Shown in pieces: positions 1-64,000 of a DNA stretch of 64,000 nucleotides (positions are counted from its first letter, which is position 1; each line of letters opens with the position of its first letter). This stretch comes from Odiellus spinosus (Eukaryota > Arthropoda > Arachnida > Opiliones > Phalangiidae): the NCBI GenBank assembly GCA_963920705.1, contig OY987228.1:13809187-13873186 (forward strand). Direction: 5' to 3'. The translations under genes and the position numbers were made by a program. The notes beneath the pieces are model-generated. The model did not search any database. It saw only the letters and a program-made list of their open reading frames with translations, and had not been told where the DNA came from.

Positions 1-1750
1 GTTTTAGCCCTTTTGTAGTCTGTTAAAGGGTTGATCCCTGTGTGGTTAGACTTAAACTTAACACCTTAGGTTTTCCACAACCATCGACAGGGCGGCGCGG
101 GAATTAGTTTGAAAGAAATCAAACAAAGGTAATGCAAATTGCATCATTTCAAGACCGCCCTTAATTTGTTTCCGCGGAGGGTTACATCGGCCGATTATAG
201 ACCGACTGCTTACCCGAGTTTTGGATAAGTAGCGCTTGCTGTCAATCGTCATTCCACCCCGAATTTAATTCCCCTTCTCCGCTTGGCCAAAGTTATACAA
301 AGATGCTTTTCTGACGACGTCCTTGTTTACTATTACGTTCACACAGTGGCTGGAATACGTCTATAAGCTCCCAAAAGAAAAACCAGAGCTTCTAAACAGC
401 AGTTGAAACTAAATCTTGACGTTTCAGTCTTGTAGGTGCCACATTAAACACATTTTTATTTCAAGATTCCAGCTGGAATTTGTCATTTTTAGCTTATAGC
501 CATGGAAACCATTATAATAGGACAAGTTTTGTTATATAAATTCTTGAGTTGATTACTTGATTAGATAGTCATATTCCATAAAACGTGACACACGTAATAC
601 GAAAAAGTTACTTTTGAAATGACAAGTAATAGGAAAAAGTTACTTTAGAAATGACAGGTAAAACGCAAACAAGACAAGAATCAAAACAAACAGTATTATT
701 TTTTTCTTGGTTCTTAATGATGAAATATGCTTTCTTTCTTAACCCTTTGTTTCTTTTCCAATATCTATATTATATATATATTTTTGAGAGGAATTGGATA
801 AGACTGAATTTGTTGCTATGAGCTATAAAATAGTGTATCCCTCCGCTTCAGGTTTTTAGCATTGATTCAATTCCAGTCGAAAAGAATTAGAGATATATTT
901 ATGATGCATAAGACTTTTAGATACTGGAATGTGAATATGGTGATATCGTAAGAAACAAATATTCTATTCTAGTCTTGTTTCTTTCAACTTGAATTTGCAG
1001 CACATACTAAGTTAAATGTCCTTCTATCACTAACTACACTAATCCTCACTATTATAAAAGGGTATAGTGTCTTCGAACGTGTTGAAAACTCAAAGTAAAA
1101 TAGGCTGTTTCTCTAAAAAAAAAAAAGAAAAATAGTATGCAAAGAACCTAATTTAACTGCCAAGGAAGATTCAGACAAGAATTACACTTCGGGAGTAAAC
1201 TAACGCTCTCAAATCCCTACAGTCATTGGAGTTGGATATCTACTCTCTTTCTTTCTTAGTTTATTTCCCTTCTATGGTTCACCTCCTCCAAGAAATCATT
1301 CCACGTCACATTTGCGTAAAATAAACCTTTTTCTATGCCAACTAAAAATAAACGTTTAATTTAAGCCGAAAAGAAATACATTATGTATGAGAAGTTTCGA
1401 ATATAACCCCCTACATCAGCACCGAGATGCTTTAGGTGTGACTAACGTCGCCACTTGATGCACTTATTAGAACTTAGCCCCAAATATGGTGACGGTATAA
1501 CCCCCGCAGCTTGGGCGCTGAAATAACTGGTATATTTTCCAAGCTCCTTCTAATGTCCAACCCAAGTAAACAGACCCTGGTAATATATATATAACACTTC
1601 GTGGAACATTGAAGGGTTAGAGAATTATATATCCAAAATCATATTTAATATTTTTCCCACTTGATGAAGTATGGATTAAGTACTTTCACGAAAAAGTACG
1701 CGTGAAATATTTCAAATCACGTGATAATTAAGTACTGAGACTCATATTAA
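1..1750. other. Non-coding, no feature recognised
   Basis: AT-rich unique-looking sequence with short poly(A) and TA runs. Short open frames carry no domain and have frequent stops around them. Nothing else is supported. Confidence 0.5.
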
Positions 1751-2036
1751 CTGCGTTCATACTAGGCCTTGGAATCGATTTAAACTGTTTCAAAACGATT
1801 CGCTAGAGTGGTGTGAACAGTCTTTTCTCGGATCGATTTGATTCAATATCTCGAAACTGCTTCGGGAACCAGTTTCATACCGATTCGGTTTCAACAACCG
1901 ATAGATGAAGCTACAATAAATCGATTTATAAAGATGATGCGAGAAGACAATGACGCTTAAAACGATTCTTGTCGATTTTAGTATTGGTTGGATTTTACCG
2001 TTTCAAATCGAATAAGAAATGCTAGTGTGACCGTAG
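1751..2036 (+). mobile_element. MITE family 1, copy A (full length)
   Basis: About 286 bp, beginning CTGCGTTCATACTAG and ending CTAGTGTGACCGTAG. The ends are imperfect inverted repeats of each other (12 of 15 bases). The interior is rich in ATCGATTT and GATTCGA-type motifs. The same unit recurs inverted at 3306-3581, and in part at 8020 and 10479. No coding capacity is present. A clear target duplication is not visible, so the superfamily is unassigned. Confidence 0.8.
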
Positions 2037-3305
2037 CTCTAGCAACGTAGTAGTATTGCGGTAAATATTTATTATTAATGTTGAGGTAATTTCCTTAAAA
2101 GTAATAACCGATGGTACTGGAAAGATTGTAGATTTCCCATTGAAAAGAAAACCTCAAATTAATATCATTTTTAACTTAGAAAAAAAAAGCTCAACCCAAA
2201 AGTATATTTAGAAGAAAAACAATTTCAAAACACAACCAATTTCTCGGGAAATTTCGTTTAAAATTGAACCTAAAAGTCTAATCTATTTGTGAGTTTTATA
2301 AAAACTGGTATAGGCGAGGTTTGTTTTCCAATGGTAGCGTATCTTTTCGAGATCCAACAAAAAAATATATATATATAATAAAAAGATACGAAAAGCAAAT
2401 TAATACTCGTAGAAGTGAGACCGTGACAGAAGGAGAAAGCGCGCCATATCATTCTATATATTTCGTGTTTACCGAAAAAATACCCCCATTTAATTTATAT
2501 TTTTTTATATAAGTTTTATATCTTTGGTACGCGGATAGAAAATATTTTCTCCCTAAATGTACGTGATCTGATCTTTAAGAAGAACTCGACGGACGACGGA
2601 GAAAGACAGGCCTGCTGCCCAACAGTAAAAGGAATATAGAGGAAAATGAAAAAAGAAGAAGAAAAAAGAAAATTGTAGTCGGGATCATTTTTCTCCACAA
2701 TTCTCATTTTTCTCCCGGTGGCCCTATTCGTCTGAGTAATTGAAAAACTATGAATGCCAGTCTCCAAACCATCGATATTCCGAGAATACTCCCTACAAAC
2801 ATTTATACGTACATATATATTTATATCTAAACCCCTTACCATCATCTCCACAAAACCCGCACCTTTTTTAATATCGGAATACCTTTTTTTTTATTCGAAT
2901 CCTATTTATTGCGTATATTTTCTATACTTTTATTCAAGTGGAAATGATATAAACGGAAAGTATGAGGCGGATTGATATACAATGTTAAAGGGTATATTTG
3001 GAAAAATAGTCGTTATAAATTTACATTGAGTAGAAAATATTAATTTTGCAAATCTTTTCACCGTGAGCTCAAGAAAATTGTTTATCACTCGATGGAACGG
3101 ATAATTTGTTTTCAATATTTGTCTTTATACCGTTCTATAGGTTGGATATAAAGCAAACATTTATTAAAAATGACCCTACGTTTACGCTATAGTATTTTGT
3201 AACCCCTTTCAAACCAGTTTGGAATGATCTATATTTCTTAATCATTGTATTTCATAATCATATTCTTCTGTTGACGCCAAATCAGTGAATTTTATTTATC
3301 TAAAG
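2037..3305. other. Spacer between inverted MITE copies, non-coding
   Basis: AT-rich sequence with runs of TATATA and poly(A). Open frames up to about 110 codons on both strands lack recognisable domains and codon structure. Together with the flanking MITEs it forms the loop of a 1.8-kb inverted pair. Confidence 0.5.
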
Positions 3306-3581
3306 CTACGGTCACACTAGCGTTTCTTAATCAATTACCCGATATTCAAATCACCATGAATCGCTTTAAGCGTCACACGTTCACGCATTATCTTTATAAA
3401 TAGATTTATTGTAGCCTCATCTATTGGTTGTTGAAACCGAATCGGTATAAAACTGGTTCCCGAAGCAGTTTCGAGAAATCGAATCAAATCGATTCGAGAA
3501 AAGACGGGTTCTTGTCCACACGACTATAGCGAAACGTTTTGAAACGGTTTAAATCGATTTTAAAGTCTAATATGAACGCAG
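3306..3581 (-). mobile_element. MITE family 1, copy B (full length, inverted)
   Basis: Begins CTACGGTCACACTAG and ends ATATGAACGCAG, which is the reverse complement of copy A end to end with scattered substitutions. Shared internal blocks include ATAAATAGATTTATTGTAGC and CCCGAAGCAGTTTCGAGAAA. The divergence suggests an old insertion. Confidence 0.8.
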
Positions 3582-5220
3582 GTTAAAAGTGTTTAATATG
3601 CTTTAAAAGTTTAGGTATCATAAGTCCATAATCCCCTTTCCCGATAACAAAGATAGATTTCATAATTGATAAAATTATTTATGAAAATATTGTGTTTAAC
3701 TTCTTATATTTTTACATAGAAATGGAGAAAGAATACTTAGTTAGAATAGCTTAATTAGTACTTCCAAAGGAACGCCTATAGAGTACAAATAGTAAGTGTA
3801 CCTCAGGAAAGAAAAAAAAAAAAAAAAAAAAAACAGATAAAAATAGATAAAACCCCTAAAAAAGACTCCAGTGGCTAAAAATAAGTGCGCGCAGAGAATT
3901 CAAAACCATAAAAACCACGCCTTTTTTTAAAGGTCCATCCCGTAGTCGGAAGTAAAAAAGAGATAAACCATAGTAGCATTGAAATAGTAGAAAGCTGGGA
4001 AAGCCAAAAAAAAAAAAAACTCTTATTTTATTTATTTGACTTCTCCGCTTGCATGCCATTGCTTGTTTTCCACCGGAATTTCGTGCTTCTATTTGGCCAT
4101 TGCGGCTTCGTTCCCGCGGTTTTTTTTATGGATCCAGAGTTTACCAGGAGACTGGGGTTTCCTAGAAATCTGCCTTTGGCGTATAACCCACCATCAACCA
4201 GCCTAGCCATAAACTCAATCCAAAAAAAAAAAAAAAAAAAAAAAACCGGCTCTCTGGATTTTTTTATATAAAATATATCCCCATAGCGACTCTCCTAAAA
4301 AGGTCGGCTTTTTTTCGTCTTGTATCATATATTTTTCAATATAAAAGTTTAGTAGAAATAAAGACAGGGTTAGTGTTATGTAAAACGTAAGATATTTGCC
4401 TTCATCCCAACTTTAGGCTTAGATAAAGATTGAATATGAAAATATAAGAAGGATAAAAAACTCAACGCTATATGGTACCTTTCAGAAACCTACGTTGTTG
4501 TTTTTTTACAATATTTTTTAGGAAAGATAAGGGACGTATTTCATCCTGAAATTCAACCAGAACCATGGGTAACCTACTCACGAAAATAAGTTCCATTTAA
4601 AAGACATAGTCCCCACCTTTAATAATGGTGTAACGTAAGATTGAACAAAGCTTACATCCATTCGCGTTCTGTTGGAGAATGAAACGAAAGGCATCGAAAG
4701 GAAATTAGAAAGGGGTATATAGCGACACGTTTCTCCAAGTTTTAACTGTATTAATATCTAAGGGTCTAACGCGAATATATACTAAAAAGGACGGGAACCC
4801 TATAGTTTCTTGAAGAGACACGAGAAAAAAAAAGAGAGAGAAATTTTGTATTTTTATTCCACTCGGAAGCGGTCGAAATTTTGAAGGATGTGTCAGGTAA
4901 AAAAAGGAAGTAAATATATAGGTATACAACGAAAAGAAGTTTTGCACGCGCTTTTGAGCCTATTCTGTTTAGAGGGTATTTTTCATCGGGCTAAAAAAGT
5001 CCGTTGCTTTTAGCTAGATTCTACTCCGTTTTTTATTACAAAAACATATGGAAAGCTTGACAGCTACGAGATGCGGGTAGTTTTAGAGGTGTTATAAAGG
5101 ATACACTATCTTTTCGACACGTTTCTTTGCCACCTCGTTTAACAAGCAGTTTGAAGTCCGAAGGATTATAGGTTTACAGTAAAAAAGGGGTATAGATTTA
5201 TGTAGAGATTACGAAAAGCA
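3582..5220. other. Non-coding with poly(A) tracts
   Basis: Holds A-rich homopolymers near 3810-3833 and 4221-4245, and otherwise AT-rich unique sequence. The open frame at 4053-4271 runs into the poly(A) tract and shows no domain. Confidence 0.5.
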
Positions 5221-5261
5221 TTATGAGACGAGGATAAATAACTATTGTTAGGCTTAGCTCA

Positions 5262-5360
5262 AAGGGACTATCTGCGATTTTTAAATCGCAGCAAATTGTA
5301 CAGTCAAAGCTAGGCTGTATGCATAAGGGAACATCATTTTAAAGGGGCAAATTTCAGAGC
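5262..5360 (+). mobile_element. Dispersed repeat family 2, copy 1
   Basis: The unit AAAGGGACTATCTGCG, then a short palindrome (GCGATTTTTAAATCGC), AAGCTAGGCTGT and TTTTAAAGGGGCAAAT. The same order recurs at 23155-23295, and on the opposite strand at 10408-10476. The last copy ends in CGCAGATAGGGCC, which suggests inverted termini around CTATCTGCG. Confidence 0.65.
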
Positions 5361-5536
5361 ACGAGATACATGTTTTCGTTTTTACATTGTCAAAAAGGAT
5401 TAGCGAATTGAATATTAAATTAGCATTCAAGTCAAAAATGGTTACTATTAGGTTTAAGGATAAGGTTTAGCGAATTGGAAAAAAAGGTATGTAGATAATT
5501 TATGAAACAATGAGAATTAGGCTTAGCAAATCGAGA

Positions 5537-5756
5537 ATTAGGCTTAGAGAACTTGAGGGTTAGCCTATTAGGCTTAGAAAACTTGAGGGTTAGCCTATTA
5601 GGCTTAGAGAACTTGAGGGTTAGCCTATTAGGCTTAGAGAACTTGAGGGTTAGCCTATTAGGCTTAGAGAACTTGAGGGTTAGCCTATTAGGCTTAGAGA
5701 ACTTGAGGGTTAGCCTATTAGGCTTAGAGAACTTGAGGGTTAGCTTATTAGGCTTA
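5537..5756 (+). repeat. 30-bp tandem minisatellite, about 7 copies
   Basis: The unit reads TTAGGCTTAGAGAACTTGAG followed by GGTTAGCCTA, with a period of exactly 30 bp. Copies are nearly identical, with single changes such as AGAAAA for AGAGAA. Because 30 is a multiple of three, both strands show open frames with 10-residue repeats (e.g. RVSLLGLENL). These are artefacts of the array and not proteins. Degenerate, AGGCTTAGC-bearing half-units extend on both sides to about 5440 and 5910. Confidence 0.95.
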
Positions 5757-5910
5757 TCGAATTGAGAAAAGGTATGTAGATTAGGCATAGCGAATTAAAA
5801 AAAGGTTTTGAGAATTAGGCTTAACGAATTGAGAAAAGGTATCGAGGGCTAGGCTTAATAAGCGAATCAAAAAAGGTTGGTTCAAGGATTAGGCTTAATG
5901 ATTTAATTAA

Positions 5911-8019
5911 ATTAAATAAAGATGACCTAAATACAGGGACGCTTATGAGTCTATCATATTTATTTTTTCTCCCAAAGTGGCCTATGAACGTTAAATAATT
6001 CCATAATATTAAAAATAAAAAGTTTCAATGCACAAAGTAGAGATATATTCCAATAAATTATGCCTTTATCAATTGATCAAGAACCCCTTTAGAAATGTTT
6101 GAAGATTTACGCATCAAAGCTATATATTACTCTCATCTACAGACATCAAAGAGGCAAATAGTTAATAAGTCATAAATTATTCATTATTAACATCCCGATA
6201 CTGTCAAATACTGCTCAAAGCAGTTAATTAATGTGCAACTAAATTTAATCAATGATTGATTCTAATTATAATTAAAATTCTGTATAAAAACTACGATGTT
6301 TACTCAAGTTTGTCAAACTCAATCGCCCGGATCACGCTATACTCACAAACTCAAAACAAACTTGGCAGATTCAATTTAGGACAACCTCCGAAGAATTTCC
6401 TTCAAGAATAACGTCTATAAAGTATCATGTAGGTCACCTCGTAAAAAAATACGAAACAAAAATGTCTTAAAATCTACAACACCCCATTCATTCTCGTTGA
6501 AAACGCTAAGCCTAACGTATACATACATATAAAGGGAAAGAAAAACATAACAATTTAGTTCAATTCGGGTACCTTGTTTTCGTGGCATATTCTTTTATAA
6601 AACTGTACACAGCGGAGAAGCAATCAGTTCTAGAAAAGCTTCCCAAACTCCCACAGAAACCATCCTATCTTTTTTCTCGAGAATTAAGGACTATTCGAAG
6701 GCAACAGGGGCCAGGGATTTCAGCTTCACGTACATCCAATTCTTCCATACCGAGGGATAAAAACTTGTCAAAATCCTTCTTGGAAACTTCCGGGAGTAAA
6801 CTAGGGAGCGTTATAGAAGATTTTTCCCACACAACAAACACCTCTCTCTCTCTCTTTTCTTTTAGTAACCTCTTATACCCAACACTTCCCGCTGTTTTAA
6901 CCCTTTTTCGATGTGATGGAGAAAATCGCCCCTCCTTTCCTCATTCCTATAAACCGAAAACACCCGCTAGAAATCTCCCTCATTCTTCTGTTTTAGAAGA
7001 ACAGAACTTTTAGAATAAAAGCACGAATAAACAAAGAGTCCGAAATTTCAGGACGTTTCTATAAATCACTGTGGTTGCTTTTGAAAACAATAAGAGTTTT
7101 TTAAAACAGCGAACCTTGACATTTTATTGCTGTTTCTTGACTGTACACAGAATACCATAACCGGTTTCATTGCATATTTCAAAACCTTTTGTTAATCGAG
7201 AAATGTTAATATTATGAATTTCTTAGTACAGTTTGTTCAGCCAATAAAGCAACCTGGGGAAAGGTACCATCAATAACCAGATAGAATACATTATCTAGTG
7301 TTTTAATTTACGAATTGTTTCAAATTTATCCAACGGATTTGCGTGATTGGGTGAGAATCAGTCTCAGATTTCAGTACGTAAGAAGCTACACTCTCCTCCA
7401 TATCTATAAGAGATGATAGAAATATAGTTTGATCCTTATACAATCTTGGTCAACATTATCCGAGACTAGACGGATGGAGATAAGAGGATTTTACGATCTT
7501 GAAGCCTTTGTTATAGCGCACGTTTGTTTTATAGGTCACGTTGACCACCAGTATAATTTATTACCCGTTGACTGGAATTTGTCGTATGGATTTTGGGGGC
7601 GTACATAACTGCATCATGTATAATTTTCCTATTCGTTTCCTATGTATACCACAAAGATTAATTGGCAGAGTTAAATATTGCGTATATGCTACCAACTGAA
7701 AAAAATAGTCCATAAGCTTAATATTAGTTGGCAGAACAAAAGAGTTTAACTTGAAACATATTTTTACTATCTAGGCTCAAGCAGAGCTCCATGATTTTCG
7801 GCCTTCTCATGGAAAATTATTTTTAGAAGAGATTTAAAGGGTGTTAGTTTAAGTTTTATAACAATTAAATGAATACTTAAACGATGTCATATAAGTACAT
7901 TTTGAGAGTTTCACTTATAAATTAAAAACTACCGAATCTGTGAAAATTTTAACCAAATAACTTTTACTAAGTTTCTTCGCGCGTAAATCTTGATTTCGTT
8001 TATTGCAAGAGGTATATAG
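5911..8019. other. Non-coding; one unremarkable 143-codon open frame
   Basis: AT-rich. The frame at 6582-7013 (+) begins with GTG, is Ser/Pro rich, includes a CTCTCTCT run and matches no family I know. There are no convincing splice or promoter signals around it. Confidence 0.45.
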
Positions 8020-8155
8020 CTGCGTTCATACTAGTCCTTGGAATCGATTTAAAACGTTTTAAAACGTTTCCCTAGAGTCGTGTGAATGGGTAACCGTCTT
8101 TTCCCGAATCGATTTGATTCGATTTCTCGAAACTGCTTCGGGAACTAGATTCTGA
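8020..8155 (+). mobile_element. MITE family 1, copy C (5' half only)
   Basis: Starts CTGCGTTCATACTAG and follows copy A through CTCGAAACTGCTTCGGGAAC, then diverges. The 3' half and right terminus are missing, so it is truncated or internally deleted. Confidence 0.7.
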
Positions 8156-10407
8156 CAACTAGATCGATATTGCGTGATATTACGAGAGAGATGCGGAGAG
8201 AATCTGAGCGGGGATCGAAGTTGTTATCCTTATACTCAATTAAAGCCTTGAAAGGAACCAAAATTCTCATAGGAAAACTGGTTTTCTATTGGGATTTAAG
8301 TTTCCCGTAAAATTCTATATTAAAAGGAACCTCCAGCCTCCAATGCTCCAACCACCTAATTTTCATTTTAATGTATAATTTTTTTTTTAAGAAAATTGTC
8401 TATGTATATATCAAGAGCTCAAAATATATTTTCCACCTTATTTTTAGTTTTTCATCCACAAGCAAATTACAACCCGGTCTATAAATTTAAAAAGATGTAT
8501 AGAAGAATGCTCTAAAATTGGTTTTAAGTGGGGGGATGCGTTCTATTGTATAGTTCGAAAGCAGCATATTCTTTTTAAACTCGGTTTCCACTGGGCAATT
8601 TTTTTTTGCGGATAGAATTCCTCTAGAAACTTTGAAAACGGAATTTTACGCTGGACGGCAAACAATACTCAGCCTTATGTCAGTTTAAAATTAGTCTAAC
8701 TTTATAATTATTTGTTTTAGGCAATCACTTAAATAATTGTTTCTATTCGCAAATCTTATTAAATAATTGAGTCATTTATCATTTTAAAAAATTCATAATA
8801 ATCATTAATTCGCATACACATGTGTAGTGGTGCCTTGTGGCGTTCACCAAATGTCAGGGTTAATGAATAAGACGGTTCATGATTGGCTACAGAAAACGAA
8901 ACAATTGAAATAGAAACTTCGAAGCCAAAACGCAAATTTCCTTTAGTCCTAAATTACGCGAAAACGCTCAAAATTTCTGCCAGTGGAAATCGCGTATTAC
9001 ACGGAATTTTTGTTTATAGCTATTGACGAGACTGCTACAGCATGTTGGTTACGAAAAACGTTGTGGGGAGCTTTAGAACATATAATTTCCGTTTCAATCC
9101 AAATATACGGTCTATATTTGGGTTGGAAAGGAAGCTTCCCTCAACGACTGTTTATCGTAACCAAACAAAAGCCGTCTCGCAATTTTTTTTTTTTTATTAA
9201 AAATCTGAGTTTAAATTACCATTGTCAATAAGTTTTGAGTAAAAAATAGTCTAGGTATTGTTAGACAATATATATGATTTAAGATAGTGAAATAAAAATA
9301 ATTTAAACACATTTTCCTGTCCTAAAGTGCACGCACAATTTTTTAAATCTGCACCGATTTGGAAGAAGAATATAGAGTCTAGCTATTGTTAAGAAAAAAA
9401 TATGATTTGAAAGGAGGATGAAAAAGGAAAATTATGTGATTTTTTTTAAAGATTCTTTTACTAAAAATAAGACATTTTGCCAAAGTAAAATAAATTCAGG
9501 AAGTCTCTGAAACCTGAAATAAACTGGTTTTCCACTACAACCTCTTATATATTTATTAAGGCGGGAATTAATTTATATATGAATTTTAAGCTGATTAAAC
9601 CAAATTATTTATTACACGTCTAAGTGAATTAAAATATTTAGCATACACCAAACCTTCATCAAATGAAGTGGCAGTCCCTTTGGGGTGTGAACGGAATTTA
9701 CGACGTTCAGATTTTCATCTATATGCCGTTTGGGTGTGTAAAAAATGACAAAGAAAATGGAAAAACGTGGTATTGAATAAATTTTCGTTTTTTCACCCAA
9801 TATACAATACCGGGATTTCTTTTATTTCAATTGGAATTTTGGTTTATATGCCTGTAAAAAAATATTTGGATTCCGCATGTTCGAAGATATATCGACAAGA
9901 GGAAGGGGGACACGTGACGAAAGGGAGGAGGCGAACCTTAAATCAATTTTTAAAAGAAATGGACAGAAAAAGGGAAAAGACAACGAAATACTCTCGGGTA
10001 ATATTATTTTTCATTCGTCTTGTCGACAACAACGGTTCGTTTCGTGTTCAGAACGCTATACATTCTAAAAAAAGCCCAGGTGGGTTTTAGTTTGAATATT
10101 GCGTGTTTCAAAATATCGTCGCCTCTTGGGTTCGAACGAATTGAAAACTCAAGAGCGCGTTACAACTCTGGAATCCCCAAATATCTACGTGAGAATGATT
10201 TTCTCGTCAAAAAATTGAGGGAAAAATATATTTCTTCGAGATCGACTCTATATTGTGAAAGTATACTTGTGTATGTATTTACATAACCTTAGAAGGGATA
10301 AAAATAAGGGTCCGAAAACATGATTGTTGGGATTCCTTTGGTGAATTTAAAGTATTTCCTAAAAGGGATGATGAAGACGCGTAACGTGGAATATTTCAAC
10401 CACTAAA
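8156..10407. other. Non-coding, no feature recognised
   Basis: AT-rich sequence with short poly(T) runs. Overlapping frames at 9767-10286 (up to 107 codons) have no recognisable domain, and the frames switch without splice signals. Confidence 0.45.
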
Positions 10408-10476
10408 AAGGCCCTATCTGCGCTGAAATTGGCCCCCTTTAAAATTCCCTTCCCTTGTGCACACAGCCTATTTTTA
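10408..10476 (-). mobile_element. Dispersed repeat family 2, copy 2 (fragment)
   Basis: The reverse complement reads AAAATAGGCTGTGTGC, then TTTTAAAGGGGGCCAATTTC and GCGCAGATAGGGCC, which parallels the copies at 5262 and 23155. It abuts MITE family 1 copy D, so the two elements are neighbours or one inserted beside the other. Confidence 0.55.
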
Positions 10477-10478
10477 GC

Positions 10479-10735
10479 CGCGTTCATAACTTCATACTAG
10501 GCCTTGGAATCGATTTAAACTGTTTGAAAACGTTTAGCTAGAGTCGTGAAATCAAGAAACCGTCATTTCTCGAATCGATTTGATTCGATTTCTGGTAACT
10601 GTTTGAGAAACCTAGTTTCATTCCGATTCGATTTCAACTCCCGATAGATGAAGCTACAATAAATCGATTTATAAAGATAATGGGTGAACGTATGACGCTT
10701 AAAACGATTCCTGGCGATTTGAATATCGGTTAGAT
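10479..10735 (+). mobile_element. MITE family 1, copy D
   Basis: Carries the family start with a small internal duplication (CATAACTTCATACTAG), then ATCGATTTAAACTGTTT, ATAGATGAAGCTACAATAAA and GACGCTTAAAACGATTC as in copy A. The right end (CTAGTGTGACCGTAG) is missing after the GATTTGAATATCGG block. Confidence 0.75.
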
Positions 10736-11285
10736 TTCTACAAAAGGGGGCAGACTAGGTTTAACCATCTAACTGAAGAGATGTTCCTCCGCCGTCTAAA
10801 TTTAGGCAAGCTGTTTATTAATCCAAGGTAAAAGATTGTATAAAATCCTCTCTATAGTAATCTTAAGTGCATTGAAAAACACCCCGCAAAAATCAAAACC
10901 ACCCTTAACGTTTAAATTATATGCAATTTATGTCACGAACGTCTGGCGAGTTTATGAACCATTATAATACGAATTTCAATGGGAAAAGAGTCTATAAACC
11001 GAGCGAATTTCTTATATTTTCCCTATTGGGAAATAATAACCCAATTTCTAGAATATGGGAAATTGTTTCGAGTTTTTCTATCGAGCAAATCGGCCGTGAA
11101 ACGTACGAAACTCGGAGTTCGGAGTTCGGAGTTTCCATCATAGAAAACAACGCCATTCGTGGATAGCATTACTATCAAAGCTATAAAGTATATAACAAGT
11201 TCTAGCATGCATATTATACACTAAAGCACTCTCAGAAACGAATTGTCTAGAGCAAATTGTAGCTGAAGATAAACCACAATCTTTA
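10736..11285. other. Non-coding
   Basis: Two opposed open frames of 60-80 codons overlap here. Neither resembles a known protein. Confidence 0.4.
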
Positions 11286-11457
11286 TTATTCCGTGGCTAC
11301 GCCTTTGACAGGCACTGAAAAGTCAAAATGATACGTTGCTACGTTACAACTTATCCATTGGCAGAAACTGAACTGATCTGGACACGGCGTCAGAAATAAC
11401 TCGCGTTGCCCTGTAGTTTTCTCGCCGTTATTCTTATAGTATACCACTACCTTGATC
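11286..11457 (-). CDS. Possible terminal exon, weak resemblance to histidine acid phosphatase C-terminus
   Basis: On the minus strand a frame after a plausible acceptor (ATATCTAG) reads IKVVVYYKNNGEK, then LFLTPC and FC, and ends at a TAA at 11286-11288. Histidine acid phosphatases (lysosomal and prostatic type) end with a beta strand of the form V-x-(V/M)-Y-Y/F-(K/R)-N, a short gap, and an L-x-L-x-x-C segment followed by a second Cys. The order here is similar, but the Cys spacing is wider and the usual C-P-L-x-x-F is absent. An AATAAA overlaps the stop codon and could be a very early poly(A) signal. I found no upstream exon carrying the catalytic RHGxRxP or HD motif. It may equally be a chance frame or a decayed pseudogene exon. 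Confidence 0.22.
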
Positions 11458-11538
11458 CTAGATATCGGAGATATATATACAAAAGCCGAAGAAATCCTTT
11501 CTCCCGGTACATACACATCATAGTCCCTTGGCTTTTTT

Positions 11539-11572
11539 TACCTCTCCGAGTGAACTTTAGTTCACGGAGAGG
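11539..11572. other. Strong hairpin (15-bp stem)
   Basis: ACCTCTCCG-A-GTGAACT and AGTTCACGGAGAGGT form a nearly perfect stem with one bulged base and almost no loop. It sits about 80 bp upstream of the candidate minus-strand exon and next to a TG microsatellite. Its function is unknown. Confidence 0.6.
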
Positions 11573-11585
11573 TTCTGTCCTGATC

Positions 11586-11636
11586 GTGTGTGTGTGTGTG
11601 TGTGGGTGTGTGTGTGTGTAGGTGTGTGTGTGTGTC
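11586..11636 (+). repeat. TG microsatellite
   Basis: (TG)n of about 51 bp, interrupted twice by GGTG/TAGG. The translated Cys-Val repeats in this stretch are not a gene. Confidence 0.95.
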
Positions 11637-11999
11637 CGTCGTTCGCCGTGTTCGCAATTACGTCATCGCAAGAAAATTCTATTTTAGTTCAAAACTCTTC
11701 TCATAGGTGGCGATACAATTTCCAAATTCTGAAATTTTCATTTCAAATAAAATCTCTCACAGGAGGTCTCCCTCCCAGTCACTGTCCGCGCTCGACGCTG
11801 TTAACTTTTGGGATAGCCATGCCAACGCGCTAGCGGTTATGCTATAAGTACATGGTAGAATCTGAGATAAAAACATCTTAAATCTGTGATAGGTGCTTTA
11901 CGGAAGCCAGGCCGTGTAATAGTAGCGTCGCGTATAATTCTTTATATATGTATCCAATTAAAAAAAAAATTTAAAAGCTTATTACTCGTAATTTACATT

Positions 12000-12310
12000 A
12001 TAAAATAAAATATTACTAGTCTTAAACGATCATAATATAATATTCAAATTTAATTATATTTATTAAATTAATTTGACGTTAACTTTTTGTCACAGGTGAC
12101 GCTAGATTAGTAGGAAGTAGGACTACAGCAGTATAACGAAATAAAGGCGTACGGTTTTTTTAAAAACTTTAATTATGCTTGATTTAAATTCTATAATAAT
12201 TAGTTCTAGTCCTCTCTCAAAAAATCATATTTAAATTTAATTATATTTTGTAAATTAACTTTCTATCTGTAAGCATGGAATAATTAGTAGCTTATGCTGT
12301 AGGTGACACT
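12000..12310 (+). repeat. Degenerate dispersed repeat units (2 copies)
   Basis: Each unit has the order ATATTCAAATTTAATTATAT (or the close ATCATATTTAAATTTAATTA), a TTTTGTAAATTAA-like segment and an (A/C)AGGTGAC(A/G)CTAG block. Two more diverged units follow at 12895 and 13170. They appear to be relics of one local amplification. Confidence 0.6.
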
Positions 12311-12429
12311 AGTTTCCCTCGAACTCGGCTTAAAGCTTACCTTAATACCTTTCAGTCAAGGAAGGTCAAACTCATTAAGTCATTTTCTATAATTTGTTTA
12401 ATCACATCATTCTCTTTAATTCAGTCTTA

Positions 12430-12650
12430 GGTTTAAATTAATTAATAATAAATAATCTAGAAATTCAGTTGTGTTTATTCTTGTAAAATCCATTTCAACT
12501 ACAATTTGTTTAATCATAGTTAATTGAATTCTATCATCATTACGTTTAATTTAGTCCTATAGCTTGAAAATAATTTAATTATGGTTTTATTGTTTTACTT
12601 TTGGTTAGAATAATTTTAATTTAAGATAAACTTCAACTATTATGTATCTG
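12430..12650 (+). repeat. Dispersed AT-rich repeat, also found at 49575-49760
   Basis: Shares AAAATCCATTT, TTTAATCATAGTTAATTGAA, TTCTATCATCA and a TAGCTT block in the same order with sequence inside the 47.4-51.4 kb element. Similarity is patchy, which implies age. Confidence 0.6.
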
Positions 12651-12824
12651 TAAAATAACAGAGGCTCGAAAATTAAGGTAGGTATGGCGCGTCCGTGCTT
12701 GCACGGAGCATGGGGTCTCTTCGTAGAATATTCGACTCTTTCGAGAGAGTGAAAATAAAACTAAACATGACCATGTAGCTGAATACGTCGCTCCTATTTT
12801 TAATTGTCATTAGAATTTGACTAA

Positions 12825-13095
12825 TTATTTTAATACGATTTTTTCGTATCATTTATGCTTAATAAAATAGTATTAGTCTTCTTCTATCATAATATCATAT
12901 TTAAATTTAATTTCATTTTGGAAATAAATATGATGTAAACGTTCTACCAACAGGTGACACTAGTTTCATCGTGTAAATAGTGTAGCGGCAAAAGTAACCT
13001 TAAGCAAAAAGTGTGCCACTCCTCTTTCTTATTTTAACCCAAAAATTATAAAATAAATTTTTAACATCGTCTACCTGGTTTCATTAGTTTTCTTG
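12825..13095 (+). repeat. 271-bp tandem duplication, copy 1
   Basis: Starts TTATTTTAATACGATTTTTT and runs to CCTGGTTTCATTAGTTTTCT. The same sequence restarts at 13096 with about 90% identity by eye. It includes CAGGTGACACTAGTTTCATC and GTGTAGCGGCAAAAGTAACC. This copy is uninterrupted and serves as the empty-site reference for the insertion in copy 2. Confidence 0.85.
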
Positions 13096-13328
13096 TTATT
13101 TTAATACGATTTTTTCGTATCATTTATGCTTAATAAAATAGTATTAGTCTTCTGCTATCATAATATCATATTTAAATTTCATTTTATTTTGTAAATAAAT
13201 ATGCTGTAACTTTCTACCAGCAGGTGACATAAGTTTCATCGTGTAGTGTAGCGGCAAAAGTAACCTTATAGCAAGAAGTGTGCCACTCCTATTTCTTATT
13301 TTATATATATATATATATTTTAAATATA

Positions 13329-13728
13329 AGGTAAGATTATACTTTGAGTGGGATCAGCTGTAACAGGCGTAATTCACCGCCTATCTACCGGAAACTATTT
13401 TATAGTATATATCAGACCTTGATGACTTCCGGAAACCAAAAAAAGTTTTTTTTTTTTTTTTTTTTTTTTTTCAGTTTTTTTTTTTCAGTTTTTTTTACAT
13501 GGGTTAGGTTGGGTTGGGTTAGGTTAGGTTAGGTTAGGTCCCACCAAAAAAAAAAAAAAAAAAAAAATGTAAAAACCTACCAAATAATTATTTATTTTTT
13601 ATTTTTTTTTTTTTTTTTGGTTTCCGGAAGTCGTCAAGGTCTGACATATACTATAAAAATAGTTTCCGGTAGATAGGAAGTGAATTACGCCTCTTACGGC
13701 TGATCCCACTCAAAGTATAATCATACCT
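13329..13728. mobile_element. 400-bp foldback element with TTAGG-like core
   Basis: Two inverted arms of about 112 bp (13329-13440 and 13617-13728) begin AGGTAAGATTATACTTTGAG and end with the complement. They share GGTTTCCGGAAGTCNTCAAG-type sequence at their inner edges. Between them are long T and A homopolymers and a GGTTA-rich tract. The flanking empty copy shows the insert boundary on the right exactly. The target duplication is obscured by a TA run. No coding sequence is present. Confidence 0.85.
13501..13540 (+). repeat. TTAGG-like telomeric repeat tract
   Basis: Consists of GGGTTAGGTTGGGTT followed by four uninterrupted GGTTA units. TTAGG is the telomere repeat of most arthropods. Here it is interstitial and forms the loop of a foldback element, so it does not mark a chromosome end. 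Confidence 0.8.
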
Positions 13729-13778
13729 ATTATAAAATCAATTTTTAACATCGACTACCTGGTTTCATTAGTTTTCTT

Positions 13779-15133
13779 AATTACAATTAGACTTGGGACG
13801 AGGAGAGGTAATATTTTGGTTTCCCAACTTGTTATATATATCCAACCCTTAGAAGCGAGCGAGGCCCTGGCCCTTAACTCCTCCGTAGCTTCTCTTACGC
13901 GGGCGTCTTAAGCATTTTTTTATTTGGGAAAAGCCGAACCGGGCTCGCGGAACACGGACAGTGTATACACCAACGAAGCAATCCCGTGGCTTGAGAAATT
14001 GATTCCCTAACCACGATTTTGGCTCTATCTTTTTAGGCTACAATCTTTCTTTCGTTTTTTTTTCCTCTCAGTCTCCGGCTCTTTCTTTCGCTCCATCTTA
14101 GGCCTAGAAACAAAACGAAACCCAATAAAAGAAAAAAAAAAAAAGGCCAGGGAAGGGTGTGATGGGGATATAAGGCCGAACCAACGAAACGAAGCAAATA
14201 GCTTCGTGACAGATAGGAGAGAGTTTTTATACGATGCCAAAAAGCTCGTGGTCCGGAATCCATTCTCGTTTAGGGGCCATTTTTCTTCACATATTTCAAC
14301 ATTAGGATCTTATATATATATAGGAAGCGAAGGATAATATCCCGCTCCATATTTGGGGTTATTTTTATCAAGACGTATTCCGTATACAGCATTGAATAAA
14401 AAACTAAAGGGTTAAGACCTTCTCAGGTAATTTCTTTGGAATATTGATCACGTGACAATATCTGTTCCATTGAAACCACAGTTACAGAACTTGCTACATA
14501 TTAGATACAACAAACTAAATGAGAAAAAACTACGGTCTTGCTAGGTTTAGTAATATATACAGCATGTCTTAAGCAATTTACAATAATTGACACCTCTATT
14601 TTTAGCTTATTTGATGGTTATTGTTTTAGGTATTCTACCTAATGTTGTAAAAGTTTAGCCAAAACATTAATTTAAGGAGAAATGTGTTATCTCAAAGTTA
14701 AAAGTTCTGCATTTAAGATAATTTTAGGTTTCATAATTTTCTGGAAAAATAAAACGCCTGAACATTTCTGAAATTAGGAACTTTGTAAATTTTTAAAAGC
14801 TATAGTCAATTATCTGAGAGAGACAATTTTATAATTTTATTAAATACCTTTTAGCTTAGAATTTTCAAATGAAAAATTATTGACGATGTTTTAGAAATTA
14901 AACTTTAAATGCATTTTCGTCTTGTCGAAAAAATACGGAAAATATCCTTGGGAAAACTTTTCGACTTACAACACTAATTAATATTTAACATCCAGTAGGT
15001 CTTTTCCAATTAAACTTAAGGTTAAGCAAATTTTAAACAAATTTAATATTTAAACGGGTTATTGTCTACGCTAACGCTGTCTCGATCAAGGTAAATGGAA
15101 CTAAGCGCAAACTTTTCTCCGTCTAGAACTCTA
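13779..15133. other. Non-coding; somewhat GC-richer patch at 13790-14280
   Basis: The patch has purine/pyrimidine-rich blocks and two minus-strand frames of 71-76 codons without domains. The rest is AT-rich with no recognised element. Confidence 0.4.
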
Positions 15134-15142
15134 GATACAAGC
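15134..15142. repeat. Left 9-bp target-site duplication
   Basis: GATACAAGC, repeated exactly at 15431-15439, directly borders the foldback MITE 15143-15430. Confidence 0.8.
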
Positions 15143-15430
15143 AAGAAGGATCAGATAAGGAGAGGAAAAGTGGGGACGGCGCGGTTCCTACTGTGTCGGC
15201 CTAAACTCCCACTCTGGGAGAACGGGGTAGAGACGTTTCGTGGTAAAATGTTGTCACGTGGGTAAAACGGATCCTTTATCAGCTTCGTAGTAGCCAACGA
15301 CGCTAGTGACCACGTGACAACAGTTTACCTCGAGAATTTCCTATCCCCATTTCCACCCGAGTGGGAGGTTGGCTCTTCTCTCTCTAACTCAACGCAGCCC
15401 CACTTTTCCTCTCCTTATCTGATCCTTCTT
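15143..15430. mobile_element. Mutator-like long-TIR MITE (288 bp)
   Basis: Begins AAGAAGGATCAGATAAGGAG and ends with its complement. The two halves pair almost end to end, with shared blocks such as GAGGAAAAGTGGGG, CTCCCACTC and GTTGTCACGTGG on the left and their complements on the right. The 9-bp perfect flanking duplication and very long inverted arms fit Mutator-like or foldback elements. The element is strikingly GC-richer than its surroundings. No transposase is encoded. Confidence 0.85.
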
Positions 15431-15439
15431 GATACAAGC
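15431..15439. repeat. Right 9-bp target-site duplication
   Basis: An exact second copy of GATACAAGC. The next base (A) also matches, so a 10-bp duplication is possible. Confidence 0.8.
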
Positions 15440-18230
15440 ATAGAACACGAAATATACCTTAAACTAATTTACAAAGCCTAGTTTTCAATTAACCGTACCA
15501 GACGTCAATCCCGAAATTATTTAGGTCTTATATACTTTTTGAATTAAGTTTGATCCCTACCTTATAACCTTTATCGATTCGCTGTACGCTAAAAGATAGT
15601 TTAGTTTCGAAGGCGTCTAGTTTGACAATTTAATTACAAATTCACGCGGCAACCGATTTTGGCTCTTTCCCGAATCCTGATTGTCGTAAAAGTTATACTT
15701 TCACTAAAAGTTCCTTAATTAAAACTAGAAACTTGTCTCGTCGCATCCTGGCCCGCCAACAATTCGAATTGTAATTCAACGCGCGTTGAAAACGCTGGTT
15801 GCGAAAATGAACTTTGACCTTTAAAAGTAAGGTATCGGTCTAACGAAACTGCAGGAACTCGCGGCCTCGTGGCTAAAATATATAATAACAATAAAAAAAA
15901 GGTTTCTACCCGCCAGAACCAAAACTTTCGTCACCATATATATAATGTAGAGCTGGCCAGCCAGAGATAATTGGAATTCTCCAAAATCCCGATCTTTCAC
16001 GATTTGAAAAATTCTTTCTTTTTTTCTTCCACCAAACACCGCCTCTGCCAAAACCGTTCGTGTTCAACAAACTGAAGTCAGAGCGTTCAAAACTACGGGG
16101 AATGATTCTCCAAGCTTCCCTTTTCTCTTAAAGGCCCCAACATGGTTTTATGTTTGAAATTAAGGGGGTATAGTGGGCAAAGGAGAGATAACTTAACTGG
16201 GGCAATAATACACTCCACCAAATTCATTCCAAAATTTTTGAGCGAAGAGAATTTCCATGTTACGAGAGATTTTGAAATAACCTTAGGCTATAACTAAAGA
16301 ACCAATGGTATTGTAGCTATAGCTGAGTAGCTAGAGTACGGAACGTAGCCACTAAAGGGCGAACGCTTTGGGGGGATATACGGGACCTAATAGCTCTTGT
16401 TATATAATTAAAAGGAAAGGGTCGACCCGTTTTATATTCGCGGAGAATGTAGAGACCGCAAAACTTTATTATGTCGAGAGTCCGCCCATTACGTTCCATT
16501 AAATAAGCGCGGAAAGGCCGCCTCGCGTTCCACTTTTCGTCTTTTGCACAGTCCGCTATACAATATGGTCCTTTTACTTTATCGAGACCTTGCTATGTAT
16601 GGGTTCGTCTCAACTTCGCAATGCCAATGGATTTAAAGCCAGCGAAGCTGAGATTTGACGAATAATCATTGAAAACTTCCTTAGAATATTGGTTTGATCG
16701 AAATAACAAAATGAGACGAACTCTATAGCACGTTTATCCTCTTAATCAGCTTTAGTTTTCAACGCGTTACGCGCGATAAGCTACCGTTACCCGTTTGTCT
16801 TTCAGCTTCGTACATTTAGTTTGTTATCGGTGATGGCATAAATGATACGTGCTGAAATCTTAAATTGAAATCATCCCTTTTCCAACTCAATCTCAGATTT
16901 CAGTTCGTACAAAACTTAGCTATATGAACCAAATTGTTTAGAAATATAAGGAACCATAGCTTCTTACTGATTGAAATCTCGAAGTGAATTTACAGACCCT
17001 TCTTTCCGTTACTCGCTCGCTCTTTGATTATAACAGCCTAGGAGAGCTAGGCAAACCTATTCTTCCGAAGCTTTTCCGTTGAGTCATTCAGATCATATTT
17101 TGGCTCCGTGTTTGGGAGCGAGAGGGAGGAGGAAAGAGGCGAGTATGGGCGTTTGGGTGGGCGACAGGGTGGGCTATTTATTGATCCGTAAAGAGTGAAG
17201 ATATTAGAGCTTGAAATATTTTAGAGAAAGGCCTACCGCCACTTTCAACGCTTTCCATGATCCTTACAAAAGTTTAAAAGATGAAGGAGAGAGAGAGAAA
17301 GAGAGAGAGAGAGTCAAAACAATTAAGCGGGTATAGTAACCACGAACCGGAGGCATGAAAGAGCTACTCGAACCGAGGCTTAACAGCCTCTAGAAGCCAC
17401 CCCCTTATCGAATTAAAAGCGAAATTCCTCGCTCGAGCGATAAGAAATTATTGCGGACGCGTAAGTTTGATTATCATTAAGGGGTCCTGGCTCGCTACCC
17501 GCTGCCGCCGCGTGGCTGAATTACTAGCTGCCTGGTTGAATGCCTTATTATAGCGAAGACGATCTTACTCTCGCCAGCTCTTTCAGATTCTTATATCACA
17601 GTCTAGGTCATTATAGTTAGGCTTAAAGCGTTAATTATTTCTCACGGGAGTATCTTCATTCAATCTTAATTTTCAAGTACAAAGGCTTAAATATAAGTCT
17701 TAGACCTATTTTGTATAAGAGATAATACCGATCCCCTCACCTATTTTATTACATTGAAGTTTCAAAACTATACACAGATTTTTTTTTTTTTTTTTTTTTT
17801 TTCAATTTGGCTCTAAAATTTCTTAAATGATATATATATACGGTACGAATATATCTAATTACTTAACATTCTTGCCTCATTTTTAGATAAAATCTTATAC
17901 ATAGTATAATTTATATAATTTGAAAAAGGACGGGAGAGTAAATTTTACACACAGCTGTGTAGTTTTCTGTAAAGTTGCCTCAGATAAAATAACAAATTTA
18001 CATACTTTAATTTAAAAGTCTGTGTAGTATTTAACTGAAATTAAATTAAGCATTTTCTAAGACATTCTCGAGAAAACTCCAGATTCAGTTAAATTGTCTT
18101 AAAGAGATATTGAAGTGTTCTGCTAACCAAAATGTCCCCTTCTATGCTAAACCGCTAAAACAACTAATTTTTCGACAAAGGACAAATAATTTTAGTTGAA
18201 TTCCGCAGTCATAAAACAAAAGAGTAATTT
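15440..18230. other. Non-coding with GA and poly(T) tracts
   Basis: Contains a (GA)n run near 17288-17315, a poly(T) run near 17780-17801, and GC-moderate stretches at 16.3-17.6 kb. Minus-strand frames at 15821 and 16317 have no recognisable domains. Confidence 0.45.
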
Positions 18231-20624
18231 CAAGAAATAATTGAAAATCCTAAGAACCTCGAAGGAGACTACTTTATCGTAAAACGGCCAACTTGAACTA
18301 TTGGACAAAAATAAACAGAGAGGAACAAAAATAAGCAGGTAACTTTTTACAATAAAATATTGAAGGATGATACCAGCAGGGACAGAAATAAGAAAATTTT
18401 CTTATTGGACAAATGTCCAGCAACCTCCCTTAAAATTTCAAACTTTAACAAAATTACCGGACAATGGGGGCAATTCTCTAACTTTTCAGGATTTTATCGT
18501 AAACGATAAGTGATAACTTTACCGGGCGGGATCTTATCGATCGTTCGCTAAATCGGTATTCTCTAACTCGCGCGCTCGATTTACGATAAGGAATAGTACG
18601 ATAACTCCAAAAACGGTAAAAACCGTACTTTCGATAAAAAAAAATCTTTTTTCGTTAGGCTTAGCTCTAAAATGAAAACGTTTTACAAAGTTTTATTTCA
18701 TTTTCATTCGGATTTATAGGATCCTTGGAATTCATTTAAATAAGAAAAAAAAAAAAAATAAAGAAACAGAAAAGAAAGCTTATTTTATTTAAAGCCATTC
18801 TAAACTATTTAATAATTATTGAACTAGCTATGAAACTTTGATTTAAAACGAGATTAAAGATGAAGGATTTTCAAGTATGAATGTGTAACCACTAAACTCT
18901 TATTTAGCCTAATCCACACCGACAATATTGAAGTATTTAATATAAAAATTGATTCTTTAGTTTTAACTTGAAATAAGGATGTATTTACAGACTAGAAATG
19001 GGACGGAGAGAGTGCTTAGAAAGGAACAGTAGAAATAGTTGTAATGCCATATGTAAGAGGTTGAAAAAGCAAGCGATAATATGGATTTCATTCAAATTGT
19101 TTTTATTCAAACTGATTCGCATTAATGTTACGCAAAGTACATTTTATTCACTGTTACAAGAATTATTAAACCGGCTTAGGTACAGATTTTACAATTAACA
19201 CGGAGAAAAAATTTAATTCAGGAAATATATTTCAAAAACAAGTTTACGGATAAATTCACCATACTTAGCTAGAAGTTTTAATTGACCTTGCAAAATTATT
19301 AATGTTTGCGTGTGACACGGGTATTTTGTGACGAAACATGGCAATTCTTGATAAATGTCCAACTTCTTCAAAATCGGTTGCGGTATGAGTAATAATTTCG
19401 AAATTTAGCTTTCCAAAAGTCATGAAAAATATTTTAGATCTATACACCGAGACTTCCGTAGTTTTATCCTTTTTATTTATACGGTATTCCTGGCTTTTTA
19501 AATTTTAAGCGTAGAAACAGTTTAGTTGCGGGATCTCTTTCACATTCCTAGCAAATTTACTGTCAGTGGTACTAGTAGAATTTCCTACGGTATCTGGTAT
19601 CCAACTTTTAAATGGTGATAAAATTCAGCAGAAAATCAACGTACTCAACTCTGAAAGATGATTAGCGTGTTATTTAGCTACGTAGAAATCAAAAAGGTTC
19701 AACGAAAAAAGGTTGAGCGACGTACTGAGTTTTGAAATCACAAATAGAAATAATGAAATAATACTTTAAGAAAATGAAACTCAGAAAATCGTTCTACCAT
19801 TTACATATGAATAGAGAGAATATGAAATATCCAATTGGTACAGTTTAACTGATGCAAGGCTTACCTTAATAGTATCGAGGTCTTTCGAGGATCAGACTTT
19901 CTAGGACTATATGCTCTGGCTTGACGAACAGATTATTGAATTAGATACTCGGGAGAGTTTAAAACCTTTATCATGATCTCGTAAAACATTCTCTCCGCGA
20001 AATATTCGTCGATTTTATTTATTTCGAGCCTTCGGGTTCGGCGCAAATTCGTTCGTTCGATTGGCTGCCATTTTAGCGGAAGCCTGACGAAGGTCGCCAC
20101 CTAGCGTTTTTTATTTGAAATAAGATTGAAGCCGCGAAATTCAAACGCGTATTTTTACTAGTATTTGTTTGTTGAAGCCTATCAATTCTTAAAATGATCT
20201 AAAAGCGCTGAATTATAGAAATTATGGATGTTTTTTCTTCGTTCGATAAGAGTTACCGACAGCAAATACCCTGTTGTTAAGTTATCGGGTGGTTATCGTA
20301 TCTCGCGCTCGATAATTTCACGTTTGGAAGTTAGAGAATACCATTTTTTGATAACTTATCACATTTACGATAAAACCGGAGTTATCGTATGCGCGTGCAC
20401 GATAAAAAAGTTAGAGAATTGCCCCCAATGCTACATTTCCTGTATTAAAAAGTACTTTTTTTTTATCGGACATTTGTCCAGTGACCCCCTATTAAAAATA
20501 AAAAGTTATCGGACATTTTGGAAAATTTATAGGACAATGACCAGTGACTTGTGCTTATTTCCGTCCCTGGGTATCAGAGGCTAAAGGTATGTCGCAAGAT
20601 TCTTAGGACTTCAATTATTTCTTG
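18231..20624. mobile_element. Palindromic MITE family 3, copy 1, split by a hAT-like insertion
   Basis: The outer arms pair: CAAGAAATAATTGAA and CCTAAGAA at 18231-18263 are the complement of TTCTTAGGACTTCAATTATT at 20599-20622. Removing 18377-20569 and one duplication rejoins GGATGATACCAG to AGGCTAAAGGTATG. This closely matches the intact unit GGATGGTACCAGAGGCTAAA at 25440 in copy 2. Confidence 0.7.
18377..20569. mobile_element. 2.19-kb non-autonomous hAT-like element
   Basis: Starts CAGGGACAGAAATAAG and ends CTTATTTCCGTCCCTG. It is flanked by 8-bp imperfect duplications GATACCAG (18369) and GGTATCAG (20570). The termini extend as diverged inverted arms of roughly 280-350 bp. On both sides these contain GGACAAATGTCC, GGGGGCAATTCTCTAAC and repeated TTATCG(T)/CGATAA palindromes. 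The central 1.5 kb has only short open frames without a transposase RNase-H or BED-finger signature. CAG-type ends with an 8-bp duplication fit the hAT superfamily. Confidence 0.75.
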
Positions 20625-22933
20625 CTAATACAGACAATAGGTGTTAAACCGATTTTAAACGGCGAAGTTTAGCTTGTATTAAACATCAAATGAATTTTTC
20701 TTAAAAAAATCATGTTACATTATAAACATCTAACAAAATGACCCAAAATTGACTACAGTAATTAAACTTTATATTTTAAACCCTAGTTAAAATATCCCCA
20801 AAACATTTTTATGCCCGAAAGAGTTTTAAAAGAATAAAAATTACATTCAGGACATTAAATTCTGATTTGATTCTCCATGTTAGGCAAACTATATATATAC
20901 AATATATTGTCAAAAACTAAAACTGTTTTATCCTTACTGAAATTGATATTTAAATTTATGAGTAAGGGTTTTAAAATAGGAGTAGCCGACCCGGGCTGCC
21001 AAATGATAAAATATTATACGTATATAGTTCATTTCAACACGAAGGGGCAGTACATAAAAGCTAGGATACTTTTTTATCTCGAAGAAAATAAATCATAGAA
21101 GTAACCGTTATCCTAGCTTTGTACACGCTATTAATTCAAAATGAAATGAAATATAAAATATCCCCTTAATCATTTAAATATTTAAATATTTATAGAGTAT
21201 AGGTCGTAAAATATGCTCAGAAAAATTCCACCTAACCCCACGGCCGTGGCAACATTCTCTTTGCTCGCTTGAAACATTAAATGAAAGATCCCCTTGGAAA
21301 CAAAAAAAAAAAAAAAAAAAAAAAAAATCTATCAAAAAAAAAGGGTTGAAACAAGTTACTCCCACTAAAAATATTTTATAAAAAAATAATAATTTTAGAA
21401 GGTAAGAGTGATATAGAGAGAGTAAACGTGACACTTTATATCGTCGTTAAGTTCCCTGAAAATTGCCGTTAATATCTAATGAAGAATTGCAGTGTCAAAA
21501 AGTTTTCAGAAAACTATTTTTTTTTCCTTTACCCTGATATTTTTTTTTTCGCGAGCTGCGACGGTCAAGACCTAAAACGAATGGCTGCTTTATATAAAGG
21601 TTTAGCCTCTTGGTGCAAGCAATCTGAAACTATATATTCGCAAAAATATGATCAATAAACTTTAAGGTGGAAAGGGAATGTTTTGTTAATACAATTATTT
21701 TAATTATGTTAGGTTTTTTTTCCTATGAAGATCGAACTAAGAAATTAATATGAATTTAGTCATTTAAATCATTTCTTGATTCAACACGTCATCCATTCCC
21801 CCCAAACCAAAGAGTAGTGGTCTCTATTTGCTTTACCATTTTCTACACCATGAATTTATTTAGGAAAACCTGAATATATCACTTTACCATTTCTTTCACA
21901 TGTGGAAACATATGAGCTGTACGTGTAACATATTATTGAAGTAAAATGACAATGCGTAGTTAAGTTTAATAAAGACCCACGTTTCTAAATCTTAATACGA
22001 ACTTTTAATTTCGAACTTTTAAAATGAACTCTTGAATCTAATAGGTGGAAGGTTTTTGGTTTTTTCCCAAATTTAAACGATAAAGTAGTGGACGAAATAT
22101 TATTATAAGCCTTGGCTTGGTGAAGTGAAGAAAAGATTATTATGCTAATTGGTTAAATAAACTTAATGGATATTCGTGATTGTGTAAATTAATTCATAGC
22201 ATGTTTTATATCGTTGCTTTAAAATAAAGTTAAAATTCAAATCTCGCCATATTATACAGCGTGCGAAAGCGATATTAAAAAGGTTACTTGGACAACAACT
22301 AGGCCTATATCATATAAAAGTTATAAAAAAAAATGTCAGAGAGAGGATAAGTTTGAAGCGCTTGCATTTAAGTCTTTTCAAATCCGATATTATACAGAAA
22401 TGAGCTCAGTCTCACGGGTATTATCTATTAAAAACAGGACTTTCAGCTTTAAACTTTATTCACCGAGTCTCCAAGAACACATTTGAAGGAAAACTCGAGG
22501 GGGGAAGGGAACGTAAAGGCCGCCATTTTTGACGAAGACAAATCGGAAATGTCCCTTTGCCTTCCCCACACGCTCAGTTTTTCCTTCATCGAGCTCCTTT
22601 TCTCAGGGCGCGCCAAAAGGGTCAAGTATTTTTTTTTTTCCCTAAAAATTCGATTTTCACTCTCCGTTTTCTTCCTATATAGCTTGGAAAAAGAAGGATT
22701 GAGAAAGACACTCCCTCCTTCTCCTTCATCATTCTCCTCCCATCACCTAGAGTGACGACTTTTTATCGTTTGGGGTGATGCCGATTTCTTTTTTTTTTAT
22801 TCCCGGAGAATATATTCTTCACCTATGATATATAGAGTCGATTTAGTCTCAATATAGCGTATAGCTGCCTCCCAAAATGGCTATTTTAAACAGTAAGGGT
22901 TTAAGATGGAGATTTAGGGTTATATAGTTTCGG

Positions 22934-22970
<37 letters not shown>

Positions 22971-23154
22971 TATGGATGCCATGCAGATTTCGGTGAAAAA
23001 AATATGGATTTTACATAGTTTAAATTGCACGCCGTATGTGTGACAGAGTAACGGTTACCTTGAACTGTAGTTTACGAAGTCTTTGACCTTTATTAATCAT
23101 CAAATACGAACTTTATACGACACCTTATAGACCTTTATCCAGTGGATGTCAATT
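20625..23154. other. Non-coding with homopolymers
   Basis: Holds A tracts near 21301-21327 and at 22934-22968 (35 A), plus a GC-richer patch at 22480-22760 with an undistinguished 90-codon frame. No element ends were recognised. Confidence 0.45.
22934..22968 (+). repeat. Poly(A) tract, 35 bp
   Basis: An uninterrupted A run. No retroelement body was recognised just upstream, so its origin (tail or slippage) is open. Confidence 0.9.
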
Positions 23155-23300
23155 TAAAGGGACTATCTACGATTTTTAAAATCGCCTTCTTTTCTAGTTT
23201 AGCAGACGACGTTGATTATAAAATATTCTACAGTAAAAGCTAGGCTGTGTGTGTAAGGAAAGATACTTTTAAAGGGGCAAATTTTAAAGGTGCAAAGGCA
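23155..23300 (+). mobile_element. Dispersed repeat family 2, copy 3
   Basis: Begins AAAGGGACTATCTACG with a short palindrome, then AAAGCTAGGCTGTGTGTGTA and TTTTAAAGGGGCAAATTTTA, as in the copy at 5262. About 50 bp of extra sequence lies in the middle. Confidence 0.65.
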
Positions 23301-24875
23301 GGTGTAAACGGATGTAAAAACTACTGAAATATATTTTCAGATCCAAGCATTGTAGAGAACGAATATAAAAGTAAATATAAAATTGAACTAATTTCAGTTC
23401 AAGAGAATTCCGTGAAACTTATTTTATTCGAATCTAGTTTAATATATCGATTAAAGGGGAGCTAAAAGAAAAGTTATTTTTATCGATTAACAAAAAACAG
23501 AAATGTCTCTGAATTGTGAAAATATATTGTTTTTAGTATTCACTAATTAATTAAATCTACGCGACACCTGCGATTGTGGGTGTAAAATTAAACCAATTTA
23601 CGATTTAGAGTGAGACAATGAGCGTGCCAAAGGTATATCACCCAAATAAATCTGTAAACATATAACTCTAGATAATGAGCCCCTAAATTGACACTTCTCT
23701 CTGCACACCAAAGTTCTGCACTTGGAACACTTCTACTGGGGCAAATTTAAGTACGTTTGCAATAATAATAATGCTACATTTGCACCAATAAATAAAACCA
23801 ACCAAAATTACAAATTGACCTAATTATCCATCATAATAATAACGATAAAACACTGCACTAAATCTTTCTAGCCATCAATTTTAAAAATATATATTTTTTT
23901 TCTTTTGGTCCCCTTTTTTCGCGAAAGAGAAAAGAAAAAAAAAAAAAAAAAATGAAATCCAGCGATTTTCTTCTCCAAAACGATTAGAGCTAGCCTGGGT
24001 CTTTTTCCGGTAAATATATATATACTCCTACCAGCTTGGAAAGAACCGTTTTATTTTCCACGCTCCATAAATTTGGAAAAAAAAGGGGTGGTTGAGGATA
24101 AAAGAAGGAATTATTCTATAATATAAACTTATAAGAGAAGTTTCTTACACATATATAAGAAATAAGAATGTCTTTATATACGTTTCTCTTTTTTCTCCAC
24201 ACACATTCTACGTAAGCTCATATTCTTTCATCTTCTTCTTTTGAGTGAAAAGTTTTACTCGGTTTTTTTAAAAAAGACGAGTCCACTTTAAAAAAGTAGA
24301 TATGGTAAAGCTTGGACCGTCTCACCTTTAGTATTCCGTATACGGAAAGGTAACATCCATTGGTCGAAGTAATAAGAATAAACGACTTATCTTTAGTGGC
24401 GTGGAAAACTACTCTACGCGCGGACAAGAAGAGGAAGGCAAACATTGTCTTTAAACTTTTCCAAATATATTCCTAAGGTGCCTTTTCCCTTTTTTTTTTT
24501 ACGTCCGAGTGAGTAGTTTTCGTTCTCTAGTTTTTTTCGTTAGGCCTAACTCGAAGTTTCCTCTCCTGTAGAGTTTATGCTTCACACGTAACCGCTTTAT
24601 TGTTGAACTTGCTAGGGCTTCTATAGGACGCGGTCAGGCTTATCTTTTTAAAGAGAGGGAGTGGAACAATAGAGAACTAGGGCGACTCTACTATATAGAA
24701 AACCAGCCTCAAATACGTTACAATTCAGTACAACGTTAAGCCTAAATTATTTCCACTCGTATATTGGACTACTTCGATTCAACACCGCGCGCTAGTTCAC
24801 GGCTGCCTTTAACGTAACCGAAACGTTTTCTGAGCATGCGCAAGGTTTTAATCATCAAGGTATAAGCTAGGACTC
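23301..24875. other. Non-coding
   Basis: AT-rich with A and T runs (23935-23952 and others). The 75-codon minus-strand frame at 24218-24445 has no recognisable domain. Confidence 0.45.
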
Positions 24876-25042
24876 TTAATAGATAACAAAACCTGGCGTT
24901 CATAAGCGACCTCAAACGACAAACAATGGTAAAAATAATAAAACCACATGGGCGTCTGCTTATTCTTTATCTCATAGCAGCACTGTTTTCCGCTAGAGGT
25001 CGCTTATGACGTCACGTTTTGCTATTCATCTTTATCTATTAA
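24876..25042. mobile_element. Small MITE flanked by TTAA
   Basis: Bounded by TTAA on each side, with inverted ends TAGATAA and TTATCTA. Deeper matching arms follow: CAAAACCTGGCGTTCATAAG on the left and the complement of CAAAACGTGACGTCATAAGC on the right, both continuing into CGACCTC. TTAA duplications are typical of piggyBac, but the terminal bases do not match the usual CCC start, so the class is uncertain. Confidence 0.6.
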
Positions 25043-25186
25043 ACATTAAATTTAAGCATTATTTTAGAGTTAAAGTGTAATATATATAATTTCTATTCCT
25101 ATTCCAATAGCTAGTAAAATAATTAAATACTTAATGATTCGTTAGCGTGTAAACTTAACGAGAAGTTTTAATTAAAACTTACACCA

Positions 25187-25499
25187 AGAATTCATTCAGG
25201 TTCCATAAGAATATGGGAGGGTCGGGATTCCATAACCATCCTCCCAAACTTTGTAGCAAAAGTTCGTCTGCTTCGAATCGAGTTTTCAAATAAATCGCTC
25301 CTGACATCTATTATTAACCCGCGCCACTAACGACCTTGACATAATAATTTGGGTAATAAAAATGGAGCCGACCGAAAAAAGATCTAAGCGTACAAATGTT
25401 GCGAAAATTGCAGACGAACTTTTGTTACAAAGTTTGGGAGGATGGTACCAGAGGCTAAAGCTATGCTCCCATATTCTTATGGAACCTGAATGGATTCTT
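25187..25499. mobile_element. Palindromic MITE family 3, copy 2
   Basis: Arms 25187-25272 and 25410-25499 are inverted copies. They share AGGTTCCATAAGAATATGGG, CCATCCTCCCAAACTTTGTA and AAAAGTTCGTCTGC, around a 137-bp loop. The 69-codon frame starting at 25362 lies across the loop and right arm and is not a gene. One arm carries GTCGGGATTCCATAA where the other carries a CTTTAGCCTCTGG block, so the arms evolved separately in the middle. Confidence 0.85.
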
Positions 25500-27060
25500 G
25501 CTTATACTGATATTCCTAATGGTTTAAAGGGGTATTCGGGCCTAAACTGTTCCATTTTAGTTAACCTTTAGTATAGAACTAAGGGTCCGATATACATAGA
25601 TTCTTTTTGATCGCCAAGTCACACCAGGAAGGAGTTTCGAAGAATAAACCTAGCTGGTTGGGGGTGATAGGGACAGATTGGGAGTTTAAGAAAACACTGA
25701 CCGGTTTAGGGTTATACTCCCGTTCCCGAAGCAGCAAAGCTTCCACACTTGATTGAATTAAATGTACTTTTTTGTTTGCTTTTCGTATACCCCGTTACTT
25801 TGGCTTTAACACTGGGGTTCAATGGAACTATAAGTTGTATATATTGGCGAGTAAACTTCCGACCTATCTCGCTGGATACTGCGGGTTGGCGTACCCTTTG
25901 TTAACGGAACTAAAATAGCACTATCCGGAATATATATACTCGGTAAATTGCGAATTCAGTTACATTATTAACAGGTTTATCGAGAAAGACGTATAAGGCT
26001 CCGAGGCTCCCAAGAGAATAACAGTATAAAGGGTCATCCATAAATGACGTTACACTTTTTCGGAACGTTTTTCATCGCCGTATCTTCTCACAACACCTAG
26101 AAAACTTTCACAAATCGATAACCCCTTTAGTCCACCTCTTTGGGGGTGAAATTCAGTAAAAATATAGTATATAGGATTAAGATTAGATTAATTTGTGTTA
26201 TTGGGTAGGGTTGAAACATTTTTTAGATTCATGCATTAAAAAAAATGATAGTTCGTATTTCTTTCGAGGCTTTGAAATTATCTGTTTAATTGTATATTTC
26301 GACCTTAATTGAAATAAAACGCTCCGATGTTATGGAGAAAAATTCTTATGTTCAGAGTCAAATCTATGAAGCAATCATTTTCAATAAGGGCCTTTTTTCC
26401 TATGTACAAGGAAAAGACATATTCCAATTTCTCCCAATTGTTATTTCTTCCAAAGTTTTAAATTTTTCCTATAAAATATGTAGCCCCATTTCACCCAATC
26501 CTTAGGTTAGTATAGAATGGGAAAAATAGGGATTGGGAGAACCTTTTTAGGCAAAATAGGAGCAAACCTTTTTCCAATATATGAGCTTCGGTTTTAAATT
26601 AATAAAGAAAGGTATAGTTTTAAATTATCTTAAATTGAAAAAGCAAAAAGCGGTACATAAAAAAGATAAGAAAATAGAACATTTTGCAAATTATCATTAA
26701 AGTTGTAAAAAAAAACAAAAAAAAAAAAAAAAAAACACTAGCGTGTTATGGTAATAAGTTAAAAATAAAACAAAGAAAAAAAACTAAAGTTTACTTAAAA
26801 GAATAGCCTCGAGGGAGTAAACCTACACCAAAAACATTCCTTTTTTTGTCAAAACTTCATTCTACTTATATAAGCTTTTGCCTTTAAGGGTTATACATCA
26901 GTTTCCAGGGGCATCCTAAGTCCGCATATTTCTAAAAAAAATATTTGGGTATTTTGAGCATAAAGAACTTTTGATGACCTTAGCTTATCTTAAAGAAAAA
27001 GCCTCATAAATAAATTTGCCTTTTAATTTATCAGGTTTAAATATTGTATAGCTATCCGAA
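25500..27060. other. Non-coding
   Basis: AT-rich. Includes a poly(A) run near 26718-26735 and no recognisable gene. Confidence 0.45.
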
Positions 27061-27084
27061 TTAGATTTTACAATAACTAAAGTT

Positions 27085-27330
27085 AAAGTACAATAATATA
27101 GGAAAAAATAGGAAATTTAGAAGAAAAGGAAATAAAGGAAAAAATAGGAAATATAGGAAAAAAAGGAAATATTGGAAAAATGGAAATATATGACAAAATA
27201 GGAAAAAATAGGAAATATAGGAAAAAATAGGAAATATAAGTAAAAAATAGGAAATAAAAAAAATAGGAAATATAGGAAAAAATAGGAAATATAGGAAAAA
27301 AAATAGGAAATTAAGGAAAAAATATGAAAT
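27085..27330 (+). repeat. GGAAATATAGGAAAAAAT-type minisatellite
   Basis: Irregular repeats of TAGGAAATATAGGAAAAAA, with units of about 17-21 bp. The strand is strongly purine biased. The 121-codon minus-strand frame rich in Phe, Leu and Ile-Phe-Pro is a by-product of this array. Confidence 0.9.
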
Positions 27331-28259
27331 ATGGTCGGTTTGGAAAGCTGAAGATTTCAGCTTCAAGTCTATTACATGAAGCCCTTTAGGTAGTAAAAAG
27401 AGTTTTAAATTGTACAAGCTTGGCAACAGACTACCCCTTTAAAAGAAAGAAAGAAGATGAGATCCTTACTCCAGTCCTCACGAGCAAAACGGGAAACGGA
27501 ATAGCTCCATATACTCTCAAACTTCATCGTGTATAAAGATGCGGGAAAGCCGAGAGAAGCCGAAGAGAAAAAAGACAACAAAAGCTTTTAACTAGAGTGC
27601 TTTGAGCTAACGCCTCAGTTTTTTTTTTTTTTTTTACTTTGATGGTGGGTGTAAGGTTTTTTTTGGACTACATGAATAGCAAAAGAAAAGGAATCCTCTC
27701 TCCATTTAGACTTTGTAATGCTAAGGGGAATTAAAGTTTTTTGTCTTTTATATCCCCAAAATCAACTCATGAATTCACAAAAGGAGAAAAAAAATCGAAT
27801 TTGTCGGTGGAATGCGGAGGCAATAGTTTTCCGAGGAACTACAGAGAGAGAGAGAGAGAGAGAGAAAATGCCATTACGTAGGTTTATAACAATTAGTGTC
27901 GGTATTTTTAGTGTTGCTAAGGGAAACAGGGATTAATCACGATTTCTTTGGTGTTAAAAAGATTAAATAGAAACTGAAATGGACCATCACTATTGAATTA
28001 GTTAAACCCAATTTAAATCTTTTGGGGATAAGACTGAATTAGTTATTTTTTATGTTGCAAACATTCTAAGACTTTGCTCATCATTTTAATTTAGTTCTCT
28101 TGATGTAATTTATAGATTTTTATAATATATATATTTTTAAATAATTTAAAGCCTTTTAAAATTAATTTTTCCTAAGTCTAATATTCATGCTCAAAGCTAT
28201 TCAAATTAATCATACAATACCTTAAGCCTAATTGAAAGCTACTGATATCTTGCTATGAA
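27331..28259. other. Non-coding with GA microsatellite
   Basis: (GA)n at about 27844-27866 and a poly(T) run near 27620. No gene was recognised. Confidence 0.45.
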
Positions 28260-28645
28260 TAATTTAGATATATAATTGCTAAGCCTAATTAAAATATATT
28301 TATGATAATTGCTAAGCCTAATTAAAATATATTTATAATAATTGCTGAGCCTAATTAAAAAACTATTTATAATAATTGTTAAACCTAATTAAAATATACT
28401 AATTGTTAAGCCTAATTAAAATATACTAATTGTTACAACTAATTAAAATATACTAATTGTTACAACTAATTAAAATATACTAATTGTTACAACTAATTAA
28501 AATATACTAATTGTTACAACTAATTAAAATATACTAATTGTTAAACTTAATTATAATATATAATAATTGTTAAGCCTAATTAAAATATAATTGTTAAGCC
28601 TAATTAAAATGTAATTGTTAAGCCTAATTAGTATATATTTATAAT
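28260..28645 (+). repeat. 27-bp AT-rich minisatellite, diverging toward its edges
   Basis: The core period is 27 bp (TTACAACTAATTAAAATATA plus CTAATTG) at 28433-28540. The flanking units carry AAGCCTAATTAAAATATA and vary in length from about 23 to 35 bp. The AAGCCTAATT motif is the complement of the AATTAGGCTT found in the 5.5-kb array. Confidence 0.9.
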
Positions 28646-29370
28646 AATTATCAAGCTCAATATATTAGGCCATCAATTCTAATTTTCATATTTTGATAAT
28701 TCTAATTCTCTATATTTGAAACGGTTTCGAGTAGTACAAAATAATTCAAGCCAATCTTATAGAGCCGTGATTAAAGACAAAAATCTTTACTAACCCTTTA
28801 AAACGGTTGGTTGGAATTAGGGGCTAGAACAATGAGTTTTCTCGAGAAAAACCCAATGCAATTTCACCCCTACTTGTCAAGTTACAAATTAAATAAGATT
28901 AATTGGCTATTTCTCTCTCGAACACCCTTTACATTTAATTACGGCAAAACTATACCAAACGGGAACTCGATTTTTTATTTAATCTTAATTCTTTAGCGTT
29001 CCCTTCGGTATGAAAATCGAGCGTCAGCTCCCAAACTCCGGGCCGAGTTTTAGACTTTTTTTTCTCTCTCTCTCGCTTTATTTTGCTCCCGAGAATGAGA
29101 CTACTGTTATAATAACGCGGTCGTAAATCACAAGCGCAAAGAAATTGCTTCTTATTTGCATTAGAATAGAAAATGAAGGTTGCGGTTCACTTTAGTTAGA
29201 GAGAAGCCTATGGAGCTTCAAGCCCTGAGTTTGCAACCACCGCCCAATATAAATTAGTTCAAAAACATTGATTTACAATAAACGAGGCTTAAATTTAAAA
29301 AGTGTATCGCAAACATTCTTAAAGGGAGAATAAAACCTTTTTTTATCGATTCCTTATCGTTTAAATAATT
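28646..29370. other. Non-coding
   Basis: AT-rich with a CT run near 29061. No gene was recognised. Confidence 0.4.
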
Positions 29371-29643
29371 TACAAACAAATATATTTAAACTAGAAATCA
29401 ATTTAAAACTTACCCGGAAAATAGGCTTAGCTGGATTCATGGAGATCCTGAATTTCTTAGCATTGAAGGGTCAGCGACCAATAAGCAAAGGCCCGTCGTT
29501 AAGGCGAGATCTTCATGACACTCCATACATCATTCAATTGGTAAACGACCCTTCAGTGCGAAGAAATTCAGGATCTCCATGAATCCAGCTAAGCCTATTT
29601 TGACGGTAAGTTTTAAATTTATTTCAAGTTTAATATTTGTTAA
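29371..29643. mobile_element. Long-hairpin element family 4, copy 1
   Basis: The two halves pair over about 120 bp. The left half has TTAAACTAGAAAT, AAAATAGGCTTAGCTGGATT and CATGGAGATCCTGAATTTCT; the right half has the complement of each. The match is very close in the central 60 bp, stronger than in copy 2. A short loop lies around 29505-29540. No coding sequence is present. Confidence 0.85.
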
Positions 29644-30646
29644 GAATGTTTTTTACTGGTCCACCCTCTAAAGTTCCTAATATGTTTAAAAAAACATCTT
29701 ACTCGACTTCATTACCCCTTAAAAAGACCTATTGTAACTAGCCTAACGTATAAGAACAGCAGCTAGCACCAAAAAAAGGAGGTAATTTATATTGCCTAAT
29801 TTCCATTTCAATAAAAAAATACCAAAATTCAGGACTACAAAAGTTAATATATAGTTCATTGTAATAAACAGAATTCCACGCAAATGTAATTCATATTCAT
29901 GTATAATAAACACGCGTTGCGTTGCGTATATGATAAGTTACGATTCTCGGATAATAACGGAATTCTTAAGATTCTTCTCGGAAAAACCTGCAGAGCAGAA
30001 CAGAGCTATTGCTAGACATTCCCTTCATTAATCTCTTGTCTCGTACTTTCTTCCATTAAATGTAAGATAAGTTTTAACGACTCTTATCTTCGAAAATGGT
30101 TATAAACCGTAGTTCTTTATTATAAAAGCGCTTCCAGTAAAACCGCGAAAAAACTATAGGGTTCGGTGTTTGGACAAAATTTTACCGTTTGATGAAGTAG
30201 TGCAAAAATATTAAACATATTTCATTAGGAGATAATAATCGTTATTCAGTTCTGATAAGAAAAATAATCATAAAATAAAAGTACAGCCAAAGTATATCAC
30301 TTAATAAGTATATCAGCAAAGGGCCATAAGAATCGCTTATATTAACCTATATCTGTCTATATTTTTGTTCAAACCCAGTTTTCAAAGTAAAGAAAGCCTA
30401 GGTGTATTAACACACGTTAGTAAACTTCATTAAGTGGAAAATAGTTTCGCAAACTGTTGTTAAATAAGCAAATTGTTATTGTTGTTAAAGCTAATTGGTA
30501 CCATCTTCCTACAATCATACATAATCATGTTCAAGGCCGTATATCCCCTAGGTATCTAGGGTTGGGTCGGGTCTTTATACGTTTCCAACCCACACGAAAT
30601 AAATATTTTCTATGTAAAACCACACTACAGAACCCTTACTACCCTC
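29644..30646. other. Non-coding
   Basis: AT-rich, with no recognised gene or element. Confidence 0.4.
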
Positions 30647-30654
30647 TTCCTAAT
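30647..30654. repeat. Left 8-bp target-site duplication
   Basis: TTCCTAAT, repeated exactly at 31052-31059. Confidence 0.9.
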
Positions 30655-31051
30655 CAGTAGCGGCGGACGGTTCTTATTTTGGGGGGGGGGGGGGGGGGAC
30701 ATTTTTCGTTAAAGAACTTGGAAACAAGTTGCTCAAGACCAATATACCTGATACCAAGCTGAGTGAAGAGTATTGTTAGAAATTAAAAACGTCACCTAGT
30801 TTATGAATTGAAGAATTATGTGCCTTTTTTTTCTTGCTAAAGTTCAGCCTGGTAAGGTATTGTAAGACAACTCCAAACAGTTTGAGATTAGACTGATTTT
30901 TCTTATAATTCATTGAATTCAATTATATTCTGAGATTAATCAGAGTATTGACTGAACAATTTGGGGAGGGACACGTATATTGGTTGTCCCCACCTGGTTT
31001 AATTGAGGGGGGGACAATGTCCCCCTGTCCCCACCCGTTCCGCCGCCACTG
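30655..31051. mobile_element. 397-bp hAT-like MITE
   Basis: Starts CAGTAGCGGCGGACGG and ends CCGTTCCGCCGCCACTG, giving inverted ends of the CAGTGGCGGC type common in hAT elements. Perfect 8-bp duplications lie on both sides. Near the left end is an 18-bp G run at about 30681-30698, and near the right end GGGGGGGACAATGTCCCCC. No transposase is present. The low divergence of the duplications suggests a fairly recent insertion. Confidence 0.92.
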
Positions 31052-31059
31052 TTCCTAAT
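31052..31059. repeat. Right 8-bp target-site duplication
   Basis: An exact copy of TTCCTAAT, immediately after the terminal CACTG. Confidence 0.9.
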
Positions 31060-31979
31060 GTTCCCGAATCATCCCTTAACCGAAAGTCTTCGGCCATGGG
31101 TAAGTTCAAAACTAACAAATACCGAGCATCGAAATCAAAGCGCATATATAAATTATACTTGGTAAGTTCGAATATTTCCGCTTGATTAGCGGATAAAATT
31201 TCTAGGGACCAGAGTATGTAAATACTTAAAAGCGTTTTTCCCGCCATTTTCTTCATTCGCTCTATCCTTGTGAATATATTATGGCTCGATACAAACCCCT
31301 TAACGCAGACTTGTAAACACGTTTGAGTTACAAGCGAAGGGAAATGATTCTGGAGTTTCGCAAGCTTTGAAGGTAAACCCTACTTTTGATCAAGGACTGT
31401 TTTCAAACCAGTAAAAACTGAGCGGGATTGATACGCAATGTTGAAGGTCATAGGGATAAAAGTAGTTGTTTCAAAGTACTTTCAAATTCAAAGAGCTTTT
31501 TATTTTTTTGTTGGAAAAACGTCGCCCAAGTCCCTGAAGCGTTTTTGGACGTATACTTCCGTTTATCAATTTTCAGCGACATCACCTATTCAGGGAAGCT
31601 AAGTCACTCGGAACCATAACGTATAAAGTCGCTTCATGCCCTCGATAAAACGTACTTTAACCCCTAGAAGTAGGATCCTAAACCCTACGAGGAATGACAA
31701 TCGCGATTGGCAGAATATAAGGGCTCTAGAGCCTGGTGCGATATACCCACACTCCTTAGGCGCAAATTTCTCCCAATCTGGGAGAGGATGAAAGAGGAGA
31801 TCACGGCTTTTAAGATACTCAAAGGGTATACATTTGTATGGGTTACTAGTGATAATAATCATTTTGCGAAAAGTGCCTGAAGAATTAGTTAAAATGACTT
31901 ATCTTTTGAAGAGAAACCATTTTAAAACGGTGTAGCAAACATATTTACAATTTTTTTAATTCAAATTAAGCTATGGAAT
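31060..31979. other. Non-coding
   Basis: Short frames up to 87 codons on both strands, none recognisable. Confidence 0.4.
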
Positions 31980-32315
31980 GTCTTAAAAGGATACTATACT
32001 CTGGAAAAAAGTTATTTTTAAAGATTCCCCATTTTTTTTATAGTAATTTGTGGTTAATTATAGATTAGGCTCGTAGAAATTTCCAATTTATTTCAAAAGG
32101 AGTCAATTGCGGACACCAATCCAAGAGTTCGTCTTTATTATTGCGCGTGAACCGAAAGAGATGTTTGTTAAAAATAGCACGTGCTTTAGTTAAACTGATT
32201 CCCGCCATCTTATACGATATTTCATCCTCATCAACAACTCAGTTTTCTAGAGAATTTTTTCAGTCTACAAATACTACCAAACGGATTTAGGCTTAGCTAG
32301 TTAAATTTGGTCAGT
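31980..32315 (+). repeat. Dispersed repeat family 5, copy 1
   Basis: Ordered blocks shared with 34450-34800: TTAAAAGGATA with TGGAAA, AGTTATTTTTAA, AATTTATTTCAAAAGGA, GTGAACC followed by TGTTTG.TAAAAA, and GATATTTCAT.CTCATCA.CAACTCA. Similarity is about 70% by eye with indels. Both copies lie in the same orientation. The class is unknown. Confidence 0.6.
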
Positions 32316-34449
32316 TTTGACAAGATTTATAATTTTTTAACAGTCGAAGTTCGCCAGAGTCTAGAATCCCTTCGAGTGAGCAAATGATTTACCTATTGGA
32401 GGCCTCACAGCGAAAAGATGAGACTTAATGATACTTTCACATATCAAACAAGGCGTCCATTTTAACATGTTTGATTATCAAAACACTGATAATGTACAAA
32501 AACTAATCAAAGATGAGATGGAATAGATCACGATATTTATGACAAACTGGTCGAGATATTAATAATCATACTTCGCGCCCAGAAAACATTATCACCATTT
32601 GCGCGAAATATATCAGGAGTCGAGTAGTTAGAGAAGCGGGCTGGCAGTAGAGATTTGGGCCGATTCTCCCAGGAGCCGTACATATAACTGTCGTCCGCAG
32701 CCGGCTTTCTCGCTAATTGGGGGTGAAATACAAGAAGCTCCGAGTTTGTCCCGTTCCTCCTATACTTACACGAACACCTTATACCCTTTGTAAATTGGCT
32801 GACGCGAGAACAGATTTTCATCCATCGCAATTATCACGGCGCGAAAGCGACTGTAGGGGAATGCTCGGATTCGAGCGAATCTAAACAACGAAGCCTCACT
32901 TACCGATCTATCGTATAGGTATATTTAACGTGGAACCGTCAGTTTATTCCCTTCTACTTGAGCAAAAACCTCCGCGTTCGAGTCCAAAGTACATCCTCTT
33001 ATTTTCTTTTTCCCTCATTCCTTCAAGTATATAAGAAGACGGCTGAAGTGATTTCGCTTTTCTCGAATTCTTTCGCTCGTTCGCCTTCTAGAACGAAAAA
33101 GGAAAAGAAATCCCAATGGTTAATCCTTATCACGTACAGTATAGGAGTTTTCTCGATTTTTCCCCCCCCTGTATACTGCCTCGCGCCCAGCCTCTTTATC
33201 TCTCGAAGAAGACAGGGTTAACTCGGCGTAACACGTAGGTTCCCGTTAGCTAGATTACTTCTCTCATCCCTATATACAGCCCTTATTTCGAAATTTAATT
33301 ATACTTAATTACGTTAAAACTGTATCGAGGCAACGCCTATTCCCTACGCCTAACATCACGCTATTTAAAGGGGTAAAATACTAAAATCAAGTTATTTTTA
33401 AGAGGGAGTTAAGTATTTCGAAGTTCTTAAAATATTCATTAGAGCCTCTATGAACGCTCTTTTGAGCGGAGGTAAAAATTAAATTGGAAGTACGTTTAAA
33501 AAAATATGGAATAAAGCGTTTGACTACTAATTTGATGATAAATCTAATTATAAATAAGATAAAACTTTCAAAACAGCATTAACTACTGAAGTTAATTTGT
33601 ATTTTGAAATTCTAGTGAAATGAGATTTAAGTTCAGGGAAATTGCCTATTTGTAATTAAATATTACATAATCAAAACATAATAAAATACATCCTCTTTTT
33701 TCTCCTTCCCCCCTGACACAACAAAATCTTAAACACCAGAGTTTTTCAGGACTGTGGCTTTACTGTCAGGTCATAAAGGCAAAGTGAAGTAGAAAAACTG
33801 AGAAGCTAAAAGGGTGTGGTGCTCGGCATAATTGGTATCTTTAGTTTTAATGGGGGTTTAACGAGCTGAAAAATATGGCCTTTGTTACAGCTTAGTACTA
33901 GCTTAAAAGAAAAGCTTTTACGAAACCTGTTAGGACGCTGTTAAGGGTTAAGAACGGGGATATCAATCGAGCAATCTTCCACCCATTCTTATGTTAGTGT
34001 TTCTTATAGCCATTGGACCGTTCGGAGTTCTTTTAAACTCATCCCGTTACAATATAGAGCCAAACTGTTTCTCTCTCACTCTCAGAACTTTTGGCCCCGT
34101 GATACCCACCCCATTTCTGCTCCTACAAGAATTCGACCAAAGCTATTCTTATAATTGGGGTCAATTTCGAGCCTTGTTTAACCCCCGCCTCTACCGCCGA
34201 ACTTTGGTGGTTCCAGTGTATAGCCACCATTCACTTCATTTGCCGCATAATTGCATCTCTAACGTTCGTTTTCTCTACACACCACCTCCTCTACACACCA
34301 TTCTCTTTTCTTACTCCATTACAATCCTTCCCTCTCTGTGTCTTTCTCTCTTTGAAGCGGGGTTTGCATATCAGATAGAAACCAGTAGGCCTACGAGAAA
34401 AATCAGTTTTGATTTTTATTCGTATGAAGTTATGTCAAAACCAAGGCGT
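32316..34449. other. Non-coding; includes a 157-codon open frame with no known domain
   Basis: The frame at 33991-34464 (+) has Tyr, Pro and Leu-rich low-complexity stretches and resembles no family I know. It runs into repeat family 5 at its end, which argues against a conserved gene. A frame at 32537-32830 (-) is similarly featureless. A C run occurs at about 33163-33170. Confidence 0.4.
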
Positions 34450-34800
34450 ATCTGCACTCTTTAAAGGGATAATACATTATGGAAACCAGTTAGTTTTAAT
34501 CAATTTATATTGTTAAAATATACTTAAAAACATTATTAAAACTCGCCAAGGTTTCGTGGTAATTCGGGGTTAATTTTTAATTCAGAATTTAAGCTCAAAG
34601 AATTTTCCGATTTATTTCAAAAGGATTTTATTGCTGATGTCAATGAGATTTCGTCGAAATGGCACGTGAACCAAAATAAATGTTTGCTAAAAAATTATTT
34701 CAAGGGCAACTTTAAAAGATATTTCATATTCATCAGCAACTCACTTTCCTCGAGATTTTTTTAAAGTCTAAAATTTATTCTCGGCGGCTTAGCGAATCTA
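34450..34800 (+). repeat. Dispersed repeat family 5, copy 2
   Basis: Parallel to the copy at 31980: TTTAAAGGGATAATACATTA, CAGTTAGTTTTAA, GATTTATTTCAAAAGGATTT, CGTGAACCAAAATAAATGTT and AGATATTTCATATTCATCAG. A weak further fragment with TTTAAAGGGGTAAAATAC occurs near 33365. Confidence 0.6.
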
Positions 34801-37800
34801 GTTCACGACTTTGATACTTAACTGTATTTACAGCGAAACCTTTGGTGAGTTTTATATAGTATTTACACGTATTTTAACAAGCTTATGACTCCTTGCCCTC
34901 AATATCTTTAGGGGTTTATTTCTATGTAAAGTAGTGAATATTTTGGAGGATAACCATGTTTTCTTCTTCTTCCTCTAAAAATCCCGTGCACTATGAGAGT
35001 ATTATCATTTCAAATAAAATTTCAACAAAGCTGCGTCGATATAAAACGTTGACGTTGGCGTGCAAACGTTTGTGGCTGTTTGAATATTGCTCTACCATTG
35101 GTTAGATTTTATATAAGAGGGTGTAACATCGTTATTGGGTTTCCCGGAGTCTGCTCAGTAATGTTTCCCGCAGTATGTCGTCGTATAAACTTGAAGGATG
35201 ATTTACTTGTGATCATAATAATAAATAAAATGGAAACGCGGCTTTACTGGGTGCTGGCCGATTTCTCTTGTCGAAGTATTTTCTCTCATCCTCTTTTGAA
35301 TCACTCCCTTCTTATCCAATCTAGAGATCTCGTTTCGGACTAGAGATTGGAATAGAACGCAGATGGGTGGGTGGGGGAGGGGAGTGAAGTGGGCTAGAAA
35401 TGGAAAAAAAATTCTTTTCACCCCTTCTTCCTTTATAAGTTAGAGCGGTAGGATCGCGAGCGCTCGAATGAACTAGTAGACTGGGGGAAAAAGAAGGGAG
35501 TTGTCTAACTTTAGTTCATAGAACCGGAAATGTTTCTACCTCGCTTCCAATTATCATATCGAAGGATTAGAGACGGAAGAATACATTTTAAAAACGATTC
35601 TCTCCCTCCCCTTACTATCTCACTATACCATCTTCTAGCTTATAAGGTTTTAAAATATCGAAGCCTGAACGAAATTAAAGGTTTCGTGAAATAAAAATAA
35701 AAGTATTTGCTTTATACTTTTAACGCTATTGATTGATGGATTGATTTACATAAAGTTAAGAGTTTCGAGAAGCCTTATTGAAGAGGTACACATATATCAA
35801 ATATACTTGACTATACTATATAGTACAATGTATCTTGATTTGATAATTTGGAGCGAGCTGCATAAAATCAACTACAGAATTTGCTTTTTATTTCGCCTTT
35901 AAATCTTCAGAGACGAGTTTAAAAATAGAAACGAAGTTATCTATAGTAAAAGGGTATAGATATAAAGGTCTATAAAAATTTTACCCAGGAGAAATTTTGC
36001 AGACTTTTTTTTTAAGTTAGGCCTGGCTAGAAAACGAGCGTCTTCAACCCTTGAGCGTTGAGAGAAAACTGCCGGAGTGGAAAATTTTCAATTTCTTCCC
36101 CGTTTTGGTTTAGAAAAAAAGCTAGCAAGCTCTAGACGATCCGTCGACCGTCCAATTCGGCGGAACCACGGGTCTCGGGATGGAAAAATCTTCAGAGTTT
36201 TCCATCCTCCCACACAGTTCGTCTCAGTTTCAACGCCCTATATAGCTCGCTTTTTACACCGATTTCCGTTGGTCGTCGCCTGGAGCTATATACTGAGGAC
36301 CAGAAATATTAAATACCACCTTGATTTGGCAACACGTATAAAACTGCGGGGTTACGCGTATTCTTTCTGATATGTGTATCGAGAGATGAAGGGAGTCCAG
36401 CTTCACGCGAGGTATGCAATTCAAAGTGGAATAAACTATAGTATCCGCGATCTTTTCCACTCCACCAGATGAAAGCTCTCCACCCTATAGCTATTCCCAC
36501 TTTTCTAGGTCAATCTACGCCGAGCTTCGTTACTCATGCCCGAACGACTTCCTATTTTCGCTTCCGGTAGAAATTTCGGAAATGGAAAAGACTGGTTCGC
36601 ACCAAAATTATACGGTTTGACCTTCGCTAAACTTTCAAAAATCTATTCTCAAAAGTTGGACAGCAACCTTACACGCTCAGTTTTGTTCGACATATTGCAG
36701 TACTGTTTTTAAAAAATAATACTCTACCGTAAATTCTAGTTTTAGAAAATTCATTAATAATAAGCCTAGTTAGTACAAGTTTCCAGACTGTCTTGATTGC
36801 CTTAATTGGGGAAAATTAGTCAACTAAAGTGGTACACTGTTTATGAACGACAATTTGGAGAAATAGAACTCTGAAAAAATCATTTTAGAATCAATTTGAA
36901 AAATAGGGAAAGCTAACGTGTTAAGCTACGTTTTAAATCAAGACGTTTTGGTCAAAAAGTAACTTTTTCGTCGTAACTTTCATTTTTGCCTAAAACAATC
37001 TTGATTGAAAACACAAAGAGTCTGAACTCAAAGCTGAACAGTGAACTCACGCTGTGCGCGAGGCTTCCCAAAAGGATGTTTAAATATTTAATTCATCATG
37101 GTTAATTAATTTAATATAAATTCTGTTTAAACACAATTTAACAAACTATATACTCTTGAATAGAAATTGAGAAGTCTGCTAATTTAGAGTATATTTAATA
37201 GAAGCTTATACTTTTAAAATTCGAAAAATAAATATTAATAGGTTCTTTAAAAGGAAATTAAATCGGTCAAAAATCTTAAAATATTATTTCGATCAATAAA
37301 CCATGGAAGCACCTAACAATACGTTGGCAAACATATGCATCGCATGCTTGGTAAAGATTACAATAACATTGACTTGTAAAATACATAATTCTTGTTGCGA
37401 AACTGTAGGGAATTAGAATCCGAAAAAAATAAAACGCTAGAGTGAGCTCTAGTACTTTATCGAGTAAGAAAAGTGGGCGAGGTTTAATTGGCTATAAAAT
37501 ATGCGAGGATGGTACCAAAGACTAATGCTGTATAGGTGTTTTAATGGCTTCTTGCTTCGAGCTATAATTCAATCAATCCAATAGAAATATTCCAGTCCTA
37601 ACCTTCGTGCCAAAATTGTAGTCAGTCCGCGAGCTATGAAAGATACATGGGAAGATTCGTCATTTCTCGATCCTACTCGCAATCTTGGACTTTCGAATTC
37701 ATTTAAAAGTTCAGGATATCTCATTCGCGTCTCTATTATCTCCATCGGAACCTATTCTATTTTTGCAACAAGGTTTAGCTTTTGAAATCAAAACTGGTCG

Positions 37801-38120
37801 TTTCGAGAGATTCTGGATGGAAGGTGCAGGGTCGAATTTATCTAAGAGATCGAGAAGAAGCTCGCCGGAAAAGAGGGAAGTGAATTTCATTCGAAATCTG
37901 TCATTGAGTTATAAATGATGGCGCGGCGATAAAGCGAAGAATTCGAAATTGGGTCACGCTAGAAGAAAAGGCGATAGACTGATTGGGAGGCCAAGGTATA
38001 AGGGAAGCTGGGGATGCCCGAGGAGGGAGAGCAGGACGACGAGTATACGGAAGAGAATCCGATCTCATAAATCTTCCTTATTTTGAAGGAGGGGGTGAGA
38101 GAGAAAACTGCGCGACGAGA
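34801..38120. other. Non-coding; small family 3 fragment at 37500
   Basis: GAGGATGGTACCAAAGACTA at 37504-37523 matches the conserved GAGGATGGTACCAGAGGCTA of palindromic family 3 and is probably a decayed copy. Otherwise AT-rich with a GC-moderate patch at 36.0-36.6 kb. No gene was recognised. Confidence 0.45.
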
Positions 38121-38122
38121 AG

Positions 38123-38160
<38 letters not shown>
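38123..38160 (+). repeat. Poly(A) tract, 38 bp
   Basis: An uninterrupted A run after a purine-rich stretch, embedded in a GC-richer segment (about 37980-38340). The Lys- or Phe-rich frames crossing it are artefacts. Confidence 0.95.
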
Positions 38161-38162
<2 letters not shown>

Positions 38163-41100
38163 AAATGGGCGAATTTGTCCGCGGAGAGCCGGCAGGGAAG
38201 CGTCATTACTCACGGTGAAGCCACTCGTCCGCCCAGCACGTCCCCTCTTATTGCTCTCTCTTCGGTGGTCCAAAAAGCGCCACCACGCGACCAACGAGCG
38301 AAATAAAACAACCAACGTTAAAACGTCTACCCCTCCTTTTATTATAAACCCATGCAAGCCCATCAGTCCTATATCCCCCGTCGCAAAAAAAAGAACTAAC
38401 TTCTAATAGGTATTTGCAGCCCCGGGGATCCAAACAGATCTCCATTACGATATAGGAACCCTTGACCGTCCATTCCCATTATAAGTGAAACTTCTCTGCC
38501 CAGGAAGCCGACGGTCATCGTGTTCCAAAAAAAAAGAAACCCTCCGAGCATCTTTCAAAGTTTTTGTTAAAGTAATAACAATGTCAGTCTTGATTAAAGA
38601 TATAGCTATACCAAGAATCCATTGAATTGCCTAAGAACGTGGGGACACGTATTTATTCTCTGGTAGAGATCTCTCTTACTTCGAAGCCAAAATTCGTCTG
38701 TTTTAACTTATCTCACACCCTGCAAATGTCTGTGTCGGACACTAACGCTAAACTTTAAACATGACGTTAGCAAAACGAAAAATGTAGAAGCGAATCGATA
38801 CGCAATGTTAAACTTCAACAAACGTTTAAGTTAAATTTAGTTTCGTGAATTAAATTATCCTTAAATGAAGGAAAACACTGTTTTGAATTATCAATGATAA
38901 TTTTGTAAAGAACTGAAACAAAATAAGAGGAATTTCAGTAATTATAATATATATTACGCGTATCATTATGCCACGTAGCTAATTAATGTATAAATAATTG
39001 CGTCATTAGTTATAATTTTCTTCAAGCCCCCGTCATTCGTTATAATTTTTTTGAAGCCCGCCATTTTTGACGGGTAAAGGTTAGTCAAAGTAACAACGTT
39101 TCTGACCCTCTTTCAGTTGAATCCGTGTTTCCAAGCAGCCCTACCATCTCCCACTGGTCCATTAACTAAACCTCGCTTCTCTTTTACGACAAAAGCCTGA
39201 CAAAAGTAATTAAAATTTTTTAGAGGGGGAGGAGGAAGGTCACCTAACCAAAAATTGAAACGCTCTTCAAAATCCGATAAATAAGACTTTTAGTAGTATA
39301 CCGGGTCGGGTGTTCGCTCGGATATCTCTAGTAGGCTTAAAGTTCATTAGCAGCTAAGCCTTATACGTATACGTAAAGGGGAGTCCCGCCAATTATTGGA
39401 CGTAGATAGGGTCGGGCGATCGAGATAGAGCCTTAAGCCTTTGTCGGTAGGGAATAGCGCTGGCGCGCGCGTCGTTGGCATTCTTGGTCAGTGGAGCGCG
39501 AGGAGTCCCTTCTCTCTACTTGAAAAAGAATTAGACGAAGGGACGCTGTAGGGATAGAATGGAAAGGGCGCGAGAGGAAAAAGATGAAGCCCACCCAGTC
39601 CTCGGAGAAAGTGAGGGGAATCGAGCGAATGGAGCAGGGAGAGAGAAAGGGGGTTGAAAAAAGGGGGTAAGAAATTTTCTGCAGGTTCGAATCCTTAATG
39701 GTTCGTGTTACACGCTCTTCTGGAAAAACAGCCACTCGCCTGGAAGGAATTCTCAATCCACGAGCGCTTTACCCTCTACTTTCTCTTTCCCAGCATCTCC
39801 GCGCTAAACTTTCACTATACGACACCCCTTTTTTTCTTATCAAGAACGAAAAGAACGTTAGAATTGACAATTCCGTGACAAGAACAGGGTGGTCGGAACA
39901 AATTTTGAAATTAGACTGAAAATACCGAGCCTTAATTAGTAGAGTGGTCATTCACTCATTCTAAGAGTTTAATGAGAATTTTTAGCTTCCTTTATTTAAT
40001 TAGCGACGTGCGCCATATCCGATACGTTTAAGGTGAGCTTTATTAGGAGAGGGAGAACTTAAATTAATCAATATACTACAGACCACTTAACCTCGAGATG
40101 CTGGATATTGAGAATAATACTTTCTTCCAAAGATTGATTCGTTACACGAGAAAATTCCTAATTGAATTTCAAGATTAAATTTTTTGAGGTGAGGATCTCA
40201 AAGTATAGGCAACCAACACATAATTGGCTGTAATTTATACTGATAACTTTATAGAAAGTTAATTATAAATTGAATATATACCAGCAACATAAAAAATTAT
40301 TTACTTATAGAATCTAAAAATAATAACCGCTATGTAACTTAAAGTAAAATATAAGACAATTCAAATTAAATTATATAATACCGAAAGTTTACAACTTATT
40401 CCGGAATAAGTTATGAACTGTACGTTTAAGAAACTACATTTATTACTTTACTTTAAGGGGTCGTATATATCTACACAGGGATATAGTTATCTGCTATACA
40501 ATTTGACCTTGAATGCCTTTGACGGTATTAAATACTTCCGACCCTTGCATATTCAAATTAGGAGTCTTTTAAGCTACCCATTTTCGTCAGATTTAATATT
40601 ATACCATTATACGTATCTCGCTACAATAAAATATTTCAATGTTAATCAAAAACGGATTCCATATAAAAAAAAATCCAATTTCATTTCTCCGAAAAAAAAA
40701 AATTTGAGTTTTAAATTTCACGAACCGGAAAGAAACCCCAACCACCGCGCAACCTCTAGCCAGTTTTAATTAAAAATCCTGGCCGTATTATTTCCTTTAA
40801 TATTAAATTACACACGAAGTATCGTCCAATCTTTACCTTCGTATCCAACTCCCCCTTGAGGCTCAGAGAGCTTTTCCAATCAAAAGAATAATAAAAAAAT
40901 ACTAGGCGGGCAATGCGCGCGAAGCAACGGCGGTCTGATGAAGATATTTGGGCGCCAAAGGAGTAAAAAGGCACATAGAAAGAAGCGAAAGCTAGAAACA
41001 ATAAAAGTTCCATTGAAGCGGACGCTAAATTAAACATCACAATCCGCAGTTTGGCGCGATGTTGACCGAAACCAAAAAAAAAAAGGATGGCATTGTTCTT

Positions 41101-42650
41101 TTCCGGTACAGAGAATCGAGGTACATATTCAATTACAGACTTGAAAATTACACGAATCTCCATTGTAAAACGATTTTTATTTAAGAAACTAGATCCATTC
41201 CAAACCTATAACTTAGTATATAGGGACTCGACGTTGAGTAGCTGATGAAAGCGGCTAAGGCCAATTTCAATTTCCGCACTTGCCTTTTCGTTGCCAAGGC
41301 ATTCTTTCGTCGGCTCTCAGCCTGGAAAAGTCATCTTTTAATCATTAAAATGAAATCTAGCGTCAACGAGTACGCTCTTGGCGCGCCCGACCAGGCGATA
41401 AACAAGACGCAGAGACACAGCTCAAAGGCCTTTTTTAGCCTTTCCTTCCTTCCATCAAAAACACGTGTTTAAGACCCCTAATATATGTACGAATTTTCCG
41501 AATTTTGAAGATGATTTATTTTTATAATACAAAATTCTGGATAATTTGGTTTTGAAATGTGCGTTAAATAGAGGATATTTCATTTCCGGGTTCATTGGAC
41601 AATGTCCCTCTAGCATACATAGTAACATACGTCCATGGATTAAAATGTATATACCAGATATCATACGGGTATAGGTTGGCTTTAAAGTCAGGCCAAGCTG
41701 CACTATTATTTTGCGGAATCCATTAGAGTTCCCTATTTTCTTTAATTTAGCGCCCTCAGACACATTTAAGGTCAGGCTATATTCGTGCGCATGCGTCTTT
41801 GAATACAGTTTTTAAATTAAAATCGGGATTATTACACTAAGCCACGGAGGAGAGAAAATGGGGGAGGTACACGCGTCACTAAACGGGAAGGTTGATCCAC
41901 AAAAATATCTCTTAAATTCCTCCCTGCTCCCGAGATGAGATGTGTCAGTTCAATATGAGTTGCAGTTTCGTCTTCCCACGTAACAGCCACCGCCATATTG
42001 GAAAATTCTGTATCTTTGGAACTTGGAAGAGCGATCTATAGCCTCGTCGGCGCCATGCAGGGATATAGAAATGAAAGAAATCGAGGAATTTTGTCGAGCC
42101 CAAATTAAGTAATTCTCTCCCTATCTTGGGATAAAATCTTAGTCAAAATCAACGTGCACTACAAATTAATAATCGCTGAATGTGTAGAAAGATACACCCT
42201 ACAGAGGTTTTGTGTAAAATATATACACCAATAGTGGTGAATTCTGGTTTAACGAAGTTTAAATAAAATATTTACGACTGGTAATTTAAATCTTTCGAGC
42301 ATAAATGCTTATAAAAACAGAATTAGTAAACTAATAATTGTACCAAGTATAAGTATACTATTGATTTTAATTTATGAGTAAAGTATATAACCTAATTACG
42401 GCCCTACAAAGTTAATGGTTAATATAATAGGGTAAAAAAAAAGTAGAATTTGATACAAACGAAACGAGGCAGTTAAATTTCCAAAAACTTTTTATGATCA
42501 CCAATTTCCCCTTAAAGGTATAATGAAACTATTTAGATATTATAACCAATAATAAAACTAATTATATAAGAAATTTAGTAGGTTTAATCCGAGGTTTAAA
42601 GGAAGAATGGAGCTTAACAACAAGTTATTTTTTTATCGATTACTTATCGT
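38161..42650. other. Non-coding; GC-richer patch at 39.4-39.8 kb
   Basis: At 39005-39075 a short block (GTCATT.GTTATAATTTT.TT followed by AAGCCC) is duplicated in tandem. At 39682 the sequence CAGGTTCGAATCC looks like a tRNA B-box but has no A-box in front. The 135-codon frame at 40756-41163 (-) contains a hydrophobic stretch but matches nothing I know. Confidence 0.4.
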
Positions 42651-42958
42651 TGAAATAGGTCTAATCCAACAATAAAAAAAATAAATATTAAATTAGAAAT
42701 AAATTAAAAACTTTCCCGGAAAATAGGCTTAGCTGAACTCCCCGTAAAAGGACTAGTGACCAATGACATAGATCATGGAGATCCTGCATTCCCATTTAAG
42801 AGCCATCGATCAATGACATTGGTCGCTAATCCTTATACGGTGAGTTCAGGTTATCTCCATGAATCCAGCTAAGCCTATTTCGATGGTAAGTTTAAAATTT
42901 ATTTCTAGTTTAATATTTGTTTTAATTTTTTTATTGATGGATTAGGCCTATTTAAACT
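42651..42958. mobile_element. Long-hairpin element family 4, copy 2
   Basis: Arms pair from AAATAGGTCTAATCCAACAA on the left to the complement of AAATAGGCCTAATCCATCAA on the right. They run through AAATATTAAA.TAGAAATAAA and AAAATAGGCTTAGCTG to a loop near 42790. Its right half carries ATCTCCATGAATCCAGCTAA as in copy 1, whereas the left half has a rearranged order. It contains no coding sequence. Confidence 0.8.
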
Positions 42959-43409
42959 ATAAGAAATAGATAAAAATAAATTGACCAGTTTTTAGGTTAC
43001 ATTCTCCATTTAAATAACATCCTAAGTTCTTAAATTAACTTCTTAAATTATCGTTTAGACTCAGCTTAAAGTTCCTCGTTTAAAACGATACGATATAGTC
43101 TGATAATTTAATAGAGAAACTGAAATGGGTGACAGTGCTTCCAGTTCTGGCAAATATTTGAATTTTATATTTTAAGTTTGATGGGGTTCTTTGAAAAGAG
43201 ATCTCAAACTGACGAACCTTTCGGATTTGCGATTTTTATAACGTGATTTTTTTTAAATTTAAATGGATTAATTTAATGTTTGTCTGAACAATTAATTATC
43301 CCTTTATCGAAACAAGTTCTGGAACTTCCCTCTTTCCGCGATATAGTTCGCGAGTAAGTCACGAGACTTAATGGAGAAATCGCATGCTTTTCTTTAAGAA
43401 CACGTTCGA

Positions 43410-43442
<33 letters not shown>

Positions 43443-46400
43443 CAATAGAGCGGCAACTACCCTTTTCCACGGAGTTCCCAGTTATCTTTATTCTTTTAGA
43501 GTTCTAATAATAGGGGGCATTCGCCCTAGTTACACTAGCCAACATAATCAGACGCTAGGTGCATGAACGAGAAGCAAACTATATAATACACTGTGCTTTT
43601 TTCTTCTTTCAAAAACGATCGACCCAAAGTTTTCCACATCACACACGAAAAACGGGTTAACACCGTGGGAACACGTTTCCTCTTAATGGAAAATGCTCTG
43701 TTTAAACAACATAATCTTATACGCCGAGAATATAAAATAGCTAAGCTTATTATTCGCGACGTTATAATCAAATTTAAGTATAAAAGAGTCTCATATAATA
43801 GTTATAAGGAATAATTTAGTTTCAAAGATCAAACTTTTTATACTCGCAAAGGAAAAGTATACACCGTATAAGAAACCGGTACTTAATTGGAAGTGTTTTG
43901 CTTACATTGTTTTAGTCATGATCTAATTTATTAAAGAAGATAGAAAGATTGAATTAGACTTTAGTGCCTATAGACGTCAGGTTTTACCCCTTAGATACGT
44001 TTCAAGCGGCATCTAATATTGAGTACTTCTTTAAATTCTAACCTATTTTTATTTTGCGTAAAGAGAAATTATGAGCGAAAAATGGAACCGCGTTTGAATT
44101 AATTTGAATATATTTTGAATATATTTTTAACGATATTTCCTAAATCATACTCAAATTTTAATTGACAGGTTCATTTTAACTTAAAACCATATTATTTTGA
44201 ACATCGTTACTCGCTAGATTTATAGATTTTCCAATAATGTTTCATGTATAAGAGTAAAATTGACAGTGACTGCGTGAAAGCGCCTTTAGAGTTGGCGTCA
44301 ATTTTTTTTTTAAAAAACAAAAGTGTTGAGTTCCAATCAAAAAGATAGCTTCTTATAAAAAAAAACCAATATTTCCATTTCAAAATATTTTATATTCTAC
44401 TCTTAAAATTGAAAAAGAGAAGTGTTTATTGAAATGGCGTCTAAGTTCGGAACAAATTGGTCTCGTCTGGAGATCTAGAAACATTTTATTTGCGAGAGCG
44501 GGCGGTCAAAAGCGCCGCCGGTATCTTATAAGACTTCCAAATTGCCAGTTGTCTCGTCTTTCGAGGTACTTAGCAGTCCTAGCGTAAGGGTCGTAAAGGA
44601 TTGTATATTGGAAGCCACTAAGCCAATAGGAAGAGAAGTACAAAGCCAATCTGCCGGCTTTCGACACGACGACAAACGTATAAAGAAAAAGTAGGACAGA
44701 GAAAGACAATTCTAAACTGAGTCCAATGATGTCAGCGACTCAGCGGGAAAGGCAAAGCCGATTTTCCCAATCCCTTCAATATACTTTTAGCCCTTTTGAT
44801 AGTCGCCGAGAGGGAATAAAGACTGTCCAAAATAAAGTCTTCTTTTACCGCGATGATATTCGTCCCATCCTCAAACACACCCCCCTTACTGTCTACTTCC
44901 AGTCCTATAGTCCCAGTGGTATTCCTTCTCCTTGCCGCCTTACCTTAAATCGAAACCGTTAAATTCAGAGAGTATATCCGACAACTTGGAGTAAGAGCTA
45001 TACTGTTCCCACTTTCGTTTCCGGTAAAATTTCATCGTGATCTATATATGGTTCATACCACGCGGCGTTTGCAACTGTGGCAAATATTATCGTAGAATAC
45101 CACAAGGGCTCGCATCACGACTTCGATGAAACTTTCGAGGTTCTCGATATAGTTTCAATAAGTAAAACAATGCTTCGCATAACGTAGCTTGGATCCTCGC
45201 TTAAGTGATCCAAGGAAAGTATATAGTTTATTACGCGTTGAAAACTGTGAATGTATGTAATGGTATCTATCTTGGGACGTACGTAATTCTACCTAAGGAA
45301 TAGACGACGCTTGGGTCGCTCGATTTCCCCGAGCGACGAAACGTCTCCTTTCATTTTCCCAATTTGTTTCAAGAAGAAGAAAAAATAAGTTTCTGTAAAA
45401 AAAACTGGGTAGACGCTACGCGGTACTTGATAATTTCGAATACCATCCTTTATACCACCTTTCTTCACCTAGCATAAAGTAACTTTACTAAGCCCTTGTA
45501 CCGTCACCGTGAAAGAACTAGAGCGTAAGAGGACCGTTATCTTACGGGAACATATTACAGTTTGTTACCTATATTATGTAAACTGGGTCTGATACAAAGT
45601 ATACCGGTATGTAGAGAAAAAACACACCTCGAACGTCGTGCTAGAAGAGTGATATTATGCAAAATAAATGCTCGAGAAAAAAAAAAAACGAGGTGAAAAA
45701 CGTGTTGTTGCCCCGGGTTTTACAAACTAGGCCTAGCTTAGCCTACATAGTTTCATTTTAGGCAGTGGAGCCAAAGACAGCGTTATATACGGTAGAATAC
45801 TTTGCGTTATTTTTCTTTCCTCTAACAAGCAAACAAGAGTTCTAGACCACGCTCCTACAGCCCAAAAGTAATTTGGGACGCAAATAGGAAACAGCGCGGG
45901 TGAGAAGGTAGAGCGCCAAGGCTTAGCTTCCGAATAAAAATAGATCGCGAATGAGTGTATATGTTGATTCTTATAGAGAGTTTCGGGGATGAGGGAATGG
46001 TAATACTTGGACGCCTCCGGACACCCGCGCTTAAGCTTCAATATTGTCCCCTTTGAAGCGAAACGTTGCTCTCTCTTTCTCTTTCCCGGTTAAGATTTTC
46101 CGGGAAACAGAAGGAAGATGTTGTTTTGGATTTATACGCGAGGAGAAGAAGAAGAGATGGAGTGTTTTCGAGAGGGGTTGGTAATTAGTTTCCATGGATA
46201 AACTAATCAGCGTATCTCATTTCAATACAAGGTCAATATGACAGCTGCAGTGTGAACCATTTCTAATACATAAACGAACCTTTCTGTTGAAGACTGAAAA
46301 TATTAAATGGAACATTTCCACATAATTTTTTATACAGAAGACACTGATAAGATGAAAACTAATTAAAGCATAGACAAATTAAAAGTTTAAACACTTAAAG

Positions 46401-46694
46401 ATAAGTGAGGGTGTCACGGATTTTTTACGAGCTAAAAATGGAATTTAGTTGCATTTTCAACTATCCTATTTAATAGATAGGAAGCCTCACTTCAAAATTA
46501 CGGAACCTCCGCCGCTTTTAGGCTAGGTTTAAGGGATCTTTTCCGTAAAAAGACTACACATTAAACCTTAACATAATGATTAAAGAAAAGTTAAATGTCG
46601 AAATTGGGCAATTTGGGACTGCAGATTGTAGAGTATTGTAAAAATCCAACAAAAAAGCAATAGATTATATTTTTCACGGCCACTTTAAAAGAAA
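42959..46694. other. Non-coding, probably intron upstream of the ADAM10-like exon
   Basis: Holds a poly(T) run at about 43416-43442 and a GC-moderate segment at 44.45-46.2 kb. A frame at 45733-46041 (-) shows no domain. I could not identify a signal-peptide exon. Confidence 0.4.
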
Positions 46695-46738
46695 CTTGAT
46701 TAAATTTATTTTTTTCATCTTTTTTTGGTCTTTTGTAG
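46695..46738 (+). other. Intron end: polypyrimidine tract and 3' splice acceptor
   Basis: A TTGAT-containing possible branch-point region is followed by a nearly pure T/C tract and ends in TTTTGTAG immediately before the ADAM10-like exon. The open frame continues upstream through this tract as a Phe/Ile-rich run, which is intron read-through and not a signal peptide. No ATG opens it. Confidence 0.7.
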
Positions 46739-46931
46739 GGGATGCGCTGTCAGATTTCATCCGTCACTACGAGCCAGTCTTTGTCGAAACGCAAAAGTTG
46801 AAGTCAAGCGTGCCACTCGACGACGAGGACGACAACTCTGCCAATAACGTGGGTGGCAGTGTTACGGGCAGACAAAAAAGATCGGGCAAAACGACGCCAG
46901 ATATAAGACTCCAGTTCACTGCCCATAACCG
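46739..46931 (+). CDS. ADAM10: Internal exon of an ADAM10/Kuzbanian-like metalloprotease (start of prodomain)
   Basis: ADAM10 (Kuzbanian in flies) is a membrane-anchored zinc metalloprotease that sheds ectodomains such as Notch and Notch ligands. The reading frame gives DALSDFIRHYEPVFVET near its start and RQKRS followed by DIRLQFTAHNR at its end. This matches the order in ADAM10 proteins, where an L-N-x-Y-I-R-H-Y-E segment just after the signal peptide is followed by a basic R-x-K-R-type stretch and an L-x-F-x-A-H-G-R segment. Between the two lies an acidic, Asn-rich insert (DDEDDNSANN) that makes the region longer than I recall for human or fly. A T-rich tract and TAG acceptor end at 46738, and the donor GTAAGT begins at 46932. 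The exon starts after one base of a split codon and ends with two bases of another, so it is 193 bp. Its base composition is clearly richer in G+C than its surroundings. The catalytic HExxH domain lies outside this exon, and no other exon was found. Confidence 0.85.
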
Positions 46932-46937
46932 GTAAGT
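46932..46937 (+). other. 5' splice donor GTAAGT
   Basis: A consensus donor follows the split Arg codon (CG|n) of the ADAM10-like exon. Reading through it gives an immediate TAA, which supports an exon end here. Confidence 0.75.
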
Positions 46938-47443
46938 CATTTCCTATTCGGCTCGCGAAACCGGGTCACCATCACCATCTCTCTTGTATAAACCCTTCCG
47001 CGCGCGGATTCGAACCACACCCCCATCCCTCAAAGAAAAATGTTAGCGGGACAAAGAATCGTCTTATATATACCAAAAGACAGAAAAAAAAACACTTATA
47101 TTGCGGAATACATAAAAATATAGTGCTTTTTTTTTTAAATAACGTCGTAGAGAAGTTGGATCAAACAAGATGTGGCCATAAGAAAAGTAACTAGAATATC
47201 AATTCAATCGACAACAAATTCTTTAATCGTGAATGTTTTTGTGAAACTTCAGAAAATCAAATCTTGAAAGAGAGAGTGTTATGAAGGAATGTACCTATGA
47301 GCGTCCCAAATTTTCGCCTGGTATTTCCCCCTCCTCCAAGATCAATTAGGAAAATCTGTCAGTTATAAACTCACTCTGTTTAAACAGAGCAGGCGCCAGT
47401 TCACGTAAGAAGCATAAACGATGCTGCCCTGAGCGCCACGACA
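46938..47443. other. Intron 3' of the ADAM10-like exon
   Basis: No repeat or coding feature was recognised up to the CACTG terminus at 47444. Confidence 0.4.
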
Positions 47444-47589
47444 CACTGTAAAAAATAAAGGGTCGGATAAATACCTTTAAAGGTATTTCTGCTTGCCACC
47501 CCAGGCGCACCCTTTTAGGTACTTATTAATACCCTACTTTAGGGGTATTATAAAATACCTTCTATTAAGGGTATTAATGAAGACCTTTG

Positions 47590-47970
47590 GGGTACTATTT
47601 AGCACCATATATGGTATTTATTCAGACTTCAAAAAAATACTATTGGGGTTCGAAAAAAGACCTTTTGGGTCATTAGGGGTACTAATTGGTACCATATATG
47701 GTATTTATCCAGACTTCAAAACTTCGCTTTAGGGGTACGAAATAATACCTTTTCGGACATTAGAGGTAATAATTGGCACCATATAAGGTATTTATCCAGA
47801 CTTTGAAACTTCACTTTAGGGGTACGAAATAATACCTTTTCGGCCATTAGAGGTACTAATTGGCACCATATAAGGTATTTTTCATACTTCAAAATTTCGC
47901 TTTGGGGGTGTGAAGAAATACCTTTTCGGCCATTAGAGGTACTAATTGGCACCATATAAGGTATTTTTCG
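47590..47970 (+). repeat. 87-bp subterminal tandem repeat, 4-5 copies
   Basis: The block (T/G)ACTAATTGG(C/T)ACCATATA followed by GGTATTT recurs at about 47688, 47775, 47862 and 47948, spaced 86-87 bp apart. Each unit also contains TTTAGGGGTACGAAATAATA and CCTTTTCGGCCATTAGA. Minus-strand frames with a repeated IWCQLLPL motif reflect this array and are not proteins. Confidence 0.85.
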
Positions 47971-47989
47971 GGAAAATAAAAGATACTTC

Positions 47990-48520
47990 TTTCATTATTT
48001 AAATAGTAGCAAACCTGGAAGATTTATTTGTACAAAATAATGGGTTATCATACATCACAATGATTTAAAAATCAAAATAAATCCAGATTTGTATTATGGT
48101 TTCATGCATTTGAAAAAGAGGTTTTAACACGAGTTTATGCACTTTGAGAAATTGGTTTTTCACGAGGTTACAAGTTTGTTAACTTTAATTTTAGTACAAA
48201 GTTATGGGTTTGAAAAGAGGTTTTTAACAAGTTTATGATTTTGGTTTTTAAAAGAAGTTCATTAATTTGGAAAAGAAAGCTTTTTATAAGACGTTTATGC
48301 ATTTTGAGAAAGATGGGTTTTATGGATTTTGAGAAATGGAATTTTATCACAAATATATGAATACGTTAGTTTTAATCACAAATTTATGGGTTTAGTATTT
48401 ACCACAAAGATGGGTTTCAAAAAGGCCTTTTACAACAAACTTATTTTTAAATACTAATAATGAGTCTTTAATTACTAATAATAAACCATTAAATACTAAT
48501 TGTGAATAATGATTTATATA
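47990..48520 (+). repeat. Degenerate GGTTTT/TTTATG repeats
   Basis: Loose repeats of motifs such as AAGTTTATGNNTTTTGA and GGTTTTTAACA(A/C), about 40-50 bp apart. They grade into the 21-bp satellite. The derived Lys/Phe-rich frame is not a gene. Confidence 0.55.
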
Positions 48521-48524
48521 AAAT

Positions 48525-49545
48525 TACTATGAATTATTTATTACTAAATATGAATTATTTATTACTAAATATGAATTAAATATTACTAAATATGAATTAA
48601 ATATTACTAAATATGAATTAAATATTACTAAATATGAATTAAATATTACTAAATATGAATTAAATATTACTAAATATGAATTAAATATTACTAAATATGA
48701 ATTAAATATTACTAAATATGAATTAAATATTACTAATTATGAATTAAATATTACTAATTATGAATTAAATATTACTAATTATGAATTAAATATTACTAAT
48801 TATGAATTAAATATTACTAATTATGAATTAAATATTACTAATTATGAATTAAATATTACTAATTATGAATTAAATATTACTAATTATGAATTAAATATTA
48901 CTAATTATGAATTAAATATTACTAATTATGAATTAAATATTACTAATTATGAATTAAATATTACTAATTATGAATTAAATATTACTAATTATGAATTAAA
49001 TATTACTAATTATGAATTAAATATTACTAATTATGAATTAAATATTACTAATTATGAATTAAATATTACTAATTATGAATTAAATATTACTAATTATGAA
49101 TTAAATATTACTAATTATGAATTAAATATTACTAATTATGAATTAAATATTACTAATTATGAATTAAATATTACTAATTATGAATTAAATATTACTAATT
49201 ATGAATTAAATATTACTAATTATGAATTAAATATTACTAATTATGAATTATTAATTATTTAATACGAATTATTAATTATTTAATACGAATTATTAATTAT
49301 TTAATACGAATTATTAATTATTTAATACGAATTATTAATTATTTAATACGAATTATTAATTATTTAATACGAATTATTAATTATTTAATACGAATTATTA
49401 ATTATTTAATACGAATTATTAATTATTTAATACGAATTATTAATTATTTAATACGAATTATTAATTATTTAATACGAATTATTAATTATTTAATACGAAT
49501 TATTAATTATTTAATACGAATTATTTAATACGAATTATTAATAAG
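48525..49545 (+). repeat. 21-bp AT-rich satellite in three variant blocks, about 48 copies
   Basis: Block 1 (to about 48725) repeats ATTACTAAATATGAATTAAA+T. Block 2 (to about 49245) repeats ATTACTAATTATGAATTAAA+T. Block 3 (to about 49545) repeats ATTATTAATTATTTAATACG+A. The period stays 21 bp throughout and units inside a block are almost identical. The first few units of block 1 carry ATTATTT in place of ATTAAAT. This points to successive rounds of expansion of single variants. Confidence 0.95.
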
Positions 49546-49574
49546 AGAAATTAATCCAGTAATTATTAAATTCT

Positions 49575-49760
49575 GATCTAGTATTAATAATCCATGAAAA
49601 ATCCATTTTAATTATAATTGGTCTAATCATAGTTAATTTGATTCTATCATCAATAAATTTCAATCAGTCATAAAGCTTTAAATAAATTTAATCACTTTTA
49701 TTGGTAAAATTATGATTAATTTTAATTTAGATTAGGATTAGCTTCATCGATTAGATTTAT
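49575..49760 (+). repeat. Dispersed AT-rich repeat, second copy
   Basis: Matches 12430-12650 in order: AAAAATCCATTTTAATTATA, CTAATCATAGTTAATTTGAT, TCTATCATCAATAAA and TCATAAAGCTT. It lies inside the CACTA-like element. Confidence 0.6.
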
Positions 49761-50191
49761 TTTTGATTATATTTAAATTATAATTATTAAAATGGAATTA
49801 AGCGTTTAAACTGTGTTAATCGATTTTATCATAATTAAATTAATCTTCTTCATCATTGTTCGATTGTCACGTGAATCAAAATATTATGTCTAAAATTCTG
49901 TTCGCCAAAGCATTTTCTACCGCTGGCAGCCAGTGTCAGTTAAAATTTCAAACCAGTGGGGTTATTTTTTCATGGTGATTTTCAGTCAACACTTTCTACC
50001 CCATCCTCCCTTTGCGGTAAGCCTGATAAAGAAAAATTCTTCACTCCACTGCTCTGTATAATACAACAACGGTTGTTAAAAGCCTCCTCCATTCGATCCT
50101 TGCTTTTACGTGTCGGAACCACAGGTCGGTTCTTGCCCTGTAGTTGGATTAGACCAACACTTCTGTTCTGCCGTTAATAGTCTCATGTGTA

Positions 50192-50275
50192 GGCCTTGGT
50201 AGCTCAGTTGGTTAGAGTGTGGGACAGTTACTGAACGACCCTGAGGTGTGTCTTATGTTGTCATATCAGGATTCC
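50192..50275 (+). repeat. tRNA-like fragment (possible SINE head or tRNA pseudogene)
   Basis: GGCCTTGGTAGCTCAGTTGG followed by TTAGAGTGTGGGACAG resembles the 5' half of a tRNA and carries a perfect A-box (TAGCTCAGTTGG). No proper B-box (GGTTCGAATCC) or closing acceptor stem follows, so it is not a working tRNA gene. Flanking sequence has short direct repeats such as GGTTGTTAAAA followed by CCT(C/T)CTCCAT at 50068 and 50307. Confidence 0.6.
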
Positions 50276-51174
50276 TGTTTATCCACTTAAATCATGTTTA
50301 AACCGTACCTAATGGTTGTTAAAAACCTTCTCCATACCATGTTATTCTATCTTTTAGGACAGTGATCGGCAGAATAAACTTTCCCTTTTCTGTTATATCA
50401 GAATCACATTCAGTTTGTTCCTGAAAAAATAAGAGTCCTTCACTCCTTCTTCAAGTTGAAATAACTAGCAAAGGCTTAAGCTTGATAGGATTATGCTAAG
50501 CAGCTAACATACTCGTGAAGGAATTATTGCATATGTTCGAAACTTGAAATTTGGAAAATCATGAAGATTTATAACATATATAAATTAATAGATATGCCTA
50601 CCTTTCAATCTGCGTTTCAGCAACCTTCGATTTCAAAGAGTTAAATACAAGTTAAGCTTGCGCCTAAATTGATGGCTCGGTCGCGTCTCTACTACGAAGA
50701 AAACAGAGAGAATACTTAAACGAAGGAGGTGAAAGAGACTGCCCGTTTTCCCGTTCTAACGCGCTTACCGCTTATTGTGCGCTAGGTACAAGCTTCCACT
50801 CGTTTGTTACTCACTCAGAGATAGATATCACCTCCGCCAAAAAGTGACGCGGCACCAAGCGTTATTCTCTCGTCAAGGTTGCTAGAGATATTTCGCTGGG
50901 TTCTAGTCTCCCGAGCGTTAACATTTGAATCCACAAAAATACAATTTAAACCTTGGGGCGCTTGTTTTAGTTTACCTTCTATTAATGACATTAGATATTT
51001 TACTTTTCTCCAATTAAGATCCCAATAAAACATTAATATCAACAATATGTATAATAAGACTTACAATGATTTTGGAATAAAATTTCCAGCGTAGTTTTCA
51101 TTTCGCGGGGTTTCCGATTGTTAAGCCTAATTTGACAAAAGTAGGCTTAGGAAAAAAATTTCACGAGCTTGGTT
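50276..51174. other. Interior of the CACTA-like element, unremarkable
   Basis: Includes GC-moderate sequence at 50640-50900 with a 76-codon minus-strand frame of no recognised family. Confidence 0.4.
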
Positions 51175-51396
51175 CGATAATACCTTTTGGGGTTTTAAAA
51201 AAGACCTTCTTTACTCATTAAATACCCTTCGGAAGTCGAAAATACCCTAATGGTATTGAAAAGAACCCTTAAAAATTCTTAGGGTGTGTTTAAGCGCCAT
51301 CGGTAGTACTAATAAATACCTTAAGGTGTTTTTCCATTAAAAGTACCTTTTAAGGCGTTTAAAACGACCCCAAAAATACCTTCATTTTTTACAGTG

Positions 51397-51727
51397 CATG
51401 ACCCTGATGTCACCGTTAAAATTGATTTCTTTGCGTAGATAAATTACTTAAAGTCGCCAACACGGAGTCGGCGCTAGTTTCAGGTGTTGCTTGTACTTAA
51501 ACTGCCTCCCTATACTGATATAAGTCCCTTATTTGGTGGAAGCCATGAGGTAAATCGACGATCACCCTAATTTCACTCTTCAAAATGTACATAACCCAAA
51601 TAGTCACCCTTTTCTAATAGATTACCACCGACTTCGTGATCTACATTATAACGCAAATATATGGTTAGTACTTTAAGGGACATAACCAAAACAGAATATC
51701 TCCGCAAATAGTCGAATTTAGTTCATG

Positions 51728-51770
<43 letters not shown>

Positions 51771-54700
51771 ATATAAACCAACAACAAAAAAAAACTTTAC
51801 CAACTAGGCCTATAGGAAAAAAAATACTTTTGTAGCCCTAAGAGATACTTTTTTTCTGATGTTGTTGGGCTGCCTTCGCGTAGTAGATAGAAAGAAATAA
51901 GAAATAGAGAAAGAGCGTAGCGAGAGAGGAGATATAAGGATACGGATGGAGCTAGATAGAAAAAAAAAAAAAAAAAAAAGAATAGTTGTCGTACAACTTG
52001 TCCAACAAGGTCTTCCCAGAGTCGTCAAAACCTAGAAATAAAGTACGAGGAGGCGTCTTTCGCCAGCACTGTCGTCGCCGCTCGCCCCGTAGCTATATAT
52101 ACGCTCCCTTTTTATTCCAAACGTCTTTTCCTAGCTCTACCAGTCAACCCAAAATACTTTTCCGTACATATAAAAGGAGTTGGTGGAGGTTAGGGTTAGA
52201 TTCCGAAAAAAAAACTTTTTTTCCTGGATTGCCCCAAAGGTTTCCCGCGTATCCAAGCCAGCGTAACGATCGACCTCGAGCGAGAAGAGTGAGAGAGAAA
52301 GAGAAATAAGAAAAGCTAGACTAGACCTACTGCGTAGAAGACGACTTCTTTCTTGGCGTCCGCGCGAAAGGTGCCGAAAGTCATCGTTATCCGATGAGAG
52401 AAGACGCTAAGATTCTCTGCCCCTTCTATACCCCCTAGATCCCTAGCTAACCCTACTTTTACTGCACGGTGGTCGTCAGCTTCCATCATCCTTTCCCGTA
52501 CCACGCGGCTTTCTTCGAGGGAGGCGCGAGTTACAGGCGCTGTTCAAATTATTTGAGTCATAGTCGCGAAGTTGCGGGGCGAGAAAAAAACCGTTCTATT
52601 CGGTAGTTTGGAAACTAAACCTTCGTAGGTTCGCTAGCGTTAACTGACGCGAATCGTACCGATACCGGTAGCTAGCTATAAGGCCCCGGGTTCGATGAGC
52701 GGCGGTCCGGGAGAGATAAATCGTTAAAAAGAAGTAGAAAGAAGAGAACAGAGGGAGAGAAAAAAAGAAGAAAAAACTTGGCAATTGGGTTGAAAAGAGA
52801 AGAAAAAAAAAAGAATCAGAGAACCTTCAAAGAATAGCGAGTGAAGAAAAAAGAAAAGAATTGGGGAGGGAAAAAAAGGATATCACTTAGTTTCGGATTT
52901 TTCTCTTTTTTTATTTTGGTATATTGTATATATATATTGGTTCAGAGTACTGGGTAAGGGTGGACTTTCTTTCCAGTAACTTTTCTTTCTTCAATCAATG
53001 GGTGCTGATAGTTCTTATATATATATTTTGAATTTGGACAAGACCTGGCTAGCCATTCCTCCCTCCCTTTTTCAGATTTAATCATGATACTTTTTGGGCG
53101 AAGGTTTATATCATCATTTTACGCTCAAATATATATAGAAGTTCGCCCTTTGACTCGGAGACTGAGGTAATAAAGGGAATGGCAGGGAAGCAAAGAGAAA
53201 GAGTGAAATAAACCTAATGACGTCATTGAAAAGCACTTTTTTTTCATCCCTAGGGCCTTTCAGTTATAGCTTTCAGTCTATTGCGTGTAAGGAAGTGTAC
53301 ACGCGAACAGCGACTGTAATTTGGCCTTAATGTTGTCTCAATAAATCATATTTTCGTTTAAGGGTTGCTTAAAACATTTGCGCACGGTCGTTATTTTTAA
53401 CTGAAAGGAAAGATGAATGGCCTACTTGCCGAAGTTATGTGAAAGAGAGACCGGGTATATTGAACTCTTAAATTAGTTATAATTTGACGTTATTTTCGAA
53501 AATATGCCTATTATATACGCTTCAATGGTCACTAGATGTTTCTGAACATTAAATGAACTAGTTAAACGATTTACATACAATACACACGAGCAAAAGTTTA
53601 CAAAGGGCAAGTTCTTTAAGTCCCCTTTTCTAAAGTCCCGTCGTTAACTTAATTTACTAGTTCTAAATGGGTAAATTATTATTTGCAAATTTAAAATTTG
53701 AAAAGTGAACAATTTGCTAAAAGAGGTCAAAGTTTAACGTTTTAAATAGTCTACTTTTCAATCGTTATTCGTGTTTGCCGTCGTTAAGGATATAATTGTA
53801 ATTTTCCTTATCAATGCAAAGTCAAATGGTCAAGCATTTAATGAAAAGTATTAAATTTTTTCACGAGTGTTAGGGGTGGTTTAGTCAGAAATTAGAATTT
53901 CATTTAAAATCAAAGAAATTCAAATACAGATCATTTTGGGAATACCGATTTGCATGAAAAATTACAGCGATAAACGAGAATAACACCAAAATATCGCCAG
54001 AGAGTCCGATATCTATTTGAATTTGATTTCGTCACTCTCGCTTCAGCGTTATCGCTCATTGATAAATCATTTCAAATATCGCTTTCATGAAAACTAGGCT
54101 TAACTAGGAGCAATGGAACTTATAAGCGGTGAACGAGTTCAAAGTCTCGGTAACATTTTCCCAATGGGGAAAGAGTGTAAAAATAAATTCGCTGAAAAAA
54201 GTCAACATTTTATTAAGTTGTTACGCGTGCTTAGTAAAAACATCACCAATATAAAAATTGGTAGATAAACAGCCTATATATTTAATTCGCTTCAAATGAA
54301 CAAAAACCCCGGTAAATATTTACCCACATACAGTGATATCCAAAAGAAACTTTTCCTTTTATACGGAGTCAGCCTTAAAAAAATTAAAGTTCTTTATAGA
54401 TACGACCTTACATTACACAAAATAGTTGAATAAAAAAAATTAAAAATACTGAATATTCTTGTATATTTAATAAAGATAAATATTAATGAATTGAGGAATC
54501 TATTTACCAAACAAACTTATCGAAACGAGACTAAACAGAGGGAGAGTCACGAATGATAAACATTCCCAGCTTTTCAAATTTGGGTCTTTTACCCCAAAAT
54601 TGTTCAGAAAGCGCCATAGCAACCCCCGAGAGAATTCTCCATATATTTTACAGCTATACAGATATCACCCCTAGAACTTTCATAAATCCGAGTCGGCATT

Positions 54701-55640
54701 GAATCTTTATCAGTGGATATAAATTTATATCTGTGTCAAACGGTTTTTGCAAAACTTCCATCTATTCTTTAAGGTTATGTATTAATCCGCCGCTGCTTTC
54801 GCTACTTCGCAAACTTAGGTTGACCAAATTGCGTAACAGGCTGTAGGTGAGGGGTAAATGTTTCCAGATATAGATAGCAGATTGAATAGTATTTTTGTAA
54901 AGCTTCGATCCCCGCCATTTATACTTTTAGATACATAGAGAATTTTAGTTCATCCACGGATAAAAGGTGAATAAGGTTATGGTAGGGGCTGGAGAGCAAA
55001 CAGGTTTAACCGTAACTTATAGAGAGCTACGTATCTTGAAATCTTTCTATATACTAATCCCTACTCGTTGGATAGTCTTTGTAGTTTATTCGCGTGAAAT
55101 GCCTGAATAGAGACGTGATAGGGGAGTGAGAAAAAATTGGTAAAAGGGAGCCTAAACGTTTATTACCCTGGTACCTTTAATTGTATTAATAACCCCTCTA
55201 TGGATGAAAGATAAAACGAACCGTTCTTCGATAGAAGACGAGGTGTTAGTACAGGATCATTGGAAGATTCCAGGAAGAAAAAAAATCTATCCCGATTTAA
55301 TGCTATAATAGGGCAACATTATAGGACCTCTTTCTAAAAAATTCTGGGATCGAGATCTATATAAAAAGAGATATTGCTTGATGGGAAGTATTGCGGAACT
55401 ACGGATGCTATAGTTTCTCCGGATCGCTCCCCAATCCCAGAAAAAAAAAAGACCCCGTGACGACCGTTTCTCTATCTTTCCCTCCTCTTTCTCCCATCTC
55501 TATCTCTCTCGTCCTACGCCTCCCGTTGAGATGGAGACGAACAGTCGGAACAGACTGGCCAAGGATAAGAAAGAAGGATGGATGTCGCCAAAGAAAAATA
55601 AAACAAGAAGACCCTGGACTGTAGACGCGCGATATAATTA
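51397..55640. other. Non-coding; GC- and CpG-richer stretch at 52.05-52.75 kb
   Basis: Contains a 38-bp poly(A) run (51728-51765) and a poly(A) run at 51960-51979. The segment at 52050-52750 has many CG dinucleotides and a CTATATATACGC box, so it could be a promoter or first-exon region. No frame there resembles a known protein. The remainder is AT-rich. Confidence 0.4.
51728..51765 (+). repeat. Poly(A) tract, 38 bp
   Basis: An uninterrupted A run about 330 bp beyond the CACTA-like element. No retroposon body was recognised. Confidence 0.95.
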
Positions 55641-58600
55641 AAATTAAATTTCATGGTAATCAAAATTCGGTTCCGGATTGGTTAAATTTTGAACCAATAA
55701 ATAATTGGTAATTACGTTTATAATTCAATATTACTAAATATTAATCTTATATTTGTTCAGAAAGTATTAAAAATTACGATCTAAATTCTATAAGGTTAAT
55801 CTGTGAAATTAAAGAAAATCAATCTTAATGTTCTTTTCGACTAGAAAAATGCTTTACCAGTCGCGCACTACTGTTCAGAGAGAAAAAAGCCCTCTCAGGA
55901 GCAATCTTTAACGTTAGTTTCCCATAGAACGCCTGTAGAACTGTTGTTTCCGGCGCACATTTTATATTAGGGAAAGATTACATTACAGGGTTTAGATATT
56001 ACACGAGATAAAATCTGTAATTCAAAAAGATCTTAAAAAACAAAAGTAGCTAACTCTACTATTTAATTTAAACTTCGGAGAATTAAAATTTAAAAACGTT
56101 CTCAATTTAAAGTGAGACTGTTACATATTTCTTACGAAGGCAAATGTTTTATTTTATTATAATTTTTTTCTCCGATTTATGACGTAGTTTGATTCTTATA
56201 TTAAAGTTATATTTTAAAGTGAAATTGTCCACATGGATTATATTGTTAGTTTTTTTCATACTATCTAATCCTAAATACTATTTTTACAAAAATATATAAA
56301 TTTATTTCCAATATACGACGTAGTTTTGTTCTGGAACGATAATATTCATAAGAGCTTGGATTAAATACTTCTAACGAAAGATACCATGCGGAAACAGCCG
56401 TATCACGTGTTCCAGAACGCGCAAGAATAAACTGTAGGCTCTATAATGTTACGCGACGTGACATTTTTAATTTAAAAAATTTACCAAAGAATTGTTTTTA
56501 TCCTGTATTTTAATCTATGACATGGGTATATATTTTTGAATAGATTTTTAACTATCTTTCCGAAAACCCTACTCAAATTACATTTGAAACTCGTGAAAAA
56601 TAAGCTTTTTAACGATTATCCAAACAAAAAACTATGCCAAAAGGTGCCTTTCCATATGCGCGATCGTGAAATAGTAAAGAGACGAAGCTGAAGTCGAAAT
56701 TTGAATATTATTTCTCGAGTGTATATCACAAGGGAACAATGAGATTCAGAATTTTGGGGGCGTAGACAAAAGGTTGGTATGGGTTTTTCTCGCCCGCGAG
56801 AGTTTAAAAAACCTGCGGCGATAATTAACCTCGGTTTTCGCCATCGACTTCTCGCATTATAAAGTTTTCTCGAACTTATTGAACGGCACCTTACATATAT
56901 GATACTACAAACTTTTTCATTTCGGTCATTTTTCCGTCTCTGAGCTTGGACTTTCATGCAGCCAAGACTAATTAATACAATCCCCCGTTCTTTATTCCCT
57001 CCCGCGTGAAAAAAGATTTATAGTTGGTCAAAAGGGGTTTTGACGACGAAACATTTTAGGCGTACAAAATACAAACTACACTTCGGGAAATAAACTTTCT
57101 CAAACTTTGTGAAGATTATTCAAAAAGAAAATGAGGCTTAAATTTGGGTATTTTTTTAAATAAATCAATACCGTATCTTATACCGAGTATAGTAGGTCAA
57201 AAATAAAGGGTTATGACCCCAAAACATTTGGAAATTGGAGCGAAAAAGCAACGGACTTGTCCCTGAGCGGCAAACAAAGGCGTATAATGAATCGGACAAA
57301 CACGATGAGAATTTCTATAGGACGGACTATTCGGAAACCTCGCGGGAGGATTCTCGAAAAAAAAAAAAAAAAAAAAAGGAAAAGAGAGAGAGATGGGGAT
57401 GTGACTGGTGATGTTTATACCAGGGGTATCTCTTCTCCTTGGCTTCACTATCATCGATTTTGAGGGGGGGGGGAATGCATTTCTAGTATTAGTTGGCGTG
57501 TATAGCGTTGCCGAATGTGCCTCACTCACTCACTCTTTCCTCAGAGTTTTCCAGTTCTGCTCGTTTGAAACTAGCCCCGAGCGTGGGCTTATCTGACTTT
57601 CCCCCTTATATTTTAGGTTTCTAATACTCATTCCATCATTCCCTTCCCTTTTTTGACTATATCCTTTCGTTAAAGAGAGGCTGAAATAATATTAGAGACG
57701 TCTTTGATACTTTTTAGTTACGCAATAAACATGTTTTTCGTCCATCGCTACTAGATTTTGTCAAACCCTTCTAAATTTTGTCCATCCCTACTAGATTTTC
57801 TAGCTTTATTGCCCACCGTGTTGACTTTTCGTGTTTATCTCTACTAGATTTGTAATTAAAACCCAGCGTGCATCTAGATTAAATTCGGCCGAGGTCGAAA
57901 ATCCACTCGAAACATTTTAACGCAAAACCCACTTAGACTCAAAAAACTTGGGCCACGGTTTAAATTAAAAACTTAACTTCCACCGCTAAAACATGTCGTC
58001 CCGTTGCGTAACTAGGGTGGCCCAACGAACCATCTTGTTTTTATCCTAGAATTAAGCCTAATGAACCGTATAATCGATAACACTACATTTCATTCAACTT
58101 CGAGAAGATCATAAATGTAGCGGAAATGTATTGAGGGAGATGAAATACTTCGAATCAGTGTCGACAAGATCATAGCTTTCATAGCGCTATCTTGTTCGAA
58201 TGTTGAATGGAGTGAAAATAGTGTGAAAATTACAGTTTGTTCGATCGAAATATATGACCTCTCAATTTTATAGCGGTCTTAATATACTGATAACAAAGTA
58301 TAAAACTCCTTGGTTACATTGTTTCCACCACGAAAAAGTCCTAAATACACGATTTTAGTATTTCAATGCTTGCGTTCGACGCTTTGGGAGGCTGAAATTT
58401 CAACCTCGTTGGGTATTTGTTCCCTTAAAAACTTAACTTCAAGACCGGGTAGAAAAATCGACGAGAAATTCAGCGAAACGTACCAAAACAGAGTTCGCCC
58501 AATGACCGATACTAGAAAGCCAATTTTCTTAACTTGTTAAAATGATCACTTGGTCAGGGGGGTAGAGACGTAAGGGATATTTTCCAATCCGTGCAAAGCA

Positions 58601-60240
58601 TTTATGGTAGCGCCTCTTTAACTTCCTTCCAAGGTTAAAACCGAGTATTCCATGGAGAAATAAAAGGGGAAATCTAATTTCCTAAACATATAACTAATTA
58701 GTTTGATTAATTAGCTAATTTAAGCAAAATTTTATTAGGCGTGACTTGAGGAAAACGTCTCCCGAGATTTATAAGACAAAGACAGGAAGGTTTCGAAGTC
58801 TAAACTATATGTTAAAGGTCAAGTTACGTGACAGTGATTGAGAATATACAGCCAATTATGTATCACTCCTCAGTTGAGTTGAGAGATGAATGTCCTGTCC
58901 GTTCAGGATCAAAGTAAAGTCACTATTACTAAAGACTTTATTTATTATAGTAATCAAGTTATAAAAATAAATATTTTATAGATGGAAAAAGGCGGGAATT
59001 TAATAATACTAGTTTATATAGTTTTCTGATTTTCAGGAAAAAAATAAAATTTGGAAAATTTACGAAAATTGAAAAATAAAACATGGAAGATTTTTAAAAA
59101 ACGTTTTCAAAAATGAGAAAAGTTATCTTTAAAAAGTGTTAAAATGCCATTAATGCTCTAACTCAAATAAATTTTATTATAAAAATTATTTAAGGGCTTT
59201 TTTAAATTTTGTTTTCTGAAAATAGACCTCGGTAATTTTGCAACTTACAACTCAATCACCTTCCCTTTAAACAAAAAGATTCATTCGTAATCTCTCCCTC
59301 GGCGGTTGAGCGGCGGCGTATATTACACAAGGTATTACTATCATTACAATACGCTCGAGTTACGTCCATTCCGACACAGGGCGCGAGAGAGAGTCCCCTC
59401 TTTGAATTCCAACAAATTCTTCGCGTCCCTTCTGTGATATAATATAGACAATTATATTGCCACCGTAAGCCGCCCATCTCGGCTATATTTCTAGAGCATC
59501 AGCCCTGATACCATTGGCTCTTTTTTTCTCAACCAAAGAGACAGACATGGTACGGAGAAAGAGAAAAGGGGAATATATATAGAGAAGGAAAGAGAGAGAA
59601 AACCTTTGATTAAAAACCTCCGGAAGATTTTTAATTAACAGAGAAGTGAAACGGTATTAAATAAAGACTGGAAAAGCTTTTCTCGAATCTCTCCAAATAT
59701 ACTCTCATTTAGATGTACTCTTTTTTAATAAGAAATGACTTTTCTTCTTTTGAAAAAGGACGAGACAGAGCTAAGATGGATCAAAACTATTTCCAAGTGG
59801 AAGTAAAATTGATATTGATTCTAAATACTGTATCCAGTTAATGTTGGCTGTTAATTATTCAATCAGTATAAAATAACAATCATTTAGTGGGCGTGTAACA
59901 GTACCTTTAGAAAATAATTTGAAATAACGTTCGGGACGTGTGAACTTTAAAATCTTTGCCAAAACAGTTTCAGCTAGAGATTCTTCACGCAGAGAAGATT
60001 CTCGACGGGGTATATATCGGAGGGTTATACGCTTTAGTTGTTATACCTCGGATGAGTAGATTGGGTTGAATAGTTTGATGTGTATAGTGAGCGAAATACG
60101 CTTGGTCGTTGCTGTGGGGAGAGGGGAGGATAGAGGATGGACTTCCCGGGTGGTTTATTGAAACGTACATAATGGTACACTAATTAATGCAATCGGTACA
60201 ACACCACCCGCAGAATCTGTATTATAACGGATAAATGTAA
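55641..60240. other. Non-coding; short degenerate repeat at 57.74-57.87 kb
   Basis: A motif T(C)CAT(C)CCTACTAGATTTT recurs three to four times in 57740-57860 with a loose period near 40-50 bp. A poly(A) run sits at 57358-57376. The 113-codon frame at 56616-56957 (-) is Arg-rich and matches no family I know. Confidence 0.4.
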
Positions 60241-63200
60241 TGGTTTCTCCGTCTCTCGTTCATTCACTCACTCACTAATATACAAGTGTATGATTTTACC
60301 CTATCAATACATCTCTTAATTAATAATATATGGACCGAAAACTTCACCTAGCTTCGCAACTATACCTAAAATGTCGGTACCAAACGTAGTAACTGAAAAT
60401 TAGATATATAAAGCTTGGAATATTAATTTATCTTCAAACCGCCTCAAGTCTGATATAAACTTATATATTTCAACAAATATAGAACATAAAGTCTAGCCAC
60501 TTAGCAACAATTAAGAGGCGAAAGCAATATTTACCCTAATCAGGAATTTTTGATAATTTTTTTTTTTTAAATGTAAAACTGGAATTTAGCGTACTTACAT
60601 TTTTTTTTAAATCGAGGCAAAATCTAACGGTTATGATAAAAAATACATTTAATGGATAAAATAGCTATACTTAGACAAAGGCCCATTTCCTAAAAGTATA
60701 TTTAAGTAACGTAGTTTAATCGCACGTACATAACCAATTTGTGATCCAAACTGTAACTAAGTCTTATGGAAATCGTTCAAAACTTAGAAGGAATAATGGA
60801 TAACCATTTCAACTTCCCGCTCATACTTCAAGTTATATATTTACTTAAATTCCAGTTTAAAAGCTTTAATTGAAAGGTTTTGGGAATTAGCCGTCTACGT
60901 ATATTACGAAAACCATAAATTCGAAAATTGTATATTCAAATATCGGGAATTTAAAACTTATATTCCATAAATTACTTTAACCAATAATTATACCAAAATG
61001 TTGCTAAATAATCATCAGCTGAAATCACTTATATCTACAATGTCTGAAGCATATACTTTGAATTCGATTTCAGAAACTATATTCTCTGAAAGGAGTATGT
61101 TATAGATAAAAAATCATAATATATAAATTATGATATAGATATTATGAAATTAATATTAACGATTTAATATGGATTAAATTAACTTTATCGAATATTTGAA
61201 TTAGCTACTTTACTACCGAAACGGGGTAACTTTTAAGTCTCCAAATCTCTAACATATAATTAAATTAGGCCTAGGTCTTAGGTTAGGCTTAATCAATATT
61301 TGAAATAATTTGAAATAAGAAAGCGCGTGACTCGAATGACGAAGTTTATCATAACGCATCTAGACAGACCGACGTATCCAGAGAATTATATTATTTAGGG
61401 TTTTTACTCATCAACACTAACACAAAAACTAAATTCATGGAGCCTTAAGACCTTTTGCCACCAAGATATCAAATTACGGAAAGGGAATAATTATAAATTG
61501 GGAAAGCCAACATTATATAGAGGGTTCGTCTACAAACACGGTACAACACACCCTCACACAAACACACGCGACATCGCGGTATCAAAATCGAAGGTTTCCC
61601 GATCGTCAGGAAACGAATATTTAACGAAGCGTCGATTGAATTGTTGATTTATTGAGATCCCCCTGATTCCACCTTTCTCTGCAAATCTATCAATATCCAA
61701 CCATTCGAAATAACTCTTCTATTGGAGCGTTAACCAGTCGGCAAAAGACTGGTACGCAAAAGCTATTCTCTAATTTGTTAATGTTACAATTATATGACAA
61801 AGAGCAGCTAGCTAACTGGACGTTAACTAATTAAAGTCTGACAACATGTGTTTTTTCTATTGATTTCTTATTCTTGAAATAAGTCTAATCAATATACCTT
61901 TAAATAATTTTAATGTTAAAATAGGTGATTATTATTGACTCTGTTTATAAAATAAGACGTTTTTGCGTAGTTAACATTCAGAAATTGGCTCTGAATCGTA
62001 CAAAAATTAGGAAACCTTCTGATTTTAGCATTCAATTAAAAGTAGAGCCTTCGTATGATCAAAATAGCCCAAACTTTGGCTTATAAAAATCACCGGGACA
62101 CGTGCTGCGGCATATTCATTGAATGATGACGCTAATTCTTTAATTATTTTCATGCGCACAATTGTGCGTACAACAGCGCTTGTCACGGATATTTTATGAA
62201 GCCAAAGGTGGGGAATCTTTTGATTAGTCGGAGGTTCTCCTTTTAATTGAATGCCAAAATCTTTACCAACTTTTCGCGCAATTCAGAGATGTTTTTCGAA
62301 TGTTTCAATACGTAGTCTTATTTTTAATAGAGGAAACTGCATGTGGAATAAAAAAAAACACTTGATTATCATCTTCACCTTCCCTTTAAAGAGTTATTAA
62401 TAGTTTGTACACATGAATTTATGAAATCAGCGAGTACCAATTATAACAAAATTCTGCCACGTTTCTTAGAACCTTTGAACTCTATCCTAGGTCATACCCT
62501 ATAAGAGATTTTAGAAGCATACATGGGACGTTTGTGTTCTTCTTTGGAAAACAGGCGCGTAAAATAAACAAACAAACAAACAAATCACTTTTGTTCAAGA
62601 TCAGTTCGCAAACTCGTGAAAGCAGGCGCGTACTTATACGCAATGTTCAACCCCAAAGACATTAAAATACTTTCACAGCACTTGAACCGGATTATACGTA
62701 TACGAGCTTAGAGTACAATGACTGATTCGGTTTAAACAGGGTTGAAGAGGGATCGAGGGCAAAGGAATCGGGAAAGGTTCGACGGAAAACGCTACTCAAA
62801 AGGGCTTTTATAAATATAAATATATTCCTCACACGGAGATATTCGCGCGCGGTTAGAGGGAGAAAGAATTTGGGGTGGACACTGAAGAGAAGGGCCAGTA
62901 TATAGGAACTATACAAACTCAACTCGAGTTTCAATATAATATTGTTCTCCCAAAGAGAGAAAGAGAGAGAGAAATGAGATCGATACGCGCACTTATCTAT
63001 AGTGTTATAAGAGTATAGAGTTAGGCCTTGGTTTATAGCATCGCTACATATAGGGAAGAGGAGCCTGAAGGAAGGTTTTTCACCTCGGGGTATTTCGCGA
63101 CAATCTCTCTTTGATTTATACCAAAGACTAAAAATGGGAAGTAGGGGAGGTAGATTTGAAGAATACTGGGCGAGAAAAATCGACTACAAAACACCTTTTC

Positions 63201-64000
63201 AAAACTAGAGAGATTCAAACTTAAGAGAGCTTTAGAATAAAATATCGGAGGAGTATTAGGGAGCGAGCTAGACAATTGAGATTTCTGATAAATATAGACA
63301 GTTTCAATGAAATGACTGAGCTTAAGTCACGCGTACCTTTAAACTAGCTTACATTATTAAACCTACCATTTTTAAAGGAACAGTCTCGTGACATGTTACT
63401 AAATTTAGTCATCTGATTCTGTTTAAAGAAAAATCAAAAACATTTTTTTTTGATAAAACCGTAATACAATAATAAAAAGTTCCTTTGTTACTCCGCTTAA
63501 ATACAACGAAATTTAAAGGTGGTGTTTTACTACTGACTTATTTAAATCAATCACCATATATATTTTCACGTAGAATTATACCCTGGCATATAGCCGAATA
63601 AAGGGACGAGACTTTATTGTCTTAATTGTATATGGCGAGATTAAAAATGGGGTTTGCCAGGAAAGAGCGATTTAAACTTATTTAGACCTATTTAAATACC
63701 GTTTTAACGAAATTAAGTTTAAGATACATTTTATTGTCAAAGAAAACCTTGAATTGGGTCCTATTCATTTAAATATTTCAAAAGTCAAATTTCATCTCAG
63801 ATAAACTATTCCTGTACAGGGGTTGAACATTTTGTAAAAATCCGCCTTAATTTTCGCTTTACTACAAACTTATCTTGAACAATAACCAATGGTATTTGTC
63901 CTTTAGAGAATTACAACTTCAGCAGCAGGCATCATTTTTTCGTCGAAATGGTATATTGCATAAATATCCTACATTTCCGTGAAGAGACCCTCTCTTTCTA
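60241..64000. other. Non-coding to the window end
   Basis: AT-rich. Includes (AAAC)n at about 62567-62584 and GA runs near 62955-62972. A fragment at 61857-61895 (TTATTCTTGAAATAAGTCTA) loosely resembles sequence flanking hairpin element copy 2 at 42640. No gene was recognised. Confidence 0.4.

Follow-up and report, generated by a model that had tools for sequence, protein, structure and literature searches.

We analyzed a 64,000-nucleotide stretch of the Odiellus spinosus genome (hereafter the window, C4:13809187-13873186) and used the whole assembly, 443 Mb in 286 contigs, as the searched genome. Positions 47444-51396 of the window are one full-length member of a dispersed transposon family, whose parts are listed in Table 1. 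The main structural claims of the initial annotation held for this copy. The 18-bp inverted ends are indeed near perfect, and TRF recovered both internal repeats, the 87-bp array and the satellite of about 1 kb, the latter as 47 copies of a 21-bp unit with 97% match at 48528-49524. The packing of AATACC/GGTATT motifs at both ends was equally clear: the first 560 bp contain 14 and the last 240 bp contain 6, with none in the 3153 bp between. This is a density of 25 per kb at each end, compared with 0.72 per kb for the window outside the element; at neither end were these counts reached by any of 1000 dinucleotide shuffles. The window copy therefore shows subterminal short repeats at both ends, a feature of CACTA/EnSpm (CMC) elements.

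Table 1. Parts of the element and its flanking duplications, in window coordinates
Feature	Position	Strand	Remark
Left target-site duplication CA	47442..47443	.	equal 2 bp on both sides in 20/21 copies
Left terminal inverted repeat CACTGTAAAAAATAAAGG	47444..47461	+	17/18 complementary to right end
Left subterminal region, 14 AATACC/GGTATT motifs	47444..48003	+	25 per kb
87-bp subterminal tandem array, 4.3 copies	47591..47966	+	TRF
21-bp AT-rich minisatellite, 1099 bp in window copy	48444..49542	+	blocks of variant units
Internal unique region, no recognisable transposase reading frame	49543..51156	+	longest frames <85 codons
Right subterminal region, 6 AATACC/GGTATT motifs	51157..51396	+	25 per kb
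Right terminal inverted repeat (CACTGTAAAAAATGAAGG on - strand)	51379..51396	-	32-bp right-end matches
Right target-site duplication CA	51397..51398	.	flank comparison

We also looked for other features in and around the element. Rfam (gathering scores) and ARAGORN gave no match in the window, and IMG/VR contained no exact match to 23 bases of the left end. Inside the element, TAGCTCAGTTGG at 50200-50211 fits the tRNA A-box consensus and ARAGORN finds no tRNA there, so that this A-box-like stretch is possibly a remnant of a tRNA or a SINE. The element had been placed in an intron of ADAM10. The upstream frame at 46690-46929 looks by eye like an ADAM10 prodomain exon; it had no match in Pfam and only two weak, unrelated ones in PDB (E 0.059 and 0.47), which leaves this host gene unconfirmed.

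Genomic distribution and insertion sites

A 257-bp query from the left end gave 119 first-look candidates and a 251-bp query from the right end gave 116; all 40 scored in each search matched at 100%, those of the left end over their full length. With 32-bp queries and at most 3 mismatches, the left end had 106 matches in the genome and the right end 104, and the reversed control had none in either case. The two ends occur together elsewhere, as the reading of the unit as a transposon had implied: among 100 of the 104 right ends and 100 of the 106 left ends listed, 97 right ends paired with a left end on the same strand at a distance of 2803-8560 bp (median 3955), leaving three unpaired on each side, and the 100 left ends were spread over 22 contigs. 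From the 40 scored copies we fetched 20 (L009-L028), which with the window copy makes 21 in the comparisons; copies read at both flanks number 22 of about 106. Both ends, including the CACTG...CAGTG termini, were present in 20/20 fetched copies, with a right-end identity of 98.8-100%. This is a real dispersed family of about 100 copies, probably recently active, and the copies examined encode no recognisable transposase themselves.

The exact boundaries of the element are confirmed by the 20 further copies, whose ends are the same although they lie in 19 different settings, L023 and L024 having common flanks. Results showed a 2-bp target duplication in 20/21 copies, and the 3-bp duplication anticipated by the initial annotation in 0/21. 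The duplicated dinucleotide was TA in 15 copies, CA in three and TT and TG in one each; L023 is the unmatched copy (TA left, CA right). When the flanks were shifted by 5-59 bp as a control, dinucleotides matched on average in 1.64 of 20 cases and in at most 4. An additional copy, L038, read later and outside the 21-copy count, has TA on both sides. As C precedes the duplication in 11/21 copies and G follows it in 12/21, the preferred target resembles CTAG. The flanks of the window copy had been said to share only CA, as a point against CACTA; they do share only CA, and there is no conflict, since CA is the whole target duplication.

A clean empty-site boundary was found at a paralogous site: the flanks of L024, joined by one CA, are identical at 158/158 positions to an unoccupied stretch lying 3' of the element in L021. 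The joined flanks of L023 match this same empty site save for two extra bases, a TA at L023:499-500 on the left boundary that is lacking from L024 and from the empty site, and that is possibly the trace of a conversion from another copy. Weaker empty sites were found for L027 (94% over 51 bp in the window with no gap, gapped to other repeat copies) and for L017 (93% over 105 bp, in its own tandem flank), and the matches for L016 and L009 were weaker, or gapped away from the junction.

Divergence of the copies and turnover of the minisatellite

We measured divergence on the window copy and 19 others (190 pairs), excluding the satellite and leaving out L023 because of a nested insert. The unique parts of these 20 copies differ by 0.5% on average, left and right alike, and seven of the 190 pairs show no substitution over 2.9-3.1 kb of unique sequence, namely L009/L015 (2854 positions) and all six pairs among L010, L014, L020 and L027 (3055 positions). 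As the compared copies are near identical, a recent burst probably gave rise to the hundred or so copies.

The minisatellite behaves very differently from the unique parts. In the 21 copies, the array measures 371-2525 bp, lengths that come from one assembly in which collapsed or mis-joined arrays are possible, has a GC content of 9-13%, and is built of blocks of variant units whose order is largely conserved, with some variants private to one copy. Among the 190 pairs, none has identical arrays, including the seven pairs without substitution, and none has arrays of equal length. The difference in array length does not rise with the number of substitutions (Spearman -0.03, with a P of 0.64 that is only indicative because pairs share history). 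For example, L010, L014, L020, L027 and L022 are 0-1 substitutions apart over the 3055 aligned unique positions, L022 differing from each of the other four by one indel outside the array, and they carry 42, 17, 30, 27 and 24 main units and 7, 7, 3, 5 and 5 units of the last type, respectively. Five differing main-unit counts require at least four array changes, against one substitution. The minisatellite therefore gains and loses whole units very fast, as seen in the differences between copies.

The pair L023 and L024, 13 kb apart, allowed us to consider changes at a single insertion. The two have common flanks and carry the same two private variants in the unique sequence left of the array, and their right-hand stretch of 1893 bp, flank included, is 99.9% identical. 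By these comparisons they most likely go back to the duplication of a single insertion, although they could also be misplaced alleles. Their arrays measure 1064 bp (L023) and 371 bp (L024); because what is most likely one duplicated insertion has unequal arrays, arrays probably change in the absence of a further insertion as well, although the unusual left dinucleotide of L023 leaves room for a conversion event. Units are most likely gained and lost by replication slippage or by unequal exchange inside blocks. We consider it unlikely that the minisatellite is instead drawn anew during or close to each transposition, for instance by gap repair or synthesis at donor or target; array length would then be set afresh in every insertion, and the family would be a dispersal machine for a hypermutable repeat.

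We asked whether the same units also form arrays outside the elements. We counted 1445 exact copies of a 42-base double unit genome-wide (reversed control 0), which falls within the number expected in 106 elements as estimated from the 21 copies (1731, 95% interval 1185-2298), so that no surplus is left for free arrays of the exact main unit, a count covering exact units only. The 100 double-unit places listed are all on C1, inside four element copies; the listed end matches include the left end of each of the four and the right end of three. Outside elements, no exact unit of any of four types was present, either in 167 kb of flanks and window or in 70 kb of other loci. Thus, of the two roles proposed in the initial annotation, that of a non-autonomous family, lacking a recognisable transposase in the copies examined and carrying its satellite to new sites, was borne out, and the seeding of free tandem DNA was not.

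Transposase source, classification and known systems

The genome does encode proteins with Transposase_21, the domain of CACTA elements. Transposase_21 (PF02992) and DUF1258 (PF06869) had 8 matches each, together at 11 distinct places, of which we read 10-kb stretches around seven (L031-L037); C1:4722157, C1:9519335, C4:2291361 and C134:127762 lie outside this reading. The seven stretches represent about five independent loci, since L033 and L035 agree letter for letter over 9175 bp and L034 nearly duplicates L031. In all seven, CACTGTAAAAAAT was absent at 0 or 1 mismatch, meaning that the family ends are absent from these CMC-type places. Five of the seven loci were also scanned for C[A/C]C...G[T/G]G pairs flanked by a 2-bp duplication; a single weak pair turned up, in L031 (13/16), which we rejected as it lies inside the part shared with L034 and not at its edge. 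Long tandem arrays with 20-bp and 164-bp periods were observed at three of the Transposase_21 loci (L031:6667-9983, L034:6667-8468 and L033:6456-8940); over about 8.4 kb L031 and L034 show 97% identity, yet their arrays have about 166 and 90 units, respectively.

The reading frames of ten copies (the window copy, L009-L011, L013, L015, L016, L018, L023 and L038) were listed and contained no recognisable transposase; the longest frames of the window copy are short or made of repeat units, and the unique parts of the remaining fetched copies match those of the window. Among the three longest of the 97 paired copies, L023 and L038 were read and discarded as transposase carriers, as by eye the frame of the former is copia-like and those of the latter are reverse-transcriptase-like. 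Of the copies of 4.9-5.4 kb, L009 and L015 were read; the third of the longest copies, a second 6.9-kb copy on C84, and the two 2803-bp copies lie outside this reading. As named by eye, L023 holds a nested copia-like retrotransposon at 3175-7392 with an open frame of 1406 codons, and the 6.9-kb L038 holds nested LINE-like frames. The second C84 copy (G000:C84:692841-699727) is nearly equal in length to L038 and lies on the same contig in opposite orientation; the two are perhaps part of a large inverted duplication.

We also searched with end patterns. For the sister pattern CACTGTAAAAAATY, 20 matches compared with 22 in the reversed control amount to background. With the family excluded, CACTGTAAAAAATRB gave 32 matches against 14 in the control, and 11 of these 32 places carry CACTGTAAAAAATAC, the ATAC form (for example C5:13785810, C16:15018856 and C6:24512018); among the matches listed, none formed a plus-then-minus pair within 20 kb. 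The ATAC-form places are possibly a related family or the autonomous partner. An autonomous relative with the family ends and a CACTA transposase, as expected by the initial annotation, was thus not found at 7 of the 11 CMC-type places, in the frames of the ten copies or by end patterns.

Taken as a whole, the family probably consists of non-autonomous cut-and-paste DNA transposons that have a CACTA/EnSpm-like (CMC-type) structure and a passively carried minisatellite. The CACTG...CAGTG ends, the AATACC/GGTATT arrays and the 2-bp duplication all fit an animal-type CACTA/EnSpm element, in keeping with the first assignment; as no transposase is linked to the family, this membership rests on structure. 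A transposase supplied in trans by a separate, unseen source would probably recognise the CACTG ends and the AATACC/GGTATT subterminal repeats, and insertion makes the 2-bp, mostly TA duplications seen at the boundaries. Judging from their near identity, the copies would have arisen in the recent burst, the AT-rich 21-bp minisatellite riding passively to every new site and then presumably changing by slippage or unequal exchange inside blocks.

Other classes were weighed against the same evidence. A non-autonomous Tc1/mariner or pogo element, with a TA target and CA-type ends, would agree with TA..TA at 15/21 copies, but CA, TG or TT in 5 of the 20 matching duplications departs from a strict TA target, and the dense subterminal repeat arrays at both ends are a trait of CACTA elements that is not known from Tc1/mariner ones, which makes this improbable. 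Helitrons and Helentrons are not known to have target duplications or terminal inverted repeats, and the inverted ends and the 2-bp duplication rule against them. The similarity of L023 and L024 to a local duplication of one insertion could recall a segmental or satellite repeat spread by recombination with no transposon, a scenario to which we give next to no weight, as the differing flanks at the other fetched sites, the exact ends, the 2-bp duplications and the letter-perfect empty site contradict it. PIF/Harbinger was set aside on its canonical 3-bp duplication, found in 0/21 copies, with the reservation that relatives with 0 or 2 bp are described in the part of the source available (PMC12730594). 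There is also little to recommend a separate superfamily whose ends merely resemble those of CACTA: it would account for the missing autonomous partner, the family ends being absent from the 7 of 11 CMC-type places examined, but according to the available parts of the reports CAC..GTG ends with 2-bp duplications are known in animal CACTA relatives (PMC6004678; for the 2 bp also PMC1636069) and EnSpm-like elements with TA duplications exist, namely CNEST (PMC12810828) and ESTA (PMC12730594).

About a hundred closely similar, separate insertions of one minisatellite amount to a natural replicate experiment, in which array growth and loss can be gauged against a substitution clock in the same DNA. 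The most notable result is the speed of array turnover. Moreover, the copies separate the spread of a satellite by a transposon, which is seen, from the seeding of free satellites, which is not, and the combination of CACTG ends and a 2-bp duplication of TA type is also useful for marking the limits of the EnSpm-like elements of animals.

Tandem repeats linked to transposons have precedents, among them Atenspm/ENSAT1 of Arabidopsis. As described in the accessible parts of the reports, Atenspm/ENSAT1 and Jozin of Chenopodium are CACTA-type and linked to tandem repeats like our family, and differ in being from plants and, for Jozin, in a satellite that derives from a transposase fragment (PMC9659126, PMC7320549). 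Tetris of Drosophila virilis and the HINE Helentrons of the Pacific oyster are likewise non-autonomous and carry tandem repeats, of about 160-220 bp against 21 bp here (PMC4079207, PMC7492417, in part). Tetris repeat number is reported to vary, two nearly identical alleles differing by one repeat; unlike our family, Tetris makes 8-10-bp duplications and its repeats also form larger satellite arrays (PMC4079207), and Helentrons are another class. Since all four carry or give rise to satellites, the kind is already known from these accounts. In the open-licence literature, mostly titles and abstract openings, we noticed no family of such size in which array turnover is compared between substitution-free copies, which does not imply its absence from print.

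Concerning the CACTA side, the likeness to CNEST and ESTA, which by the available text are fungal EnSpm-like elements carrying a transposase, lies in the 2-bp TA duplication (PMC12810828, PMC12730594); CNEST is stated to group with animal transposases (PMC12810828). CNIRT6 of Cryptococcus, of the CACTA superfamily, has terminal repeats beginning with CACTG as here, and differs by its 3-bp duplication, its transposase and its fungal host in the passages available (PMC12810828). The closest comparisons are animal CACTA relatives, for which 2-bp target duplications are reported in the portions available (PMC1636069, PMC6004678). ENS1_Cis of Ciona savignyi and CMC-NA_1 share CAC..GTG inverted ends and the 2-bp duplication, CMC-NA_1 being one of ten short elements of 116-422 bp (PMC6004678, in part). 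SmTRC1 of Schistosoma shares the 2-bp duplication (in 7/14 copies) and terminal inverted repeats, and a figure legend marks a tandem-repeat region; it differs in coding for a Transposase_21 protein and in starting with CCC, as far as the available text goes (PMC1636069). Compared with SmTRC1, ENS1_Cis and CMC-NA_1, the non-autonomous element described here is about 4 kb in length and carries a long minisatellite.
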